Assembly (NCBI GenBank): GCA_016180645.1
Contig: JACPAV010000016.1
Coordinates: 68,214 to 132,213, forward strand
Length of the DNA stretch: 64,000 nt
DNA from: Nitrospirota bacterium
Lineage (GTDB): Bacteria; JACPQY01
Direction of reading: 5' to 3'
The notes below the pieces were generated by a model. It worked only from the letters and a program-made list of their open reading frames with translations, did not search any database and was not told where the DNA came from. How positions within the stretch are numbered: position 1 is the stretch's first letter; each line of letters begins with the position of its first letter. The translations under genes were made by a program, and so were the position numbers. Below are positions 1 to 64,000 of the stretch, piece after piece.

Positions 1-1099
1 TCCACGTGGATCCTGAATTGAAGGTGAACGTGCCTCCCGATGTCAGGGTATGGTTGGCGGCAATCGATGCGGCGCCCATCACCGTAATTGCCGCCCCGGA
101 GGCAAACGTCGTGCTCCCAGCCGTCCCATCGCCGAAGGTGACGTCGGTGAACGTCGTGCTGCCGCCGACCGAATGCGCCCCGGCCACGCCCGTTTCCACG
201 AAGCGAACGGCCATGCCCGAGCTGGCGTTGAACGTGCCGTTGTTTGTCCAGCTCCCGCCGACGTCCAGGGCAAAGCCGTTGGCGCTGAGCGTGGCGCCGG
301 AATTGATCGTGAGATTGTTGGCTACGTCGCGGCCGGTGGCGGTCGTCATCGCCGCCGTGATCGAGCTGGTCCCCGCGATGACGAGATCGTAAAACCGGTC
401 GATCGGCACGTCCGTGTTCCCCTTGATGGTGACGATTCCGTTGCCCTCGGAGAAGGTGCCGGTCCACGTGAGGGCGGCCGAGGCGTCCATGATCAATTCC
501 GCCTGGGTGGCATTGTTCCCCATGTTCAAGGTGCCGGTGCTCAGCCGGAAGGTGCCGCCGACTTCCAGTTTGGCCGCGTTCTGCATCACACATGAATTCG
601 CCCCGGTCGCGGTGATTTCCACGTCCGTGAATTTATTCGCCCCTGTGGTGTTGCCCGATACCGCGCAGGGTCCGGATGCCCCGCTGAAAATCACATCCCC
701 GCTCTGATGGGTGATCGTTGCGCCCTGGTTGTTGAACGCGCGTCGAATGGAGAAGTTCCTCGTCACCAGGTTGAAGGTGAGCTGCGAGCCGGATTGCAAG
801 GTCAAGTCACGCATCGTGGCGTTGCCGGAGTTGTCTGCCGTGGGCCACGAACAGGTCCCGCATTTGGTGGAGGGAATCTCGACGTCGCTGCCGTTGGCCG
901 GGATGCTGCCTTCATCCCAGTTGCCCGAATTCCTCCAGATACCGGACACGTCACCTTCCCAGCACCAGATGCCGTCGCCTGGGTTGGAGGTGCAGGCGTG
1001 GGCCGCGCGCGGCAAAGCCGCCGTGATGAGTAATGCGTGAAGTGTGATGAGACAAAGAAGCAGACGACCCGCGCTCCGGTGGTGTTTCACGTTACCCAT
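1..1099 (-). CDS. secreted beta-solenoid repeat protein, 3' end outside window
   Basis: The reverse strand is open from an ATG at 1099 to the window edge, giving the first 366 residues. Residues 1-36 form a signal peptide (charged start, Leu-rich core, cleavage near AAHA). The rest is Gly/Thr/Asn-rich with recurring short strands typical of secreted parallel beta-helix or adhesin-like proteins; no catalytic motif is visible. It starts 13 nt after the stop of the upstream gene, so the two are probably cotranscribed. The DNA coding the signal peptide is a low-complexity CTCATCAC/CTTCACG-type repeat. The function is unknown and the family is inferred from composition only. Confidence 0.7.
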   Translation of the reverse strand, partial: MGNVKHHRSAGRLLLCLITLHALLITAALPRAAHACTSNPGDGIWCWEGDVSGIWRNSGNWDEGSIPANGSDVEIPSTKCGTCSWPTADNSGNATMRDLTLQSGSQLTFNLVTRNFSIRRAFNNQGATITHQSGDVIFSGASGPCAVSGNTTGANKFTDVEITATGANSCVMQNAAKLEVGGTFRLSTGTLNMGNNATQAELIMDASAALTWTGTFSEGNGIVTIKGNTDVPIDRFYDLVIAGTSSITAAMTTATGRDVANNLTINSGATLSANGFALDVGGSWTNNGTFNASSGMAVRFVETGVAGAHSVGGSTTFTDVTFGDGTAGSTTFASGAAITVMGAASIAANHTLTSGGTFTFNSGSTW

Positions 1100-1112
1100 C
1101 ACTCATCACCCT

Positions 1113-4100
1113 TCACGATGTCTTCAATCGTATGACCGGGCCTTGGATCGGCTGCGCATCCACGGGCACGATTTGTTGCGAACTCTGCCCCACGGCCGTC
1201 AGGTCGGCCGGCCCATCCCAATGAACCACCACGGACACTTCCGGAGGAGGCGACCCGATGGTGGCTGAGGGTTCCGACACGCCGCCTCCACACCGGGCCA
1301 TGACCACTCCCAGAACGACAGGACCGGCTGCGAGGAGGGACAGTCGCCGGCCGGCCCGCCCCCTGCGAACCGTGATCAGGAGGACGATGAGGATTCCGCC
1401 TCCCGCGAGCAGTCCTGGAAGTAACCGATGGAAACCGCCGGCGATCGCGTCATCGACGCCGAACCGGAGCGAAGCGATCAACCGCCTGGATTGCCCCGCG
1501 GGCACGAGAACGCGCAGCGCTTCGAACCGCGCCTCGCCCTCATCAAGATTCAGGATGGCGGTGCCCACTTTCGAGTCGCTCCGGCTTAGCTTCAGATCCG
1601 CGTTCGTGTCCTCGTAGAGATCCACTCCCGAGAGGACACCGTCGGGAAGATCGGACAACCCGCGGACCGAAATCGTCGTGACGAGCAGGTCCTCGGCCTT
1701 TGACGCATCCAGTTTCCATCCCACGGCGGTCACGCTGTCCGGGAAATCAAGACGTATTTCATCCTGGGCCGGCATGAGGGCCGACGCCGTCAGCCGGCCC
1801 ACGTTCTCCACCGTCACCTTCGGACCGGACAGAGGCAGCCCCATCACCTCAATCGCGGCGTTTGAAACGGCGCCCTCGGCCACGATCCCGCTTCCCGCGT
1901 CGATCCCCGCCGGGAAATCTTCGCCATGCCGGAGGGCGTCGGTAAAGTCATAAACAATCAGAAGCGGAAGGGCCGCGCCCACCGGCACGACTAACGCGAG
2001 AGGCTCGAAACGGGCGACGGCGTTCTCCGTCTCCTCCGCGCGCGCGAAACGTTGCGGCGAGCCCAGAAGGGTTTCTCCCGGATCCGCCGATCCGTTGGCA
2101 TTGGAGTCCTCGATGAGACGAATCTCCCGAACGCTCCGGACCTCGTCTCCCGATCCCCTGTCCGATACGGTCAGCGACCGCACGCGCACGTCCTCCACGC
2201 TTCCAGCCGACAATCGCAGGGAAAGCACGGGGACGCCGACTGCATTCGGGCCGACCTTCAGCGGCGCAGCCTTCGCGGGATCGAGGGAAACGGTCAGCGA
2301 AGTCTTGTCGGAGATCCGCTTGGCGGGGCCGGCCAACGGCAACGCCGCCACCTTGAACGGTTTTCCCGAACCCATGCCTTTGCCCAAGATGCCGTCCACC
2401 GGGATCGTCAGGGCGAAGGTCTGTCCGAAGACCGGCTGATTCGTCAGGTCGCATGCCACGATCCAGGTCTGCGTCGAACCCGCGGGCAGCCGGAGGTCCA
2501 AACCCGTCCAGGAGATGGCGCCGTTGTCCGAACTCAAAGACCGGTCACTGAGAATTTCCGTTTCGCCTTCTTCGACCGAGCCGTTGCCGTTCCGGTCCAC
2601 CACGCCGCGCACGGCGCGGATTCCTTTCGCGTCGTCCCCCGTACCCGAAGCTTGGACCGTGAGCGATGTGACTCGGATTTCTTCCGTCGGCCCCGCCGTC
2701 AGGGAGAATTGGAGAAGAGCCAGGTTGCGGAGTCCTTTTTTCTCGTTGGATTCGCCCGGGCTGGCGGCCGTCTTGGCCAGGATCAGGGAACCGGTATCCT
2801 TGACGATGACTTGCACATCCGCGGGCAGGCTGGTCAAGGCTCCATCCGACACCGTGAGGCGAAAGGCAAGCACCGGCTGTCCTTCAATGTCCGGGGCGGT
2901 GAAAGTTGCGGACTTCGCCGTGGGGCTGGAGAGCACGGCCGCAGGGCCGGCCGTCTGGGACCAACTGTAGGTGATGGTCTTGCCGTCGGGATCGAAGCTC
3001 TTGGAGCCGTCGAGGGTGACCGACATTCCCTCGAAAACGGTGTACCCCTCCCCCACGCTCGCAACCGGCCTGTTATTGAGGAGATTGGCCGCACCCAAGG
3101 TTGGGGTCCACTGGTCAAACCAACCCGATGGACTGTTCGCGGGTCCCTGCGCCTCCATCGAATGGCCTTCCGCGAACGCAGGGATGAATTGGCCCACCGT
3201 CCAGATGGCGGCGGAGTCGGCCACGTCCTCCCGGGCCTGGCCCCCATCGCCCCACTGCAAAAAATCCACCAGGTTGTCGTCGAGGGTAAAATCACTGTTG
3301 TCCAGGAACAGAGAGAGGGTATCTTTTGAATTCCCCAGGTCCGTCCACGGCCCGGTGAAAACGTCAGAAGTCGTTTTCGTCCCCGCTTCATTCACGTGCA
3401 CCGTCAGCAGCCCCCCCGCGTCGACGAACGTTCCGGGGGGAAAGCACCACGCGGACGATCCGCAAGCGGAGGCCGTGCACAGGCACATGCCGTCCAACGC
3501 CTGTCCGAAGGCCCCGGTGTTCTTGAGTTCTATTCTTTCGTGGGTCGCGTCGTTCCCCGTCGGGTCCGCCAAGATTTCGTTGAACAGAATTTCAAACTGA
3601 TCGGCGCGTGCGCCGGAGGCGCGCGCAAGCAGTAAACCGTGAACCGCAAGCAGCAGGAAAACGAAAGAGAACCAACGCAAGCCTTCACCCCCACCCGCAC
3701 CCTCCCCCGTCGAGGGGGAGGGGAAGAGAGGGCTGCCCGTGCCCCTTTCCATCCCTTCCCCCCTTGAGGGGGAAGGGGAGGATGGGGGGTGCTGAACGGT
3801 TACGAGCCTTCGAGCACGGCGAAGGCGCAAGAAGAAAAAGCCGGCAAGGATCAGCACGGGAACTGTGCCGCCCACGTCCAGGGGCAGGTGGCCGCCGATG
3901 TGGGCGCAGCCGCAGCCGCCTCCCCCGTTGCTCGCTGCTCGTTGCTCGTTGCTCGTAGGCTCGGCCTCGGGGGTTCCCCCGAACGCCCCCTGATTGATGC
4001 GACCCCCGTTCGGCTCCGGCTCCATTAAGAACTCATCGTCCGGATCGCCCGCGTCGATCAAAGGCGACCCCGGCGCCAGTTTGAAATTGAACGCATCGGG

Positions 4101-6749
4101 ATCGGTGAAGATCGGATTCAGGCTCAGCAGTCCCAATTCACCCATGGCCCTCGCGGCCTGCTCTTCGGTGAGCGAAAGGCCGGGGAGCGAGCCGGTGGCG
4201 CCCGCCGACACCGAGCACCCCTGCGCCATGCCGCCCGCGTTCTCGAACACATTCGAGTACGAGATGCGGATCTGCCCCGCCACACACCGGGCGCCGTGCC
4301 CCGCATTGTTCGAGAAAACCGAGTTCTTGATCAGCACCGCGGCGGAGGACGGCGTCGCCAGATTCAAGGCATCCGCGCGGTTTCGTGAGACGGTGACATT
4401 GATGAGGGCCAGGTCGACCCGGACCGGCGAGGCAGGCCGAACCAGAATTCCATTATCGCTGTCCGTCACGACCACATTCCGGAGCTGCGCGTTTCCCTCG
4501 ACCAGGATGCCGGCGCGGCCGCCGCTGACGGTCAGGTTCGAGACGAAGCCTCGCGCGCCAACGATGACACCGGCTTCCGACGAACCCGAAACGTGCACGA
4601 TCGTGGCGGCGGGACCCACGCCGGTAAGCGATCCGCCTTCCGGCACCCGGATGGGACCTTCCACAACACCCGGGCCGAGTTCCCGGGTGAGGGCAACGGA
4701 CGTCGAGGCCGAAATCTCCGACTGAATCAAAGTTTCTCCCGACGGAGAAGGCGACGTGCCCGCCGCAGGTGGAGGCGGAAGGGCCACGTTCCGCGCGAGC
4801 GGTGTGGCGCTGGCGCACGCCTTGGGGCCCTGCTCGTTGTCTTCGTTATACGGCGTCACGCAAATGGTGTACGTTACGCCCGCCGTAAGCAGCGGGAACG
4901 TGTACGCCGCGAGAGGCCCGATGTCCTGAGCCTTTTGATCCCCCACCTGAATCCAGTATCCGGTCGGCGCCGTTCCCGGTCCAGCCGACCAGCTCACCGT
5001 AATCTTCTCCTCCCCCGGCACCGCCGCGAGGTCCTTGACCATCGAAGGCACTCCCAAGGTGAGAACGCTGAAACTCTGAACGGCGGACCACTGCGACTGC
5101 GCTCCGTGAGCATCCTCCACCCGGAGCCTCCAGTACAGCGTCGTCCCGGCGTTCAGCGGCGAAGGAAGGGTGAACGATCCCGTGCCGGCTACCGTATGAA
5201 GGGCATACCCGGCGTCCTGCGACTCCAGATCGGCATCGTCGTCCACCTCGATGAGGTATTTCAGTTGGGACGCGGAGGTCAACGAATCGGAACCGTCACC
5301 CCATGTCAGCGTGACAGAACGGCAACGTGTCGCCGCGCATTTCTGGGTCGGCGCCAGGCCGGAGAGATTGGCGGGTGAACGAGAAGACGCCGGGGGAAGC
5401 GCAGGCGGCGTGTTGTCCGTCCGGTAGCCGTGCACGGTTCCATCGGATGCCGCGACAACGGCCACCCCGTTGGAAAAGGCCGGAGAGGCCGAGGCGGACT
5501 TGCCGAGATCGATTTGCTGGAGAAGGCTTCCATCGCTGGATTGCAGCCGGCGGATACCCCCTGCAGCCGTGACCGCCAGGACCTCCGTGCCGAACACCGC
5601 CGGCGTTGGGCTGTAGCCGCCCGATCCGGGGGCGCCGAAATCGACGGCCCACAAGACGGCCGACGTGGCCACGCCCACCCCGAAGAGGTGTTGGGTGCCG
5701 GAGCCGGCCACGGCGAACGCCCTAGCGCCATCGGTAGCCGGAGAGGACACGAAGTTGGAATCCGAGGCGGCGGCGGCCGGCGCGCGCCGCGGCGCACGCG
5801 AGGGTCCAGATTCGACCCACTGCCCCGTCCTCAGTTTCTCGGCATAGTCCATCTGGAACGGATTGTCACGCTCGTCCGGCGGGGATTCTTCCAGGGGTGC
5901 CGGCCTCCGCGAGGGGGCCGAATGTCCCGCAGGAGTATTGAGATCCACCGTTCCGAGGCCGAGTCCGCTGGAGGCGTCGATTCGATACAGATTCCGATCG
6001 ACGTTCCCCGGTACGGCGAAGAAATATCCCTGCGCGGCGGCCGGCGAGGATCGGTAGACTCCGCCCCCGGTTGAGAACGCGAACAGAAAAGTACCCGTTG
6101 CCGCATCAACGGCAGTGAACTTCCCGTTGTTGGCGCCGAAGTAAACCTTCCCCCCGGCGACCGCGGGCGAGGAAAAAGTGACCTGGCCCGCGGCGTAGCT
6201 CCAAAGCGTCGCGCCACTGGATGGGTTCAGCGCGTGGATTCGGCCCGAGGGAAACCCGGTCGTCACGAAGATTCTCTGTCCGTCCGTTCCGAGCGATGAA
6301 ACGACGGTGCTTTGGAGGTCGGCGGTCCACAGAGAATCGCCCGATGAAGGATCGAGCGCGACCACGGTCCCTTCCTTCGTCGCCACGACCAACCGCCCTT
6401 GAACCAGGACAGGGGTGGACTCGATTGCCACGCCGATCCTCTTTTTCCAAATGGTGGCCCCGGACGCCAAGTCCAAGCCGTGCAGTTGGCCGGCCAAGTC
6501 GGCCACAAAGAGACGGCCCGCGGCGGCGACCGGAGAGGCCGTTATGGCGGCGCCTGCGGCATAGGTCCAGGCCGGAGTGAGATTTCCAACAATGACTTCC
6601 TGTGAGGATCGGGAATTCGCCGCGTCGAATCCGAATTGCGGCCAATCCTTTGCTGAAGCGTTGAGGACCGAGAAAGGCAGAAGGGCGATGGCCCATATGG
6701 GCAGCACGGCTTTGCGAATTGCCGCTGTGAGGACAAACCTACACTCCAT
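1113..6749 (-). CDS. giant secreted protein: PQQ propeller, FN3, beta-helix, then lamin-tail/PKD part (probable fusion of two genes)
   Basis: The frame is open for 1878 residues from ATG 6749, which precedes a clear signal peptide (cleavage near NASA); upstream in-frame ATGs lack one. Order: PQQ-type propeller repeats (about 35-420), two fibronectin-III-like domains (450-650), right-handed beta-helix (670-850), then a Cys-Gly motif (GGGGCGC), hydrophobic stretch and Arg cluster near 940-985. The last resembles a MYXO-CTERM sorting tail, which normally ends a protein. A palindromic repeat follows (3682-3794), then from TTG 3680 a second perfect signal peptide, a lamin-tail domain, a PKD domain, repeated beta domains and C-terminal membrane segments. 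The frame therefore looks like two secreted-protein genes joined by a repeat without a stop. Translation may restart at TTG 3680. A Crp-like site lies upstream at 6971. Confidence 0.75.
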   Translation of the reverse strand: MECRFVLTAAIRKAVLPIWAIALLPFSVLNASAKDWPQFGFDAANSRSSQEVIVGNLTPAWTYAAGAAITASPVAAAGRLFVADLAGQLHGLDLASGATIWKKRIGVAIESTPVLVQGRLVVATKEGTVVALDPSSGDSLWTADLQSTVVSSLGTDGQRIFVTTGFPSGRIHALNPSSGATLWSYAAGQVTFSSPAVAGGKVYFGANNGKFTAVDAATGTFLFAFSTGGGVYRSSPAAAQGYFFAVPGNVDRNLYRIDASSGLGLGTVDLNTPAGHSAPSRRPAPLEESPPDERDNPFQMDYAEKLRTGQWVESGPSRAPRRAPAAAASDSNFVSSPATDGARAFAVAGSGTQHLFGVGVATSAVLWAVDFGAPGSGGYSPTPAVFGTEVLAVTAAGGIRRLQSSDGSLLQQIDLGKSASASPAFSNGVAVVAASDGTVHGYRTDNTPPALPPASSRSPANLSGLAPTQKCAATRCRSVTLTWGDGSDSLTSASQLKYLIEVDDDADLESQDAGYALHTVAGTGSFTLPSPLNAGTTLYWRLRVEDAHGAQSQWSAVQSFSVLTLGVPSMVKDLAAVPGEEKITVSWSAGPGTAPTGYWIQVGDQKAQDIGPLAAYTFPLLTAGVTYTICVTPYNEDNEQGPKACASATPLARNVALPPPPAAGTSPSPSGETLIQSEISASTSVALTRELGPGVVEGPIRVPEGGSLTGVGPAATIVHVSGSSEAGVIVGARGFVSNLTVSGGRAGILVEGNAQLRNVVVTDSDNGILVRPASPVRVDLALINVTVSRNRADALNLATPSSAAVLIKNSVFSNNAGHGARCVAGQIRISYSNVFENAGGMAQGCSVSAGATGSLPGLSLTEEQAARAMGELGLLSLNPIFTDPDAFNFKLAPGSPLIDAGDPDDEFLMEPEPNGGRINQGAFGGTPEAEPTSNEQRAASNGGGGCGCAHIGGHLPLDVGGTVPVLILAGFFFLRLRRARRLVTVQHPPSSPSPSRGEGMERGTGSPLFPSPSTGEGAGGGEGLRWFSFVFLLLAVHGLLLARASGARADQFEILFNEILADPTGNDATHERIELKNTGAFGQALDGMCLCTASACGSSAWCFPPGTFVDAGGLLTVHVNEAGTKTTSDVFTGPWTDLGNSKDTLSLFLDNSDFTLDDNLVDFLQWGDGGQAREDVADSAAIWTVGQFIPAFAEGHSMEAQGPANSPSGWFDQWTPTLGAANLLNNRPVASVGEGYTVFEGMSVTLDGSKSFDPDGKTITYSWSQTAGPAAVLSSPTAKSATFTAPDIEGQPVLAFRLTVSDGALTSLPADVQVIVKDTGSLILAKTAASPGESNEKKGLRNLALLQFSLTAGPTEEIRVTSLTVQASGTGDDAKGIRAVRGVVDRNGNGSVEEGETEILSDRSLSSDNGAISWTGLDLRLPAGSTQTWIVACDLTNQPVFGQTFALTIPVDGILGKGMGSGKPFKVAALPLAGPAKRISDKTSLTVSLDPAKAAPLKVGPNAVGVPVLSLRLSAGSVEDVRVRSLTVSDRGSGDEVRSVREIRLIEDSNANGSADPGETLLGSPQRFARAEETENAVARFEPLALVVPVGAALPLLIVYDFTDALRHGEDFPAGIDAGSGIVAEGAVSNAAIEVMGLPLSGPKVTVENVGRLTASALMPAQDEIRLDFPDSVTAVGWKLDASKAEDLLVTTISVRGLSDLPDGVLSGVDLYEDTNADLKLSRSDSKVGTAILNLDEGEARFEALRVLVPAGQSRRLIASLRFGVDDAIAGGFHRLLPGLLAGGGILIVLLITVRRGRAGRRLSLLAAGPVVLGVVMARCGGGVSEPSATIGSPPPEVSVVVHWDGPADLTAVGQSSQQIVPVDAQPIQGPVIRLKTS
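3682..3794. repeat. palindromic repeat family A, copy 1, read through in frame
   Basis: C-rich and G-rich arms (CACCCCCACCCGC at one end, GGATGGGGGGTGC at the other) enclose smaller hairpins of the CCCCTT/AAGGGG type. Related copies lie at about 10859-11013 and 45670-45785. Here it codes for a Pro/Ser/Gly-rich linker between a sorting-tail-like region and a second signal peptide. Confidence 0.8.
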
Positions 6750-6970
6750 TATTAGGATGTCTGGCACGCAAGAGACGGTCCACCCTCCCATCGGATGTGC
6801 GGAATTGTATATTATTTCAAAGGAATGTCCACTTGGAAGGCCCGTTTTTCCGATGGCTTTGCACGACCCGGATACTTGCATCGAAAAAGCTCACCTGGAG
6901 TGAGAACTTCATGACGGACTGGTCGAGTGCAATTCAGATAGTCATCCCGTGGCCTTGCGGGGCGTCACCG

Positions 6971-6986
6971 TGTGACGCAGATCACA
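6971..6986. promoter_or_regulatory. Crp-type operator
   Basis: TGTGACGCAGATCACA is a perfect TGTGA-N6-TCACA dyad, the consensus for Crp. It lies about 230 bp upstream of the start of the large secreted protein (minus strand, 6749) and downstream of the lipoprotein gene ending at 7021. No strong -10/-35 pair was recognised between it and 6749, so a regulatory role is inferred. Confidence 0.45.
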
Positions 6987-7020
6987 AATTCAAGTGTGAG
7001 TAGTTTTCTTGCGCGGGGCG

Positions 7021-9132
7021 CTATCGCAAATCGCCGGTCAGCTGGTCCTGTGGAGAACCGGTGTTCTCCAGATTCCCCGAAGAGTCCTTCACCCCATCCC
7101 AGGCGATCTGAAAGCAATCTCCGGATTCATTGGCCGAACCCGCGACGGTGAGTTCGAAATGGCCTTCGCGGCCATTGACCCAAACGAACGTACTCTGTCC
7201 CGGCACCGTGGTATTCGAAGCGGCCGTTCCGATATCGGAGCAGCCTGTTTGTCCTTCATCGGTCAGCGTGAGCGTGGGGGAAACCTTCGTATCCATGAAC
7301 TCGCTGCAACGAACGCGAAGATAGATTTTCTTGTCGGTGGCGGTCGTGTTCTGGCCGCTGTCATTTTGCCCGGCGGCATTGATCGCCGGCTGATTCCCCG
7401 ATGCGGAATCCAGGTCCGCGCTGCATGCGGCCGGCGATCCGGAGAGGGCGCACAGGCTGCACGTGGGCGGTTTCTTGTCGATGAACTTGCGTGCCGTGTC
7501 CGGATTGGGCGCCGAGGGGAGTCCGTCCCGATTCCGGCCCACCACCGACACGAAGATCTGGTTTCCCTCGGAGAAGGGCGTGGCGTCATCCACGGCCTCG
7601 CCCACCGTTCCGTCGAGGTCGGCGTCATCATTGGGCGTCACATCGAAGGCCGCCAGGGAGAGGGTGGCCACCACGAATTCGCCGCGCGATCGCACGTTGT
7701 TCGCAGACGGCGTGATGTCCGTCCAGTCGGCGTTTCTCTTCGTATCCCGGGCGAACACGGCATAGCCGGAGACATCGGCGAGACTCTTCCACAGGATCTG
7801 CACGGTGGCCGAGTTCCAATCGACATCCGATTCCGTGCGGGTGGGACTGCCCACGTCCGAGTCCAGCGTCACGCCGGTCACGGCCGGGGCGTCCGGCTGA
7901 TTGCTCTTGACCGGCCGGAGGTTGAGCGTGAAGCCCGTGCCTCCCAGCGTGGTCCCGAGGGTGCTCCGCGCATTCGCCGAAATCGCTAGCACGTAGCGCC
8001 CTCCGGGCGCCAGGTCCAGGGACGTGGTCACCAATAACTTTACGCCGTTTTCCAGCTTGAGGTTCACGGCCACCGGATCTCCCTGGCCGGCGTTTCCGCG
8101 CAGCGTGACCAGCGGCGAGGGTGGATCCGTTGCGGACCCCGCATCGATATTGGCTTCCAGAGAAGCGTCCATCGGGATGTTGAACACGATCGCGATCGGA
8201 TTCTGGCTCGTGGTGTATGGAATGGCGCGGAAGAGCGCGCCCGGCTCCACGGTGGACCACACCACGGACGGAACGGGTCGGCCGGGATCGGAGCACAGGC
8301 TTTCAGGCGGCGGAGAGAGGTTCAGCGGATTACAGGCCGCCGAACTCCGAAGATTGATCAACACGTCTTCGCTCCCCTCGGCGTTGCGCCCGAACTGGGT
8401 CAGATTGATCGCGGTGGAACTGACCCACGTCCCGTATTCGGGCACTCCATTCCCGTCGATGTCGAGTGGAAGGACGTACAAGTTGCCGGCCGCGAGCACG
8501 GCGCGAGGGAGTTTGGCCTCCTCGGTCCCGATGGCAAAACGCCCCTCACCGTCCGTGTTCACTCCCCAAACGCGGGGGACATCCTGAAATCCCTGGGCCA
8601 GAAAATCCACGACGAAGTTGACGCCCCGATCTCGAAACTCCCCTCCGCCATCCGTCGAAAAGATGCGGCCCCGCAGGATGGCGTTACGCTGTACGAGGGA
8701 GGCGTTCTGCGTGGCGATGGGATCCTCGGAGGAGACCGGTTGGGTCTGCGCGGCCGCGCCCGTAATCAATCCCACGATGGTCACCTGGGTCGACCATTCC
8801 GAGTACACCCGCTCCTCGCCCTGCACCATGGCGCTGCCCGCGAAGGAAACGGGAATCGCCGCCTCCACCGGAACATTTCCGATGGCATACGACCCCGCCT
8901 CGCTGAAACGGGTCTGGGGGTCGTCGTCCAGCGTCAGCGTCGTATTCCACTTCTTGTCGAAGAAGGCCGAGACCTGGATCCGGGAGAGCCGTTCGCCGCC
9001 CTCCGCATCCCGCACGATTCCCTGGATCGTACCCCGATTCACACGGATGTTTTTTTCGGCGACCGGTTGCTCGATGCAACCCGCGGCCAGCAGGGTCGCG
9101 AGCGCTATGAACCGCTCAGGCTGGTGGAGCAC
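7021..9132 (-). CDS. lipoprotein with SbsA-type Ig-like domains
   Basis: About 703 residues. GTG 9132 is chosen because it directly precedes a lipoprotein signal with lipobox LLAAGC; the frame stays open to 9405 but that extension is low-quality and overlaps a promoter. The start lacks a clear Shine-Dalgarno site. A carboxypeptidase-regulatory-like beta domain follows (GTIQGIVRDAEGG), then an SbsA/Big_5-type Ig-like domain near the middle (IAIVFNIPMD) and another near the C-terminus (RVRCSEFMDT). No enzyme motif is seen. It is likely a cell-surface structural or adhesive lipoprotein. Confidence 0.75.
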   Translation of the reverse strand: MLHQPERFIALATLLAAGCIEQPVAEKNIRVNRGTIQGIVRDAEGGERLSRIQVSAFFDKKWNTTLTLDDDPQTRFSEAGSYAIGNVPVEAAIPVSFAGSAMVQGEERVYSEWSTQVTIVGLITGAAAQTQPVSSEDPIATQNASLVQRNAILRGRIFSTDGGGEFRDRGVNFVVDFLAQGFQDVPRVWGVNTDGEGRFAIGTEEAKLPRAVLAAGNLYVLPLDIDGNGVPEYGTWVSSTAINLTQFGRNAEGSEDVLINLRSSAACNPLNLSPPPESLCSDPGRPVPSVVWSTVEPGALFRAIPYTTSQNPIAIVFNIPMDASLEANIDAGSATDPPSPLVTLRGNAGQGDPVAVNLKLENGVKLLVTTSLDLAPGGRYVLAISANARSTLGTTLGGTGFTLNLRPVKSNQPDAPAVTGVTLDSDVGSPTRTESDVDWNSATVQILWKSLADVSGYAVFARDTKRNADWTDITPSANNVRSRGEFVVATLSLAAFDVTPNDDADLDGTVGEAVDDATPFSEGNQIFVSVVGRNRDGLPSAPNPDTARKFIDKKPPTCSLCALSGSPAACSADLDSASGNQPAINAAGQNDSGQNTTATDKKIYLRVRCSEFMDTKVSPTLTLTDEGQTGCSDIGTAASNTTVPGQSTFVWVNGREGHFELTVAGSANESGDCFQIAWDGVKDSSGNLENTGSPQDQLTGDLR

Positions 9133-9389
9133 TGTTGACTGAGAGGATGGAATGGATTGTTGGCCTCCGCGGTGGTCTTGCCGCAGGATACGAGCGCGCT
9201 CACTTCGAACACGGCCTGGGATTCGATCTTCGGTGTTTGATAAGGGAGCTTCCGGCTTTGATCTCCGGATTCCCTTCCGGTCCGCGCAGTTGTTTCCGCC
9301 ACCCTTGCCTCTTGGGCGAAGAGTAAACCATGACCCTCGCAGGGTGTCAAGGCGAAAACGAACCGCAGTTTTTTCCTGACAAGTCCGGC

Positions 9390-9418
9390 TTGACAAATTA
9401 AGCACTTGTATTTACTCT
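9390..9418 (+). promoter_or_regulatory. sigma-70 promoter, near-leaderless
   Basis: TTGACA (9390-9395), 17-nt spacer, TACTCT (9413-9418). The ATG of the ATPase gene is at 9428, so the predicted 5' leader is only about 3 nt. Confidence 0.55.
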
Positions 9419-9427
9419 ACTATTCTT

Positions 9428-10279
9428 ATGTACCTCGGCTATTGGGGCCTCGTGGCGGCACCGTTCCCGATGGCCCCCGACCCCCGTTTTTTTTTCCTGG
9501 GCTCTTCCCATCAGTCCGCCCTTTCGAAATTGTACTACGGGATGCAGACGTGCAGCCCCGGCATTCTCGTCACGGGGCCGCACGGAGCGGGCAAGACCTT
9601 TATGCTGCGTCTCCTCATCCACACGCTGCCGCCGGAGAAATACAATGTGGGCCTCCTGTTCAATCCTCCGCTCGGCACCGATCAGCTCCTTCCCGAGCTG
9701 ATGTACCAACTCGACGTTCCGATCTCGAACGGGGGGCCGCAGGAACAGCTCCGCGAGCTCTCCGACCGGATCATCAGCGACCATCTTCGAGGCATCCACA
9801 CCCTACTTCTCATCGATGAAGCCCAACTTCTGCCGCCGGAATCACTCGAGCAGCTTCGCGTCCTGGCCAACTACCAACTGGATGCACAAAGTCCCGTCAC
9901 GCTCATCCTTTCCGGACTTCCCAGCCTCCGCCCCACCCTCGCGCCGAATGTCGCCCTCCTTCAGCGATTTGCCATCAGCGTTTCGATCACGCCCCTCACT
10001 CCACGCGAAACGGTTCGATATGTACTCCATCGTCTCCGATGCGCCGGCGCCGTTCGGGCCATCTTTACGGACGAGGCTCTCCAATCGGTGCAACGGCACT
10101 CGGGGGGCGTTCCCCGGCTGATCAATGCCTTGTGCGATGCATCCCTGCTTGAAGGATGGACCGAGCGCCGGACGTATGTGGAAGGGTATTTGGTGGAAAA
10201 GGTCGCCCGTGCCTCCGCCTTTCGAGTGGCTTCCCCGGTAGCCGCAGGCTTCATGCCTGCGTCCGAGGAGGCACCCTAA
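9428..10279 (+). CDS. ExeA/GspA-type AAA ATPase (XrtA/PEP-CTERM-associated type)
   Basis: The 283-residue P-loop ATPase has Walker A GPHGAGKT (about 52-59), Walker B LLIDEAQ and a winged C-terminal region. The N-terminus (YWGL..PFPMAPDPRFFF) and 'LIDEAQLLPPESLEQLR' are typical of the ATPase found with exopolysaccharide/exosortase loci and of ExeA, which drives envelope assembly. It heads a five-gene cluster ending in a Wzc-like kinase. The last dozen or so residues (PVAAGFMPASE) come from a copy of the GTAGCCGC palindromic repeat, so the native C-terminus has been replaced or extended. Confidence 0.85.
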   Translation: MYLGYWGLVAAPFPMAPDPRFFFLGSSHQSALSKLYYGMQTCSPGILVTGPHGAGKTFMLRLLIHTLPPEKYNVGLLFNPPLGTDQLLPELMYQLDVPISNGGPQEQLRELSDRIISDHLRGIHTLLLIDEAQLLPPESLEQLRVLANYQLDAQSPVTLILSGLPSLRPTLAPNVALLQRFAISVSITPLTPRETVRYVLHRLRCAGAVRAIFTDEALQSVQRHSGGVPRLINALCDASLLEGWTERRTYVEGYLVEKVARASAFRVASPVAAGFMPASEEAP

Positions 10280-10368
10280 AGGATGCGCCTACCAAGAGCC
10301 AACGGCTTCCCCCGGCGGATAGGGTCGAAAGTTACCCGGTCCAGAGTCGAGGGTTTCAGAGATGGCAC

Positions 10369-11043
<675 letters not shown>

Positions 11044-11144
11044 GGGAGGTCGTTGCCAGCGTCAGACCTTTCCCACACAGTGCCCTGCCGATTCCGGCCG
11101 ATCCCGCCCTGCCCCTCCCGGTCAGTCCAAAAGAAGCCGGCGAC

Positions 11145-11765
11145 ATGTTGACCATGCGCAAGGACATCAGCGCGACCAAGGAGCGGGAGCGGCAACTTCG
11201 CATCGAACTCGCAGCCAAGGAACGCATGATCAAGAAGATGGAACGTTTTGAGTCGATGGTGATCGAACTCCAATCCGAGAACGCCCATCTCAAGGAGGCC
11301 GTCGCGCGGGTCCAGCAGGAATCCGTCGCCCCCACCTCCGGCCTGTCCCATGGAGAACAGGTCCATGGGAGTCGTACGATCCCGGCCGTGTTGATCCTCC
11401 TTCTCGTCTTCCTCGCAGGAGGATTCTATGTCTGGAAGAATGGCATCCCCGGCCGGAAGTCCGTCCGAACGGCGACCCCCACCGTGGCCCCGTCGCTCCC
11501 GACCGCCCGGATTTTTCATCCCACCGAACTCACGGACGTGGCCCTCGGCATGGCCGAAACCCTGTCGAACATGGGCGTGCAGGTCCAAGCCCTCGAGCCG
11601 CTGACCAACCCGGTGGCGCGCACCACCGTGTTCTACGCGCAGGGCAAAGAGGAGACGGCCCATTCCATCGCGGGCCGCCTCGGGCCGGATACGGACCTCC
11701 GCCCCAGGGACTGGCCCAGCGGGGCCGATCTGATCATCGTTCTGGGCGAGGACAGGCTGGAATAA
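11145..11765 (+). CDS. membrane protein with coiled coil and LytR_C domain
   Basis: 206 residues: charged coiled coil (about 8-60), one transmembrane helix (about 81-98), then a domain near 115-205 resembling the LytR/CpsA/Psr C-terminal domain ('VALGMAETLSNMGVQV', 'ARTTVFYAQGKEETA', ending 'ADLIIVLGED'). In other bacteria this domain accompanies cell-wall polymer ligases; here it stands alone with a cytoplasmic coiled coil. ATG 11145 has AAGAAG 9 nt upstream. It lies between the receiver and the HD-GYP gene and may connect cytoplasmic signalling to the envelope. Confidence 0.65.
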   Translation: MLTMRKDISATKERERQLRIELAAKERMIKKMERFESMVIELQSENAHLKEAVARVQQESVAPTSGLSHGEQVHGSRTIPAVLILLLVFLAGGFYVWKNGIPGRKSVRTATPTVAPSLPTARIFHPTELTDVALGMAETLSNMGVQVQALEPLTNPVARTTVFYAQGKEETAHSIAGRLGPDTDLRPRDWPSGADLIIVLGEDRLE

Positions 11766-11804
11766 CCCTCAAGGAGTGGACAAGGAATCAAGTGGACCCT
11801 TCAT

Positions 11805-11935
11805 GGTAGCCGCAACCTTCAGGTTGCGTCCGCTCTATCGTGCGCAGGCTAAAGCCCCTTGCCACGGAGGGCATGGGACCATGCAATGTTGCCGCGCTCA
11901 GGATGGCGCGGCATGTAACATGGCCTGCGGCTACC
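11805..11935. repeat. composite palindromic repeat B-E-B
   Basis: It starts GGTAGCCGCAACCTTCAG and ends GGCCTGCGGCTACC, with an inner element E (CCACGGAGGGCATGGGACC ... GCGCGGCATGTAACATGG). A near-identical arrangement is at 43371-43472. The inner element alone is found inside the tldD/pmbA gene at 36103-36170. No gene is seen between 11766 and 11942. Confidence 0.8.
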
Positions 11936-11942
11936 AAGCACT

Positions 11943-13103
11943 TTGCCACTTCCGGACGCTTGCTTGAAGAATACGGACCTGCTCAAAGGGAGTGTGGGCG
12001 GATCGCCCGCGGCGCAGTCTCCACAGGCGCCTCCTCCCGCTCCGGGACGCAAAATGCGGATGATCGATACGATTCGCCCCGAGGCTCCCCCCCCCCGGGA
12101 AACGACTCGCCCCGTCCCGATTCAAGTCCAGGCCGAACCGGAACCCACAGCCCGTCCCACACCCGGCTCAGAGCGCCCGCCGAATCTCCCCATTCCCGTT
12201 GAATCGCCGCATCCTGAGATCCATGGAGGCGTGCCCGCGCATCGGCGGGCCAGTTCGCTGGAGAAGTTCGAGCAGAGCCTGACCGACCTGTTCCACAGGG
12301 CGCGGCAGAAAGAACCGGCGGTCCTCCCGGACGATTTTTGGCTCGATGTTCACGAATTGGTGGAGATGGTGCCTGAAGACCCCGATGGATTTCTGGCTCA
12401 CGTGTTTGAAATGGGTCCTGATGATCCCGAGTGGCCGCTCGAACACCACGCGATCAATGTGGGTATCCTCTGCATCCTGGTCGGCCGGCATCTGAGACTG
12501 GATGAGCACGACTTGAGAGATTTGGCCGGTGGGGCGCTGGTGCACGACCTCGGACTCGCCCCGTTGAAGCGACTGACGGAGCAGAACCGCCGGCTCACGG
12601 ATCGGGAACGCCGTCTCATCAGCCTGCACGCCTACGAAGGTGAAAGACTGTTTGCCGATGCCAACAAGGGGTTCGATACCGTCCAACTGATCGTGCGACA
12701 AAGCCAGGAGCGTGAGAACGGGACAGGCTCGCCGGAAAAAATCTCCACCGATGCCATCCATCCTCTCTCAAAGATTGTCGGAGCTTGCGACGCCCTGGAG
12801 AGCCTGACCCATCGACGGCCTTACCGGCCGATCTCCACTCCCCGCGCGGCCATTCAGAAACTCCTCGATGAAAAAGAGAAATACGCTTCTCCCGTGCTGA
12901 AGGCCATGTTGACCTGCATCACCCCCTATCCTCCGGGCAGCGTGGTCCACCTCAGCACCGGTGTGCGGGCGCGCGTCAAGCGCGTCAATGCCGGGAGCTG
13001 TCTGCGTCCGGTAGTCACGCCTTTCGGGCCCGGCAAGCACGAGGGAATCGATCTGGACTTGATGCATCTGCCTCACGTCTGGATCCAAGAACTGAAAGGA
13101 TAG
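11943..13103 (+). CDS. degenerate HD-GYP domain protein
   Basis: Up to 386 residues; the start is uncertain (TTG 11943, GTG 11994 or ATG 12054). A Pro-rich N-terminal linker (1-90) leads to an HD-GYP domain, which hydrolyses cyclic di-GMP in active members. The HD pair (VHDLG) and an HAYEG motif are present, but the HHE..DG.GYP signature reads QSQERENGTGSP: both metal-binding His are lost and GYP has become GSP. The 'VGACDALESLTHRRPYRP' motif is intact. It may be a c-di-GMP sensor rather than an enzyme. It sits 7 nt before the Wzc-like kinase and is probably cotranscribed with it. Confidence 0.75.
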   Translation: MPLPDACLKNTDLLKGSVGGSPAAQSPQAPPPAPGRKMRMIDTIRPEAPPPRETTRPVPIQVQAEPEPTARPTPGSERPPNLPIPVESPHPEIHGGVPAHRRASSLEKFEQSLTDLFHRARQKEPAVLPDDFWLDVHELVEMVPEDPDGFLAHVFEMGPDDPEWPLEHHAINVGILCILVGRHLRLDEHDLRDLAGGALVHDLGLAPLKRLTEQNRRLTDRERRLISLHAYEGERLFADANKGFDTVQLIVRQSQERENGTGSPEKISTDAIHPLSKIVGACDALESLTHRRPYRPISTPRAAIQKLLDEKEKYASPVLKAMLTCITPYPPGSVVHLSTGVRARVKRVNAGSCLRPVVTPFGPGKHEGIDLDLMHLPHVWIQELKG

Positions 13104-13110
13104 GCGCGGG

Positions 13111-15270
13111 GTGGAACGTCCGGCCACCGTTTCCTTCCCGCAGGTTGTCAAGATCATCGCCAGGCGGAAGGCCATCGTGGTCCTGTCCTGCGTCATCGGC
13201 GTGGCCATGGGAATGTTCCAAGTCCGTTCCAAAGCCCCGACCTATGAGGCCACCGTCGTCATCCAAGTCAAGTCTCCGCCGCCCAGCGGTCAGGGCGGGT
13301 ACTTCGAGACCGTCCAGCATTCCGTCGTCCAGGCCTACACGGCTTCGCTCGTGATCACCTCCACTCCCTTTCTGCTGCGGGTCGCCAAGGAACTTGGGAA
13401 GATTCCCCGTGAGATGTCCTGGGACGATGTGAACAAGTCCGACATTCACCTCGGAGTCATCAAGGCGCTCAGGTCCAAGATTACGGCCAACCAGCGGCGG
13501 GGTGAAGGGCCGACGCCGTTCGTCGAGATCACCGCCCATTCCGGAGAACCCGAAGAAGCACGGGATGTCGCGAATACCGCAGGGCGGGTGTTCATCTCCT
13601 ATCACCGCGACAACGTGGTCAAGGTGGAGTCCGAAGCTCGCGAGTACCTCGACCAGCAGAAGACGCTCCTCTCCGGCCAGCTCGCAGAAGCACAGGAAGA
13701 CCTGCTCCGATTCAAGACCCAGCGGGGCATCGTGGACATCGCTCCCGAACGCCAGCGAGCCATCCAGGAGAGGGTGGACCTGACGTCCACTCTCGAATCG
13801 CTGCAAGGCAAAGAGGAAAAGCTGGATGAAATGGCCGTCCGCTTCTCGGACGACCGCAATACCCACCGAGATGACATCCTGTCCTTGGGACTGAAAACGG
13901 CCGGGGTGGACGTCGGCGCACTCTTCGAATCGCTCCTCCAAGATGTCACCGCGCGGGATGTCCTGATCCAGGATCTGACCCCCGAGCACCCGGAGATCAT
14001 CCAAATCGACCGCCGCGTCTTCAACGGTTTCAAGCGGCTGAAGGACAAGATCCACGAGGATCTGGATCAGGTGCACATTCAGCTGCGCGGGTGGGAAACT
14101 CGGCACGCCGCGCTCCTGAAGGAGGAAACGGAGCTCCTCCAGCTGGAGGCGCACGTGGACATGGTGCGGAAAAGCCTCGAAGGGCTCGACCAGGAACTCC
14201 AGGAGGTGGGCCTCAAGACCATCTACAGCGGCGAGCGCGCCCAGATCATTCAGCCTGCCGTCACGCCCGAGCGTGGATTCCGAAAGCAGTGGCCGACGTT
14301 TGTCACGGCGGGACTGCTCCTGGGATTCGTGATGGGGCTCTTCCTCGCCTTCGTTCGCGAGGCCTTCGACTTCTCCCTTCGGCAGATCGAAGAGATCGAG
14401 GAACTGCTCAAACTGAGCGTCCTCGGTCTGATCCCCCGCCACACGCCGGGCCGAGGAACTCTCGCGGAAACCTCGCCGAAACCCTACGCCCCCTCGATCG
14501 TCGAACGGGTCCCCCTGTTGAGCTTCCCCCGATCGCCGGTCTCGGAAAGTTTCCGAACGCTTCGCACCACCGTCCGCCGGATCGAGCCCGGCCATGAAGT
14601 GTACCTCGTGACCAGCGCCAGCCCCCAGGAGGGAAAATCTCTCCTCTCCCTCAACCTTTCCCTGGCCATGGCCCAGATCGGACTGAAAACGCTCCTCGTT
14701 GAGGCCAACATGCGCCGTCCCACCTTGGACAAAGTCATCGGTTTCAAGTCCTCCCCCGGCCTCATTCAAGTCCTCCAGGGAGCGATCGACTGGCACGAGG
14801 CGGTTCGCACACTCCCGGACCTCCTGCTCTCATCATGGACGCTTGATCTGGCGGAGGGGTCGGGGTTGGACCGGTTGGATTTCATTCCATCCGGAGGAAG
14901 CATCCATCATCCGTCCGAACTGATCGAAGACGGGTTCGACAATTTCAAACTGGCCGACGAGTGGCGCAAGGCCTACGACGCGGTCATTTTCGACGCGCCT
15001 CCCGTGGTGCCGGTCACGGACTCCGCCACGCTGGCCCGCTTCGCCGATCGGATTCTACTCGTCTATCGCATGGGGCGCACGCCTAGAGACCTCGTCCAAC
15101 GCGCCAAGAAGAATCTGGAAGCCGCCGGCGGGAAGATACTGGGCGTCATCGTCAATGACGTCGAGTTCCGGGAAATCTCCGTTGGCGTCGGGTATCGCTA
15201 CGGCCGGTACTATCATGCCGCGGAGACCACCCCCACGCGATCTTCCCGCCGGCAGAAGAAAGCCGCCTGA
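13111..15270 (+). CDS. Wzz/Wzc-type polysaccharide copolymerase with BY-kinase domain
   Basis: 719 residues from GTG 13111. Wzz domain with TM1 (about 21-38), a long periplasmic coiled region (140-390), TM2 (394-415), then a cytoplasmic kinase domain: Walker A SASPQEGKS (about 502-510) and Walker B 'AVIFDAPPV' (about 623). The Walker A' motif reads LLVEANMRRP: both Asp normally found there (DxD) are Glu and Asn. The C-terminus has a Tyr group (GYRYGRYYH), the usual autophosphorylation region. These proteins control capsule/exopolysaccharide chain length in the inner membrane. No glycosyltransferase or polymerase is nearby. Confidence 0.85.
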   Translation: MERPATVSFPQVVKIIARRKAIVVLSCVIGVAMGMFQVRSKAPTYEATVVIQVKSPPPSGQGGYFETVQHSVVQAYTASLVITSTPFLLRVAKELGKIPREMSWDDVNKSDIHLGVIKALRSKITANQRRGEGPTPFVEITAHSGEPEEARDVANTAGRVFISYHRDNVVKVESEAREYLDQQKTLLSGQLAEAQEDLLRFKTQRGIVDIAPERQRAIQERVDLTSTLESLQGKEEKLDEMAVRFSDDRNTHRDDILSLGLKTAGVDVGALFESLLQDVTARDVLIQDLTPEHPEIIQIDRRVFNGFKRLKDKIHEDLDQVHIQLRGWETRHAALLKEETELLQLEAHVDMVRKSLEGLDQELQEVGLKTIYSGERAQIIQPAVTPERGFRKQWPTFVTAGLLLGFVMGLFLAFVREAFDFSLRQIEEIEELLKLSVLGLIPRHTPGRGTLAETSPKPYAPSIVERVPLLSFPRSPVSESFRTLRTTVRRIEPGHEVYLVTSASPQEGKSLLSLNLSLAMAQIGLKTLLVEANMRRPTLDKVIGFKSSPGLIQVLQGAIDWHEAVRTLPDLLLSSWTLDLAEGSGLDRLDFIPSGGSIHHPSELIEDGFDNFKLADEWRKAYDAVIFDAPPVVPVTDSATLARFADRILLVYRMGRTPRDLVQRAKKNLEAAGGKILGVIVNDVEFREISVGVGYRYGRYYHAAETTPTRSSRRQKKAA

Positions 15271-15275
15271 AAGAA

Positions 15276-15480
15276 TCGAATCATCGAGCCATGTGATGAT
15301 GGAGTCATCGCCGGAGAGTCTCGCCGGCTGGATCCCAACCGCCCCCCACAGCCACTTGATTCCATGACTACATGATCCGATGATTCCATTCTTCTAATGG
15401 GGTCATGTGGTGATGGGGCCATGGGGGGGGCGGGAAGTCCGCTCGATGGCTCCATGATTACATGATTCCATGACTCCATT
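15276..15480. repeat. low-complexity CATGATTACATG-type repeats
   Basis: The gap before purH is built of short degenerate units such as CATGATTACATGATTCCATG and GTCATGTGGTGATGGGG. The same type fills 17862-17985 and part of 25196-25235. No gene is seen here. Confidence 0.65.
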
Positions 15481-15498
15481 CCTTCGATGTGCTATGTT
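15470..15498 (+). promoter_or_regulatory. purH promoter, near-leaderless
   Basis: ATGACT (15470-15475), 17-nt spacer, TATGTT (15493-15498), with ATG at 15507. It is formed partly from the low-complexity repeat. Confidence 0.45.
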
Positions 15499-15506
15499 CC
15501 CTTCCG

Positions 15507-17054
15507 ATGCGGAAGGCACTCCTCAGCGTCTCGGACAAGACGGGGCTGGTCGAATTCGCCCGGGGCCTGACGTCGCTCGGATTCCATCTGCTCTCCACCG
15601 GCGGCACGGCACGCGTACTCAAGGAAACCGGCATCGAAGTGACGGACGTCGGCACCTACACCGGTTTTCCAGAAATGCTCGACGGCCGTGTAAAAACACT
15701 GCATCCCCGGATACACGCAGGAATTCTGGCCCGCCGCAATCATCCTGACGATCTGGCCGCTCTGAAGCGGAACGATATTCCCACCATCGATCTCGTGGCC
15801 GTCAACCTCTATCCCTTTGAGGAGAAAGTGCATGGAGGCCACACACCGCTGGACGAGGCGATTGAAGAAATCGACATCGGGGGGCCCACCCTGGTCCGGG
15901 CCGCCGCGAAGAACTTCGAACACGTCTGCGTGGTGATCGATCCCGCGGATTACCCCGCCGTGCTGGACCGGCTCAAGAAGAATACTCTGGACCGCGAATT
16001 CCGCCTGGCCCTGGCCGGCAGGGTGTTTTCGAGGACCGCCGCCTACGACGCGGCCATTTCCAATTACTTTGCCGAGCGACGCGCGGGAACCGATCTGCCG
16101 GAGACTCTGACGGTTCAACTGAAGAAAATCCAACATTTGCGGTACGGCGAGAACCCGCATCAACGCGGCGGTTCCTATCGATTGCTGGGCCATACATCCC
16201 TCGGCATCCTGGACAGCCGCCAACTCCAGGGCAAGGAACTTTCGTACAACAATCTCGTGGATGCGGAAGTGGCCGCACTTATCGTCAGGCAGTTTCCCGG
16301 CTGCGCCGCCGTCGTGATCAAGCACAACAATCCCTCCGGTGTGGGAACGCATCCCGCCTCCCTCAAGGAAGCCTATGTGAAAGCGCGCGACACCGATCCG
16401 GTGTCCGCCTTCGGAGGCGTCGCCGCCTTCAACACGGATCTCGACCCCGCTACAGCCCAGGAAATGACCAAGACCTTCACGGAGGTGGTCGTCGCGCCCG
16501 GATACGCTCCGGCCGCGTTGGAGGCCCTAAAAACAAAAAAGGATCTCAGAATTCTCGAGTGGAGATCTGAACACGCCCTCTCGCATGTCCCGCTTGACGT
16601 GCGGACGATCGGTGGTGGCGCGCTGGTTCAGGACCTGGACGTGGAGCCGGACGACCCCTCCCACTGGAAAACCGTCACGAAGAGGCCTCCCTCCGACAAA
16701 GAAGTTCAGGCCCTCGTTTTCGGCTGGCGTGTCTGCCGTTTTGTGAAATCCAACGCCATCGTCTTCACGACCACGGATCGCACGCTCGGCGTGGGCGCGG
16801 GGCAGATGTCGCGGGTGGACTCCGTCAAGATCGCAGGCACGAAGATGCGGGAATTCAAGCTGGAAGGCCGGCCTCTGGCCATGGGGTCGGATGCTTTCTT
16901 CCCCTTCAGGGACGGCATCGACGAGGCGGCCAAGATGGGCGTGACGGCCATTGTCCAACCTGGAGGGTCGATTCGCGACTCCGAAGTCATCGCCGCCGCC
17001 GACGAGCACGGCATGGCCATGATGTTCACCGGTCGCCGCCACTTCCGCCACTAG
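15507..17054 (+). CDS. purH: bifunctional AICAR transformylase / IMP cyclohydrolase
   Basis: 515 residues, the normal length for PurH, which catalyses the last two steps of IMP synthesis. The N-terminal MGS-like cyclohydrolase domain starts directly ([12 protein letters not shown], 'LLSTGGTA', 'VKTLHP', 'AVNLYPFE'). The C-terminal AICAR transformylase domain shows 'LRYGENPHQ', 'VIKHNNPSG', 'SAFGG' and ends 'FTGRRHFRH'. ATG 15507 is preferred over the in-frame GTG 15489 because family members begin here and a -10 box lies 8 nt upstream. The next gene starts on the base after the stop. Confidence 0.97.
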
Positions 17055-17861
17055 TTGGCCACCCGTTCACTGTTTGAGGCAGCCGGGCGCCTCCAGGAAT
17101 GCCACCGGATGCTCGTTTTCACGGGCGCCGGCATTTCCGCGGAGAGCGGCATCCCCACGTTTCGCGGTCAGGGCGGGATCTGGGAAAAATACGAACCTGA
17201 ATCCTTCGGAACCCTGCCGGGACTCGGCATGGTCTGGCTCACCCAACCCCAGCGGTTGTTGGAATTCATCGTCGAAGCGATGCAAACCTTCCTGCGAGCC
17301 GCCCCCAATCCCGCCCATCTCGCCATCGGGGAGGCCGAAAGGAAAGGGAGCGTCCGGGCGATTGTGACGCAGAACATCGACGATCTCCACGAAAGGGGCG
17401 GCTCGCGAACTCTGTACAAACTTCATGGCGACCTCTACACCCTCCGTTGCCTTCGATGCGACGGGCGGGCGAAGTTTGATCGCTCATCCGTCCAGGCCAT
17501 CCTCAACCAACTGGATCAGATGCGCGTCGGGCGGCTCGCCCTGCTCAGGAAACTGTGGGAGATCCTGCCCCGATGTCCATCGTGCGAGGGACATACCCGG
17601 CCGGACGTCGTCTTCTTCGGCGAATCGCTTCCCGAAACAGTGCTGGCCGCCGCTCAGGAGGAGGCCGCGAAGTGCGATGCGCTCCTCATCGTCGGAACCT
17701 CAGGGGTGGTCTATCCTGCGGCCTTGATCCCGCAAATGGCCGCGCGAAGCGGAGCCTTGATCGTCGAAGTGAACAACGAGGAAACTCCCTACACCCAGAT
17801 TTCAAATTATTCGTTCCTCCGCAAAGCCGGAGAGATCGTTCCGAAACTCCTCGGAATGTGA
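17055..17861 (+). CDS. NAD-dependent protein deacylase (sirtuin)
   Basis: 268 residues from TTG 17055, immediately after the purH stop, implying translational coupling. Sir2 motifs: GAGISAESGIPTFRG (NAD binding), TQNIDDLH and 'LHGDL' (catalytic His), two CxxC zinc pairs (CLRC and CPSC) and 'VGTSGVVYPAA'. It removes acyl groups from Lys using NAD. Sequence alone does not tell deacetylase from desuccinylase activity. Confidence 0.92.
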   Translation: MATRSLFEAAGRLQECHRMLVFTGAGISAESGIPTFRGQGGIWEKYEPESFGTLPGLGMVWLTQPQRLLEFIVEAMQTFLRAAPNPAHLAIGEAERKGSVRAIVTQNIDDLHERGGSRTLYKLHGDLYTLRCLRCDGRAKFDRSSVQAILNQLDQMRVGRLALLRKLWEILPRCPSCEGHTRPDVVFFGESLPETVLAAAQEEAAKCDALLIVGTSGVVYPAALIPQMAARSGALIVEVNNEETPYTQISNYSFLRKAGEIVPKLLGM

Positions 17862-17985
17862 TCATGGCATGATGTAGCCATGTAACCATGTATTCATGTA
17901 ATCAAGTGGAAGAGCCGCGTTCCCAAAGACCACGTGATCACATGACCACGTGATTACATGGCCACATGGATACATGATCACATTC
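17862..17985. repeat. low-complexity CATGTGATTACATG-type repeats
   Basis: Convergent gap filled with degenerate units such as CATGTAACCATGTATTCATG and GTGATCACATGACCACGTG, matching 15276-15480. Confidence 0.65.
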
Positions 17986-18951
17986 CTAGAAATGAACATC
18001 CACCATCACTGAGAAACGGATGTTCTTTTCTCCTTTCAGTTCCCGTTGCACCCCGGCGCCCAAGGTCGCCTTCGGAGCATTCCACGCGGCTCCGAAGGTG
18101 ATGCTGTTCTGTGCCTCGGGCTGATCGGGCGGTTTCTCAACCAGATATCCTCCCCGGAAATCCACCTGCTCCTCCAGGGTCAATTGGAGGGCCGCTCCCC
18201 ACTGCGTGACCGATTTCTCGAAAGGAACTTCCTTCACGTGGCCGGTGGCCAGAACGTACGGTGGATATTTCGCTGAAATCCCTCCGGAGATCTCGCGCCG
18301 CCCTTCCGGAAAAATGCTCTTCACCTCCACCACATTGTACGCCGCCAAGCCGAGCGCGCCGTATTCGAACGGCGCCCACAGAAAACCCGCGTCGCCGGTG
18401 AAGCCCTCGTGCTTCTCCACGATCTTGTCTCCGATGAAATCGTAGATGTCACGGGTCATCCGAAGGTACTTCACCCCTCCGCCGAGGTACACACCCTCAA
18501 GGAGATCGTAGGACAAGGCCAGGTGTCCGCGGTGAAGCCCCCGGCCTGAGCTGCCGCTTCCCTCGGGCTCGTAGTGCCGCACGTACGCCACTCCGGCGGC
18601 CACCGGCTGCGTTTCCGAGTCGACGATGCTGCCGACAAATTCCCTCTCCCGCCCGGGAACGGTGTTGAAAGCGAAAGCAAGCGCGTAACGTTCCCACTGA
18701 CTCATGCCGGCCGGGTTGGAGGTGATGGCGCTGTTGTCGTCCGCCGCCGCGACCATGGAATTCGCCAGGCCGGCCGGTTTGGAGGTGATGAAGTCGCTGG
18801 CATCCGCGGCGCTCGTGAGTCGTGAGTGGTAAGTCGCCAGTAGAATGAATGCAGAGACCGCTGTATGCCGGAACCCGTGAAGCCGTGAAGCCGTGAAGCC
18901 GCCGGAGGGAGACGAGCCCGAGAGTGACTGGATCACGGGATCACGATTCAC
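17986..18951 (-). CDS. outer-membrane beta-barrel protein (FadL/PorV-like)
   Basis: 321 residues if GTG 18951 is used. After a signal peptide ending near TSAADA it has 'ITSNPAGMSQWERYALAFAF', reminiscent of the NPAGM region of FadL/OMPP1-type barrels, then alternating strands ending in an aromatic residue (VDVHF), as barrels do. It follows plsX by 17 nt, so it probably belongs to the gatB-plsX operon. The N-terminal 40 residues are coded by CGTGAAGC/CGTGATCC low-complexity repeat, so the true start is uncertain. Substrate unknown. Confidence 0.7.
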   Translation of the reverse strand: MNRDPVIQSLSGSSPSGGFTASRLHGFRHTAVSAFILLATYHSRLTSAADASDFITSKPAGLANSMVAAADDNSAITSNPAGMSQWERYALAFAFNTVPGREREFVGSIVDSETQPVAAGVAYVRHYEPEGSGSSGRGLHRGHLALSYDLLEGVYLGGGVKYLRMTRDIYDFIGDKIVEKHEGFTGDAGFLWAPFEYGALGLAAYNVVEVKSIFPEGRREISGGISAKYPPYVLATGHVKEVPFEKSVTQWGAALQLTLEEQVDFRGGYLVEKPPDQPEAQNSITFGAAWNAPKATLGAGVQRELKGEKNIRFSVMVDVHF

Positions 18952-18962
18952 GGGGTCACGAC
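18879..18962. repeat. GTGAAGCC / GTGATCCC short tandem repeats
   Basis: Three adjacent GTGAAGCC-type units followed by alternating GATCACGG and ATTCACGG units. They overlap the 5' end of the barrel protein gene and code for its N-terminal residues. Confidence 0.6.
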
Positions 18963-18968
18963 CCGGCC

Positions 18969-19988
18969 TCAGCCGAATTCCCGCATCCCTTCGATGATCT
19001 TCGGGAGTAGATTTCCCCGGACGGTCTTGGCCGCAACCTTGATGGCATTCTTCACGGCCAACGCCCTCGACCGACCGTGCGCCTTGATCATGAGTCGGTC
19101 GAATCCGATCAGCGGTGCTCCGCCGTACTGTTCCCAGTCGGTGACCTGCTTGAGCTGCCTAATGCCGCTGCGGAGGGCCAGAAGTCCGAATTTCCAGAGG
19201 AACTTTTCTTTGAAGGCGTAGTGGGCCAGCCGCATGGCCGTTTCGCTGACCCCCTCAAGCATTTTGACCACGACATTTCCGTAGAAACCGGCGCAGACCA
19301 CCACATCGGCAGTTCCTTTGGGGATGTCCACCCCTTCCACATTTCCGATGAACTGAATCTGCCTGCCGGTTTTCAGAAGCTGGTGCGCCTCCTTGATCTC
19401 CGGCAGTCCTTTCATCTCCTCCGTCCCGTTCGAGAGCAGCGCCACCTTCGGCCTCGCATTGCGGCTGATGATCGAGGCGTACACGCTTCCCATCACGGCA
19501 AACGACACCAGATCTCTCGGCGCAGCCGTCACGGTGGCTCCTACGTCAAGGATCAAGGAGAAGGGATCCTCCTTCTCGCCGCGACGAATTTCGGTCGGAT
19601 ACACCGCCGCGAGCGCCGCGCGGGTCACGCCCGGGGCACGGTTGAAATGCTTGGCACAGGCCATGATGGCCGCGCCTGTGTTGCCGGCCGTCACCATCAC
19701 CTCGGCGCGCCCTTCCTTCACCACCCTCGCCACCACGTTCATCGAGGCCAGGGGTTTCCGTTCCACCGCCTCCCTGGGTTCCTCATCCATCCCAATGACC
19801 TCGCGAGCGTGCTCCACCTCAATCTGTTTGGGATCGTAGGAAAGGCCGCTCAGGAGGGTCTCGATCCGAGCGCGATCACCGACGAGGAGGATCTTGTTGT
19901 CAGATTCCTGCGAGGCCAGCACGGCCCCGCGGACGATTTCGTCCGGGGCGTGATCCCCTCCCATGGCGTCGACGGCTATGGTCGCCAT
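18969..19988 (-). CDS. plsX: phosphate acyltransferase PlsX
   Basis: 339 residues, typical length. It converts acyl-ACP to acyl-phosphate at the start of phospholipid synthesis. Signature regions: 'IAVDAMGGDHAP' at the N-terminus, 'AGNTGAAIM', 'LLDVGAT'-like LILDVGATV, 'VVCAGFYGNVVVKMLEG' and 'YGGAPLIG' near the end. It lies 6 nt after gatB, on the same strand. Confidence 0.96.
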   Translation of the reverse strand: MATIAVDAMGGDHAPDEIVRGAVLASQESDNKILLVGDRARIETLLSGLSYDPKQIEVEHAREVIGMDEEPREAVERKPLASMNVVARVVKEGRAEVMVTAGNTGAAIMACAKHFNRAPGVTRAALAAVYPTEIRRGEKEDPFSLILDVGATVTAAPRDLVSFAVMGSVYASIISRNARPKVALLSNGTEEMKGLPEIKEAHQLLKTGRQIQFIGNVEGVDIPKGTADVVVCAGFYGNVVVKMLEGVSETAMRLAHYAFKEKFLWKFGLLALRSGIRQLKQVTDWEQYGGAPLIGFDRLMIKAHGRSRALAVKNAIKVAAKTVRGNLLPKIIEGMREFG

Positions 19989-19994
19989 CGTCGA

Positions 19995-21419
19995 TCAGCC
20001 TTCACTGAACTTCCGCGCCACAATTCTCTGAAGTAAAGCCGGATTCGCTTTGCCCTTCGTCTCTTTCATCGCCTGCCCTACAAAAAATTGGAGGAGCTTC
20101 GTTTCGCCGGATCGAACCCGCTCCGCCTCTTTCGGAAACTTCGCCACGACGGCCGCAACCACCGTCTCGATATCGCCTTCGTTCGTGATCTGCTTGAGGC
20201 CCCTTTTCTCGATGATCGTGGGCGCTCTCTGGCCGGATACGACCATCTCCTCCAAAATCTCCTTGCCCATCTTGCCGCTGACTGTACCCGATTCGATGGC
20301 TTTCAGCAGTTCCGAAAGAGAGGCCGGCGTCACAGGCCCACCCACGATCGGACGATTGTGTTTCCGAAGCATGCCGACCAATTCCACGCTCAGCCAGTTG
20401 CTGACCGTTTTGGCCTGGGGATGGACGGCCACTGCTTTCTCAAAAAACTCCACGAGATCGAGATCATCAATGAGCGTCTCGGCATCGGCGGCCGGTAGCC
20501 CCAGCGTCTCGACATATCTTCGAAGTTTTTCCAGGGGCAATTCGGGAATCTGAGATCGTACCTCGCCCAACCATGCCTCCGGAATCCGGATGGGGAGCAA
20601 ATCCGGATCGGGAAAGTACCGGTAGTCGTGAGCCTCCTCCTTGCTCCGCATCGGACGGGTCTCTGCCGCTTCCGCGTCCCAAAGGCGGGTTTCCTGAACA
20701 ATCCGCTCCCCCTGTTCCAAGGCCTTCGCCTGTCTTTGCCGCTCGTACTCCAACGCCAGTTGGACATTGCGGAACGAATTCATATTCTTGATCTCCACCT
20801 TGGTCCCCAGCTTGGAGTCGCCCTCTCGGCGTATGGAGATGTTCGCATCGCAGCGCAGACTTCCCTCCTCCATGTTGCCGTCGCACACACCGGTGTACCG
20901 CAGGATGTTTCTCAGATTCTTGAGGTACTCGGCGGCCTCTTCGGACGACCGCATCTCCGGTTCGCTGACGATTTCGACCAGCGGCACTCCGCACCGGTTG
21001 AAGTCGACGAGACTGGCGTTTCGTTCGTGCACCAATTTGCCGGCATCTTCCTCCATGTGCATCCGCACCAAGCCGACTTTCTTCATGCCTGCTTTCTCAC
21101 GCACATCCACGTGGCCGCCGGTGGCCAGCGGACTCTCATACTGCGAAATCTGGTAAGCCTTCGGCAGATCGGGGTAGAAATAGTTCTTCCGCGCCATGAT
21201 GCTTTCCGGATGGACGCGGCAGCCTGCCGCCGTTGCCGCCTTCATCGCGAGACGCACCGCTTCCCGGTTGATCACCGGAAGCACCCCCGGCATGCCGAGG
21301 CACACGGGACAGACGTTTGAATTCGGAGAATCGCCGAACCGGGTGGAGCAGCCGCAAAAGAGTTTCGTGCGGGTTTTGAGTTGGGCATGAACCTCCAGCC
21401 CGATGACGGTCTCGAACAT
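19995..21419 (-). CDS. gatB: Asp/Glu-tRNA amidotransferase subunit B
   Basis: 474 residues, normal size. It is the tRNA-binding kinase subunit that amidates mischarged Glu-tRNAGln or Asp-tRNAAsn. 'VIGLEVHAQLKT' at the N-terminus, 'CPVCLGMPGVLPV', 'RKNYFYPDLPKAYQISQ', 'MHMEEDAG' and 'DFNRCGVPLVEIV' are diagnostic; the C-terminal YqeY-like domain ends at 20000. It is first in the gatB-plsX-barrel operon, with a strong promoter 6 nt before the ATG. gatA and gatC are not in the window. Confidence 0.97.
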   Translation of the reverse strand: MFETVIGLEVHAQLKTRTKLFCGCSTRFGDSPNSNVCPVCLGMPGVLPVINREAVRLAMKAATAAGCRVHPESIMARKNYFYPDLPKAYQISQYESPLATGGHVDVREKAGMKKVGLVRMHMEEDAGKLVHERNASLVDFNRCGVPLVEIVSEPEMRSSEEAAEYLKNLRNILRYTGVCDGNMEEGSLRCDANISIRREGDSKLGTKVEIKNMNSFRNVQLALEYERQRQAKALEQGERIVQETRLWDAEAAETRPMRSKEEAHDYRYFPDPDLLPIRIPEAWLGEVRSQIPELPLEKLRRYVETLGLPAADAETLIDDLDLVEFFEKAVAVHPQAKTVSNWLSVELVGMLRKHNRPIVGGPVTPASLSELLKAIESGTVSGKMGKEILEEMVVSGQRAPTIIEKRGLKQITNEGDIETVVAAVVAKFPKEAERVRSGETKLLQFFVGQAMKETKGKANPALLQRIVARKFSEG

Positions 21420-21425
21420 ATCCGA

Positions 21426-21454
21426 ACGATATCCGTCGCCTATCGGTGTGTCAA
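21426..21454 (-). promoter_or_regulatory. gatB promoter, leaderless
   Basis: Reading the minus strand: TTGACA (21454-21449), 17-nt spacer, TATCGT (21431-21426), then 6 nt and the ATG at 21419. Any transcript starting at the usual distance would begin at or beside the start codon. Confidence 0.7.
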
Positions 21455-21521
21455 CGATGTAGATTCTTGTTTTTGCGGGGATCGGAGGGCCGAGAGATCA
21501 GCCGGGCGGACGGGGGCGGGG

Positions 21522-21791
21522 CTATGCAGCCTTTTTGGTCTCCAGCTTGGTGATTCTCTCCTCGTGATCCTTGAGCTTTGGGGCCAAGATCTCTATCAGG
21601 TGTTCGATCCGGGAGTTGGTCTGCTCGATGCGGGAGTTGGTCTGCTCGATGCGGGAGCTGAGATCCTCCCGCATGGCGGCCATCTCCCGCCTCACGGACG
21701 AGAGCTCGCTCACAATCTGTTCCAGCAAGACGTGAGTGCGGGCTTCTCCGTTCCCCCGCTGACCGTTGGACTTCCGCCGTTTCACATCCAC
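21522..21791 (-). CDS. small coiled-coil protein
   Basis: 89 residues, highly charged, predicted to be one long coiled coil (about 20-85) with a tandem heptad-like repeat SRIEQTN occurring twice and then SRIEH. No known enzyme domain. The tandem 21-bp DNA repeat (21605-21660) may vary in copy number. It is similar in style to small DUF-type coiled-coil partner proteins; function not recognised. Confidence 0.6.
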   Translation of the reverse strand: MDVKRRKSNGQRGNGEARTHVLLEQIVSELSSVRREMAAMREDLSSRIEQTNSRIEQTNSRIEHLIEILAPKLKDHEERITKLETKKAA

Positions 21792-21872
21792 AGTCTACCT
21801 TCCCTATTGAAGCCATTCAACCTTGCACACACCGAAGACCACTATGCCGGCCCCGCAATGCCGGTGATAAAG

Positions 21873-22862
21873 CTACTTGCGGGGAGCCTTCTTCTGCGAT
21901 CCAGGAGGGGTGGGGAGCTTGCCGCCCGGAGACGGGGATGGCGGCGCGTTTCCGGGATCTTCGAGAATGCGGATCTTGTCGTCGCCCCAGTACATCTTGC
22001 CCTGCCCCGTTTCAGCGGGGTCGCCGGACTCGGACGAGACGAAGACTTTCATGAGGCCGTCCAGTTCCCAGCCGCGGATGTCTTTCAGGAGGTCAATCAC
22101 GAGCGATCTTGGAAACTTCGCTTCCCACCTCCCGCCTCCCTCCTCCCAGTTCACACGGTCCGCCGCAACGGTCCCCTGGAATTTCGTCGTCGTCGCAAGC
22201 AGGCCGGCATTCTGCGGCGCGGAGAGATAGGCAGTAATCCATTTCCCTTCGCTCTTGAAGTTCAGCGTGTCCGGATCCACATCCAACTCCACCTTCACCG
22301 GCTCCTTCTCCGTCGTCTGAATGATGAGCGTGTTCGACCACACCTCGCCGATCCAGATCCTCGACGGATCACCCAGAGGGGGAACAATGTCGGGATTGAT
22401 TGTCTTGTTTCGAAGGAGCCACCTGGCCCGGTAGGTCATGGCAGGAAAAGAGGGAATCGTGGGGCACTCTGCGAGAAACTCGCAGCTGGAATCATAGATG
22501 GGAGCGGTCCCAAAGAACCGATCCACGTTGGGATAGGTTCGGCTAAACGTCTCGCCCTGCTTGACAAGCGGGTACCAAAACGCAGCCTGCCGGGGCTCGG
22601 CAATTTCTCCGCTAAACCTGGAAACAAGTGGACGTCCCAATGAATCATGGAGTTCGAACTTCTTGGATCCTTGCATGTACAATGAATTGTGCGGCGCATA
22701 GACGTTCAGCTCGCGATCCATCCCATTGAACACGGAGAAAGTGAGAGCCCACGGGGCACCCGTTCTGACCACCTGGCCGGGAATTGAAAGCGTTGGTGCA
22801 ACTGCACTTATCTCTCCGACGAGCGCAGAAGCGGCAACGACAAGGACTGCCGATAGGTTCAT
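21873..22862 (-). CDS. secreted protein of unknown function, partner of Cys-rich lipoprotein
   Basis: 329 residues from ATG 22862, which gives a signal peptide ('VLVVAASALVGEISA') and overlaps the upstream stop as ATGA. The mature part has a beta-rich region (about 25-120) like an Ig-type surface domain ('PWALTFSVFNGMDREL') and ends in a Pro/Lys tail (PPSPSPGGKLPTPPGSQKK). No catalytic motif. The 4-nt overlap with the HELIH lipoprotein gene implies coupled translation and a shared role. Confidence 0.7.
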   Translation of the reverse strand: MNLSAVLVVAASALVGEISAVAPTLSIPGQVVRTGAPWALTFSVFNGMDRELNVYAPHNSLYMQGSKKFELHDSLGRPLVSRFSGEIAEPRQAAFWYPLVKQGETFSRTYPNVDRFFGTAPIYDSSCEFLAECPTIPSFPAMTYRARWLLRNKTINPDIVPPLGDPSRIWIGEVWSNTLIIQTTEKEPVKVELDVDPDTLNFKSEGKWITAYLSAPQNAGLLATTTKFQGTVAADRVNWEEGGGRWEAKFPRSLVIDLLKDIRGWELDGLMKVFVSSESGDPAETGQGKMYWGDDKIRILEDPGNAPPSPSPGGKLPTPPGSQKKAPRK

Positions 22863-24901
22863 AGCTCGCACCTTGGAAACTTTGTCGGATCGCACTCGTC
22901 GGGAGGTACCTGGTCCTCCCTGCAAGTGTAGTATGTAGCGCAAGGCCCGGTGGCTTGGGAGGGATCGTTGTTCGGGCACGGATCGAAGCACGCGTTTTGG
23001 CATGTCTCAGCCATCGTCTCGGAACCAATCTCGGTGACTGGCACCTTCGACTTCTGTTCTTCAACGCAGAGATGGATCAGTTCATGCAGCAAGGTGGGTT
23101 CCCAACGGTTTTTGCCCGCCTGCTCCTTGCATACAACGGCCTGATTACCCCCCGACCAGCCGCTGAAACCCGGGCACTCCGGGTCGGAATTATCATGGCA
23201 GGCAATCTTGGCCCCGCCGCTCGACGGATCCCCCGACAATCTCTTGACGCATTCCGCCAGATTTCCGTGGAGGCAATCCTGCCCATTCTTCTGCGGCGGG
23301 TCTGTCTTCCACGTCTTCTGGAGGCACGCCACGCGGTTTTCGCATTGGGACTGATCGGCTTGGCACGGGTTGTCGGCTTCACAGGAGAATGCCCGCCTTG
23401 GGGCCAAGAGGTCGTGCTCCCATTCGGGCCGCTCCGGCGCGAGGGTCGGAGGTCCCAGCTTCAAGTACCCCTGAATACTGCTCAGCCTCGCCTCCGACGC
23501 CACCCTCGTCCATCTCAATCCCGCCATCTCCAAACTCTCCCTCCCCTCCGGCATCCGCTCCACCTCCAATTCAACGGCCACAGGAGGCAACTCCCATTCC
23601 ATCGATCCCCCGGCGTGACAAACATAGGGACTGTCCTCCTTTTGAGGATCAACCACCTCCGCTCCCGGCACGCACACCAGCGCTCCCCCAGTGGTCGGGT
23701 ACACCCCGTTGAGCCTCACCCCTTGCTCCTCCACCGCGGGCGTGAAGGACATCGCCGTCTCCACGTCGATCGGAGGATAGGCCACCACCATCAACGCCGA
23801 AACCGCCTCCGCCGGATCTCTCCAAGGCCCCCTCCCGGAAACCAACCGGGACGGCGCCATCCCCGGACACCCCCCCGGAGGGGCAAAATCGGATGAAGCG
23901 CGAGCCTTCAAAATCACGTCATTGTGATACCACCAGTCATAGCCGGTCCCAACGTCCGGGTGACAGAATCCCCCAAAGGCGTCCCACTGAAGATGCACGG
24001 ACGTCTCCTCAACCGCCCCGGCGTCACAGGCATATTTGATCGCATCCGCGCAGTCGGAAAACGTGTAGTCGGTCCCCGGCATGGCGTTGTCATGGAAGGA
24101 CCACTCCAAGCAGCCCCGTTGCGTCCCATCCGATTCAAGGTCCGCCGTCACGTGAATCACTTCGTCCACCACCCGAGGCTCTCCCGGCACGCAGCCCCCA
24201 CCAACCGGGTCCGGGTACGCGGGCGTGTCCCCGCGGGTATGCACCTCAAACCGATGGTCGCAGTGGAACGACGTCGGCATGAAGGGACCCTCCGCACCTC
24301 CCGGAACCCGCACCGGCGCCTGAGCAGGCTGAGGCTCGGCCGGGACCACCCGAACCACAAGAGGAACCGATCGAACGGAGCAGCCCTCCTTCGTCAGCGC
24401 TCCCAGCGTCACCAGATAGTTCCCCGGTCCAACGGGGACCGCGTGGGCCGTCACCGACCCCTCCACCCCCACCGGCACCGTCTCCACCGGCGGCTGACCG
24501 GCATCCGACTGCCAGAGGGTAAACACCTCCTCCAACTTCTCAATCGGCAGACCCATCACCCGAAGGAAATCCCCCGCACGAACCCTCAATCGAAGAGGAG
24601 AAAGGGAGTAATGCGTGGAAGTGGGACAAGCCGGAACGCCAGCCAACAGTGTGCCGGAGGGATCGATCCCCTTCGTCCCCATGGGATCAAGGGCCGATTC
24701 ACCCACGAGTTGATCCCCTCCGATCCGCTTCGAACCTTCGCCCGGAGGAGAGTCCTTCCCCCCACACCCGGAAGGAGACAGGTGAAACACCGCGCTTAGG
24801 CTCATGGCCATAAGAAGAGTGACACGTGACGCAAGACTCGAAAGACATTTCTCTCTCCGGCGTTCACGTGCAACATTCGACGTTCCATCAGCCCCCGCCA
24901 T
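22859..24901 (-). CDS. Cys-rich lipoprotein with HELIH zinc-peptidase-like motif
   Basis: 680 residues. N-terminal signal with a lipobox-like SPSGC after 'LLMAMSLSAVFHL'. The central part is beta-rich and unrecognised. From about 500 on it is very Cys-rich, and near 605 has 'LLHELIHLCVEE', an HExxH motif with possible downstream ligands, as in zinc metallopeptidases. The family is not recognised, so peptidase activity is only suggested. Its stop overlaps the next gene's ATG. It is likely exported and disulphide-stabilised. Confidence 0.65.
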   Translation of the reverse strand: MAGADGTSNVARERRREKCLSSLASRVTLLMAMSLSAVFHLSPSGCGGKDSPPGEGSKRIGGDQLVGESALDPMGTKGIDPSGTLLAGVPACPTSTHYSLSPLRLRVRAGDFLRVMGLPIEKLEEVFTLWQSDAGQPPVETVPVGVEGSVTAHAVPVGPGNYLVTLGALTKEGCSVRSVPLVVRVVPAEPQPAQAPVRVPGGAEGPFMPTSFHCDHRFEVHTRGDTPAYPDPVGGGCVPGEPRVVDEVIHVTADLESDGTQRGCLEWSFHDNAMPGTDYTFSDCADAIKYACDAGAVEETSVHLQWDAFGGFCHPDVGTGYDWWYHNDVILKARASSDFAPPGGCPGMAPSRLVSGRGPWRDPAEAVSALMVVAYPPIDVETAMSFTPAVEEQGVRLNGVYPTTGGALVCVPGAEVVDPQKEDSPYVCHAGGSMEWELPPVAVELEVERMPEGRESLEMAGLRWTRVASEARLSSIQGYLKLGPPTLAPERPEWEHDLLAPRRAFSCEADNPCQADQSQCENRVACLQKTWKTDPPQKNGQDCLHGNLAECVKRLSGDPSSGGAKIACHDNSDPECPGFSGWSGGNQAVVCKEQAGKNRWEPTLLHELIHLCVEEQKSKVPVTEIGSETMAETCQNACFDPCPNNDPSQATGPCATYYTCREDQVPPDECDPTKFPRCEL

Positions 24902-24954
24902 GCCATGCGATTAACACCCCTCAGGCGCCGGCCGTCCTGGCCAGCGTTTCATGG

Positions 24955-25045
24955 GCGAGTGCCGCACCCCATCGCCGAGGACGGCAGGTGCCACGATAGG
25001 AGACACCGCAGGATGCGGTGCATGTCGCGTGGCCATCCGTGGCCG
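24955..25045. repeat. divergent palindromic repeat related to family E
   Basis: GGCGAGTGCCGCACCCCATC at one end and CGTGGCCATCCGTGGCCGGCAC at the other, with inner GACACCGCAGGATGCGGTG. The layout resembles the inner E element of 11805-11935. The 447-bp gap 24902-25348 holds this, the next repeat, low-complexity repeat and the comM promoter, but no other gene. Confidence 0.55.
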
Positions 25046-25065
25046 GCACACTTTCGTGAATTGTA

Positions 25066-25168
25066 AGTGCGTCTACCAAAATGCGTAGGGGAGGGTCTTC
25101 AGACCCTCCCGACAAGAGGGAGCATCTGAAGATGCTCCCCTACGAATCGGCATTCCGTTAGACGCACT
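25066..25168. repeat. palindromic repeat family C with 10-bp terminal inverted arms
   Basis: Outer arms AGTGCGTCTA / TAGACGCACT are perfect inverted repeats. Inside are two hairpins: GGGAGGGTCTTCAGACCCTCCC-type and GAGCATCTGAAGATGCTC, bounded by GTAGGGG/CCCCTAC. Other copies: 27931-28128, 57904-58014, 63915-63978. Confidence 0.85.
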
Positions 25169-25247
25169 AGGTCGTGAGTCGAAACCCCACACAGGAATGT
25201 AATCATGTGGACATGGGGTCATGTGGTCAAGCAGCCCACTAACGCGC

Positions 25248-25275
25248 TTGACTTGGAAGCGTTGCGGCCTAGAAT
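25248..25275 (+). promoter_or_regulatory. comM promoter
   Basis: TTGACT (25248-25253), 16-nt spacer, TAGAAT (25270-25275). The first ATG downstream (25288) opens a 17-codon frame, out of frame with comM, that stops 7 nt before the comM ATG. Confidence 0.5.
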
Positions 25276-25348
25276 CCAGGCATCGACATGTCCATACGGG
25301 GGATCTCGCCGGGTTTGCCGCCTCACGGCCTTCAGGGGTAGGGACCGC

Positions 25349-26878
25349 ATGCTGGCCAAGGTTCTCTCTGCGTCCGTAGTGGGAATCGATGCCTTTGTCG
25401 TGGAAGTTGAAGTCGATCTCGCCCTGGGACTGCCCAACTTCGCGACGGTCGGTCTCGCCGAAGGGGCCGTTCGCGAAAGCAAGGACCGCGTGAAAGCGGC
25501 CATCAAGAACTCGGGGTACGAGTACCCCAATCGAAAGATCACCGTCAATCTCGCGCCCGCCGATGTGAAGAAGGAAGGCTCGCACTTCGATCTGCCGATC
25601 GCGCTAGGATTGCTCGTGGCGCAGGATGCCATCCAAGGCGATGGTCTTTCCCAATACATGCTCATCGGCGAGCTCTCGCTCGATGGCGCGCTGCGTCGTG
25701 TTCAGGGCTGTCTTCCGATGGCCATCACGGCGGGCGAGAAAGGTTTCAAAGGCGTCATCGTACCGGTGGAGAACGGCCCCGAGGCCGCCGTCGTGAAAGG
25801 CATCGATGTGATCCCCGCGCGGTCCCTCCCTGAAGTCGTCGAGTTTCTCGCCGGGCTGAAGCCGATCCAGCCCCTTCCCCATGGCGCGGCCTCCCTCGCC
25901 GAAGCCCCCACCGACTATTCGGTCGATTTCAACGAGGTCCGCGGACAGCACCACTCCAAGCGAGCCCTCGAAATCGCCGCTGCCGGAGGCCACAACGTCC
26001 TCATGATGGGTCCACCGGGAACGGGGAAGACGATGCTCGCGATGCGCCTGCCCACCATCCTTCCCCAGATGGGATTCGAGGAGGCCTTGGAAACGACGAA
26101 AGTGTACAGCGTGATGGGCCTCCTCCAAAACGGCGAAGCGATCGTCACGCGCCGTCCCTTCCGATCCCCCCACCACACGATTTCTGATGCGGGGCTTGTG
26201 GGCGGCGGTCAAAATCCCAAGCCGGGCGAGGTCTCCCTTGCCCACAACGGCGTGCTCTTTCTGGATGAGCTTCCCGAATTCCGGCGGAATGTGCTTGAAG
26301 TCCTCCGACAGCCGATGGAAGATCATCGCGTGGTTATTTCGCGCGCCACCGCGTCCGTTGCGTATCCTTCGAGGTTCATGCTCGTGGCCGCCTCCAACCC
26401 CTGCCCTTGTGGCTTCCTCCTGGATCCGCACCGGGCGTGCACATGTTCGCCCACCCAGGTGCACAAGTACCGGTCGAAGCTGTCCGGCCCTCTGATGGAT
26501 CGCATCGACCTGCACATCGAAGTCCCTGGGGTGGCCTTCAAGGATCTGAGCGGACTTTCTCCTGGCGAGCCATCGGCCGCCATTCGCGAGCGCGTGGAAA
26601 AGGCGCGTACCGTGCAGAAGGAACGCTTCAAAGGGAAAAGGATCTACTCGAACGCCCAAATGAACAGCCGGATGATCAAGAGGTTCTGCGAAACGGATGC
26701 CGATGCGCAAGGGGTCCTCGAAGCGGCCATGGAAAAGTTCAATCTCTCCGCCCGCGGTTACACCCGCATTCTGAAGGTGGCCCGGACGATTGCGGACCTC
26801 GAGGGCGCCGAACACATCCGGGGAACGCATATCAGCGAAACGCTCCAGTACCGGATGCTGGATCGGTTTCTGAACTGA
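25349..26878 (+). CDS. comM: YifB/ComM-type Mg-chelatase-like AAA+ ATPase
   Basis: 509 residues from ATG 25349, chosen because family members begin MLAKVLSA.. and AGGGGTAGGGA lies just upstream. N-terminal Lon-protease-like fold region (1-190: 'GLPNFATVGL', 'VKAAIKNSGYEYP'), AAA+ module with Walker A GPPGTGKT (about 221), Walker B 'GVLFLDELPEF', 'AASNPCPCG' and C-terminal 'YTRILKVARTIADL'. ComM is a helicase that helps branch migration during natural transformation. The following gene starts 5 nt downstream. Confidence 0.93.
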   Translation: MLAKVLSASVVGIDAFVVEVEVDLALGLPNFATVGLAEGAVRESKDRVKAAIKNSGYEYPNRKITVNLAPADVKKEGSHFDLPIALGLLVAQDAIQGDGLSQYMLIGELSLDGALRRVQGCLPMAITAGEKGFKGVIVPVENGPEAAVVKGIDVIPARSLPEVVEFLAGLKPIQPLPHGAASLAEAPTDYSVDFNEVRGQHHSKRALEIAAAGGHNVLMMGPPGTGKTMLAMRLPTILPQMGFEEALETTKVYSVMGLLQNGEAIVTRRPFRSPHHTISDAGLVGGGQNPKPGEVSLAHNGVLFLDELPEFRRNVLEVLRQPMEDHRVVISRATASVAYPSRFMLVAASNPCPCGFLLDPHRACTCSPTQVHKYRSKLSGPLMDRIDLHIEVPGVAFKDLSGLSPGEPSAAIRERVEKARTVQKERFKGKRIYSNAQMNSRMIKRFCETDADAQGVLEAAMEKFNLSARGYTRILKVARTIADLEGAEHIRGTHISETLQYRMLDRFLN

Positions 26879-26883
26879 TTCCC

Positions 26884-27576
26884 ATGGAAGCACCCCCCCC
26901 GCACCTGCGCCCCGCTGCAATCGTAAGCGGCTTACTCTGGCGACCATTCCAAACTCTGGGAAAACTCAAGGCTCAGGACTACGTGTCCACCCCCGTCGCC
27001 TGGCTCCTCCTGGTCGGTTGGAGCGCCGTGGAGGTCCTCACGTGGATGTGGGCCGGCCTGCGCCACGACGGCAATTCACTCAAGGTTCTTTGGATTGGAG
27101 AGTTCATCTCTCCGCATGAGCATCTACGACTTTCAGCCGGAGCGGAGTTCCTTCTGCTGCTTGTCTTCAAGGTCTGCTGCGATCTTGCGCTCATCCTGAT
27201 CTCGCACCGGCTCGCCGTCCACCGGCTGAACGCGAAGGAGGGGGGCCTGGGGAGGTGGTTCAGGTGTTACTGCGTCCTGATGGGCGTACTCGACATCTAC
27301 TTCGTCTTCACCGCGCTCATCGCGCTGCTGCCCGGCGACGCGCAGACGGCGATGTCGGCTTCGCACGCCGCCCTCGCCATGTGTCTCGCCTGGAACATCG
27401 CGGTCTTCACGCGGGCGTATGGACAGGTGTATGGACTGTCGGACGATCGGGCCTTCAGAGGATTTTTCCTTGGGATCATCGTGATCCCGGCGAGCCTACT
27501 CCTGATTTTCGCCGCCTCGGGCGTGATCGCGTCGCTCGACCGCGCCTTCTGGCATCTGCTCACGCCGCCGGATTAG
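26884..27576 (+). CDS. Yip1-like multi-pass membrane protein
   Basis: 230 residues with about five hydrophobic helices (roughly 35-55, 88-110, 130-155, 160-180, 195-220). N-terminal 'LLWRPFQTLGKLKAQDYVSTPVAW' resembles Yip1-family membrane proteins. No enzyme motif. Its TAG stop lies inside the left inverted repeat of a MITE-like element, so the insertion may have set the C-terminus (PPD-stop). Probably cotranscribed with comM. Confidence 0.6.
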   Translation: MEAPPPHLRPAAIVSGLLWRPFQTLGKLKAQDYVSTPVAWLLLVGWSAVEVLTWMWAGLRHDGNSLKVLWIGEFISPHEHLRLSAGAEFLLLLVFKVCCDLALILISHRLAVHRLNAKEGGLGRWFRCYCVLMGVLDIYFVFTALIALLPGDAQTAMSASHAALAMCLAWNIAVFTRAYGQVYGLSDDRAFRGFFLGIIVIPASLLLIFAASGVIASLDRAFWHLLTPPD

Positions 27577-27756
27577 AGCCTATCCCAAAACCCGGCGGAA
27601 GCGGAGCGGGTTTCGCGGAGCCTAAAGGCTCCGCTACAGGCGAAAAACAGCTTCTCCGTAGCGGGCCCTCGCTGCCGCCCGGCTCCGAACTCGTTCGGGG
27701 CCGCGGCCGCACTCGAAGACGTGTCAGGGTCCGCGATACGTTTTGGGACAGGCTCT
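27575..27756. mobile_element. MITE-like element 1 (182 bp, 17-bp inverted repeats)
   Basis: Ends are AGAGCCTATCCCAAAAC (27575-27591) and GTTTTGGGACAGGCTCT (27740-27756), inverted with one mismatch. The interior codes nothing. Ends of this type are common in insertion sequences of the IS5/IS1182 kind (recalled knowledge), so it could be mobilised in trans. It begins at the stop codon of the upstream gene. Confidence 0.75.
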
Positions 27757-27760
27757 GAGC

Positions 27761-28166
27761 TCGACTTTTGCCATTTCTCCATGCTGTGTGAACCTCACTT
27801 CACGAGGGAAGGCCATTTCTACGCCGTGAATTTTGAGACAGGAGCCGTTTTCCGGTCTCGTTTCAAAATTCATCGCTCAGAATCTCGCTCGGATGGGAAG
27901 GTATCTTCAGACACCGTTCAAGAATGGCAAATGCCGATTCGTAGGGGAGCATCTTCAGATGCTCCCCCTTGTCGGGAGGGTCTGAAGACCCTCCCCTACT
28001 TGCTCCCTCTTGTCGGGAGGGTCTGAAGACCCCCCCCTACTTGCTCCCCCTTGTCGGGAGGGTCTGAAGACCCCCCCCTACTTGCTCCCTCTTGTCGGGA
28101 GGGTCTGAAGACCCCCCCCTACGCATCATGACCAACATAAACCTTTCAAAAAATGGCAAAAGTCGA
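27761..28166. mobile_element. MITE-like element 2 (406 bp, perfect 16-bp inverted repeats) carrying family C hairpins
   Basis: TCGACTTTTGCCATTT (27761-27776) and AAATGGCAAAAGTCGA (28151-28166) are perfect inverted repeats. Inside: a hairpin TGAATTTTGA/TCAAAATTCA (27827-27872), then four units of a 41-bp tandem repeat (period seen at 27968, 28009, 28050, 28091) made of the family C arm GGGAGGGTCTGAAGACC. A second copy starts at 63862. No transposase is inside. Confidence 0.8.
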
Positions 28167-28730
28167 TCTTAGAACGAAACCGGCGTTAAGCAGGAGAAGC
28201 ATCTCCACGCCCACGTAGCCGAAGGCGCGGGGCATCTGATACCAACTGAACGGCCACCAGAGCGGCAGGCGCGGCTCCGGAGCATCGGTGGCGTCCCAGA
28301 ACACGTGGGTGGCGACGGCTGTGAAAAGGATCCATCCCCATGACGCCCGCCCCGTCACGACCCACCCGACCAGGCCCAACCCGGCCGCGAAGACCAGACT
28401 GTGCGTCACCGGCGTTTCCGTATTCATGACCTTCATGAAGTCGAAAGATCCCGCCACGATGATGTGATCGGCATCGATGGCCGTGGCCGCGAGGTAGCTC
28501 ACCGCGATGGAGATCCCCGCGCCGAGTCCCAAGGCTCTCGCGACGCTCCGGTTGATCGCAACGGCCATGAGTCCCTCGAAGACCATGGTCTCGATCACAT
28601 TCCGGCCATAGCCTGGGACGGCGACCAGGTTCAACCTCCACAGTTCGCAGGCCGCCGCAAGGGCCGCCAGGGCGCACTGATCGAGGAAGAAGCCTCTCCA
28701 CCTGGGCGTAACGCTATTCTCCAATGTCAT
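28146..28730 (-). CDS. YdjM/DUF457-type membrane metal-dependent hydrolase-like protein
   Basis: 194 residues, several membrane helices. The pattern 'IDADHIIV', 'TETPVTHSLVFAAG' and 'VATHVFWDATDAP' gives the spaced Asp/His residues of the LexA-regulated membrane hydrolase family YdjM/DUF457; activity is unproven in that family. The last eight residues (RSTFAIF-stop region) are coded by the terminal inverted repeat of MITE-like element 2, so the original C-terminus has been cut or replaced. Confidence 0.7.
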   Translation of the reverse strand: MTLENSVTPRWRGFFLDQCALAALAAACELWRLNLVAVPGYGRNVIETMVFEGLMAVAINRSVARALGLGAGISIAVSYLAATAIDADHIIVAGSFDFMKVMNTETPVTHSLVFAAGLGLVGWVVTGRASWGWILFTAVATHVFWDATDAPEPRLPLWWPFSWYQMPRAFGYVGVEMLLLLNAGFVLRSTFAIF

Positions 28731-28750
28731 TGTGGTTTTCCGGAAACGCC

Positions 28751-28895
28751 GTGAAGCGATATCCCGAAGGGAGATTGCTTCGCTTCGCCCCGTTCAGCGG
28801 GGCTTCGCTCGCAATGACCTGGCGTGGGTGTCATTGCGAGGGTCGGGGGTCCTGGCCCGGCCCGAAGCAATCCCAGCCAAGACGGGTCCCAAAGA
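28751..28895. repeat. ATTGCTTCG/GAAGCAAT interspersed repeat
   Basis: GGGAGATTGCTTCGCTTCGC ... GCTTCGCTCGCAATGAC ... GTCATTGCGAGGG ... GGCCCGAAGCAATCCC form two facing hairpins. It fills the gap between the YdjM-like gene start and the nadE stop. Repeats of this wording are widespread in uncultured bacteria (recalled, not searched). Confidence 0.7.
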
Positions 28896-28898
28896 CCC

Positions 28899-30671
28899 TC
28901 ATCCGCGGAAACGGTTCGTCAGCGGCATTCGACGGTCCCGCCCGAACGCCTTCGGCGTGATTTTCACCCCGGGAGCGGCCTGGCGCCTCTTGTACTCGCT
29001 CCGCTCCACCAGCCCGGCCACCCGCTCAACCAGCTTTCGGTCCTGCCCCGAGCGGGCGATCTCATCCACGCTCCGATCCTCCTCCACATATTGCTTCAGA
29101 ATGGGGTCGAGCACTTCGTAGGGTGGAAGGGAGTCCGTATCCTTTTGATTCGCCCGAAGCTCAGCCGTGGGCGCCTTTTCCAACACCCGATCGGGAATCA
29201 CCCCACTACCCGAAACGCCGCCGGAGGCGGCGGTGAGTTTTCGGCCCGTCGGGCCTGTTTCGGGTGGTGGGGTCACCGGTCCGATCGTATTCCGGTAACG
29301 TGACAACCTGTACACGAGGGTCTTTGGGATGTCCTTGATCACGGCGAACCCCCCGGCGGTGTCCCCGTACAAGGTGCAGTATCCCGTGCTGATTTCACTC
29401 TTGTTGCCCGTGGTGAGGACGAGCCGGCCGAATTTGTTCGAGAGGGTCATCAAAAGCGTTCCCCGGATACGAGCCTGGAGGTTTTCCTCCGCCTCCGACG
29501 GCGGGAGCCCGGCGAAATCCCGGCTGAGCACTTCCAGCATGGCCTTGAAAGGCGGTTCGATGGGAACGATCCGGAAATCGATCCGGAGCCGATCGGCCAG
29601 TTCTTTCGCATCCACCACACTCTCCTCCGAAGTGAACCGCGAGGGAAGCGCAAATCCGACCACGTTTTCGGAACCGAGCGCATCGGCGGCGATCGCGGCC
29701 GTCAGAGCCGAATCAATCCCGCCGCTCAGGCCGATGAGGACCTTGGTGAAACCATTCTTGCGCACATAGTCTCCGGTCCCCATCACCAGCGCTTTGTAGA
29801 TCTCCGCCTCCTCCTCGAGCGCGTCGAGCCGGGCCGGCGCCAAAGCCGGGCGGGATATCGGCGCACCCAGCCTGAAGTTGGCGCATCGGAGCCTTCCGGG
29901 CCTCCCGTACGGACGCTTTGACTCGAACTCCATATCCACCACCACGAAATCTTCCTCGAACTGGAGGCCCCGCGCCACAACGCGGCCAAAGGGATTCACC
30001 ACCAGACTGTGCCCATCGAACACGAGCTCATCCTGGCCGCCCACGCAATTGCAGTACAGTACCCAGGCGCGCCCCGCCTTCGCCCATCCCTTCAAAAGCT
30101 TGAGACGCTCGTGCACTTTCCCGGCATGGTACGGGGAGGAGGAGAGATTGAGCAGCAGCTCGACCTTTCCCTTCTCACAAAGAGCCCTGCACGGCCCTTC
30201 CGGGCTCCACAGGTCCTCACAAATGGTCACACCGGCTCGGATCCCGTTGAGCGAGAGGACGAGCGGCTGCGACCCCTCGGAAAAATACCGCTTCTCGTCG
30301 AACACCCCATAGTTGGGAAGGAGGATCTTGTGGTAGACCGCGTGGACGCTTCCGGCACGACACACGGCCGCCGCGTTGTACCGCTTCTGCCCCTGAAGAT
30401 GTACGCACCCGATGAGGACGATCGTGCGGCGGGTCTCCCGCGCTGCCTTCCAAACGGCGGCAAGGCTCGACTCGACGAACTTCTTCTTGAAGAGCAAGTC
30501 CTCCGGGGGATATCCGGTCATCACCAGCTCCGGGGTCAGGAGAACATCGGCCCCCATGGATTCGGCCCTTCGAATGGCGTCCCGCACCTTGCGCGCATTC
30601 CCTTCAAGATCGCCCACGGTCGGGTTGATCTGCGCCAAGGCCACCCGAAGAGTCTGAGCCGATTTCTTCAT
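28899..30671 (-). CDS. nadE: glutamine-dependent NAD+ synthetase
   Basis: 590 residues. The N-terminal nitrilase-type glutaminase (1-280) has 'LTPELVMTGYPPEDLL' (Glu), 'YHKILLPNYGVFDE' (Lys) and 'TICEDLW' (Cys). The C-terminal synthetase has the PP-loop GLSGGIDSALTA (about 317), 'TTGNKSE' and 'DSLPPYEVLD'. It makes NAD from deamido-NAD and ammonia from Gln. Between 'LVYRLSRYRN' and 'IPDRVLEKAPTAELR', normally adjacent, about 30 extra residues are coded by a palindromic element (29200-29273). Its ATG overlaps the stop of the NtrC-type gene, so it is third in an ntrB-ntrC-nadE operon. Confidence 0.95.
   Translation of the reverse strand: MKKSAQTLRVALAQINPTVGDLEGNARKVRDAIRRAESMGADVLLTPELVMTGYPPEDLLFKKKFVESSLAAVWKAARETRRTIVLIGCVHLQGQKRYNAAAVCRAGSVHAVYHKILLPNYGVFDEKRYFSEGSQPLVLSLNGIRAGVTICEDLWSPEGPCRALCEKGKVELLLNLSSSPYHAGKVHERLKLLKGWAKAGRAWVLYCNCVGGQDELVFDGHSLVVNPFGRVVARGLQFEEDFVVVDMEFESKRPYGRPGRLRCANFRLGAPISRPALAPARLDALEEEAEIYKALVMGTGDYVRKNGFTKVLIGLSGGIDSALTAAIAADALGSENVVGFALPSRFTSEESVVDAKELADRLRIDFRIVPIEPPFKAMLEVLSRDFAGLPPSEAEENLQARIRGTLLMTLSNKFGRLVLTTGNKSEISTGYCTLYGDTAGGFAVIKDIPKTLVYRLSRYRNTIGPVTPPPETGPTGRKLTAASGGVSGSGVIPDRVLEKAPTAELRANQKDTDSLPPYEVLDPILKQYVEEDRSVDEIARSGQDRKLVERVAGLVERSEYKRRQAAPGVKITPKAFGRDRRMPLTNRFRG
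29200..29273. repeat. cruciform element inserted in nadE
   Basis: Arms ACCCCACTACCCGAAAC (29200-29216) and GTTTCGGGTGGTGGGGT (29257-29273) are inverted with one mismatch. Between them sit two perfect hairpins, GCCGCC-GGA-GGCGGC and GGCCC-GTC-GGGCC. It adds a Gly/Pro/Thr/Ser-rich loop to NadE without breaking the frame. Confidence 0.85.
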
Positions 30672-32062
30672 GTCCGTTTCCTTCTCAGCGTGTTTCGATG
30701 GATGCCCAGGATTTCCGCGGCCTTCATCTGGTTCCCCCGCGTATGCTCCAGCGTCTCTCGAATCAGCATGTCGTCCAGCTCAGCCCTGAATCGATCGGCC
30801 AAACCGCTCTCGCCGGCCTTCAGGCGCTCTTGGACCTCTCTCGACAGCCCCACCCTCCAATCCCCTCCCGGTCTTCCAACGCCCGATTGCACCTGGTCCG
30901 GCAGCAAATCCGGCGTGATAGGCCGCTCCCGATGAATGGCCACGAGTTTCTTGATCAGGTTCTTCAGCTCGCGGACATTCCCCGGGAACTCATAGCGGGC
31001 AAGGGCATCGATCGCCTCGGCGGTCGGACCGCCGCCTCGGAGACGGTTTTCCCGCAAGGCCTCCTCTGTAAACATTCGGACGAGGGGGGGAATATCGGGC
31101 CGTCTCTGACGCAACGGCGGGATGGAGATCTCGATCACGGCAAGCCGATAGTACAAATCCTCGCGGAAGCGGCCCTGCCGAACGCGCTCCTGCAGGTCCG
31201 TATTCGATGCGCAAAGAACCCGCGCATCGACCTTCATGCTTCTGGAGGTTCCCAGCGGAGTGACTTCCTTGTCTTGGAGCACCCTCAAGAGCTTGGCTTG
31301 CGCATCCAGCGGAAGTTCGCCCACCTCATCCAGGAACAACGTTCCCCGATGGGCCATCGCAAATTTTCCCGACTTGCTGCGGTCGGCCCCCGTAAACGCT
31401 CCGCGCTCGTAGCCGAACAATTCGGCTTCCACCAGCCCCGCGGGGATCGCGGCGCAATTCACGCTCAAGAATGGGCCGTCCTTTCGGTGACTGTGTGTGT
31501 GGATCAGGCGGGCCACCACCTCCTTGCCGACTCCGCTTTCACCCGAGAGGAGGACCGTTTCCTCGGAGGACGCCGCTCGACCGGCCAGTTTGAACACATC
31601 CTGCATGGCGGGACTGACACCAATGACCGATTCCTGCTCAAGCCCCGGTTTCGGCACGGCTTCTCTTCCACGTCCCGCGCTTGCCGTCGGCCTCTGGACG
31701 CTGGACGCCACGGCATCCTTGACCACGGAACGAAGACGATCGATGTCGAACGGCTTCACGACGTAGTCGTATGCTCCCCAACGCATCGCTTCCATGACGA
31801 ACGTGTGCTCCGCGTGACCCGTAATCACAATCACGTAGGGCGGATCCGGAAGGACCGAGATCTCACGAAGCAGGTCTATCCCCTTCGGTTCCGGAAGAAA
31901 GAGGTCCAGGAGGACCACGCCCGGCTTGAGCCTACGGATCTCAGGAAGCGCCTCGTCCGCCCCGGTCGCTTCATGAACGTCCAGACCTTCGGAGGCGAGC
32001 GCCTTGCGAATGATCGATCGCGCCGAGGGATCGTCGTCCACCACCAGGAGCCGGGCGCTCAC
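30668..32062 (-). CDS. NtrC-family sigma-54 response regulator
   Basis: 464 residues: receiver domain (1-120; 'VVLLDLFLPEP' with phospho-Asp, 'DYVVKPFD' with Lys), sigma-54 AAA+ domain (about 145-375) with Walker A GESGVGKE, the GAFTGAD loop that contacts sigma-54, 'LFLDEVGELP', and a C-terminal Fis-type helix-turn-helix (MKAAEILGIHRNTLRRK). It activates sigma-54 promoters when phosphorylated, presumably by the kinase encoded just upstream. Its stop overlaps the nadE ATG (ATGA). Targets unknown. Confidence 0.93.
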   Translation of the reverse strand: MSARLLVVDDDPSARSIIRKALASEGLDVHEATGADEALPEIRRLKPGVVLLDLFLPEPKGIDLLREISVLPDPPYVIVITGHAEHTFVMEAMRWGAYDYVVKPFDIDRLRSVVKDAVASSVQRPTASAGRGREAVPKPGLEQESVIGVSPAMQDVFKLAGRAASSEETVLLSGESGVGKEVVARLIHTHSHRKDGPFLSVNCAAIPAGLVEAELFGYERGAFTGADRSKSGKFAMAHRGTLFLDEVGELPLDAQAKLLRVLQDKEVTPLGTSRSMKVDARVLCASNTDLQERVRQGRFREDLYYRLAVIEISIPPLRQRRPDIPPLVRMFTEEALRENRLRGGGPTAEAIDALARYEFPGNVRELKNLIKKLVAIHRERPITPDLLPDQVQSGVGRPGGDWRVGLSREVQERLKAGESGLADRFRAELDDMLIRETLEHTRGNQMKAAEILGIHRNTLRRKRT

Positions 32063-32073
32063 TCCGCAGCCCC

Positions 32074-32104
32074 AATTTGAGATTTGAGATTTGAGATTTG
32101 AGAT
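32074..32104. repeat. TTTGAGA heptamer tandem repeat
   Basis: Four copies of the 7-mer TTTGAGA in a row, in the 61-bp gap between the NtrB-like and NtrC-like genes. A slippage-prone simple repeat. Confidence 0.8.
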
Positions 32105-32123
32105 CCAAGAGGGGGTGAGGCCA

Positions 32124-33116
32124 TCAGGCCCTCCTCAGCGGAAGCAGAATCTCGAACATGCCTCGCTCCGGATAGTGGAGGAGGCCCCGATGTTCTTTGA
32201 TGATCCGATAGGAAATCGCGAGTCCCAGTCCCAACCCCTTGTCCTTCGAGGACCGATAGGGGGCGAAGAGCCAGTTTTCGAAACCGTCGGGAAGACCCGG
32301 GCCCGTGTCCTGAATAAGAATCGAAACCATGTTCCGTCCCGGCGTGTACACCGAGTCCATGGAGAGGCGCGTGGACAGTGTGATCTTCCCCCGTTCGCGC
32401 ATGGCCTCGATGGCATTCTTCACGAGGTTGGACACGGCGCGCTTGAGCTTTTCGGCATCGACCGGAATCGGGGGCAGGCTGGGATCGAATCGGCGTTCTA
32501 CGTCGATCCCTTTTTCCTTCATCATGCCCCTGAACAGACCGAGGGCGTCATCGAGCATTTCATGAATGTTCGTTTCCCTGAATTCGAACGACGTCGGTTT
32601 CGACAATTCCACCATCTCCAGCACCATGGCCTCGAGGCGCCTCGTTTCCGTTTCGAGAATCCGAACGAGCTCGGGGTCGAACCCTTCTTTCAGGAGCTGG
32701 GCCGCCCCTTTTACTCCCGTGAGGGGGCCTTTCATTTCGTGCAGGATCTCGCTCGCGACTTTGGCCAGAAGGACCAGCGTCTCCTCGCGGCGGGACTCAT
32801 CTTCCATGGCTCGGAAGCGGGTGATGTTCCTCATGAGAATCACGAAAATGTCCCCCGGTCCCGCCACCGGAAAAAGGTCCAGGAGAAACGTGTAGGGAGC
32901 GAAGTTCCACCACATTCCGCGAACGCTTCGGCCCGAACGCAGCGTGGAGATTTCCGCAGCCATCCCTTTCAGAGCATCCAGTGCTCGCTCGCGACCGATC
33001 ATCGTTAGAAGCTCCTGTGCGGCGGGATTCGTGTAGTGGAGATGCCCTCCGGAATCCGCCACGAGCACGGCATCCTGGATGTTATCCAGAATCGCAGAAG
33101 GTTCACAGGTACCCAC
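32124..33116 (-). CDS. NtrB-type sensor histidine kinase with PAS domain
   Basis: 330 residues, no membrane segment. PAS domain (about 1-115: 'ILDNIQDAVLVADSGG', 'NPAAQELL'), HisKA with 'ASEILHEMKGPLTGVKGAAQLL' (phospho-His), and HATPase with 'NLVKNAIEAM', 'DTGPGLP', 'KGLGLGLAIS'. Cytoplasmic, so it senses an internal signal. It is first in the operon with the NtrC-type regulator and nadE. ATG 33116 lies 8 nt after a TATAAT box. Confidence 0.92.
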   Translation of the reverse strand: MGTCEPSAILDNIQDAVLVADSGGHLHYTNPAAQELLTMIGRERALDALKGMAAEISTLRSGRSVRGMWWNFAPYTFLLDLFPVAGPGDIFVILMRNITRFRAMEDESRREETLVLLAKVASEILHEMKGPLTGVKGAAQLLKEGFDPELVRILETETRRLEAMVLEMVELSKPTSFEFRETNIHEMLDDALGLFRGMMKEKGIDVERRFDPSLPPIPVDAEKLKRAVSNLVKNAIEAMRERGKITLSTRLSMDSVYTPGRNMVSILIQDTGPGLPDGFENWLFAPYRSSKDKGLGLGLAISYRIIKEHRGLLHYPERGMFEILLPLRRA

Positions 33117-33124
33117 GTTGCTGC

Positions 33125-33153
33125 ATTATAGTGCATCCCGAACGGTCTGACAG
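33125..33153 (-). promoter_or_regulatory. ntrB-ntrC-nadE promoter, leaderless
   Basis: On the minus strand CTGTCA (33153-33148), 17-nt spacer, TATAAT (33130-33125), ATG at 33116. The predicted leader is about 2 nt. Confidence 0.7.
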
Positions 33154-33251
33154 CGAGCAAATCAGAATCCCAAGAGCATTTGCCAACCCTTCGGTACTCA
33201 TGCAAGGTTGGGACACATGGTGTTTGCAGCATTCAAGATCGGAGGTCGAAA

Positions 33252-34337
33252 GTGAAGGCCGTACTTCTCAATCGCCACGGCGGGCTCGATGCGCTGGAGA
33301 TGGGCACCTTGCCGGAACCGAGGGCGGAGGCCGGAGAGGCGGTGGTCCGCGTAAAAGCGTGCGGCCTGAATCATCTGGACGTGTGGGTGCGAAAGGGCCT
33401 GCCGAACCTGAAGCTCGATTACCCTCACGTGCTGGGGTCGGACATCGCGGGAATCGTGGATGACATCAAAGGCTCTCCGCCGCCCTTTCCGCAAGGCTCC
33501 AAGGACGGCGAATGGAAGGGTCAGGTCTCTCCGCCGCCGGGGATCGCCGCGGGGACACGCGTCGTTCTTTTTCCAGGGTTGACTTGTGGTTATTGCCCCC
33601 CGTGTATTTCCGGTCAGGACGACATGTGCCGGGAGTTCAAGCTTTTCGGAGAGCACGTATCGGGTGGATACACCGAAAAGATCAAGGTGCCCGTGCGCAA
33701 TCTGGTGGCGATTCCGGACACGCTGAGTTTCGTCCAGGCCGCCTGTATTCCCGTTGCGTATCTCACAGCGTGGCACATGGTGGTGAACCGGGCACGCGTG
33801 CAGCCGGACGAGTGGGTACTGGTGACGGCGGCCGCGAGCGGCGTCAGCACGGGCGCGATCCAGATCGCCAAAATCTTCGGAGCGCAGGTCATTGCCGCGG
33901 CCTCCTCCAAGGAGAAACTCGCGAAAGCCAGGGAACTCGGCGCCGATGTTCTCGTGGACTACTCCAAGCCGGAATGGTCTCGGGAGGTGAAGAAGATTAC
34001 GAATCGCCGCGGGGTGGATGTCATCCTAGACCACGTCGGCCAGTCGAAATGGGAAGACTACATTCCCATCCTTGCCAAAGGCGGGCGGCTGGTCATTTGC
34101 GGCGCATCGAGCGGCCACGAAGGGAAGACCGATCTGCGCCACGTTTTTTTCCGGCGGCTCTCGATCCTCGGATCCACCATGGGGTCGTCGACCGAATTCC
34201 GGCAACTCGTGGATTACGTCGGGCGGGGGCGGATCAAGCCCGTGATTTACAAGACCCTTCCACTCGAACAGGCCCGCGAGGCGCACCGAATCCTCGAGGA
34301 ACGCGAGGTCATCGGCAAGGTCGTCCTGGAAATATAG
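33252..34337 (+). CDS. zinc-type MDR alcohol dehydrogenase/quinone reductase
   Basis: 361 residues from GTG 33252, chosen because GGAGG lies 6 nt upstream. GroES-like N-terminal domain with the structural-zinc Cys set CGYCPPC....C (about 115-130), then a Rossmann domain ('VLVTAAASGVSTGAIQIAKIFGAQV') and 'GADVLVDYSK'. NAD(P)-dependent; substrate not predictable. Between 'DIAGIVDDI' and 'AAGTRVVLFPG' there are about 25 extra residues rich in Pro/Gly, flanked in DNA by a direct repeat CTCTCCGCCGCC, so this loop looks inserted. Confidence 0.88.
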   Translation: MKAVLLNRHGGLDALEMGTLPEPRAEAGEAVVRVKACGLNHLDVWVRKGLPNLKLDYPHVLGSDIAGIVDDIKGSPPPFPQGSKDGEWKGQVSPPPGIAAGTRVVLFPGLTCGYCPPCISGQDDMCREFKLFGEHVSGGYTEKIKVPVRNLVAIPDTLSFVQAACIPVAYLTAWHMVVNRARVQPDEWVLVTAAASGVSTGAIQIAKIFGAQVIAAASSKEKLAKARELGADVLVDYSKPEWSREVKKITNRRGVDVILDHVGQSKWEDYIPILAKGGRLVICGASSGHEGKTDLRHVFFRRLSILGSTMGSSTEFRQLVDYVGRGRIKPVIYKTLPLEQAREAHRILEEREVIGKVVLEI

Positions 34338-34356
34338 AGGCTTCAAATGCGCGCTC

Positions 34357-34413
34357 GGTAGCCGCACCCTTCACGGGTGCGTCTTCGGACGCAGGCTGAA
34401 GCCTGCGCCTACC
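34357..34413. repeat. palindromic repeat family B (GGTAGCCGC ... GCGCCTACC)
   Basis: Starts GGTAGCCGCACCCTTCACG, ends GAAGCCTGCGCCTACC. Lies between two convergent genes and may act as a transcript end. Confidence 0.8.
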
Positions 34414-34422
34414 GTGTAGTGC

Positions 34423-34977
34423 TCAGCCCACCCCTTCGGATATCTTCTCGGATTCGAAAACGAAGAACTCCATTCCCGGCTTTTTCCACGCATCCGACGG
34501 GAGGCCGGCCTTGCGGCACGTTTCCGATAGGAACGTGTCGCGGTCCCACCCATTTTCCACCGGCACTTGGGGGAGGAGCACTCCCCGCTTGTGCTGTTTC
34601 ATCACGCAGAGACCGTGTCGGCCGATATCAATTTCGGACAGATCCTTGATCGATCTGAGCGGCGTCAAGATGGAAAGCTCGATTTCGATCTCACCCAATT
34701 CCTTCGCCTCGACGGGCAGAAACCGGGGATCTTCGGAGGCCGCGGCCACCGTCAGATCCTGAAGCATCTCGACGAACGATTTTCGAGGCGCCAGCGATCC
34801 GATACATCCTCTCAACTCTCCCGAACGGCGCAGAGTGACAAAGAGACCCGATCCCGGCACATCCGGTGCGCCCGACTCAAGAGTGGGCTTCTCCCCCGTT
34901 CGGACAAAGCGATCCAGCGTGCTCCGTGAGAGGCGCAAGAGTTCTCTCGAAGCCTCCGGTGAAAGGCCCACAAACAA
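34423..34977 (-). CDS. amrA: AMMECR1-domain protein (AmrA)
   Basis: 184 residues, all one AMMECR1 domain: 'GLFVTLRRSGELRGCIGS' is the signature, followed by 'EDPRFLPV', 'ELSILTPLR' and 'GVLLPQVPVENGWD'. In many bacteria it sits with AmrB (Memo) and AmrS (radical SAM), but neither is next to it here. Biochemical role not firmly known. It lies downstream of the TldD/PmbA-family gene, separated by 34 bp. Confidence 0.9.
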   Translation of the reverse strand: MFVGLSPEASRELLRLSRSTLDRFVRTGEKPTLESGAPDVPGSGLFVTLRRSGELRGCIGSLAPRKSFVEMLQDLTVAAASEDPRFLPVEAKELGEIEIELSILTPLRSIKDLSEIDIGRHGLCVMKQHKRGVLLPQVPVENGWDRDTFLSETCRKAGLPSDAWKKPGMEFFVFESEKISEGVG

Positions 34978-35011
34978 AGTGTAGACCTTTCCAGCCGGAG
35001 GGAAAAGGCGG

Positions 35012-36694
35012 CTATTCCCCCGGGGCGATTTCTTCCAGGTGGAGTTTCTCGATATGCACGGGGGGCGAGTAGACGACTTCGTCGGAGGCCCAAATGATCA
35101 CCGGTTCGGAAGGACGCCCCACGGCCCGGATGCCGTTCAAAACACTCGAGACATTGTCGTTGATCCGGACGCAGTTCGCTCGGAGCGGTTTCTCCGCCCG
35201 GCCGTTTCGGATCAGAAACGAATCGCCCACGACGGTGGACGTGAAATCGCCCCGCTGCAATCCGTTGATCGGATACGTGTACCAGATCCGCCCGATGTAG
35301 ACGCCGGAATCGACATCCCGAATCAGTGACGGCAAGTCCTTTTCCCCCTCTTCGACGAGCACATTGGTGGCGGCCGTGTGCGGCGCCTGTGCGAAATGCC
35401 GTCCGGGGCTGTTGCCGTACCGGAACCCGTTTCTGAACAACTGCCGTGAAGCGAGCGTTTCAGCGGGAACGCCGAGCTTGGACTTCACCTCCGGGTCCTT
35501 CAACAGCTTGGTGCCCTCGTGGTGCGACCCCAGAATTCCCCGGAGGACCCCGCGAACGATGAGTTCCGTCTTCCCCGTGGATATGCCCTCGCACGTGAGC
35601 GCCTTGGTTCCCATGTGTCCCATACGAGAGCCATCGTCCACCAACGTGAGAAGTTCCGAGGCGACCCTCTGGTCCATCCGCCCTTGGAAGGGGGAGCTTC
35701 CTGCAAAGAACGTCCCTGCGGTCACCGCCGGCACCACCAGATTGTTGAGCATGTCCGCCATCGCCTGCGGGCCCAAGATCACGCGGTACTCCCCCGACGA
35801 AATCCGCTCCCCCCCCATGCACCGGATGGCGTTCTCCGCGGCTTGAAATCCAACACGGCCGGAGAATCCGCGCAGCTCCGGGCCGGCAAAGGTGCACGTG
35901 CCTTTCGCGTTGTCCGATTCGACCATGGCGGTCACGTAGGCCATGAGCAACGTGGTTTCATCGGAGAGAATCCCCGTCGCGTCGGTGCGGGCCAACGCCA
36001 TCCGCTCGGTCACCGCCGAAACATCTCCACTGAGGATCAGCCCCAGATCCCGCACGTCCCGGATACTCCCGGCTCGCACTTTCCCCACGATCGCGGACGT
36101 CCCCTTGCCGAGGACGGTATGGGGCCATGATATGTCGCCGTGCCATGGACGGCACGGCATGGACCATGGCCTGTCCTCCGAACCGGTCGAAAGTGCGGCC
36201 GGCATCACGCCGGACCGGGCTTTCAGCGCCTCGGAACGGGAGAACCCCTCGATCCCGCCTCGCACCACCTTCCAGCCGAGGTCGACGAGGGTCTTGTCCG
36301 ATAGGCGCGACAGTGCCGGGTCGTGGTAGCGGGCCTTCGCAGACCTTTTCTTCGCCCACGCTGGAAATCCGTGGAAGGCCGGATCGGCTACGGCATTGCG
36401 CCGGGCTTTTTCCAAAGCCCTCTTCACCCCGCGCTGAGTGAAATCGGACGCCTCGGAGCCGAAGCCGATCTTGCGGACGCCCCCCTCTTCGAAAAGGATC
36501 CTTACCGCCAACCCGCGGAACTCGTACGTCTTGGGCTCCTCCACGCCATTGCACGGGAGGTGCGAGGCGTAGTGCAGCCGGGCCGTGTGGGCGAGATTTT
36601 CCGAGGCAAACACTTCTCCGGCAACCAGGCCCTTCTCCTTCTTCACGAGCCGGAGCCCGTCGGCCACCACCTTCCGCAAAATGGAAATTCCCAT
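35012..36694 (-). CDS. TldD/PmbA-family protein (PmbA-like), with inserted repeat
   Basis: 560 residues; usual length about 450-480. ATG 36694 is chosen over 36715 because a good -10 box lies 8 nt before it. 'VRILFEEGGVRKIGFGS', 'TLVDDG', 'GNSPGRHFAQAPHTAATNVLVEEGE' and 'VYSPPVHIEKL' fit the family. The HExxxH zinc motif of TldD is absent, so it matches the PmbA/TldE partner, which forms a protease with TldD (not seen nearby). Residues about 172-195 (PWSMPCRPWHGDISWP..) are coded by an in-frame family E palindrome. Confidence 0.82.
   Translation of the reverse strand: MGISILRKVVADGLRLVKKEKGLVAGEVFASENLAHTARLHYASHLPCNGVEEPKTYEFRGLAVRILFEEGGVRKIGFGSEASDFTQRGVKRALEKARRNAVADPAFHGFPAWAKKRSAKARYHDPALSRLSDKTLVDLGWKVVRGGIEGFSRSEALKARSGVMPAALSTGSEDRPWSMPCRPWHGDISWPHTVLGKGTSAIVGKVRAGSIRDVRDLGLILSGDVSAVTERMALARTDATGILSDETTLLMAYVTAMVESDNAKGTCTFAGPELRGFSGRVGFQAAENAIRCMGGERISSGEYRVILGPQAMADMLNNLVVPAVTAGTFFAGSSPFQGRMDQRVASELLTLVDDGSRMGHMGTKALTCEGISTGKTELIVRGVLRGILGSHHEGTKLLKDPEVKSKLGVPAETLASRQLFRNGFRYGNSPGRHFAQAPHTAATNVLVEEGEKDLPSLIRDVDSGVYIGRIWYTYPINGLQRGDFTSTVVGDSFLIRNGRAEKPLRANCVRINDNVSSVLNGIRAVGRPSEPVIIWASDEVVYSPPVHIEKLHLEEIAPGE
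36103..36170. repeat. family E palindrome inserted in tldD/pmbA gene
   Basis: CCTTGCCGAGGACGGTATGG ... CCATGATATGTCGCCGTGCC ... GGCACGGCATGGACCATGGCC. It closely matches the inner parts of 11862-11930 and 43395-43462, where the element is intergenic. Here it is open in the reading frame. Confidence 0.82.
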
Positions 36695-36702
36695 GGGGGA
36701 CG

Positions 36703-36731
36703 ATCTTAGCGGCACCCGTTGTGCAACTCAA
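36703..36731 (-). promoter_or_regulatory. tldD/pmbA promoter, leaderless
   Basis: On the minus strand TTGAGT (36731-36726), 17-nt spacer, TAAGAT (36708-36703), ATG at 36694 (8 nt later). Confidence 0.6.
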
Positions 36732-36743
36732 CACGCAGGTCCC

Positions 36744-36782
36744 GAGGCTAAACCTCGATAGCCGCTATCGAGGTTTAGCCTC
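36744..36782. repeat. perfect 39-bp palindrome (family D) between divergent promoters
   Basis: Arms GAGGCTAAACCTCGATAGC and its exact inverse around a single C. It sits between the -35 boxes of tldD/pmbA and pilB. A related palindrome is at 58878-58926. It could be an operator or a REP-like element. Confidence 0.85.
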
Positions 36783-36801
36783 CATAGGGCGTTTCGTGAA
36801 A

Positions 36802-36831
36802 TTGACGCGTTCATCGGCGCAAACGTATAAT
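36802..36831 (+). promoter_or_regulatory. pilB promoter
   Basis: TTGACG (36802-36807), 18-nt spacer, perfect TATAAT (36826-36831), ATG at 36844; predicted leader about 6 nt, with no Shine-Dalgarno site. Confidence 0.75.
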
Positions 36832-36843
36832 AGAAGCATCGCC

Positions 36844-38559
36844 ATGCCGCCCACCACGACGCGCCGTCCCTCCCGGCAACTCTTGAGCGACATCATCGTG
36901 GACATGGGCCTCGTGTCCAGAAGGGATCTCGATCATGCGCTCGAGGAGAGTCGGAAGCAGAACGTCCGCGTGGGAGAAATCCTCCTCCGAAAGGGGCTGG
37001 TCAGCGAGGAACAGATCGCGCAAGCCCTCGCCCGGCAATTCACCATGACGTACGTCCGGCTGGAAGGCAAAGACATCGCTTCGGAAACGGTCAAACTCAT
37101 TCCCGAAGCCGTGGCTCGCCGACACACGATCGTGCCCGTCGAGAGCGGCCCGCAGGACCTGATGCTCGGAATGGCCGATCCCCTGAACATCTTTGCCCTG
37201 GACCAGGTCAAGATGATCACCCGCCACAAGGTGCAGCCGGTCGTCTGTTCCAAGGCGGAGATCCTGCGGGTGTTGGACCGGGTATACGCCGCCGAGCAGT
37301 CGGTGAAGAGCGTCCTGGACGAGATCGACCTGGCCGGTCTGGAACTTCTCGCCCAGGAATCGGAGAGCCCGGCCACGTTGGAAAAGGTGGCTTCGGACAC
37401 TTCCATTGTCAAACTGGTCAATACGATCCTATACGTCGCCGTCCAGCAGCGGGCGAGCGACATCCATCTGGAACCGCAATCCGAAGCCTTCCTCGTTCGG
37501 ATGCGAATCGATGGAGTTCTCTACAAGCTGTACCAGCTTCCCCTCAAGGTCCATATGGGTGTGGTCTCGCGCATCAAGATCATGGGCGGGATGGACATCG
37601 CCGAAAAACGCGTTCCCCAGGACGGGCGGTTCGAGGCGAAGATCGGGGATCACCAGATCGACGTGCGTGTCTCTTCCATTCCCCTCCTGCACGGGGAGAA
37701 GGCCGAACTGAGGATTCTGGAGAAAAGCCGGCGGAGGATACAGCTCGAAGACCTTCCCATGGAAGGCGACACGCGCGCCCAGGTTGAGAAAGCCATTCAG
37801 AACCCCTACGGCCTGTTCGTCGTTTCGGGCCCGACGGGCTCCGGAAAAACCACCACCTTGTACGCCGTGCTCAACTGCATGAACGCCGCGGAAAAGAACA
37901 TCGTGACGGTGGAAGATCCCGTGGAGTATCAGCTCCCGAACGTCAACCAAATCCCCATCAATCCTCGCGCGAATCTGACGTTCGCCACTGCACTGCGCTC
38001 CATTCTCCGGCAGGATCCGGATGTCATCATGGTCGGCGAGATCCGCGACCGTGAAACGGCGGAGATTTCCATCCAGGCGGCTCTTACGGGGCACTTGGTC
38101 CTCACCACGCTCCACACCAATTCCGCCCCCGGCGCGGTCAGCCGCCTCGTCGAAATGGGCGTCGAGCCGTACCTGATTTCATCCTCCCTCCTCGGCGTTC
38201 TAGGCCAAAGGCTTGTGCGCCAGGTCTGCCCGGACTGCAAGCAGCCGCATGCGCCGGAGCCGGCGGTTCTGGCGAATTTCGAATGGATGCCCGAGAACGC
38301 ATCGCACTTCTTCCGCGGCGCCGGTTGCTCCAATTGCCGTGGAACGGGCTATCGCGGCCGGTTGGCCGTATTTGAATTGATGCGTATGGGGCCCGCCGTT
38401 CGGAAGAGCATTTTGCATCGAGAAGACCTTGAACAAATTGCCGCCGCCGCCCAGACGGAAGGCTTCCGATCCCTGCGCCAGAACGGTCTGGAGCTCGTGG
38501 TGGCGGGCAGGACCACGTTGGAAGAAATCGTCCGCGTGACCCGGGACGTGGAGATCTGA
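36844..38559 (+). CDS. pilB: PilB/GspE-type assembly ATPase
   Basis: 571 residues. N-terminal GspE_N domain (about 10-160; 'VGEILLRKGLVSEEQIAQALARQ'), catalytic domain with 'ASDIHLEPQ', Walker A GPTGSGKTTTLY (about 330), Asp box 'IVTVEDPVEYQ', Walker B 'DPDVIMVGEIRD', 'HTNSAPGAVSRL', and a CxxC/CxxC zinc pair (CPDC, CSNC). It powers assembly of type IV pili or type II secretion pseudopili at the inner membrane. First gene of an operon continuing into pilC, micro-ORFs, pseudopilin, kinase and NtrC regulator. Confidence 0.93.
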   Translation: MPPTTTRRPSRQLLSDIIVDMGLVSRRDLDHALEESRKQNVRVGEILLRKGLVSEEQIAQALARQFTMTYVRLEGKDIASETVKLIPEAVARRHTIVPVESGPQDLMLGMADPLNIFALDQVKMITRHKVQPVVCSKAEILRVLDRVYAAEQSVKSVLDEIDLAGLELLAQESESPATLEKVASDTSIVKLVNTILYVAVQQRASDIHLEPQSEAFLVRMRIDGVLYKLYQLPLKVHMGVVSRIKIMGGMDIAEKRVPQDGRFEAKIGDHQIDVRVSSIPLLHGEKAELRILEKSRRRIQLEDLPMEGDTRAQVEKAIQNPYGLFVVSGPTGSGKTTTLYAVLNCMNAAEKNIVTVEDPVEYQLPNVNQIPINPRANLTFATALRSILRQDPDVIMVGEIRDRETAEISIQAALTGHLVLTTLHTNSAPGAVSRLVEMGVEPYLISSSLLGVLGQRLVRQVCPDCKQPHAPEPAVLANFEWMPENASHFFRGAGCSNCRGTGYRGRLAVFELMRMGPAVRKSILHREDLEQIAAAAQTEGFRSLRQNGLELVVAGRTTLEEIVRVTRDVEI

Positions 38560-38561
38560 GG

Positions 38562-39809
38562 GTGTCCACCTATGCGTATCGGGCACGCAGCCGCGTCGGC
38601 GAGCTCATTATCGGTACGCTCGAGGCCGACACCCAGGATCAAGTCGAGGCCCGACTGGCCAGAGACAACCTCATTCCCGTTCGCATCGAGGAGCGAAGGC
38701 CGAAGAAACTGGACGCGTTTCTGGATCGGGTCTTCAAGCGCATCAAACCCCGGGACCGGATCGTTCTCTACCGCCAGCTGGCCGCCATGTATGGCGCCGG
38801 GGTCTCGTTCACACGCATGTTGGAGACCGCGAAGAAGCAAACAGAGAATCCCCGACTCCAGAAGGTCCTGGTCCAGGTCGGGAAAGACATTCAGGAGGGC
38901 ATGAGCTTCGCCAACGCTCTCGCCCGTCACCCCGGCGTCTTTAACGAGGTGGTCATCAACATGGTCTCGGCCGGTGAGGCCGGCGGTGTCCTGGAGGAAG
39001 TGCTCGACCGAATCGGCCAGATGGCCGAGCGGGAGCTCGATCTGGACAGCAAGGTTCGCTCGGCGACGCTCTACCCCAAGATGGTTCTGGTGGCGGCCAT
39101 CCTCGGCGGCGGGGTGGTCGTGTACTTCCTGATACCCAAGTTGCAGGCCCTGTACCGCCAACTGGGAGGCGCGAACGCGGTCCTTCCCCTGCCCACTCGC
39201 ATCTTGGTGGGAATCTCGGACGCCTTCATTGCTTACTGGTACCTCGCCGCCGTGGTGTTGGGTTCGGCCTACGCTTCCTGGCGGATCCTTCTCACGCTGC
39301 CGGCGGGGCGTTACCTCGTGGACCGACTCCGGTTGAAGGTTTGGATCTTCGGATCGATTTTCGAAAGGGTGGCCATGGCGCGATTCAGCCGGATCTTCGG
39401 CAGTCTTTACCGGAGCGGCATGCCGATCCTGCAGGCCCTGGAGATCTCATCACGGGCGTTGGGCAACGCTTTCATCGCTCGAGAAGTTCTCCATACGCGG
39501 CAGTCCCTCATCGAAGGGAAAACGCTGCTGGAATCCATCGAAAGAGCCAAGGGGTTCACACCGATGATCCAGCAGATGATCGGGGTGGGTGAGGAAGCCG
39601 GGACCCTGGACCGAATGCTTCAGAAGGCCGCGGACTACTACGACAGCGAGATCGACCATTCGATCCGAACGCTGACGACGCTTTTGGAGCCCGCTCTCCT
39701 GCTCGGACTCTTCGCCATCGTCGGATTCCTGGCCCTGGCCATGTTCCTTCCCATGTGGCAGATGATATCGTTTGTGAATACGGGCGGAGGAGCGCCGGGT
39801 GTTCCATGA
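38562..39809 (+). CDS. pilC: PilC/GspF-type inner-membrane platform protein
   Basis: 415 residues from GTG 38562, 2 nt after the pilB stop. Two T2SSF domains (about 65-190 and 270-390: 'QLAAMYGAGVSFTRMLETA', 'GSLYRSGMPILQALEISS') and three membrane helices (about 180, 225, 385). It anchors the assembly ATPase in pilus and type II systems. Its TGA stop overlaps the ATG of the first micro-ORF (ATGA). Confidence 0.93.
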   Translation: MSTYAYRARSRVGELIIGTLEADTQDQVEARLARDNLIPVRIEERRPKKLDAFLDRVFKRIKPRDRIVLYRQLAAMYGAGVSFTRMLETAKKQTENPRLQKVLVQVGKDIQEGMSFANALARHPGVFNEVVINMVSAGEAGGVLEEVLDRIGQMAERELDLDSKVRSATLYPKMVLVAAILGGGVVVYFLIPKLQALYRQLGGANAVLPLPTRILVGISDAFIAYWYLAAVVLGSAYASWRILLTLPAGRYLVDRLRLKVWIFGSIFERVAMARFSRIFGSLYRSGMPILQALEISSRALGNAFIAREVLHTRQSLIEGKTLLESIERAKGFTPMIQQMIGVGEEAGTLDRMLQKAADYYDSEIDHSIRTLTTLLEPALLLGLFAIVGFLALAMFLPMWQMISFVNTGGGAPGVP

Positions 39810-39880
39810 GCGTGATGCGAATGGCCCTTTCGACATTTTGCGGCGGTCACGAAGACCGCGATGGGCGGAAAGGGCCGTGA
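39806..39880 (+). CDS. tandem micro-ORF 1 (24 aa)
   Basis: ATG 39806 overlaps the pilC stop by 4 nt. It codes for 24 residues beginning MSVMRMALSTFCGGHEDRD and ends in a TGA that overlaps the GTG of micro-ORF 2. Net basic/acidic mix, no membrane segment. It may be a real micropeptide or only a coupling device. Expression is inferred from the overlap geometry. Confidence 0.4.
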   Translation: MSVMRMALSTFCGGHEDRDGRKGP

Positions 39881-40020
39881 GCGTGAAGCGAACGGCCCTC
39901 ACGACATTTGACGGCGGTCACGAAGACCGCGATGGGCGGAAAGGGCCGTGAGCGTGAAGCGAACGGCCCTCACGACATTTGACGGCGGTCACGAAGACCG
40001 CGATCCGAGAAGAGGGCCAT
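39808..40020 (+). repeat. three exact-period 71-bp tandem repeats
   Basis: Units start GAGCGTGA at 39808, 39879, 39950, and the octamer recurs at 40021 inside the pseudopilin gene. Each unit holds a GCGGTC-ACGAA-GACCGC hairpin, and across junctions an AGGGCCGT/ACGGCCCT stem. 71 equals 25 codons minus a 4-nt overlap. Confidence 0.9.
39877..39951 (+). CDS. tandem micro-ORF 2 (24 aa)
   Basis: GTG start inside GTGA with the previous stop. It begins MSVKRTALTTFDGGHEDRD and stops in a GTGA overlap with micro-ORF 3. Nearly identical to its neighbours. The start lies in the 5' stem of an AGGGCCGT/ACGGCCCT hairpin, so ribosome passage through the upstream frame would be needed to expose it. Confidence 0.4.
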   Translation: MSVKRTALTTFDGGHEDRDGRKGP

Positions 40021-40022
40021 GA
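39948..40022 (+). CDS. tandem micro-ORF 3 (24 aa)
   Basis: GTG start overlapping the previous stop; MSVKRTALTTFDGGHEDRD, then PRRGP and a TGA that overlaps the pseudopilin ATG (ATGA). It completes an unbroken chain of 4-nt overlaps from pilC to the pseudopilin. Confidence 0.4.
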   Translation: MSVKRTALTTFDGGHEDRDPRRGP

Positions 40023-40465
40023 GCGTGACGTTGGGCTCCACGTCCGGTCGGACGATCTTCGAAAGCCTGCTGGTCGTCACCCTCATCAGCCTTCTGATGG
40101 GCGGCACGGGATTCGAGATCCAGCGGGTCGACCGGCGGGTTCGTGAAACGGCCTTGAAATGGGAACTGCGCAACCTGAGGGCCGCCATCTCTCTTTTTTC
40201 TTTCATGAACAGCCGGGTTCCGTTGTCTCTCCGAGAGGTTCATGAAAGAGGATTTGTCGAGCCGTTCCGGCGGGATGTGCGGCTGGGCGCCGTCACGGCC
40301 GAGCCGGCCCGACTGAGGCTGAGAAGCCTCATTTCCCTCGACGTGATTCAGGAAATGGGAATTGACGAGGCGGGGAATATCCTCGACCCCTTCGGAAACC
40401 CCTACGTTTTTGATCCGGAATCGGGCCGGCTTTATACCACTACCGAGGAGTACACAAGATGGTGA
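40019..40465 (+). CDS. pseudopilin-like protein
   Basis: 148 residues. A short leader is followed by 'GRTIFESLLVVTLISLLMGGTGFE', a type III signal with Gly before the cleavage point, Glu at +5 and a hydrophobic helix, as in type IV pilins and GspG-like pseudopilins. The Phe usually at +1 is Arg. The C-terminal part has 'DPFGNPYVFDPESG', the GspG-type calcium-loop-like sequence. It overlaps the kinase gene by 7 nt. Substrate of the PilB/PilC machine by context. Confidence 0.8.
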   Translation: MSVTLGSTSGRTIFESLLVVTLISLLMGGTGFEIQRVDRRVRETALKWELRNLRAAISLFSFMNSRVPLSLREVHERGFVEPFRRDVRLGAVTAEPARLRLRSLISLDVIQEMGIDEAGNILDPFGNPYVFDPESGRLYTTTEEYTRW

Positions 40466-41931
40466 CCCGCGCCGCCGAAACGTTTCGGTTCATCCGGGAG
40501 TTCTCCACCCGTAAGGTGCAGCTCAGCCTTCTGGTCTTTGCGCCCATTTTCCTGGCTCTCGTGACCGTGGCTCCCACGATCATCGTCTATAACTGGTTGG
40601 TCAGTTTCATCCCCACCCGGGTGGACGAGATCTACTCCGCCCCGCGCGTGGATCAGATCGTGGAACTTCTCAAGATGCTCCGATTCCTCATGCTCTCCGG
40701 CGCCGTCGTGGCCCTGATTTCCATTCCCCTGCTGGCCTTCTATGTCGTGAAACCCATACGCCGGATGATGGAGAATCTGCGGAAGGTGGCGCTGGGCGAT
40801 CTCACGGTCGAGGCCGGTATGGACCGGTCCGACGAGTTGGGCGGACTCGGGGCCAGTTTCGACCGGATGATCCTCTCCCTCAACCGCTACATTCTCGAAA
40901 GCAGCCGGGGCGGCGTGTTCGTGGTGAACAGCGAAGGCGTGGTCACCACCTCCAACCCGGCCATGGAAATCATCCTCGGCATGAAGGCGGAGGATCTCGT
41001 CGGCCATGCCATCGAGGAGGCCTTTCGGCCGCTCGGGAACTATCGCGAACTGGTCAAAGTCATCCGCGGGGCCATCCAGTCCAAAACGCCCCATGGAGAG
41101 CAGGAGGTCATCGTCGCCAGGCCGGACGGGCGCCAGGTCACGCTGAACCTTTCCACCTCTCTTCTCCGCGACCAAAACGGCATCCAGATCGGTGTGATGG
41201 CCGCGATCAAGAACCTCTCGGAGATCCGCGACTTCCATGAACACCTCCGGCGGACGGAGAAGCTCGCGTCGCTCGGTACCCTGGCCGCGGGCGTGGCGCA
41301 TGAGATCCGGAATCCCTTGGGGTCCATTCGTGGGCTGGCCCAGCTTCTCCGCGAGAGTCTCGAGGGCTCCTCGCAAAAACGGTACGCGGAAGTCATCGCC
41401 CAGGAAACGGACCGCTTGAACCGCGTGGTGGAAAGCCTCCTGAGTTTTGCGCGGCCCTCGGATTCCCTCCGGACGGACGTGGATGTCAACACCCTGCTTC
41501 GACGCGCCCTTCAACTGTGCGAATTCGAGCGTCTCAAGAAAAATATCCGCATGGTCGAGGACCTGGCCGCCGACCTACCGCCGGTTTCCGTCGATTCCGA
41601 CCGCCTGGTCCAGGCGTTCCTCAACATTCTTCTCAATGCATGCCAAGCCATCGAGGGAGAGGGTGAAATCCGCGTCACCACGCTGACCCCCGAACCCGGC
41701 CGCGGCAATGGAGAATTCGTCCGGGTGAGCATCGTCAACACCAATTCCCATATCTCTCCCGATCAGCTCGAACACATTTTCGACCCGTTCTTCACCACCA
41801 AGGAGAACGGTACGGGACTCGGCCTGTCCGTCACCCACCACATCATTCAAGAGAACCGCGGGAGCCTCCGGGCCTATAGTGAGAACCGGGAGACCGGTTT
41901 TGTCGTTGAGCTTCCGGCCTCAAAGAGTTAG
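40459..41931 (+). CDS. membrane sensor histidine kinase (HAMP-PAS)
   Basis: 490 residues. Two transmembrane helices (about 22-48 and 75-97) around a very short external loop, HAMP (98-150), PAS (155-260), HisKA 'AAGVAHEIRNPLGSIRGLAQLL' (phospho-His near 281) and HATPase ('NILLNACQAIEG', 'KENGTGLGLSVTHHII'). The layout resembles PilS/NtrB-type kinases. It overlaps the pseudopilin gene and precedes the NtrC-type regulator; together they probably control the pilus operon and other sigma-54 genes. Confidence 0.9.
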   Translation: MVTRAAETFRFIREFSTRKVQLSLLVFAPIFLALVTVAPTIIVYNWLVSFIPTRVDEIYSAPRVDQIVELLKMLRFLMLSGAVVALISIPLLAFYVVKPIRRMMENLRKVALGDLTVEAGMDRSDELGGLGASFDRMILSLNRYILESSRGGVFVVNSEGVVTTSNPAMEIILGMKAEDLVGHAIEEAFRPLGNYRELVKVIRGAIQSKTPHGEQEVIVARPDGRQVTLNLSTSLLRDQNGIQIGVMAAIKNLSEIRDFHEHLRRTEKLASLGTLAAGVAHEIRNPLGSIRGLAQLLRESLEGSSQKRYAEVIAQETDRLNRVVESLLSFARPSDSLRTDVDVNTLLRRALQLCEFERLKKNIRMVEDLAADLPPVSVDSDRLVQAFLNILLNACQAIEGEGEIRVTTLTPEPGRGNGEFVRVSIVNTNSHISPDQLEHIFDPFFTTKENGTGLGLSVTHHIIQENRGSLRAYSENRETGFVVELPASKS

Positions 41932-41963
41932 ACAAGAAGGCGGACACACCAGGATGGACACTC

Positions 41964-43361
41964 ATGGTTGAGCGCTCGGAAACGGACCGGCCCAGAATTC
42001 TGGTCATCGACGATGACGAGAGCATGCGGTTCTTTATCGCCGAGGCGCTGTCGAAGGATGGATATCCCTACGACGTGGCGGTGAACGGCGAGGAGGCTCT
42101 CCGCAAGCTGAGCGGGAACGGCGGATTCGGCATCGCGCTGTTGGACGTCCGAATGCCGCAGATCAGCGGGCTCGACGTACTCAAGAAGGCGAAGGAGATC
42201 GATCCTGAACTCGTCGTCATCCTGATGACCGCTTACGATTCGCGGGACATCGCCATGGAGTCCATCCGGCGCGGGGCCTACGACTATTTCACCAAACCCT
42301 TCGACCTCAACGAGATGCGGATCGTGGTGGGACGGGCCGCGGAGCGGATCCGGCTTCGAAAGGACATGGAGCTGTACAAGAAGGAAGTGGAAGCCTTCAA
42401 GGGGCAGACGCGGCTGATTGGGACGAGCCCGAAGGTGCGGGACGTCATGGATCTCGTCAAGCGCGTGAGCGACAACGACGTGACCGTGCTCGTCACCGGG
42501 GAGTCCGGCACGGGGAAGGAGCTGGTCGCGCGGATCATCCACGAATCCGGACTCCGGCGGTCGCGCCCCTTCGCAGCCGTCAACTGCGCCGCCATCCCCG
42601 AGAATCTTCTGGAGGAAGAGCTCTTCGGTCATGAAAAAGGCTCGTTCACCGGCGCGTTACAACAGAAAAAAGGAAAGATTGAACATGCCTCTGGAGGCAC
42701 GCTGTTCCTCGACGAAATCGGAGACATGGGCCCGGCCATGCAGGCCAAGCTCCTCCGTTTCCTGCAGGAACGGGAGTTCGAACGGATCGGCGGCGTCGAC
42801 CCCATCCGGGCGGACGTCCGTGTCGTCGCCGCCACCAATCAGGATCTTCGAAAACGGGTCCAAGAGGGCGAATTCCGCGATGACCTCTACTGGCGCCTGA
42901 ACGTCATTGCCATTCATCTTCCGCCCCTCCGGGATCGCACGGAGGACATCCCGGACATCGTCAATCACTTCCTGTCCCTCTACAGGGTCCGGCTCGCGCG
43001 CGAGTCCATCGAGAGGATCACACCGTCGGCGATGGACCTGCTCCTCGCCCACCTATGGCCGGGGAATGTCCGCGAACTCGAGAATGTGATCCAGAAGCTC
43101 GTGGTGTTGACGGATCGAAACGAAATTCAGCCGAGAGACGTCCAGCCTTTCCTCGCCCCGCCCTCGGAGAAGAAACCGGAGGGGCGAACGCTGTTCGAGA
43201 AATTGGACGGCATCACCGGGGACGCTGAGAAAGAGATGATCCTTCAGGCCCTGGAACGCAACCGCTGGAGCCGCACCCGCACAGCGGACGAACTCGGCAT
43301 CTCGCGCAAGAGCCTCCACAACAAGATGAAGAAGTACGCGATCGCGACGGACACGGAGTAG
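41964..43361 (+). CDS. NtrC/PilR-type sigma-54 response regulator
   Basis: 465 residues. Receiver ('ALLDVRMPQISG' Asp; 'DYFTKPFD' Lys), AAA+ domain with Walker A GESGTGKE, sigma-54 loop GSFTGA, 'LFLDEIGDMG', arginine-finger region 'FRDDLYWRLNV', and a Fis-type helix-turn-helix (TRTADELGISRKSLHNKMKKY). It ends the pilB operon, 32 nt after the kinase, as PilR does in pilus loci. Confidence 0.93.
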   Translation: MVERSETDRPRILVIDDDESMRFFIAEALSKDGYPYDVAVNGEEALRKLSGNGGFGIALLDVRMPQISGLDVLKKAKEIDPELVVILMTAYDSRDIAMESIRRGAYDYFTKPFDLNEMRIVVGRAAERIRLRKDMELYKKEVEAFKGQTRLIGTSPKVRDVMDLVKRVSDNDVTVLVTGESGTGKELVARIIHESGLRRSRPFAAVNCAAIPENLLEEELFGHEKGSFTGALQQKKGKIEHASGGTLFLDEIGDMGPAMQAKLLRFLQEREFERIGGVDPIRADVRVVAATNQDLRKRVQEGEFRDDLYWRLNVIAIHLPPLRDRTEDIPDIVNHFLSLYRVRLARESIERITPSAMDLLLAHLWPGNVRELENVIQKLVVLTDRNEIQPRDVQPFLAPPSEKKPEGRTLFEKLDGITGDAEKEMILQALERNRWSRTRTADELGISRKSLHNKMKKYAIATDTE

Positions 43362-43370
43362 GGGAGATCG

Positions 43371-43519
43371 GATGTAGGGACGCGGGCTGAAGCCCCATGC
43401 CACGGAGGGTATGGGACCATGATATGTCGCCGCACCACGGATGGTGCGGCATGTAACATGGCCCGCGGCTACCAAGAACGTGAATCCCCGGTAGGCGCAG
43501 GCTTTATGCCTGCGTCCGC
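43371..43519. repeat. composite palindromic repeat B-E-B plus partial B
   Basis: ACGCGGGCTGAAGCCCCATGCC, inner E element (CCACGGAGGGTATGGGACC ... GGTGCGGCATGTAACATGG), GCGGCTACC, then GGTAGGCGCAGGCTTTATGCC. The last part runs into the kinase gene ending at 43469 and codes for its tail. Confidence 0.8.
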
Positions 43520-45091
43520 GTGATCGGGCCTCCGCGGCAGCGTGAAGTAGAACGTCGCCCCCTCACCCACCGTTCCCTCAGTCCACACCCGCCCGCCATG
43601 CCGATGGATGATTCTTCGCACAAGCGCCAATCCGATCCCCAACCCGGGAAATTCCTCCACCTTGTGGAGTCTCTGAAACACCCCGAAAAGTCGGTCCGCG
43701 TACTTCATGTCGAAGCCGGCGCCGTTGTCGCGCACATGGAAGACAAGCTCAGCTTGCCCTGCCCGACATCCCAACTCTACGACGGCACGCTCCTTCGCGG
43801 CGGTGAATTTCACGGCGTTCCCCAGCAAGTTCGTCAGGACCACCCGAATCATTTCAGCATCCGCCTCCACCATCGGCACGGCATCCACCTTCCATTCGAT
43901 CGAGCGATTCAGGGCGCCGGCGCTCAATTCACCGATGACCTCTCGTGCAAGCGCATCCAGCCGAACACCTGCCCTCCTCATCTCCGTTCGTCCCATCCGG
44001 GAGAACTCAAGCAGGTCGGCAATGAGCTGCTTCATGCGATCGGCCCCTTCGGCAATGACCCTCATATACCGCCGGGTGTCGGGCGTCGATTCTTCGGGCA
44101 ATGCCTCCTGCAGGAGGCTTACGAATTCCCGCACGTGACGTAGCGGCGCTTGGAGGTCGTGGGAAACGGAGTAGCTGAAACTCTCCAGTTCGGCGTTCAC
44201 CGCCTCCAACTCGCGCGATTTCCGGATCAGGTCCTCCGCGACTTTCTCGCGCTCCAATCGGAGACGCCTGACCGTACCGGCTGTCCACCACACTAACGCC
44301 CCAAGCACAATGACACTCGCCACCACCACCAGACCGAGTCCGAAATGCCAGTCGTACCAGCCGGCCCTCGCGCCGGTCCGAACCGCCCGTCCCAGAAGGA
44401 GGGGAACGAGAAAGGACCCGATAAGGAGACGTCGGGCCATCACCCCCTCCTCGGAGGAGCTCGAAATTCTTCTCATGATCCCGCGATTCGGCCTGGCGCA
44501 TAGGATTCCCGCATCCAAGAGCAGAAAGGCCACCGCCGTGTTCAGGGCCATCGGAATGTAGGAAGTAATCCCGTACATCCCACGAACGCCGTATGCGTAT
44601 CCCACCACGGCCAGAGTGGAAACAAGCCCGGAGAGCAGAGGCAGCGCCTGGGCCGGCCTCCGGCCGCGCCGCGTTTCAATGTCGATGAAGAGCAAGGCCA
44701 TCCCCTGGAGAAGGAAGTTCATGGCGGTGTTCGGAGCCATCCGGTTCGGCAGGGTGTAGGCCGCCAGTTTGTCCGTGAACAGAACCTGATCGATCCCAAA
44801 ATCCATCCCCAGGAGATTCATGACCTTCATGACCGCGATTAGAATCGTTCCGCCGGCAAGGATGGCGACGAAGCTCCGCCGGCGGCCGGTGCAAGATTCC
44901 GCGCCGGCAAGGAGAAGCGCAGTCCCGACAAGTCCGAAGGCCACCGCCGTCATCGGATTCATGGCCACGAATCCGGGGACGACGCTCTTGAGAATTTCGG
45001 AATCGAGGATCCAGCCGAGGAGCGCGAGGGCCCCCGCCGTGATCCCGACCATCGCCGTGAGGCCGGAAAACCACAGAAACATCCGCTCCAC
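43469..45091 (-). CDS. multi-pass membrane sensor histidine kinase
   Basis: About 540 residues from GTG 45091 (ATG 45082 also possible); the frame is open further upstream but only as a shadow of the transporter gene. Eight or so membrane helices (1-260), a short linker, HisKA 'SYSVSHDLQAPLRHVREFV' and HATPase ('NLLGNAVKFT', 'DNGAGFDMKYADRLFGVFQRLH', 'GLGIGLALV'), of the phytochrome/hybrid type. No receiver nearby. It starts 5 nt after the transporter stop, so it is cotranscribed. Its C-terminal 'DAGIKPAPTGD' comes from a palindromic repeat. Confidence 0.82.
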   Translation of the reverse strand: MERMFLWFSGLTAMVGITAGALALLGWILDSEILKSVVPGFVAMNPMTAVAFGLVGTALLLAGAESCTGRRRSFVAILAGGTILIAVMKVMNLLGMDFGIDQVLFTDKLAAYTLPNRMAPNTAMNFLLQGMALLFIDIETRRGRRPAQALPLLSGLVSTLAVVGYAYGVRGMYGITSYIPMALNTAVAFLLLDAGILCARPNRGIMRRISSSSEEGVMARRLLIGSFLVPLLLGRAVRTGARAGWYDWHFGLGLVVVASVIVLGALVWWTAGTVRRLRLEREKVAEDLIRKSRELEAVNAELESFSYSVSHDLQAPLRHVREFVSLLQEALPEESTPDTRRYMRVIAEGADRMKQLIADLLEFSRMGRTEMRRAGVRLDALAREVIGELSAGALNRSIEWKVDAVPMVEADAEMIRVVLTNLLGNAVKFTAAKERAVVELGCRAGQAELVFHVRDNGAGFDMKYADRLFGVFQRLHKVEEFPGLGIGLALVRRIIHRHGGRVWTEGTVGEGATFYFTLPRRPDHADAGIKPAPTGDSRSW

Positions 45092-45096
45092 GGGAA

Positions 45097-46407
45097 TCAG
45101 GTCGGCCTCCCCTTGATTCGCAGTGTGGCCACCCAGCCGAGCGCCGCCACCAGGCTGAAAAAGGAACCGACGGCAAAAGTCCAACGGGCAGTTTGAGTCG
45201 TGTCCCAAAGGTACCCCCCAAGAAGACTCGCCAGGATCAGACCCGCTCCCTCCACGGCGCCGATCCAGCCGAAGGCACGGCCCCGATGGTTCGGCGGGAC
45301 CCAATCCGCCACAACGGCACGGCTCGCTCCTTCCGTCAGTCCGAAGAAGAAACCGTACAGCACAAGAAGACCCAGTACAGCACCGGGACCATCCGCCACG
45401 GCGAACCCCGCGTACACGGATCCGTAGAGGAACCACCCCACCACGAGAAGTCGGCGACGGCCCCATCGGTCGGACAGACGGCCGCCCCAAAGGTTCGTGG
45501 CGGCCTTGACAAGGTGCAGGCCCGCCCAGAGGAGCGGAAGGTGCGCATCCTTGAAACCCAGCTCTCGGGCGCGAAGCAGCAGGAAGGCATCGGTCGATCC
45601 CGCGAGCGCGAAGAAGAAAAGGCATGGAACGTACCACTTCAGAGGATCGGGGAATCGCCAAGCCGCTTTCTCACCCCCACCCGCGCCCCCTGGCCGAGGA
45701 CGGCCTGGGGGGAATACAGGGAGACGGTGCGATTCTCCTTTCCCTTCCCCGCTTGAGGGGGAAGGTAGGGATGGGGGGTGCTCTACGGATGCGTCGCCCC
45801 TGCGCAGGCGGTCCGAATTTTCCCGGACAAATAGCAGGATGATAAACAGCGCGAGCACTCCGGGGATCGCGGACGCCTTGATCACACCGGCCACGTCCAT
45901 TTTCAGAATGCTCAACAGCAGAAAGGCCAGAAGACCGCCACCCACGGCGCCCAAGTGGTCCATGGCCCGCGTGTAGCCGAAGGCCCGCCCGCGGGAATCC
46001 GCGTCCGCCAGATCGGACACCAGTGCATCCCGAGGCGCCCCCCGAAATCCCTTTCCGATTTTGTCGATCAGTCGGAGTCCCAGCACCTGGGGCACGGTCG
46101 CAGCCAGACCGATCAGCGGCTTGGCAACCGAGGAAACGCCATAGCCACCGAGGATGATGGGGACGCGGCTGCGAACGCGATCCGAGAGGTGGCCGGCGAA
46201 ATAGCGGACCATGAGCGGAATGCCCTCGGCCAGCCCTTCGATGATCCCCACCACGAGTTTTCCGGCGCCGAGATGGACCGTGATGAACAGAGGAAGGATG
46301 GGGTAGATCATTTCGCTGCCCAGGTCCGTGAAAAGACTCACCCAGCCGGTGGCGAGAATGACACGGTGCAACCGGGGCCGGAGGGAGCGGCCGAAGGGGG
46401 TGCCCAT
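45097..46407 (-). CDS. MFS transporter with repeat-coded loop
   Basis: 436 residues from ATG 46407. About 12 membrane helices; the loop 'HLSDRVRSRVPIILGGYG' and 'GGRLSDRWGRRRLLVVGW' are the two MFS motif-A copies. Between helices 6 and 7, in the central cytoplasmic loop, about 38 Pro/Gly/Ser/Arg-rich residues are coded by a family A palindrome (45670-45785). Substrate unknown. It shares an operon with a kinase, so transport and sensing may be linked. Confidence 0.85.
   Translation of the reverse strand: MGTPFGRSLRPRLHRVILATGWVSLFTDLGSEMIYPILPLFITVHLGAGKLVVGIIEGLAEGIPLMVRYFAGHLSDRVRSRVPIILGGYGVSSVAKPLIGLAATVPQVLGLRLIDKIGKGFRGAPRDALVSDLADADSRGRAFGYTRAMDHLGAVGGGLLAFLLLSILKMDVAGVIKASAIPGVLALFIILLFVRENSDRLRRGDASVEHPPSLPSPSSGEGKGESHRLPVFPPGRPRPGGAGGGEKAAWRFPDPLKWYVPCLFFFALAGSTDAFLLLRARELGFKDAHLPLLWAGLHLVKAATNLWGGRLSDRWGRRRLLVVGWFLYGSVYAGFAVADGPGAVLGLLVLYGFFFGLTEGASRAVVADWVPPNHRGRAFGWIGAVEGAGLILASLLGGYLWDTTQTARWTFAVGSFFSLVAALGWVATLRIKGRPT
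45670..45785. repeat. palindromic repeat family A, copy 3, inside MFS gene
   Basis: CTCACCCCCACCCGCGCCCC at one end and AGGTAGGGATGGGGGGTGCTC at the other, with an inner CCGAGGACGGCC hairpin. It matches 3682-3794 in its ends. In frame with the transporter. Confidence 0.8.
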
Positions 46408-46435
46408 GACTGGGTGGCAGGATATCACAAATCCC

Positions 46436-46463
46436 TTGCAGCGCTTGGCCACTCGGCTAGAAT
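46436..46463 (+). promoter_or_regulatory. channel gene promoter
   Basis: TTGCAG (46436-46441), 16-nt spacer, TAGAAT (46458-46463). It faces the divergent MFS gene (ATG 46407). Confidence 0.45.
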
Positions 46464-46489
46464 CGGTCCGGCATGGGAGTCCCACACCG

Positions 46490-47833
46490 ATGGCGCTGAT
46501 ACACCCCGACGGAAAATTCAGGCAGCGGTGGGACTTCGTCGTGATTGTCGCCACCGTCGTCTCCTCGGTTGAAATCCCCTTGCGGATCACGCTGAACTAT
46601 CCCCTCAAGGGCTGGTTGGTTCCCTACGACTACGTCGTCACGCTCATCTTCTTGGCAGACGTCGTTGTCAACTTTCTGACTCAGCAGTACGACAAGAAGA
46701 AACTCATTTCCGATCCCAAGGTGATCGCCGGGCGCTACCTGCGCGGGTGGTTTGTGGTTGATTTCCTTTCTGCCGTACCATTCGACCTTCTGTTTTCCGG
46801 TGTCGCGGCCGCGGGTTCCAATCGAATCCTGCGTCTCCTCCGCATCACCCGTCTGCTTCGGCTGACACGGCTGGCGGCCTTTCTAAGCAAATGGGGCCGG
46901 GGGAGTTCGATCAACCCCGCCATTCTTCGAATGTTTTATCTCGTGTTTTGGATCCTGATGACGTCCCACTTCGTGGCCTGCCTCTGGATCTACTTCGGCT
47001 CGGGAAACGCCGTCAATACGAACACCGACTACGCTCCGACGGACAATCTCCGAAACTACGTCCGGGCTCTCTACTGGGTGACCACCACGCTCACCACGAT
47101 CGGCTATGGGGATATAACGCCCGTCAACAACCGCCAGACCGTCTTCACCATGATCATCCAGTTGATGGGCGCCGGCATGTACGGCTTCGTCATCGGTAAC
47201 ATTGCCAACCTGATCGCCAACATCGACATTGCCAAGTCCCAGTTCCGCGAGCGCATGGAGAAAATCGAGACCTTCATGCGGTACAAGGCCGTTCCCCCGG
47301 AAACGCAGGATCGGGTCCGTGAATACTACAACTACCTGTGGGAATCGCGCCGGGGGTATGACGAATTTTCCATCGTCAACGATTTCCCCACTCCGCTCCG
47401 CACGGAAATTCTGCTTTTCCTCAACCGGAGCATGATCGAGAAGGTCCCCATCTTCAAAGGCGCCACTCCGGATTTCGTTCGTGAAATCGTGCTCAACCTG
47501 AAGCCGGTGGTGTTTTCCCCATCCGAGTTTGTCTTTCGCAAAGGAGATATCGGCTACAACATGTACTTCATCAGCCGTGGAGGGGTGGAAGTGACCTCAG
47601 AGGACGGGAAAACCATCTACGCAACCCTGCGGGAGGGAAATTTCTTCGGTGAGATCGCCCTCCTCCTCAGCATGCCGCGCACGGCCAGCATACGCGCAAT
47701 CGAATTTACCGACCTCTACGAACTCGACAAGGACACCTTCGACCGCGTTCTCGGTCGATTTCCGGACTTTGAGAAGCACATGCGGGAACTGGCGCGCCAG
47801 CGTCAGGAGGAGATGCAGAAGGACAAGAAGTAG
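46490..47833 (+). CDS. cyclic-nucleotide-gated potassium channel
   Basis: 447 residues from ATG 46490 (GGGAG upstream). Six membrane helices with an Arg-rich S4-like segment (RILRLLRITRLLRLTR), pore helix and selectivity filter TTIGYGD (about 190), then a C-linker and cyclic-nucleotide-binding domain (about 310-430; 'GDIGYNMYFISRGGVEV', 'FFGEIALLLSMPRTASI', where Arg contacts the phosphate). It is likely a K+ channel opened by cAMP or cGMP. Similar in layout to eukaryotic HCN/CNG channels. Confidence 0.92.
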   Translation: MALIHPDGKFRQRWDFVVIVATVVSSVEIPLRITLNYPLKGWLVPYDYVVTLIFLADVVVNFLTQQYDKKKLISDPKVIAGRYLRGWFVVDFLSAVPFDLLFSGVAAAGSNRILRLLRITRLLRLTRLAAFLSKWGRGSSINPAILRMFYLVFWILMTSHFVACLWIYFGSGNAVNTNTDYAPTDNLRNYVRALYWVTTTLTTIGYGDITPVNNRQTVFTMIIQLMGAGMYGFVIGNIANLIANIDIAKSQFRERMEKIETFMRYKAVPPETQDRVREYYNYLWESRRGYDEFSIVNDFPTPLRTEILLFLNRSMIEKVPIFKGATPDFVREIVLNLKPVVFSPSEFVFRKGDIGYNMYFISRGGVEVTSEDGKTIYATLREGNFFGEIALLLSMPRTASIRAIEFTDLYELDKDTFDRVLGRFPDFEKHMRELARQRQEEMQKDKK

Positions 47834-47852
47834 TGCGTTTCTCCTTGATCCT

Positions 47853-47907
47853 GGTAGCCGCGGACTTTAGTCCGCGAGTCGGACGCAGCCTGAAGGCTGC
47901 GGCTACC
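47853..47907. repeat. palindromic repeat family B
   Basis: GGTAGCCGCGGACTTTAGTCC ... GCAGCCTGAAGGCTGCGGCTACC. It lies after the channel gene. Confidence 0.8.
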
Positions 47908-47931
47908 TGTCCGTCGATCAGGACATCCGGA

Positions 47932-47958
47932 TTGACATGGTCATAATATCCGGATAAT
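47932..47958 (+). promoter_or_regulatory. DUF4143 gene promoter, near-leaderless
   Basis: TTGACA (47932-47937) and GATAAT (47953-47958), spacer 15 (short), ATG at 47967. Confidence 0.4.
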
Positions 47959-47966
47959 CTTCCCAT

Positions 47967-49109
47967 ATGGGTAAGATTGTAAAAAGGCTGTTCTCTCTGA
48001 ATCTTCCCGGTGGGAAGTCTGCCTTCTTGTGGGGTCCCCGAAAGGTCGGCAAGACCTACTGGATCACCCATTCCCTTCCCGGGGTTCCCGTCGTGGACCT
48101 GCTCCAAACGGATGTTTTTGCCGAATACGCATCGCGCCCCTCTCTCCTCCGCGAGCGGTTTGGGAGTCACACGGGGCTCGTCGTGATCGATGAAGTCCAG
48201 AAAATCCCCGCCCTCCTGGATGAAGTGCACGGACTTATGGCCCACCGCGGCATGTCCTTCTTGCTCTGCGGCTCCAGCGCCAGGAAACTGAAGCGGGGAC
48301 ACGCGAACCTCCTGGGGGGCCGGGCATGGCGGAGGACGATGGCACCCCTGTCCTGTATGGAAGTCGAAGGATTCGATCTGGCGGCGGCGATGACGTCAGG
48401 ACTTCTCCCGCCGCACTTTCTATCCCCTTCCCCCGAGGAAGATCTTCGCGCATACATCGCCGACTATCTGAAGGAAGAGATAGCCGCGGAGGCCCTCACC
48501 CAAAATATCCCGGCCTTCTCTGAATTTCTGCGCGTCGCGGCGCTGACCTCCAGCGAACTTCTGAATTACACCAACATTGGACGGGAGACCGGAGTGTCCC
48601 AGAAGATCGTGCGAAACTATTTCGAGATTCTGGAGGATACCCACCTGGGCTTCAGGGTTCCTCCTTGGAGAAAATCCAGGACGCGACGGATGATTCAGAC
48701 GGAAAAGTTCTACCTCTTCGATGTTGGGGTCGCCAACTACCTCTCGCGCCGGACACCCCGCCTGGGCAGTCCGGATTTCGGAAAATCCTTCGAGCACTAC
48801 ATTCTCATGGAGATTCGTGCGTATCAGGCCTATCGCCAGCCGGATCTTCCCATCGCCTATTGGCGGACCAGCACGGGGCAGGAAGTCGACTTCATCCTCG
48901 GCGAGAAGGATCTTGCGATCGAAATCAAGGGATCGAGCCGCGTGCACGAAGGGGATCTCCGATCCTTGCGCGCGTTCTCGGAGGACGGTCCTGCTCGCCG
49001 CACCGTGGTGGTATGCATGGAAAGGGAATCGAGGCGCGTTACGCCACGCATCGAGATCCTTCCTTGGAGGATGTTCGTTCAGAGACTGTGGGCAGGGGAC
49101 TTCCTGTAG
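47967..49109 (+). CDS. AAA_14/DUF4143 ATPase
   Basis: 380 residues. AAA domain with Walker A GPRKVGKT (about 23-30), Walker B 'LVVIDEVQKIP' and 'LLCGSSARKLKRG'; a helix-turn-helix-like middle ('LLNYTNIGRETGVSQKIVRNYFEIL'); then a DUF4143 C-terminal domain with 'TSTGQEVDFILGEKDLAIEIKGS', a PD-(D/E)xK nuclease-like core. The family is widespread, often horizontally moved and functionally uncharacterised. It stands alone and convergent to the sco gene. Confidence 0.85.
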   Translation: MGKIVKRLFSLNLPGGKSAFLWGPRKVGKTYWITHSLPGVPVVDLLQTDVFAEYASRPSLLRERFGSHTGLVVIDEVQKIPALLDEVHGLMAHRGMSFLLCGSSARKLKRGHANLLGGRAWRRTMAPLSCMEVEGFDLAAAMTSGLLPPHFLSPSPEEDLRAYIADYLKEEIAAEALTQNIPAFSEFLRVAALTSSELLNYTNIGRETGVSQKIVRNYFEILEDTHLGFRVPPWRKSRTRRMIQTEKFYLFDVGVANYLSRRTPRLGSPDFGKSFEHYILMEIRAYQAYRQPDLPIAYWRTSTGQEVDFILGEKDLAIEIKGSSRVHEGDLRSLRAFSEDGPARRTVVVCMERESRRVTPRIEILPWRMFVQRLWAGDFL

Positions 49110-49139
49110 GGAACCCTGCCGGCCCAGGAAATCTGCCTC

Positions 49140-49766
49140 CTACGGCAAATTCAACGAACCCCGAATCGCGCTCAAGGTTTCTGCCGGAGGGGTATGCAGG
49201 CCCTCAGATTGGTGGACGATTTCGCCCTTGGCGTTCAACACCGAGATCTTGTTGCTATGCGCGAAGTCCTTCTCTCCCATCCTGCGGATCTGGATGCCAA
49301 GGAGAGCTTCCAGCTCCAGCGTCTGGGCGGGCGGGCCTGTCAAGAACACCCAGGTTTTCACGGCGGAGCCGTTCTTCTTCTTGAATTCCGAAAGGCGGGC
49401 CGGCGTGTCGCGTTCCGGATCGACGGTCACGATCACGAAACGGACCCGGGATCGCTCCTTCTCGGTGAGGGAACGCGAAATGCGTTTGGCATCCTCGATC
49501 AGAATCGGGCAGGCCGACTCGCAATGCGTGTAGAGCATGAGGAGCACTACGGGTTTGCCCTCGAAGGATCGGAGCGTGACCGACTCCCCCTTTTCGTTGG
49601 TCCACTCCCCTTCCAGCCAAAAGACCGACTTGTCCGTCGGGGTCCCTCCGGCCGCCTCTCCGTGATGATGCGGGTGGGCCTCGTCATCCGCCGAGGTCCC
49701 GGGGGCAGCCGCGCCGGTGCACACCACGGCGACGACGAGCGAGAGGGCTACTCGTCTTTCGCGCAT
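49140..49766 (-). CDS. SCO1/SenC-family copper chaperone
   Basis: 208 residues with a signal peptide (cleavage near GTSA). Thioredoxin-like fold with the copper-binding CxxxC (YTHCESACP, about 82-86) and the conserved His of 'DFAHSNKI'. SCO proteins deliver copper to periplasmic or membrane copper enzymes. It overlaps the nirV-like gene by 19 nt, third in the nirK operon, so the obvious client is the copper nitrite reductase. A His-rich stretch (HPHHHGE) after the signal may also bind metal. Confidence 0.9.
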   Translation of the reverse strand: MRERRVALSLVVAVVCTGAAAPGTSADDEAHPHHHGEAAGGTPTDKSVFWLEGEWTNEKGESVTLRSFEGKPVVLLMLYTHCESACPILIEDAKRISRSLTEKERSRVRFVIVTVDPERDTPARLSEFKKKNGSAVKTWVFLTGPPAQTLELEALLGIQIRRMGEKDFAHSNKISVLNAKGEIVHQSEGLHTPPAETLSAIRGSLNLP

Positions 49767-50485
49767 CGGAAGCCGAGATTGTGAGTCCCGTACGACGCCT
49801 TCAAGCTGGAACGGAATGCGTAGCGCATGAAGGCGGCGTAGTCCGCCTTGTCCACGGCCTCCGAGGATGCCCCGCCGCAGTACAGATTTCGATCCTTGTC
49901 CGCATCCGATCGATTGTCGCCGCTGAGAAGGCTGGCGTTGAAATCCTCAACCCATTCCCAGAGACGATGGAAGTCGTGCAGGCCGAGGGCGTTCGAGGGG
50001 CCGGAGGCCACCTCCGCAAGCGGGCCCTCGTGCGGCATGGCGTACCAGCGAAGAACTTCATCGCGAGCGGCAGGATCTCCACCCGAGCCGGCCGATGCCG
50101 CATATTCCCATTCCATGGCCGTCGGCAACCTCTTCCCTTGGGCCGCACAGTAGGCCCTCGCCGCAAACCAGGACACCTGCGTAGCAGGCCGTCGTTCGGC
50201 CCCTGTGGGGATGGACACGTCGGTCACCCACTCGCGGAGGTAGTGCGTGTCACGAAACACGGACGGGGCGCGGTTCCGACTCCAGCGCGGATTCGCGAGC
50301 ACGAACTTCAGGAAATCGCCGTGCGTCACGGGAACCCGATCCAATAGGAACGATGGGATGCGAACCGACTCGATCGTCGTTTCCGGTCGGTAGAGTGGTG
50401 TGAACGTGCCGCCCGGAACGGGGGCCATGTCGGGGGCCACGAGTTCTGCCGCAGCAAGAAGAATCGCAAGCCACAGCTTCGACAT
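49748..50485 (-). CDS. nirV: NirV-like formylglycine-generating-enzyme-fold protein
   Basis: 245 residues, signal peptide (1-18), then one SUMF1/FGE-sulfatase fold domain: 'MAPVPGGTF', 'VPVTHGDFLKFV', 'PATQVSWFAARAYCAAQGKRLPTAMEWEYAA', 'GLHDFHRLWEWVEDF', 'GFRCAKDE'. NirV genes of this family sit beside nirK in many denitrifiers, with unknown function. It lies 9 nt after nirK. Symbol given by context. Confidence 0.82.
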   Translation of the reverse strand: MSKLWLAILLAAAELVAPDMAPVPGGTFTPLYRPETTIESVRIPSFLLDRVPVTHGDFLKFVLANPRWSRNRAPSVFRDTHYLREWVTDVSIPTGAERRPATQVSWFAARAYCAAQGKRLPTAMEWEYAASAGSGGDPAARDEVLRWYAMPHEGPLAEVASGPSNALGLHDFHRLWEWVEDFNASLLSGDNRSDADKDRNLYCGGASSEAVDKADYAAFMRYAFRSSLKASYGTHNLGFRCAKDE

Positions 50486-50494
50486 CGAAGAGTC

Positions 50495-51931
50495 CTACTG
50501 CTTCGCCCGCTCCTCGGCCACTTCTTCGGGTGTCACCATGTCGCCCTTGTTGCCCCAGGCATTTCGGACGTAAGTCAGAATAGAGGCGACATCTCCGTCC
50601 CCCAGATTGAGGCGGGGCATCTCGGCGTTGTAGTCCTGACCGTTTACCTGGATCGGGCCTTTCATGCCGTTGATGACGATGTGAATGCTCCGTGGTTTGT
50701 CCGCCAGGAGAAAGTCCGATTTCGCCAGCGGCGGGAACACGCCGGGTATCCCTTCGCCCGTGGGCTGATGGCACATGGAGCAGTTGTTGAGATAAAGCTG
50801 GTTTCCTTCCTGAATGCGCATGTCCCGGGTGAGCTGCTTGATCCGCGGGTTCGTGCGCTTTTCTTCCTCGATCTGGGCGCGGAGTTTTTCGACCTCCTCG
50901 CGGCTCTTGTCCCCTTCGGGCGCCTGAGATCCCAAGTACACCTCGTCCACCTCTTTGCCGGAGTAAATCGATTTATCCTCCGGCCCCGATACCTTCAGCA
51001 TGCCCAGCGTCCCTTTGTTGAACGTACGAAAAATCGAGTGGTCCACAAGGATAAACGTACCCGGCACTTCCACTTTGAATTCCACCATGGTGGAACCGCC
51101 CGCCGGTATGAGGGTGGTTTGGACCTGTTTCTGATTCGGAAGGATTCCGCCTTCGCCGTAGACGCTGTCGAAGATTTCGCCGATGACGTGGAACGAGCTG
51201 ATCATGTTCGGCCCGCCGTTCCCGAGATAGAGTCGCACCGTTTCACCCACATTGGCCTGGAGCGCTTTGTCGCCGACCAGAGAACCGACGGCGCCGTTGA
51301 ATACGATGTATGACGGATTCTCATCGATGCCCCGTTGCATGTCGAACGGTTGAAGTCCCTTCTCGCCGAAGTTTCCCCTGGTGTAGAAGTCTCCCTGCAT
51401 TACGTAGTACTCGCGGTTCACCTTCGGCATCCCTTCCTTCGGCTGCACGAGGATGAGGCCGTACATGCCGTTCGCCACGTGCATGGGAACGGGCGCGGTG
51501 GCACAGTGGTAGACGAAGAGACCGGGGTTGATGGCCTTGAAGGTGAATCGGGAGGCGTGGCCCGGCGCCGTGAACGAGCTTGCGGCGCCTCCGCCGGGAC
51601 CCGTCACCGCGTGCAGATCGATATTGTGCGGCATCTTGCTGCCCGGGTTGTTCTGGAGATGGAATTCCACGGTATCCCCTTCGCGGACTCGGATGAACTT
51701 GCCGGGCACTTTCCCACCGAACGTCCAGAACAGATATTGAACCCCGTCTGCCAGTTGGCCGACTTTCTCCACGACTTCGAGTTCAACCACGACCTTCGCG
51801 GGGTTCTTCCGTTCTATGGACGGCGGAACGAGAGGCGCGTCGGTCAGCACGGCCTTCTCAACGGGTAGCTCGGCGGCGGCAGCATTGTGCATCGCTGCGG
51901 TCACCAATACGAGTAGGAGCAGAAGTTTCAT
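50495..51931 (-). CDS. nirK: copper nitrite reductase fused to cytochrome c
   Basis: 478 residues from ATG 51931 (GGAGGT 6 nt upstream; signal peptide ending NAAAA). Two cupredoxin domains carry every expected ligand: 'MPHNIDLH' (type 1 His, catalytic Asp, type 2 His), '[16 protein letters not shown]' (type 2 His, type 1 Cys, His, Met), 'SSFHVIGE' (catalytic His) and 'VDHSIFR' (type 2 His). A C-terminal cytochrome c domain follows (about 385-470; CSMCH, axial Met in 'AEMPRL'). It reduces nitrite to NO in the periplasm with a built-in electron donor. First gene of nirK-nirV-sco. Confidence 0.95.
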
Positions 51932-51995
51932 GTCACACCTCCGGGTCATGGTTTCAGTTGGCCATTAGTGTCCGACCAAGTCAAGGATCGAAATA

Positions 51996-52007
51996 TGACG
52001 ACGGTCA
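51996..52007 (-). promoter_or_regulatory. TGAC-N4-GTCA dyad upstream of nirK
   Basis: TGACGACGGTCA on the plus strand, centred about 70 nt before the nirK ATG. One of five similar dyads in the respiratory island; the geometry fits a Crp/Fnr-family site. Confidence 0.6.
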
Positions 52008-52022
52008 GTATCAGGTGTTGTG

Positions 52023-52078
52023 GGTAGCCGTAGGCTTCAGCCTACGCGCCGGACGCGGGCTGGAAGCCCGCGCCTACC
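52023..52078. repeat. palindromic repeat family B
   Basis: GGTAGCCGTAGGCTTCAGCC ... GGAAGCCCGCGCCTACC, between nirK's operator and the nine-haem gene's terminator. Confidence 0.8.
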
Positions 52079-52095
52079 AAGGGAAGGCCCTGAGA

Positions 52096-52141
52096 TACAA
52101 AACAAAAGGGCCGCCCCCTTGCATGCCCAAGGGAGCGGCCC
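52096..52141 (-). terminator. rho-independent terminator of nine-haem cytochrome gene
   Basis: GC-rich stem (GGGCCGC..CCTTG with its inverse, 52108-52141) followed on the minus strand by TTTTGTTTTG, 22 nt after the stop codon. Confidence 0.85.
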
Positions 52142-52162
52142 GGACTGATTGGAAAAGAAGGC

Positions 52163-54778
52163 TTACTTCAGGGCAGCGATGGACGCCTCGATTACGTCGA
52201 ACGTGAACGTCGGGTTGTGCACGCCTTCCCCGCTCCCGGCATGGAGCAGGAAGTAATTCCAGCCGGCCTTCACGAGGTTGTCCGTGGCGGCCACGACCGC
52301 CGTCTTGGCCGCGGAGTCCGAATAGAAATCGCCCAACTGGACCTCCAGTTTCGTCACGGGCATCGTATGGGCCGATTCACCCGTCGGTGTATAGCTCACG
52401 GTCACCGCAGTCTTGAGGTTGACGAAGAAGCCCTGCTGGCCGTGAGGCTCCGTCGCTTCCAGGGACGACACGTTGTCCTTGCTGATCGTCACCGCCGCAC
52501 TCTTCACGTCGTAGTCCTTGCCGTTGTACTGATGCGGCATGTAGTCCTTGACGTAAAACGTCGCCGGCAGCTTGGCGCTGAGATACGAGGCCATTTTGTC
52601 AGCCAAGGCTTTGAGGTCCTCCTCGGCGGCGCTTTGCAGCGTTTTCATTTGGACAAACGCATTGGTGTCCTTGTTGCCATGGCAGTTCGAGCAGATCTTG
52701 CCGTCCGCCTCGAAGGTGTGGTTCGTGCCCCTGCCCTGGTTGCTGAACTCCTTCGGCGGATCGGTCTGAACCATGTGGCAACTGGTGCAGGTGTCCTGGA
52801 TGTTCGCGTGTTTCGAAGGCACGCCCGTGCTCACCAGGTAGGCATTCTGCCCCATGAACACGTCGGCCTGGCAGGCCGCATGGGGCGCGGAGTAGGCCGT
52901 GACCGCGATCGAATCGTTACGCAGGCCGTTGCGTGAATTGTGGCACGTCATGCACAGCGCCCCGCTGCCCACACCTTTGGCCTGGAATCCGGAAGGCAGC
53001 ATGGCGGTGTCCCCTTCGATCCGGACGGTCGCCGTGTTCGGCTCGCCGGAGGTGGTACCCTGCGCGTGGGGATCGTGGCAGACCACGCAAGTCTGCGGGT
53101 GGACGCTGTCCTTGGTCATGCCCCACGATTTCATCTCATCCACGGTGGCATTGCCGTTGGCCCCCTGGATTTGCTTCGTCAGATCGCCCTGTTTGATCCA
53201 TTTGAGAAAGCCTTGTCCCGCGTGGCAGCGACCGCAGTGGGCCGCCGTGGCCTGGCGCCCTTCCACCGTAGCCTGCGCTTCGGCCAAGGCGTAGTCCGCG
53301 TGATGGCTCTCTTCCCACTGCTGATAGCGGCCGTGGCTCGGCGGCTCGCCGTGGCACGCCCCGCACACGCCGGAAGCGAGGCTTACGCGCTCGGGGTCGC
53401 TGACCTTGTTGTTATGGAGCGCGGTCGTATTCGGCCCGTGGCAGTTCTCACACTGGATGTTCGTCATCCGCGCCGTGGCCGGATACGTCGCCAGCATGGT
53501 GTCCCAATTCGTCGGTCTGGCCGTCCCGTACAGCTTCGCATCGATGAAGGTCTGGAAATCGGACGCCTCATCGATCCCGCCGTTCGCCACCTCCTTGTCA
53601 TAGCCGACGCCATGGCACTCCAGGCATGTTTCCTTATAGGTCGCCGAGGAGTTCAGATTGTTCGTAAAGATTTCGGCATGGCCCGATTTTTTCCACGGAG
53701 TGAACTTGTCCGGCGCGATGCTTCCGTTGTGACAGGACGTGCAACCGTCCGAATTCGGCCTCCCATCGGCGCCTCTGCCCGTGATCACACCCTGCCAGTT
53801 TCCGGCATAGATGTTTAGGGTCGTTCCCGTATTGTTTTCCTTGGCCACGTACTGGCCCGCTGTGTCCGGCGTGAAGGCTGGGTCCTGGCTGCCGGCATCG
53901 TCGAACGTTGCCGAGCCCCCCGGCGTGGTCAAGCTCCAGCTATACCCGCCTGCGTTCTTCTTGCCGTGGAGCAGCACGGGGATCCCAACCGGGACGTCTC
54001 CGATGCCGAGCGTGTGTTCAAACGCCGGTTTCGCCACGGAGACCTTGACCGTGCCCGAACCGCTCGTGGTCGAAGTTGTCACCGTCAGCTTGAGCGAAAC
54101 GGTGGTCGAGGAGCCCAAGGCATGCGGGTCGATCGCCTGGATCAACGTGCGATCCGGCACCTTCAGGCCGGATACCAGTTTGGCCTTTGCAGTCGCCGCG
54201 TCGGGCAGCGGAACCGTGACCGTGTCCGAATCCGCGCCCGAGAGGGCCACGTTCGGACCGTCGGTGATCGACCATTTGTAGGACAGGAGGCTGGAGCCGT
54301 CGAGAACTTCCACCCTGGCCGGGACTTGCACCGCCTCACCGAATTGGCCCGTCACCGCTTTGATTTCGATCCCCACTGGGTTCTCGGGCACGAGCTTTAC
54401 GGTCTGTGTGACGTCGCGGTCGGCAATGGCCGACATGACGACATCCGGAGAAGGGGCCTTGTAGAATGTCCTCTTGAGCTTCAGGACGTACGCACCGGCG
54501 GTCACTTCCTTTCTGAACTTCCCTTCGGCGTCCGTCTTCAGCGCGGCGGGGGCTGCCGCCTGGGCCTCGCCCGCCTTGGCCGCGGCGGGCGCCTCGAACG
54601 GCGGATCGGGAGTGATCTCCACGTCCGCCACGGGGTCCCCCGTGATGCTGTTGACAACCTTAAGCTCGATCGTCCCTTTCGTGAGTTCGGAGGCTGTGCA
54701 ACCCGCGAAGACCCAGAGGCCCGCCAGCATCAGGGCCAGGAACGAGAGCGCGACGTTTCGATCCGTGATGTACTTCAT
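52163..54778 (-). CDS. nine-haem c-type cytochrome lipoprotein
   Basis: 871 residues from ATG 54778 (AAGGGGTGG upstream). Lipobox 'VFAGCTAS'. N-terminal carboxypeptidase-regulatory-like domain (about 33-115), Ig/PKD-like beta domains (120-330), then nine CxxCH haem sites between about 345 and 690 (CTSCH, CLECH, CENCH, CGACH, CGRCH, CVVCH, CMTCH, CTSCH, CSNCH) with extra His for bis-His ligation. C-terminal beta domain. The lipid anchor and beta domains suggest surface or outer-membrane electron transfer. Monocistronic, with its own terminator and a TGAY-N4-GTCA-type dyad upstream. Confidence 0.88.
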   Translation of the reverse strand: MKYITDRNVALSFLALMLAGLWVFAGCTASELTKGTIELKVVNSITGDPVADVEITPDPPFEAPAAAKAGEAQAAAPAALKTDAEGKFRKEVTAGAYVLKLKRTFYKAPSPDVVMSAIADRDVTQTVKLVPENPVGIEIKAVTGQFGEAVQVPARVEVLDGSSLLSYKWSITDGPNVALSGADSDTVTVPLPDAATAKAKLVSGLKVPDRTLIQAIDPHALGSSTTVSLKLTVTTSTTSGSGTVKVSVAKPAFEHTLGIGDVPVGIPVLLHGKKNAGGYSWSLTTPGGSATFDDAGSQDPAFTPDTAGQYVAKENNTGTTLNIYAGNWQGVITGRGADGRPNSDGCTSCHNGSIAPDKFTPWKKSGHAEIFTNNLNSSATYKETCLECHGVGYDKEVANGGIDEASDFQTFIDAKLYGTARPTNWDTMLATYPATARMTNIQCENCHGPNTTALHNNKVSDPERVSLASGVCGACHGEPPSHGRYQQWEESHHADYALAEAQATVEGRQATAAHCGRCHAGQGFLKWIKQGDLTKQIQGANGNATVDEMKSWGMTKDSVHPQTCVVCHDPHAQGTTSGEPNTATVRIEGDTAMLPSGFQAKGVGSGALCMTCHNSRNGLRNDSIAVTAYSAPHAACQADVFMGQNAYLVSTGVPSKHANIQDTCTSCHMVQTDPPKEFSNQGRGTNHTFEADGKICSNCHGNKDTNAFVQMKTLQSAAEEDLKALADKMASYLSAKLPATFYVKDYMPHQYNGKDYDVKSAAVTISKDNVSSLEATEPHGQQGFFVNLKTAVTVSYTPTGESAHTMPVTKLEVQLGDFYSDSAAKTAVVAATDNLVKAGWNYFLLHAGSGEGVHNPTFTFDVIEASIAALK

Positions 54779-54923
54779 GGTGCCACCCCTTTCTGGGATA
54801 CCGTGACCCAGAGTGCAGCCCGGAAAGGGACGCACTCCGCATCGACCCGCGGAACGGAAGCCTCGATGGAGGTCTTCATCATTCATCGTGCGAATAATTC
54901 GCATACTCATCCGGCTGCTTGAA

Positions 54924-54935
54924 TGACTGCGATCA
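54924..54935 (-). promoter_or_regulatory. degenerate TGAC-N4-GTCA dyad upstream of nine-haem gene
   Basis: TGACTGCGATCA, preceded by GAA as in the copies upstream of the ten- and eight-haem genes. About 150 nt before the ATG at 54778. The 400-bp gap 54779-55179 shows no gene. Confidence 0.45.
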
Positions 54936-54999
54936 GCGGATTGAACGCAGCCGAAATGCAGCGCATGACACACCGTCACGGTCCCTGCGTTTTGGTCGC

Positions 55000-55011
55000 T
55001 GATTCAGATCA
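55000..55011. promoter_or_regulatory. Fnr-type box TGAT-N4-ATCA
   Basis: TGATTCAGATCA inside a 14-bp palindrome CTGATTCAGATCAG. It matches the core of the Fnr site, about 228 nt upstream of the nine-haem start. Confidence 0.4.
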
Positions 55012-55179
55012 GGATGCGTTGGCCGTGCGGCGGCTGAAAAGTTTGGAACCGCGATCAATCATCACGCTTGGGCAGAGTTGAAGGATGTCTTCGCTCAGCA
55101 TTGGACCGAAACGTGAAGGGGCATGAAAAGGATGGGGAGGGCGGCCACCTCGACGGAATGTAAAAAGATCGCAACAAAG

Positions 55180-55209
55180 GAAATCCCCCTTCGCGGGAAG
55201 GGGGATTTC
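55180..55209 (-). terminator. terminator of ten-haem cytochrome gene
   Basis: GAAATCCCCCTTC stem with perfect inverse around GCG, 43 nt after the stop; T-rich sequence (CTTTGTTGC, ATCTTTTTAC) follows on the minus strand. Confidence 0.75.
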
Positions 55210-55251
55210 AGAGAGGCTGAGACTCTGGCGACGTGAGATCGCGGGTTCCGG

Positions 55252-57750
55252 CTATTCCTTCTCCCTCTTGTAAGGCGGTTTGTACGGGTCCCACACGTTG
55301 TGGACGGTGGAGACGGCGAACTCTTTGCCTACGCCGTGGCAAGTCCTACACGATTCCGCTTCGTCTCCGCTCCAGGCATCAGCCGGCGTGGGATCGACGG
55401 TCATCGCCGTGCCATGAGCGATGGCCGCATCGCCGTCGTGGCATGCCAGACATGCCAACCTTGATGGGTTCTCGTTCCACGAGTTGGTTTCGGCATGGCA
55501 CTTGGTGCAGTTGCGGATATCCTGCGGGAAGATGACGCCTGAGTAGTCTTCCGTGGCGTGGACTTCCTTGGGTTTGTCCAGGTAATGCCCGCGGTGTACG
55601 CCGTGGACGCGGCGAGCGAGGGGCGCCGAGCCAAAGCCCATGTTGCTGCGTCCCGCCGCGGCGTTGACGCCCCAGCCGTCCGCCGGATCCGTGGCCTGCC
55701 GCGCCGCCATCTGCCGCTTGTAGTCGTGGCAGCTCTTGCAGATGTCCGGATTGAACTCGACACCGAAATAGGTGGCGTGCATTCGAGTGTCCTCGTGGCA
55801 GGTCTTGCAGTTGGTGGCGATCTTCTTGTCCTCGGTGGCCGTGCCCACCTGGAAATTGAGGAGGCTCCATCCCATGAGGGGTTTGGCGCCGGCTTCGACC
55901 CAGACCGAGTACGTGCCCGCCCGGAGCCCCTTCGTGTTGTCCAGTTGATAGGTGATGGCCGTGGACGACCGCTTGACCTTGGGGTCCTCGTCCAGCGGGT
56001 CCGACATGACGCGGAAATCGTTGTTCGCGTAGGTGTGAGTATCCTTGTTGACGTTGACGCCCACCGTCCATTTCATGTTGGTCGTGACCGTGCCGGCGAG
56101 GATTTCGACCTCCGAGCCGGTCCCGATGGTGTTGCTCTTGATCAACACTTTGGACGCGCCACTGGATGATACTTTCGAGGCCGTGGCATAGGTTCCGATG
56201 CCGGTGCTCTTGTCGTTGAGCCAGGATACGACCTCGGCCTGCGTAGCCTTGGAGGCATCGGCAAACTTGGACGCCGATGCGGTGATCGTGAAGGGTCCTT
56301 TGTTGTCGATATCGATCATGAATGTGGGACTACCCGAGAGATCCCATGGCCCGTTGCTTCCGTTCGTGACGTTGGCGCGAACGTGCGCGGCCCCCCCCGC
56401 CGTCGTCGTCAACACCGGCTCCGTGCCCGAACGCGGTCCCGACACGAAAATGTTGGCCCGCGAGAACGACGTAGCCGTAATCGTGGCGGGGTCGATCACC
56501 GCGCCGGTCGCGGCGTCCTTTACCGTGACCGTGAGGACGGGCGCTTCATCGACGTAGTAGCTCCCGTTGGCCGGGGGCGTGAGGGCCAGCTCAACCTTGG
56601 TATTGAACGCCGGCGGTGGGACCTTGTGGGCTTCCGCAACGGACTTCACACCGCCCGTGTCCGGCGGGTGGCAGGTCGCGCAGTTCTTGTCGTCCGTCTG
56701 CACGCCGCCGCTCTGCCCGCCTTCGTGCCCACCGTGTTTCTCTCCCGTCGAGAAGTCGACGTGGTCATGGCAGGCGCCGCACGCCAGGCGCGAGGGTTTG
56801 GTTTTCCATGAGTCGTCCAAGTGGCATTTCGTGCAATTCCGGACGTCCGCGGGAAAGACGACTTCGGTGTAATCCTTGAAGTCGCCGTTCTTGGGATCGA
56901 TGTTCAACGGGTTTTCCAGCTCTTCACCCATGTGGACGCCGTGAACGCGACGAACAATATTATCGGGCACTTTATTGGCGGCGCTGCACGGGCTTTCCGT
57001 GCGGCTGGCGCAGTACGCCGCGTATCCTTCCTGGTTGTGGCAGTTCTTGCACGTGCGGACGGGGTCCGAGTCGATGGCCCAGCCTCCCGCCGGGTTCCTG
57101 CCGGTGGGGTCGGCATGGTGCAGATAGAATTTCCCGCTCAACGCGCCCTTGTGGCAATCGGCGCAATTCCCAACGATCTCCTTTTGCACGTCGGCCGTGC
57201 CGATCTGGACGTCCGCCAACTCGAAAGACTGGCTGAGGGCCTTGGCGGTGGCCACGCTGCGGAACCCCACCGTGTACGTGCCGGCCTCTTCGCTCGTAAT
57301 CGGCTGAAGCGTGTACGTGAGGACGTTCCCCTTCACGGTCAGGTCGGGGGCGGCCGCTTTCTTGAGATCCACATAGTGATGGAGGCTGCCTGCGGCGTCC
57401 CGATCCGTCGATGCGTTCAGAAGCGCCGAGGCCGTCTTGATCGTTTGGACGTTCTTGGGTCCGTACATATAAAGGCCCGCCGTGCTCAGATCGTCCAGCG
57501 TCAGCGGATTCTCCTTGTCGTCCATGACATTGAGCGTGACCACGATTCTCTCACCGGCGGCGAAGAAGGAGCCGTTCTTGGGTTGCGACGTGGAGAGAGT
57601 GACCGTGAGTCCATCCGATTTCGCGGCCGCCGCTCCAGGCAGCCCCTGCACGATCGTCTTTTCTTCCGTTGTGCATCCCAGCGCGGACATCGCCATCAGG
57701 AGGGCGAGACCGCCGAGAATGTTTGCAAGTTCATTCATAGTGTTTTTCAT
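55252..57750 (-). CDS. OmcA/MtrC-family decahaem cytochrome lipoprotein
   Basis: 832 residues. Lipobox 'SALGCTTE'. Two pentahaem modules, each preceded by an Ig-like beta domain: CADCH, CKNCH, CTKCH, CGACH, CATCH (about 195-365) and CKTCH, CKSCH, CTKCH, CLACH, CRTCH (about 650-815). 'VRRVHGVHMG' and 'ARRVHGVHRG' mark the repeated module. This is the arrangement of OmcA/MtrC-type cell-surface cytochromes that pass electrons to minerals or shuttles. No MtrA/MtrB-like partners are in the window. Flanked by its own terminator and a TGAC-N4-GTCA dyad. Confidence 0.92.
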   Translation of the reverse strand: MKNTMNELANILGGLALLMAMSALGCTTEEKTIVQGLPGAAAAKSDGLTVTLSTSQPKNGSFFAAGERIVVTLNVMDDKENPLTLDDLSTAGLYMYGPKNVQTIKTASALLNASTDRDAAGSLHHYVDLKKAAAPDLTVKGNVLTYTLQPITSEEAGTYTVGFRSVATAKALSQSFELADVQIGTADVQKEIVGNCADCHKGALSGKFYLHHADPTGRNPAGGWAIDSDPVRTCKNCHNQEGYAAYCASRTESPCSAANKVPDNIVRRVHGVHMGEELENPLNIDPKNGDFKDYTEVVFPADVRNCTKCHLDDSWKTKPSRLACGACHDHVDFSTGEKHGGHEGGQSGGVQTDDKNCATCHPPDTGGVKSVAEAHKVPPPAFNTKVELALTPPANGSYYVDEAPVLTVTVKDAATGAVIDPATITATSFSRANIFVSGPRSGTEPVLTTTAGGAAHVRANVTNGSNGPWDLSGSPTFMIDIDNKGPFTITASASKFADASKATQAEVVSWLNDKSTGIGTYATASKVSSSGASKVLIKSNTIGTGSEVEILAGTVTTNMKWTVGVNVNKDTHTYANNDFRVMSDPLDEDPKVKRSSTAITYQLDNTKGLRAGTYSVWVEAGAKPLMGWSLLNFQVGTATEDKKIATNCKTCHEDTRMHATYFGVEFNPDICKSCHDYKRQMAARQATDPADGWGVNAAAGRSNMGFGSAPLARRVHGVHRGHYLDKPKEVHATEDYSGVIFPQDIRNCTKCHAETNSWNENPSRLACLACHDGDAAIAHGTAMTVDPTPADAWSGDEAESCRTCHGVGKEFAVSTVHNVWDPYKPPYKREKE

Positions 57751-57863
57751 GGGAAGACTCCTTTCTGAACGTGGGCCTCTGCCAGGGTCTTGTGGTGCGT
57801 CGCCGCATGTAACTTATCCGGTCTCACGCAGGGACTTTCGCATGGATCGCGCCCACCAATGAA

Positions 57864-57875
57864 TGACGGCGGTCA
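57864..57875 (-). promoter_or_regulatory. TGAC-N4-GTCA dyad upstream of ten-haem gene
   Basis: TGACGGCGGTCA, about 120 nt before the ATG at 57750. The 11-mer AACTGCTGCAA nearby (57883) recurs beside the eight-haem gene's dyad (63701). Confidence 0.6.
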
Positions 57876-57903
57876 GTAGGGAAACTGCTGCAACTCGGTT
57901 ACA

Positions 57904-58014
57904 GTTAGAGCCCCTAACAGAATGCCGATTCGTAGGGGAGCATCTTCAGATGCTCCCTCTTGTCGGGAGGGTCTGAAGACCCTCCCCTACGCATTCTGTT
58001 GGACGCTCTTAGAC
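57904..58014. repeat. palindromic repeat family C with long outer arms
   Basis: Outer arms TAACAGAATGC / GCATTCTGTTGG flank the usual two hairpins (GAGCATCTTCAGATGCTC and GGGAGGGTCTGAAGACC). It abuts the stop codon of the response-regulator gene. Confidence 0.85.
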
Positions 58015-58868
58015 TACGAGGCTGGACGGGAAGATTTGATGATGCCGAGTTTCTTGATGAGGCGCTGGAGCGTAACACGGTGAATGCCGAGTGCTTCGGC
58101 GGTATAGGTAACGTTTCCGCCGTGCCTCGCGAGCATATCGACGAGATAATTCCTCTCGTAGTCTCTGAGGACGGCGCGCCGCGCAGAGACACCGTCGGTC
58201 GTCCTCTCCATCGGACGTGGGATCGCTCCCCCCTTCCGGAGATCCTCCACCGTTATGACGGCTCCCGTGGCCTTCGAGACCGCCTTTTGGACGGCGGCGC
58301 GAAGTTCGGCCGAGTTACCGGGCCAATCCTGGTCGGCCAGGAGATCTAACGCCTCGTCCGAAAAACCCTTCACGCGCAGTTTGGGGTTTTCCTTTAGTAG
58401 TGCATCCAGAAAACGGACGGCGAGGTGTGGGATGATCTCCGGTTTTTCGCTCAAGGCCGGCGCGGGCTCCATGCGGCGAAGGAGATCCGCGTGCTCCTTT
58501 GCCTGGCGAGCGAGGAGGGCCGATCTCACTGCATCGACCAACTGATCGCCCGTAAAGGGTTTGGTGAGGTAATCCACAACGCCGCCCTTAAACGCTTGAA
58601 TGGCGGACTCCACGGAGGGATACGCCGTGATGAGGATCACGGGAAGGTCGGGCGCGACTCGGTGGGCCGCCTGGATGACGGCCTGACCTCCCCCGTTCGG
58701 CATACGGAGATCGGTCAGCACAAGATCCAGTTCCTCACGCTGGAGGATCGGTGCGGCTTCCTTTGGAGAAAGGGCGAGGAAGACCGCAAACTTCGCCCCT
58801 TCGAGCGCCTGCCGGCAACTCGCCAGCATGTCCCGGTCGTCTTCGACGATGAGGATGCGTTCAGGCAT
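58014..58868 (-). CDS. NtrC-like response regulator lacking its ATPase core
   Basis: 284 residues. Intact receiver (1-120: 'DLVLTDLRMPNGG' Asp, 'DYLTKPF' Lys). The AAA+ domain is reduced: no Walker A, no GAFTGA, only its end survives ('LRVKGFSDEALDLLADQDWPGNSAELRAAVQKAV', about 160-200). The C-terminal Fis-type helix-turn-helix (NVTYTAEALGIHRVTLQRLIKKLG) is intact. It cannot open sigma-54 complexes, so it must act as an ordinary DNA-binding activator or repressor. Encoded after the kinase, with a palindrome between them. Confidence 0.87.
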   Translation of the reverse strand: MPERILIVEDDRDMLASCRQALEGAKFAVFLALSPKEAAPILQREELDLVLTDLRMPNGGGQAVIQAAHRVAPDLPVILITAYPSVESAIQAFKGGVVDYLTKPFTGDQLVDAVRSALLARQAKEHADLLRRMEPAPALSEKPEIIPHLAVRFLDALLKENPKLRVKGFSDEALDLLADQDWPGNSAELRAAVQKAVSKATGAVITVEDLRKGGAIPRPMERTTDGVSARRAVLRDYERNYLVDMLARHGGNVTYTAEALGIHRVTLQRLIKKLGIIKSSRPAS

Positions 58869-58877
58869 CCGTTCTCC

Positions 58878-58926
58878 CTATCGAGGCTAAGCCTCTATAG
58901 TCGCCATAGAGGCTTAGCCTCGATAG
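58878..58926. repeat. family D palindrome between kinase and regulator genes
   Basis: 21-bp perfect inverted arms (CGAGGCTAAGCCTCTAT core) around a 7-nt loop. Related to 36744-36782. It fills nearly the whole 66-bp gap and could modulate regulator expression as an mRNA stem. Confidence 0.85.
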
Positions 58927-58934
58927 AAACCTCA

Positions 58935-60338
58935 TCAGGCACCTCCCAAGGGGATTCGCACGGTTACGGTGGTGCCGGAGCCGGACCGGCTCTTAATCCC
59001 CAGAGATCCACCGTGGGCGTTCACAATGGAATTGGAGATCGAGAGGCCGAGTCCCAACCCAAGTTCCTTCGTGGAGTAGAACGGCTCCGTGGCATGCCGC
59101 AGGGACTCCTCGCTCATGCCTTGTCCTGCGTCCGAGACGCTCAATACCAAACCCTCCCGTTCGGCGGCTGCCCGAACGACCACCTCGCCGCCCTCCGGAC
59201 TCGCATCGATGGCATTCGTCAGCAGATTGAACAGGACCTGCTGGATGCCCTGCTCATCCATCACCACCTCGGGCAAGTCCGGCGGGAGATCGGCTCGGAC
59301 TTGAATTCCCGCGAGACGGATCCGATCGTCCAGAAGTTCCAGACATTCACCCACCATGCCGGCGACCTTGACCGGGCGGGGCCGGAGGCCGTCGCTCTTC
59401 ATCGTGTAGCGCGCAAATTGAAGAAGTTTTTGGGTGGCCAACGTGGCCCGTTTCGAGGCCGTGCGAAGGCGTCGAATTTCTTCCGCGGCGCCTGAGTTGA
59501 ATTCCCCCGCCCTGACTCTCGAATCGAGGAACGAGGCATTCATGCTCATCACACCCAATGGGTTGTTGATTTCATGGGCGATGGTGGCGGAGATTTCTCC
59601 GAGGTAGGCCAGTTTCCTGGCCGCGTCGAGCTGACGGGTGCGTTCATCCAGGCGATCCATCAGTTCCTGGAAGCGCATCGCGATCTGCGAAGTCTCGTGT
59701 GTCTCCTCAAGCGAGTTCTTCCCCCCTGTCTTTTCGTCGAGAAAAACCGCCCGCTCGATGGCCCGATTGAGCTCCTCGATCGGCCGGGAAACGTAGATGG
59801 CGGTCAGGATGCCCGCGATGAGTCCTGCCGTCCCAATCCCGAGGAGGTATCTGCCCACCCGACCGATCAGCTTCCGGAGCGGTGCCTGACTGAGGCCGAG
59901 GCGAACGCGATAGCCTCGGCCGATCGATTCGTAGTCATAGACGTATTCGCCGTCCATTCGGATGAGGCGCACGGACACGTCTTCCCCTTTCACGGCTTCG
60001 TGCGGCACGGAGGCAAGGTCCCCCGGAATCCCCTTGGGGAACGTGCTCCAAAGCGGCCGGTTGTTGGAGTCCATGACCGCGATATAGCGGGTATCCGGCA
60101 TGGATCTCATCTGGCGCTTGAACAAATCCGAGAGACCCGCGAGGTCGTCATAGTAGACCAGCCGGGCGCATTCAGCCGCGACGGCCCGCGTGAGGTGGAG
60201 GCCCCGATCCCGGAAGAAATTCCGGGCGGAGGCATAAAGGAGGAGGCCCACCGTTGCGGAGATGACGGTCCCCCACATCATCGCGTATACAACGAATGTG
60301 AAGGAGATCCGAGTCCGGAGCCGGACGGGGTCCCGCAC
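58935..60338 (-). CDS. membrane sensor histidine kinase
   Basis: 467 residues from GTG 60338, whose first base is the last base of the upstream TAG. Two membrane helices (about 14-35 and 162-185) enclose a 125-residue periplasmic domain, followed by HAMP, HisKA 'ATIAHEINNPLGVMSMNASFL' (phospho-His near 255) and HATPase ('NLLTNAIDASPEGGE', 'ELGLGLGLSIS'). The layout and neighbours suggest that the PhnD-like protein delivers the signal to the periplasmic domain, as in AioXSR-type systems. Confidence 0.9.
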   Translation of the reverse strand: MRDPVRLRTRISFTFVVYAMMWGTVISATVGLLLYASARNFFRDRGLHLTRAVAAECARLVYYDDLAGLSDLFKRQMRSMPDTRYIAVMDSNNRPLWSTFPKGIPGDLASVPHEAVKGEDVSVRLIRMDGEYVYDYESIGRGYRVRLGLSQAPLRKLIGRVGRYLLGIGTAGLIAGILTAIYVSRPIEELNRAIERAVFLDEKTGGKNSLEETHETSQIAMRFQELMDRLDERTRQLDAARKLAYLGEISATIAHEINNPLGVMSMNASFLDSRVRAGEFNSGAAEEIRRLRTASKRATLATQKLLQFARYTMKSDGLRPRPVKVAGMVGECLELLDDRIRLAGIQVRADLPPDLPEVVMDEQGIQQVLFNLLTNAIDASPEGGEVVVRAAAEREGLVLSVSDAGQGMSEESLRHATEPFYSTKELGLGLGLSISNSIVNAHGGSLGIKSRSGSGTTVTVRIPLGGA

Positions 60339-61333
60339 TATTTCCCGCCTTTAAGATAGGCATCCACCCTCTGATGAATCTCTCTCGCGGAATCGTAGAG
60401 GCCCGGTGCGGGAGCTTCGAATCTCAGGACCCCCATCGCCTCCAAGGCTTTCCGGCCTCTGGGAACCTGGTCCATGATCAGAAAGGCTTTCTGGAGCCGG
60501 CCCCGAAGGTACGGATTCATACTTGTCGGAACGACCACAGGCGGTGCGCCAAGAGGGGGAGACGTGTCGAGGACGCGGACCTCGGCCCGCAGGGAAGGAT
60601 TGCGTTGAATTTCGCGCTGGTATGCGCGGCTGTGAACGGCGGCGGCATCGGCCATCCCGCTCGCCACGGCCTCCAGACTCCCATCGCTGCTGTTTGTGAA
60701 CGTGGTTCGTGAAAAAAAGCCCCGAGGTTCGATGCCAAGACCCAGCAGACGGAACAACGGGTAATAGTAGCCGGCCATGGAGAGCGTATCGGTGTAGGCG
60801 AAGGAATAGCCTTTGAGATCCTCGACCGTTCGGGCGGGCCGGTCGGCGCGGACGATGATGAGGGCGTGATAGACGGGCCCTTCTTCATAGACAGGGACCG
60901 CGATATTCTCGATGGGCAGATCGACCTCCTCGGCGCGAATGTAGGCGCCCGGGCAGAGCAAAGCCGCCTGCACGGCGCCGTTTCTCAGCAGCTCGTTCAC
61001 CTCGCCGTGCGTCTTCTGCTGGATCAATCGAACCGGGTGAGAGAGCCGGTTTTCGAGGTAGGCGGTCAGAAGCTCATAGTTCTGCGCCGTCCTGTTGGGG
61101 GAAAGAATGGGACCGATCGCAACTCGGTAGGGAGGGGTTTCCGCCCCGTTGGGGACCATGGCGGAGGAATCCAGCCGAACTTCGATCGCCCGCTCTCCGA
61201 GATTTGCGAGAGGCGCGACGGCCAGAAGGATACCCAATCCCACGACCGAGAGAGCGAGGACAAGATGCCGGCGCCGGAGCCCGCTCCATTTCGCTGCAAG
61301 GACGGTGAATGAAGGAATCACCGGGATTCGCAC
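60338..61333 (-). CDS. PhnD-like periplasmic substrate-binding protein (signalling type)
   Basis: 331 residues from GTG 61333 (GAGG upstream). N-terminal membrane anchor/uncleaved signal (about 22-45), then a PhnD/phosphate-phosphonate-type binding fold: 'VAIGPILSP', 'VQAALLCPGAYI', 'LKGYSFAYTDTLSMAGYYYP', 'VASGMADAAAVHSRAY'. No ABC permease or ATPase is nearby; instead it is coupled to a kinase and regulator. AioX/ArrX, which bind oxyanions, have this architecture. Ligand unknown. Confidence 0.85.
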   Translation of the reverse strand: MRIPVIPSFTVLAAKWSGLRRRHLVLALSVVGLGILLAVAPLANLGERAIEVRLDSSAMVPNGAETPPYRVAIGPILSPNRTAQNYELLTAYLENRLSHPVRLIQQKTHGEVNELLRNGAVQAALLCPGAYIRAEEVDLPIENIAVPVYEEGPVYHALIIVRADRPARTVEDLKGYSFAYTDTLSMAGYYYPLFRLLGLGIEPRGFFSRTTFTNSSDGSLEAVASGMADAAAVHSRAYQREIQRNPSLRAEVRVLDTSPPLGAPPVVVPTSMNPYLRGRLQKAFLIMDQVPRGRKALEAMGVLRFEAPAPGLYDSAREIHQRVDAYLKGGK

Positions 61334-61386
61334 CGCCGCCTCGTTCCCATGCCTTCAAAGCTACGTGTCGGGGATGCTCAGGAACA

Positions 61387-61398
61387 TGACGGAAGTCA
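61387..61398 (-). promoter_or_regulatory. TGAC-N4-GTCA dyad upstream of the three-gene signalling operon
   Basis: TGACGGAAGTCA, centred about 60 nt before the GTG at 61333. Confidence 0.55.
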
Positions 61399-61443
61399 TA
61401 TTTGGCGCCGCAGGGAAGGGCGGAGCGGCAGCCGGAAAAAGAA

Positions 61444-61471
61444 GCGGCAGGCGGGGAAGCCCGCCTGCCGC
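61444..61471 (-). terminator. terminator of eight-haem cytochrome gene
   Basis: GCGGCAGGCGGG stem with perfect inverse around AAG/CTT, then TTCTTTTT on the minus strand, 28 nt after the stop. Confidence 0.85.
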
Positions 61472-61498
61472 ATAGGGTTACGTTGCGCTCGCTACTTC

Positions 61499-63526
61499 TC
61501 AGTCTCCGCTCAATCTCTTATTCTCGTGGCAGGCGCCGCAGGCGTTCGGCATGATGTCCGTATCCTTCCCGCCCGATGCTTTCTTGAGGGCGCTGGAGGT
61601 TTCGTACTTGATCACGTCGAACACGTGGGAGGCTTGGTCACCCGAAACGAGGGCCGTGTTGCCCGCCGCATCCTTGCCGGTGGTGTAGCCGCCGGACTTG
61701 GCCGTCTTGGCCATGTGGCACGAGGAACAACGGCCCACAGGTTTCGCGTCATTCGTCGGATCATACGTGGAGCCCATGCCCGGAACCTTGTCCTTCATGT
61801 GCGCTTTCACCGCATCCGCCACGGCCGAGCTCGATCCCCCGCCGGCAGCCAGTGCCGTGTGATTCTTTTCCGCCTTGCCTCCCGCGGCGATGTGGACCTC
61901 GGCCACGTCTTCTTTCGTAAGCGAGGCATACGGAGCTTCACCGGCGTGGCATGTCAGGCACAGGGTATTGTTCTTGTGGCTCGGACTCAATAGGGCGTAC
62001 TCGTCCTTCCCGACCTCCTCCTCAAGCTCCTTCGGACCTTGATAGAGCGAGTGGACGTTGTGGCAGCTCGCGCAGGTCAGCTTCTCCTTCGAGTTGGCCC
62101 AGTGCTTGGAGTAGCTCAGCATCGTGTATTGCTGGCGGTGGGCCAACCCGTGTTTGCCGTCCGGCCACGCATTGAAGGCGCCGCCCTCAGCAGACGTCAC
62201 GCCGAAGCCTTTGATGTAGTCCTTGAGATCGTAGACGCCCGCCACGAAGGCGCCATTGCCCAACTTGGACGCATTCGCCAGGTTGTAGGCGTATCCATGG
62301 ACTCCCGACGGGTCTTTGCTCTTTCCATCGTCGCCTGAGTGGCACATTCCACAGACTTGGTTCTCTCCCAGAGCCGTCAAGTTGCGGGGTGTGATGATGG
62401 TGAGTTTCCTGTTCTCAGTCGTCGCGGCCAGGTGTTCCGAGCCGGGACCGTGGCACACCTCGCAGGTGATGTTCATGTCCTTGTAGCTGTACGCTTCCGT
62501 GTAGTTCTTGCCGGAGGCCGCTTCTCGCGTGAGCTCCATGCCGGTGTTATGGCAGCCCGCACACTGACGGGAAAACGTGCGGCCTCGATCGGCCCATTCG
62601 GTTTCCTTGTAGGCGCCGGTCTTCGGCGCACCGTCTCCGGACTGGGTGATTTGCACCGGCAGGATGAGATAATCCTTGTCCTTTCCGGAAGTGTATGTCC
62701 ATGAGGACGCGAGAGGAACGTCAGAGAGTTTGGCGAGGAATCGCTGTTTGTACTTTCCGAAATTGGGCTTGTTCGCGATACCGCCATCGCCCTCGCCGCC
62801 GTAGGTTCCCGAAACCGCTATGAACGTGCCGTCGGTCGTGACCGTGCAATCCGCCGTTCCTCCGAACTTCATCTGGTAGTCGCCGGCCGTGGGCTGACAG
62901 AGGACCACGGCAACTTGGGCCGCCTTGGTCGGATCAGCCGTATCCTTGGCTCCGGTCGGATCCATGGCTTTGATTTTGGAGTCGATGGTGGCGCCCACCG
63001 TGGGCCATTTCTCGAGGCTGATCATGCGCGATTTGTCGGTCGTGATCGAGACGGCGTGAGGGGCCCCGCGTTCCTCGGCGTCCTGAGTTTGATGGCAGGC
63101 GGCGCACTGGGTCCCGCCGACGTATTTGGCCGAATCGGAAGGCCGGGAGGAAAGCGTGATCGTCACCGACTCGGAGGGTTTGCCGTCCTCTCCAATTTCA
63201 ATCGCATGGCGGGTTTCACCGGCGAGGTAGGAGGCGCTTGGCGCGGCGACTTTCAGAAAGGCTTTCCCTGCGCCCACGCCTTCAAGAGCGAACGCGCCAT
63301 TGGCGTCGGTGATCGCGGAAGCCGCCTGACCCTCAACCGTCACCGCGGCGCCTTCGATGCCCTTGCCCGCGGCGTTCTTCACGAAGAATTCGAGCTTCTT
63401 CGTTGTGGTGGTGGTCGTCGTGGTGGTTGTTTCCTTGTCCCCCCCGTCGCATCCGGTCGCGGCGAGCATGGCCGCGATGAACAACGGGGTCATCCCGCGC
63501 AGGGCATTTCGAGCAAGCATACTCAT
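61499..63526 (-). CDS. eight-haem c-type cytochrome lipoprotein
   Basis: 675 residues from ATG 63526 (GGAGG upstream). Lipobox 'LAATGCDGG', a run of ten Thr, then a carboxypeptidase-regulatory-like domain (about 45-125). Eight CxxCH sites (CAACH, CAGCH, CEVCH, CGMCH, CASCH, CLTCH, CSSCH, CGACH) with 'CEVCHGPGSEH' and 'CAGCHNTGMEL', reminiscent of cytochrome c554-type multihaem proteins. Likely exported and lipid-anchored. The electron partner is unknown; candidates are the NirK fusion and the other two cytochromes. Own terminator and TGAC-N4-GTCA dyad. Confidence 0.88.
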   Translation of the reverse strand: MSMLARNALRGMTPLFIAAMLAATGCDGGDKETTTTTTTTTTKKLEFFVKNAAGKGIEGAAVTVEGQAASAITDANGAFALEGVGAGKAFLKVAAPSASYLAGETRHAIEIGEDGKPSESVTITLSSRPSDSAKYVGGTQCAACHQTQDAEERGAPHAVSITTDKSRMISLEKWPTVGATIDSKIKAMDPTGAKDTADPTKAAQVAVVLCQPTAGDYQMKFGGTADCTVTTDGTFIAVSGTYGGEGDGGIANKPNFGKYKQRFLAKLSDVPLASSWTYTSGKDKDYLILPVQITQSGDGAPKTGAYKETEWADRGRTFSRQCAGCHNTGMELTREAASGKNYTEAYSYKDMNITCEVCHGPGSEHLAATTENRKLTIITPRNLTALGENQVCGMCHSGDDGKSKDPSGVHGYAYNLANASKLGNGAFVAGVYDLKDYIKGFGVTSAEGGAFNAWPDGKHGLAHRQQYTMLSYSKHWANSKEKLTCASCHNVHSLYQGPKELEEEVGKDEYALLSPSHKNNTLCLTCHAGEAPYASLTKEDVAEVHIAAGGKAEKNHTALAAGGGSSSAVADAVKAHMKDKVPGMGSTYDPTNDAKPVGRCSSCHMAKTAKSGGYTTGKDAAGNTALVSGDQASHVFDVIKYETSSALKKASGGKDTDIMPNACGACHENKRLSGD

Positions 63527-63644
63527 AGTCACGCCTCCTTCATCAGCGCACGATTGGGCCCGGCTTCGTACCGGTGCCGTGTCGATGTTTCCAATGATTC
63601 CTGAAATCACGCGGGGAGTGTAACCGACACGCAGCAGGCGAGAA

Positions 63645-63656
63645 TGACGCCGGTCA
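63645..63656 (-). promoter_or_regulatory. TGAC-N4-GTCA dyad upstream of eight-haem gene
   Basis: TGACGCCGGTCA, preceded by GAA, about 125 nt before the ATG at 63526. Apart from this and the element at 63862, the 474-bp end region shows no gene. Confidence 0.6.
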
Positions 63657-63861
63657 ATGAGATGCCTGAAACTTCAAGTGAATCAGATGCGTTACTTCAG
63701 AACTGCTGCAATACAGCATCAGCCATGGATCAACGTTGAGAACTTCACATAACCTGTCTTTATCACTTGATCATGCTATCGATACTCATCACTGGATCTG
63801 TCCAGGCATCGAGATGGATGGAATGAGTGATGCACTATCGCAGCAGCAATGCCCCGATCCG

Positions 63862-64000
63862 GGTCCTAAGCTCGACTTTTGCCATTTTTTGAAAGGTTTA
63901 TGTTGGTCATGATGCGTAGGGGAGGGTCTTCAGACCCTCCCAACAAGAGGGAGCATCTGAAGATGCTCCCCTACGAATCGCTTGAGCGGTGTCTGAAGAT
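63862..64000. mobile_element. MITE-like element 2, second copy, cut by window end
   Basis: It starts GGTCCTAAGC then TCGACTTTTGCCATTT, the inverted end of the 27761-28166 element, followed by the same GAAAGGTTTATGTTGGTCATG and a family C hairpin pair. After that comes CTTGAGCGGTGTCTGAAGAT, the reverse complement of 27904-27923 with one mismatch. It lacks the 41-bp tandem amplification seen in copy 1. Confidence 0.75.

Follow-up and report, generated by a model that had tools for sequence, protein, structure and literature searches.

Micro-ORFs between pilC and a pseudopilin-like gene in a Nitrospirota bacterium: a probable tandem array of a dispersed, lineage-specific palindromic element

Introduction

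Palindromic repeats that are read as part of proteins are best known from Rickettsia and from some REP-rich genomes. The RPEs of Rickettsia (Ogata et al. 2000) are palindromes that measure 105–146 bp and carry terminal inverted repeats; they lie in intergenic DNA and, in 19 genes, within the coding sequence and in frame (PMC2229807). Correia/NEMIS, ERIC and YPAL are small MITE-like elements that contain ORFs (PMC2229807). GTAG and CGTC REPs are shorter, 20–40 bp, with the tag at one end, and some of their members are intragenic (PMC3733652).

Here we analyse a stretch of 64,000 nucleotides from a Nitrospirota bacterium (the window), in which the boundary between pilC and a pseudopilin-like gene (39806–40028) is very probably made up of three tandem units, and 10 bp of a further one, of a dispersed palindromic element that is specific to the lineage. 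The element is 69–76 bp long and is laid out as a hairpin A followed by a stem C that encloses a hairpin B. Like RPEs, the family consists of dispersed palindromes that form hairpins (about 55 matches to covariance model R2 at E ≤ 0.01), and its copies sit between genes as well as in frame in conserved protein genes. Compared by description, it differs in having units of 69–76 bp, which is outside the 105–146 bp of the RPE family proper, two side-by-side hairpin domains where RPEs have terminal inverted repeats, tandem arrays, and an unrelated host lineage. With REPs and BIMEs it shares the character of genome-specific hairpin repeats that are often clustered or in tandem and sometimes intragenic, but REPs are single hairpins of 20–40 bp, whereas these units measure about 72 bp and have two hairpin domains, too large for a REP. 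The GTAG and CGTC tags were each found within a few bases of the copy ends in one of 30 copies. The genome has seven Y1 transposase genes, and within 1.5 kb of these the element gives weak matches (best E 0.034) and no clear copy, which does not fit a RAYT association. As in Correia/NEMIS, ERIC and YPAL, short repeats that are non-coding by origin provide open frames fused in frame to genes, but the long target-site duplication is absent at the copies examined (none was found at 30 other copies). The family thus works like RPEs and intragenic REPs, without a GTAG/CGTC tag or an adjoining transposase.

The array at the pilC/pseudopilin boundary

The pilC gene, encoding a T2SSF protein (Pfam PF00482, E 3.6e-59), occupies 38562–39809 on the forward strand, and its TGA stop codon (39807–39809) is shared with the first of three micro-ORFs of 24 codons each, at 39806–39880, 39877–39951 and 39948–40022 (+). 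Their translations read MSVMRMALSTFCGGHEDRDGRKGP*, VSVKRTALTTFDGGHEDRDGRKGP* and VSVKRTALTTFDGGHEDRDPRRGP*. The third leads into the ATG (40019) of a pseudopilin-like ORF at 40019–40465 (+), which has a leader followed by GRTIFESLLVVTLISLLM and gives no Pfam match. The successive joints read ATGA, GTGA, GTGA and ATGA. An earlier note on this DNA had described the 24-codon ORFs, with their coordinates and all four 4-nt overlaps, exactly, and the peptides are near-identical, as it said.

TRF reports a tandem array at 39807–40028 with 3.1 copies and 92% matches; its period is 71, again in agreement with the earlier note. The units lie at 39806–39876, 39877–39947 and 39948–40018 (+), followed by a partial fourth unit at 40019–40028 (+; ATGAGCGTGA) that is also the start and first codons of the pseudopilin gene. 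The 20-mer GGAAAGGGCCGTGANCGTGA, with up to three mismatches, matches three times in the window against an expectation of 0.05, and the tandem repeat itself is far beyond chance. The available assembly of the genome is fragmented (65 contigs, 97% complete), and the assembly process may have altered how many units the array shows. The 12-mer CCATGAGCGTGA has just two occurrences within the window, 39804 and 40017, one at either end of the array; we considered it as a target-site duplication and set this aside, as the partial fourth unit accounts for it equally well.

Folding places hairpin A of unit 2 at 39871–39899 and again at 39942–39970 (+), with the sequence AGGGCCGT-ga-GC-gtgaa-GC-ga-ACGGCCCT. 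In units 2 and 3 the start codon falls inside the 8-bp AGGGCCGT/ACGGCCCT stem. The earlier note placed every start in such a stem, and for unit 1 this does not hold: because its 5' arm is pilC sequence, its start has only a short CCAT/ATGG stem and a weak extension. Between units, hairpin A shows a compensating pair, CCAT/ATGG versus CCGT/ACGG. Stem C is GGCCCTTTC/GAAAGGGCC in the array and ACTCTC/GAGAGT in the commonest subfamily, and it encloses hairpin B (GCGGTCACGAAGACCGC). In unit 1 it spans 39823–39876 (+), with equivalents at about 39893–39947 and 39965–40018, and its pairs are kept across the family.

TRF also showed two other features in the window, a hairpin-rich 41-bp tandem repeat at 27960–28122 (4.0 copies, 96%, TGCTCCCCCTTGTCGGGAGGGTCTGAAGACCCCCCCCTACT) and, at 10855–10921, a stretch of about 64 bases that are almost all C.

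A dispersed family of two-hairpin palindromes

A DNA search of the genome itself found homologous copies on contigs C31 and C13, the latter inside a PEPCK gene. The aligned copies share the pair of hairpins, and pairing is kept where they differ (GC..GC to CC..GG in A, GGTC..GACC to GGAC..GTCC in B). A pattern for hairpin B has 25 matches in this genome against 2 for a reversed control, and most of them have a longer consensus in common, CGGYCCGGCGTGATGCCGGCCGTACTCTCGACNTTTYCGGCGGACAGGANGTCCGCGATGGNGGGGAGAGTGC. The pattern for hairpin A gave 10 matches in public genomes and 6 in viral contigs; all are without the rest of the element and were set aside as chance or unrelated coding sequence.

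A covariance model, R1, was built from 14 other copies in the genome and none of the window units. It recovers all three window units (E 1.7e-5, 4.1e-4 and 5.1e-4 for units 1 to 3, referring to the whole genome), and E values of only 1e-4 to 1e-5 mark these as a diverged subfamily. At E < 0.05, R1 has about 45 matches in the genome. The broader model R2 has 57 matches at E ≤ 0.01, in about 55 places, a few of the 57 being the same palindrome on the other strand. Copy numbers for the genome are to be read as at least these values, since the first pass scored 150 candidates and copies may have been missed. Outside this genome, R2 has three weak matches in a sister genus, the only other genome of the phylum searched, and no match at E ≤ 0.001 in 96 further genomes; with R1, a single unrelated genome gave a match, a weak one (E 0.07). 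The unit therefore belongs to a dispersed, genome-specific family of two-hairpin palindromes, and it is the fallback in the earlier note, a REP-like origin with palindromic hairpins, that is supported.

The pairing of the family is held by compensatory changes. In alignment A4, with 14 copies aligned without reference to structure, 8 of 21 pairs show double changes, and none of 500 shuffles scored as high. Among 47 distinct copies (alignment A5), 17 of the 21 pairs are changed on both sides and 94% of cells pair, with a covariation score of 0.386 versus 0.136 when shuffled and at most 0.079 with slid partners. As R2 and A5 were fitted to the structure, their covariation is not independent of it, and the independent weight is therefore carried by R1 and A4.

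Copies in genes, at tRNA ends and in other arrays

Several copies lie in frame within enzyme genes. In the PEPCK gene, the alignment runs from query residue 459 to 481 where solved structures go from 492 to 493. In a methylthiotransferase gene (RimO/MtaB-like), query residues 290–324 align to 280–290; at this place the protein carries exactly 24 residues that its sister-genus ortholog is without, which makes the latter an empty site, and a second homolog is also without them. A soluble transhydrogenase has an in-frame insertion at query residues 139–171 versus 132–141, and a FAD-linked oxidase, an RND pump and a HupE-like gene are consistent with in-frame insertion, although less exactly. Among the copies, several reading frames are in use, and both orientations to the host gene occur.

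The window holds a second family member at 36076–36217 (−; R2, 62.8 bits), in frame in a TldD/PmbA-like gene (35012–36715, −); another palindrome splits the hairpin B of this copy. A second two-hairpin palindrome of about 71 bp (GGCCATGGTCCATGCCGCGCC...GGCGACATATCATGGCC...) was also noticed, which in most copies sits inside another palindrome, with an arm on either side, as though it targeted hairpin loops; it is found at about 43393–43463 (−) in the window and at L159:3740, L170:1945, L171:5254, L176:4631, L183:10875 and L191:8029.

Four intergenic copies or arrays of the family begin within 2–3 nt of the 3' end of a tRNA gene, abutting it or overlapping it by 2–3 nt; one of the genes is for tRNA-Leu and three are for tRNA-Arg (L156:1980–2062, L158:2123–2196, L157:1970–2044 and L171:2015–2088). 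In a lipoprotein-like gene (L159:8160–11000, +), two identical copies with period 72 (8295–8439) are in frame directly before or within the signal peptide. Further tandem arrays occur on contigs C49 (period 71, diverged units) and C28, C3 and C13 (period 72), and periods range from 71 to about 76 bp.

Origin of the micro-ORF chain

Once the repeat is given, the chain of ORFs is not far beyond chance. When the unit was shuffled with GTGA fixed and a period of 71, 72% of trials kept an open frame between one GTGA and the next (P 0.72), and a third of all periods have the residue modulo 3 that a chain requires. The window array also contains NTGA-linked ORFs from TTG in another forward frame and in two reverse frames. 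The other arrays have nothing like this row of equal micro-ORFs: those on C49 and C13 lack a chain, and those on C3 and C28 have irregular links only. Sorted by codon position (1/2/3), the changes from one unit to the next number 5/5/2, which is the opposite of selection on the peptide; the third-position bias that the earlier note proposed to look for is absent. In the PEPCK copy the spacer has one base fewer than in the window units, and because of this 1-nt difference another frame is read upstream of the core. With about 55 dispersed copies, several of them in frame in enzyme genes, the micro-ORF chain therefore most likely came with the repeat and is not a dedicated device for setting translation. 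What the earlier note had held to count against its own reading largely describes what was found, with related units at dozens of sites, in both orientations, in several frames and with other periods.

In the reading that we prefer, a unit would have entered the ATGA boundary between pilC and the pseudopilin gene, and recombination or slippage at the GGAAAGGGCCG direct repeats, which border every unit, would then have amplified it. The chain of micro-ORFs would follow from the GTGA of hairpin A and the 71-bp period, and the array was presumably tolerated because the pilC stop and the pseudopilin start both stayed intact. Since start codons lie in predicted stems, it is possible that the array lowers or couples pseudopilin translation as a side effect. 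The mover of the element might, at a guess, be a Y1-type transposase. Among distant genomes, pilC/pseudopilin junctions included one ATGA joint to a prepilin-like gene (L031), but all orthologs were too remote for dating the array. A close pilC ortholog is also absent from the sister-genus genome, and no empty site for this array was found there. One can go further and propose, for this sparsely sampled phylum, a new class of small two-hairpin mobile element that inserts in frame in protein genes and flush with tRNA 3' ends, hosts palindromes in its hairpin loops, and forms arrays at operon boundaries that set downstream translation. We regard this wider proposal as unlikely.

More doubtful still, and not supported by these results, is the main reading of the earlier note, a coupler with adjustable copy number. 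Here, ribosomes leaving pilC would reinitiate along the chain and melt the hairpins over the pseudopilin start, the number of units would tune output, and the chain, although derived from a repeat, would be under selection. Each joint has the geometry of NTGA translational coupling, the commonest spacing of coupled genes (PMC12548453), and selection for coupling would likewise produce exact NTGA overlaps at all four joints. In the pseudopilin ATG and in the GTG start codons of units 2 and 3, bases 1 and 2 are predicted to be 98–100% paired, the region folds better than its own shuffles (z −4.9), and Shine-Dalgarno-like GGAAAGGG or AGAGG is found upstream of the starts. However, the coupled "genes" are here repeat units whose peptides bear no sign of selection or codon-position bias, the chain is expected from the repeat, and there is no comparable chain at other arrays. 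Structure directly after a stop codon is also reported to lower coupling (screens cited in PMC12548453).

It is improbable that the family acts as a structured RNA, such as an element for 3' processing or stability of mRNA or tRNA, and is kept at many sites for this function and not as a selfish repeat. Strong covariation and the copies that start within 2–3 nt of tRNA 3' ends would suit such a role, but many copies are inside coding genes in both orientations, and Rfam has no family match in the window. Mobile palindromes keep their pairing as well. The micropeptide family also raised in the earlier note, with the 24-residue peptides as functional products, has in its favour three near-identical peptides with starts and plausible Shine-Dalgarno sequences, but is very hard to reconcile with the 5/5/2 substitutions, with copies that are in other frames, on either strand or not ORFs at all, and with the shifted upstream half of the PEPCK copy.

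Implications

The palindromic element at the pilC/pseudopilin boundary belongs to a family that is structurally distinct from those of Rickettsia and the REP-rich genomes, and it shows the same behaviour in a lineage that is unrelated to theirs and has been little sampled. Its roughly 55 copies, its compensatory changes and the one clean empty site make it a suitable case for studying how such an element survives inside enzymes. Tandem repeats that are rich in GC give rise to chains of overlapping micro-ORFs of their own accord, and a check for repeats should precede any reading of such chains as peptide operons.
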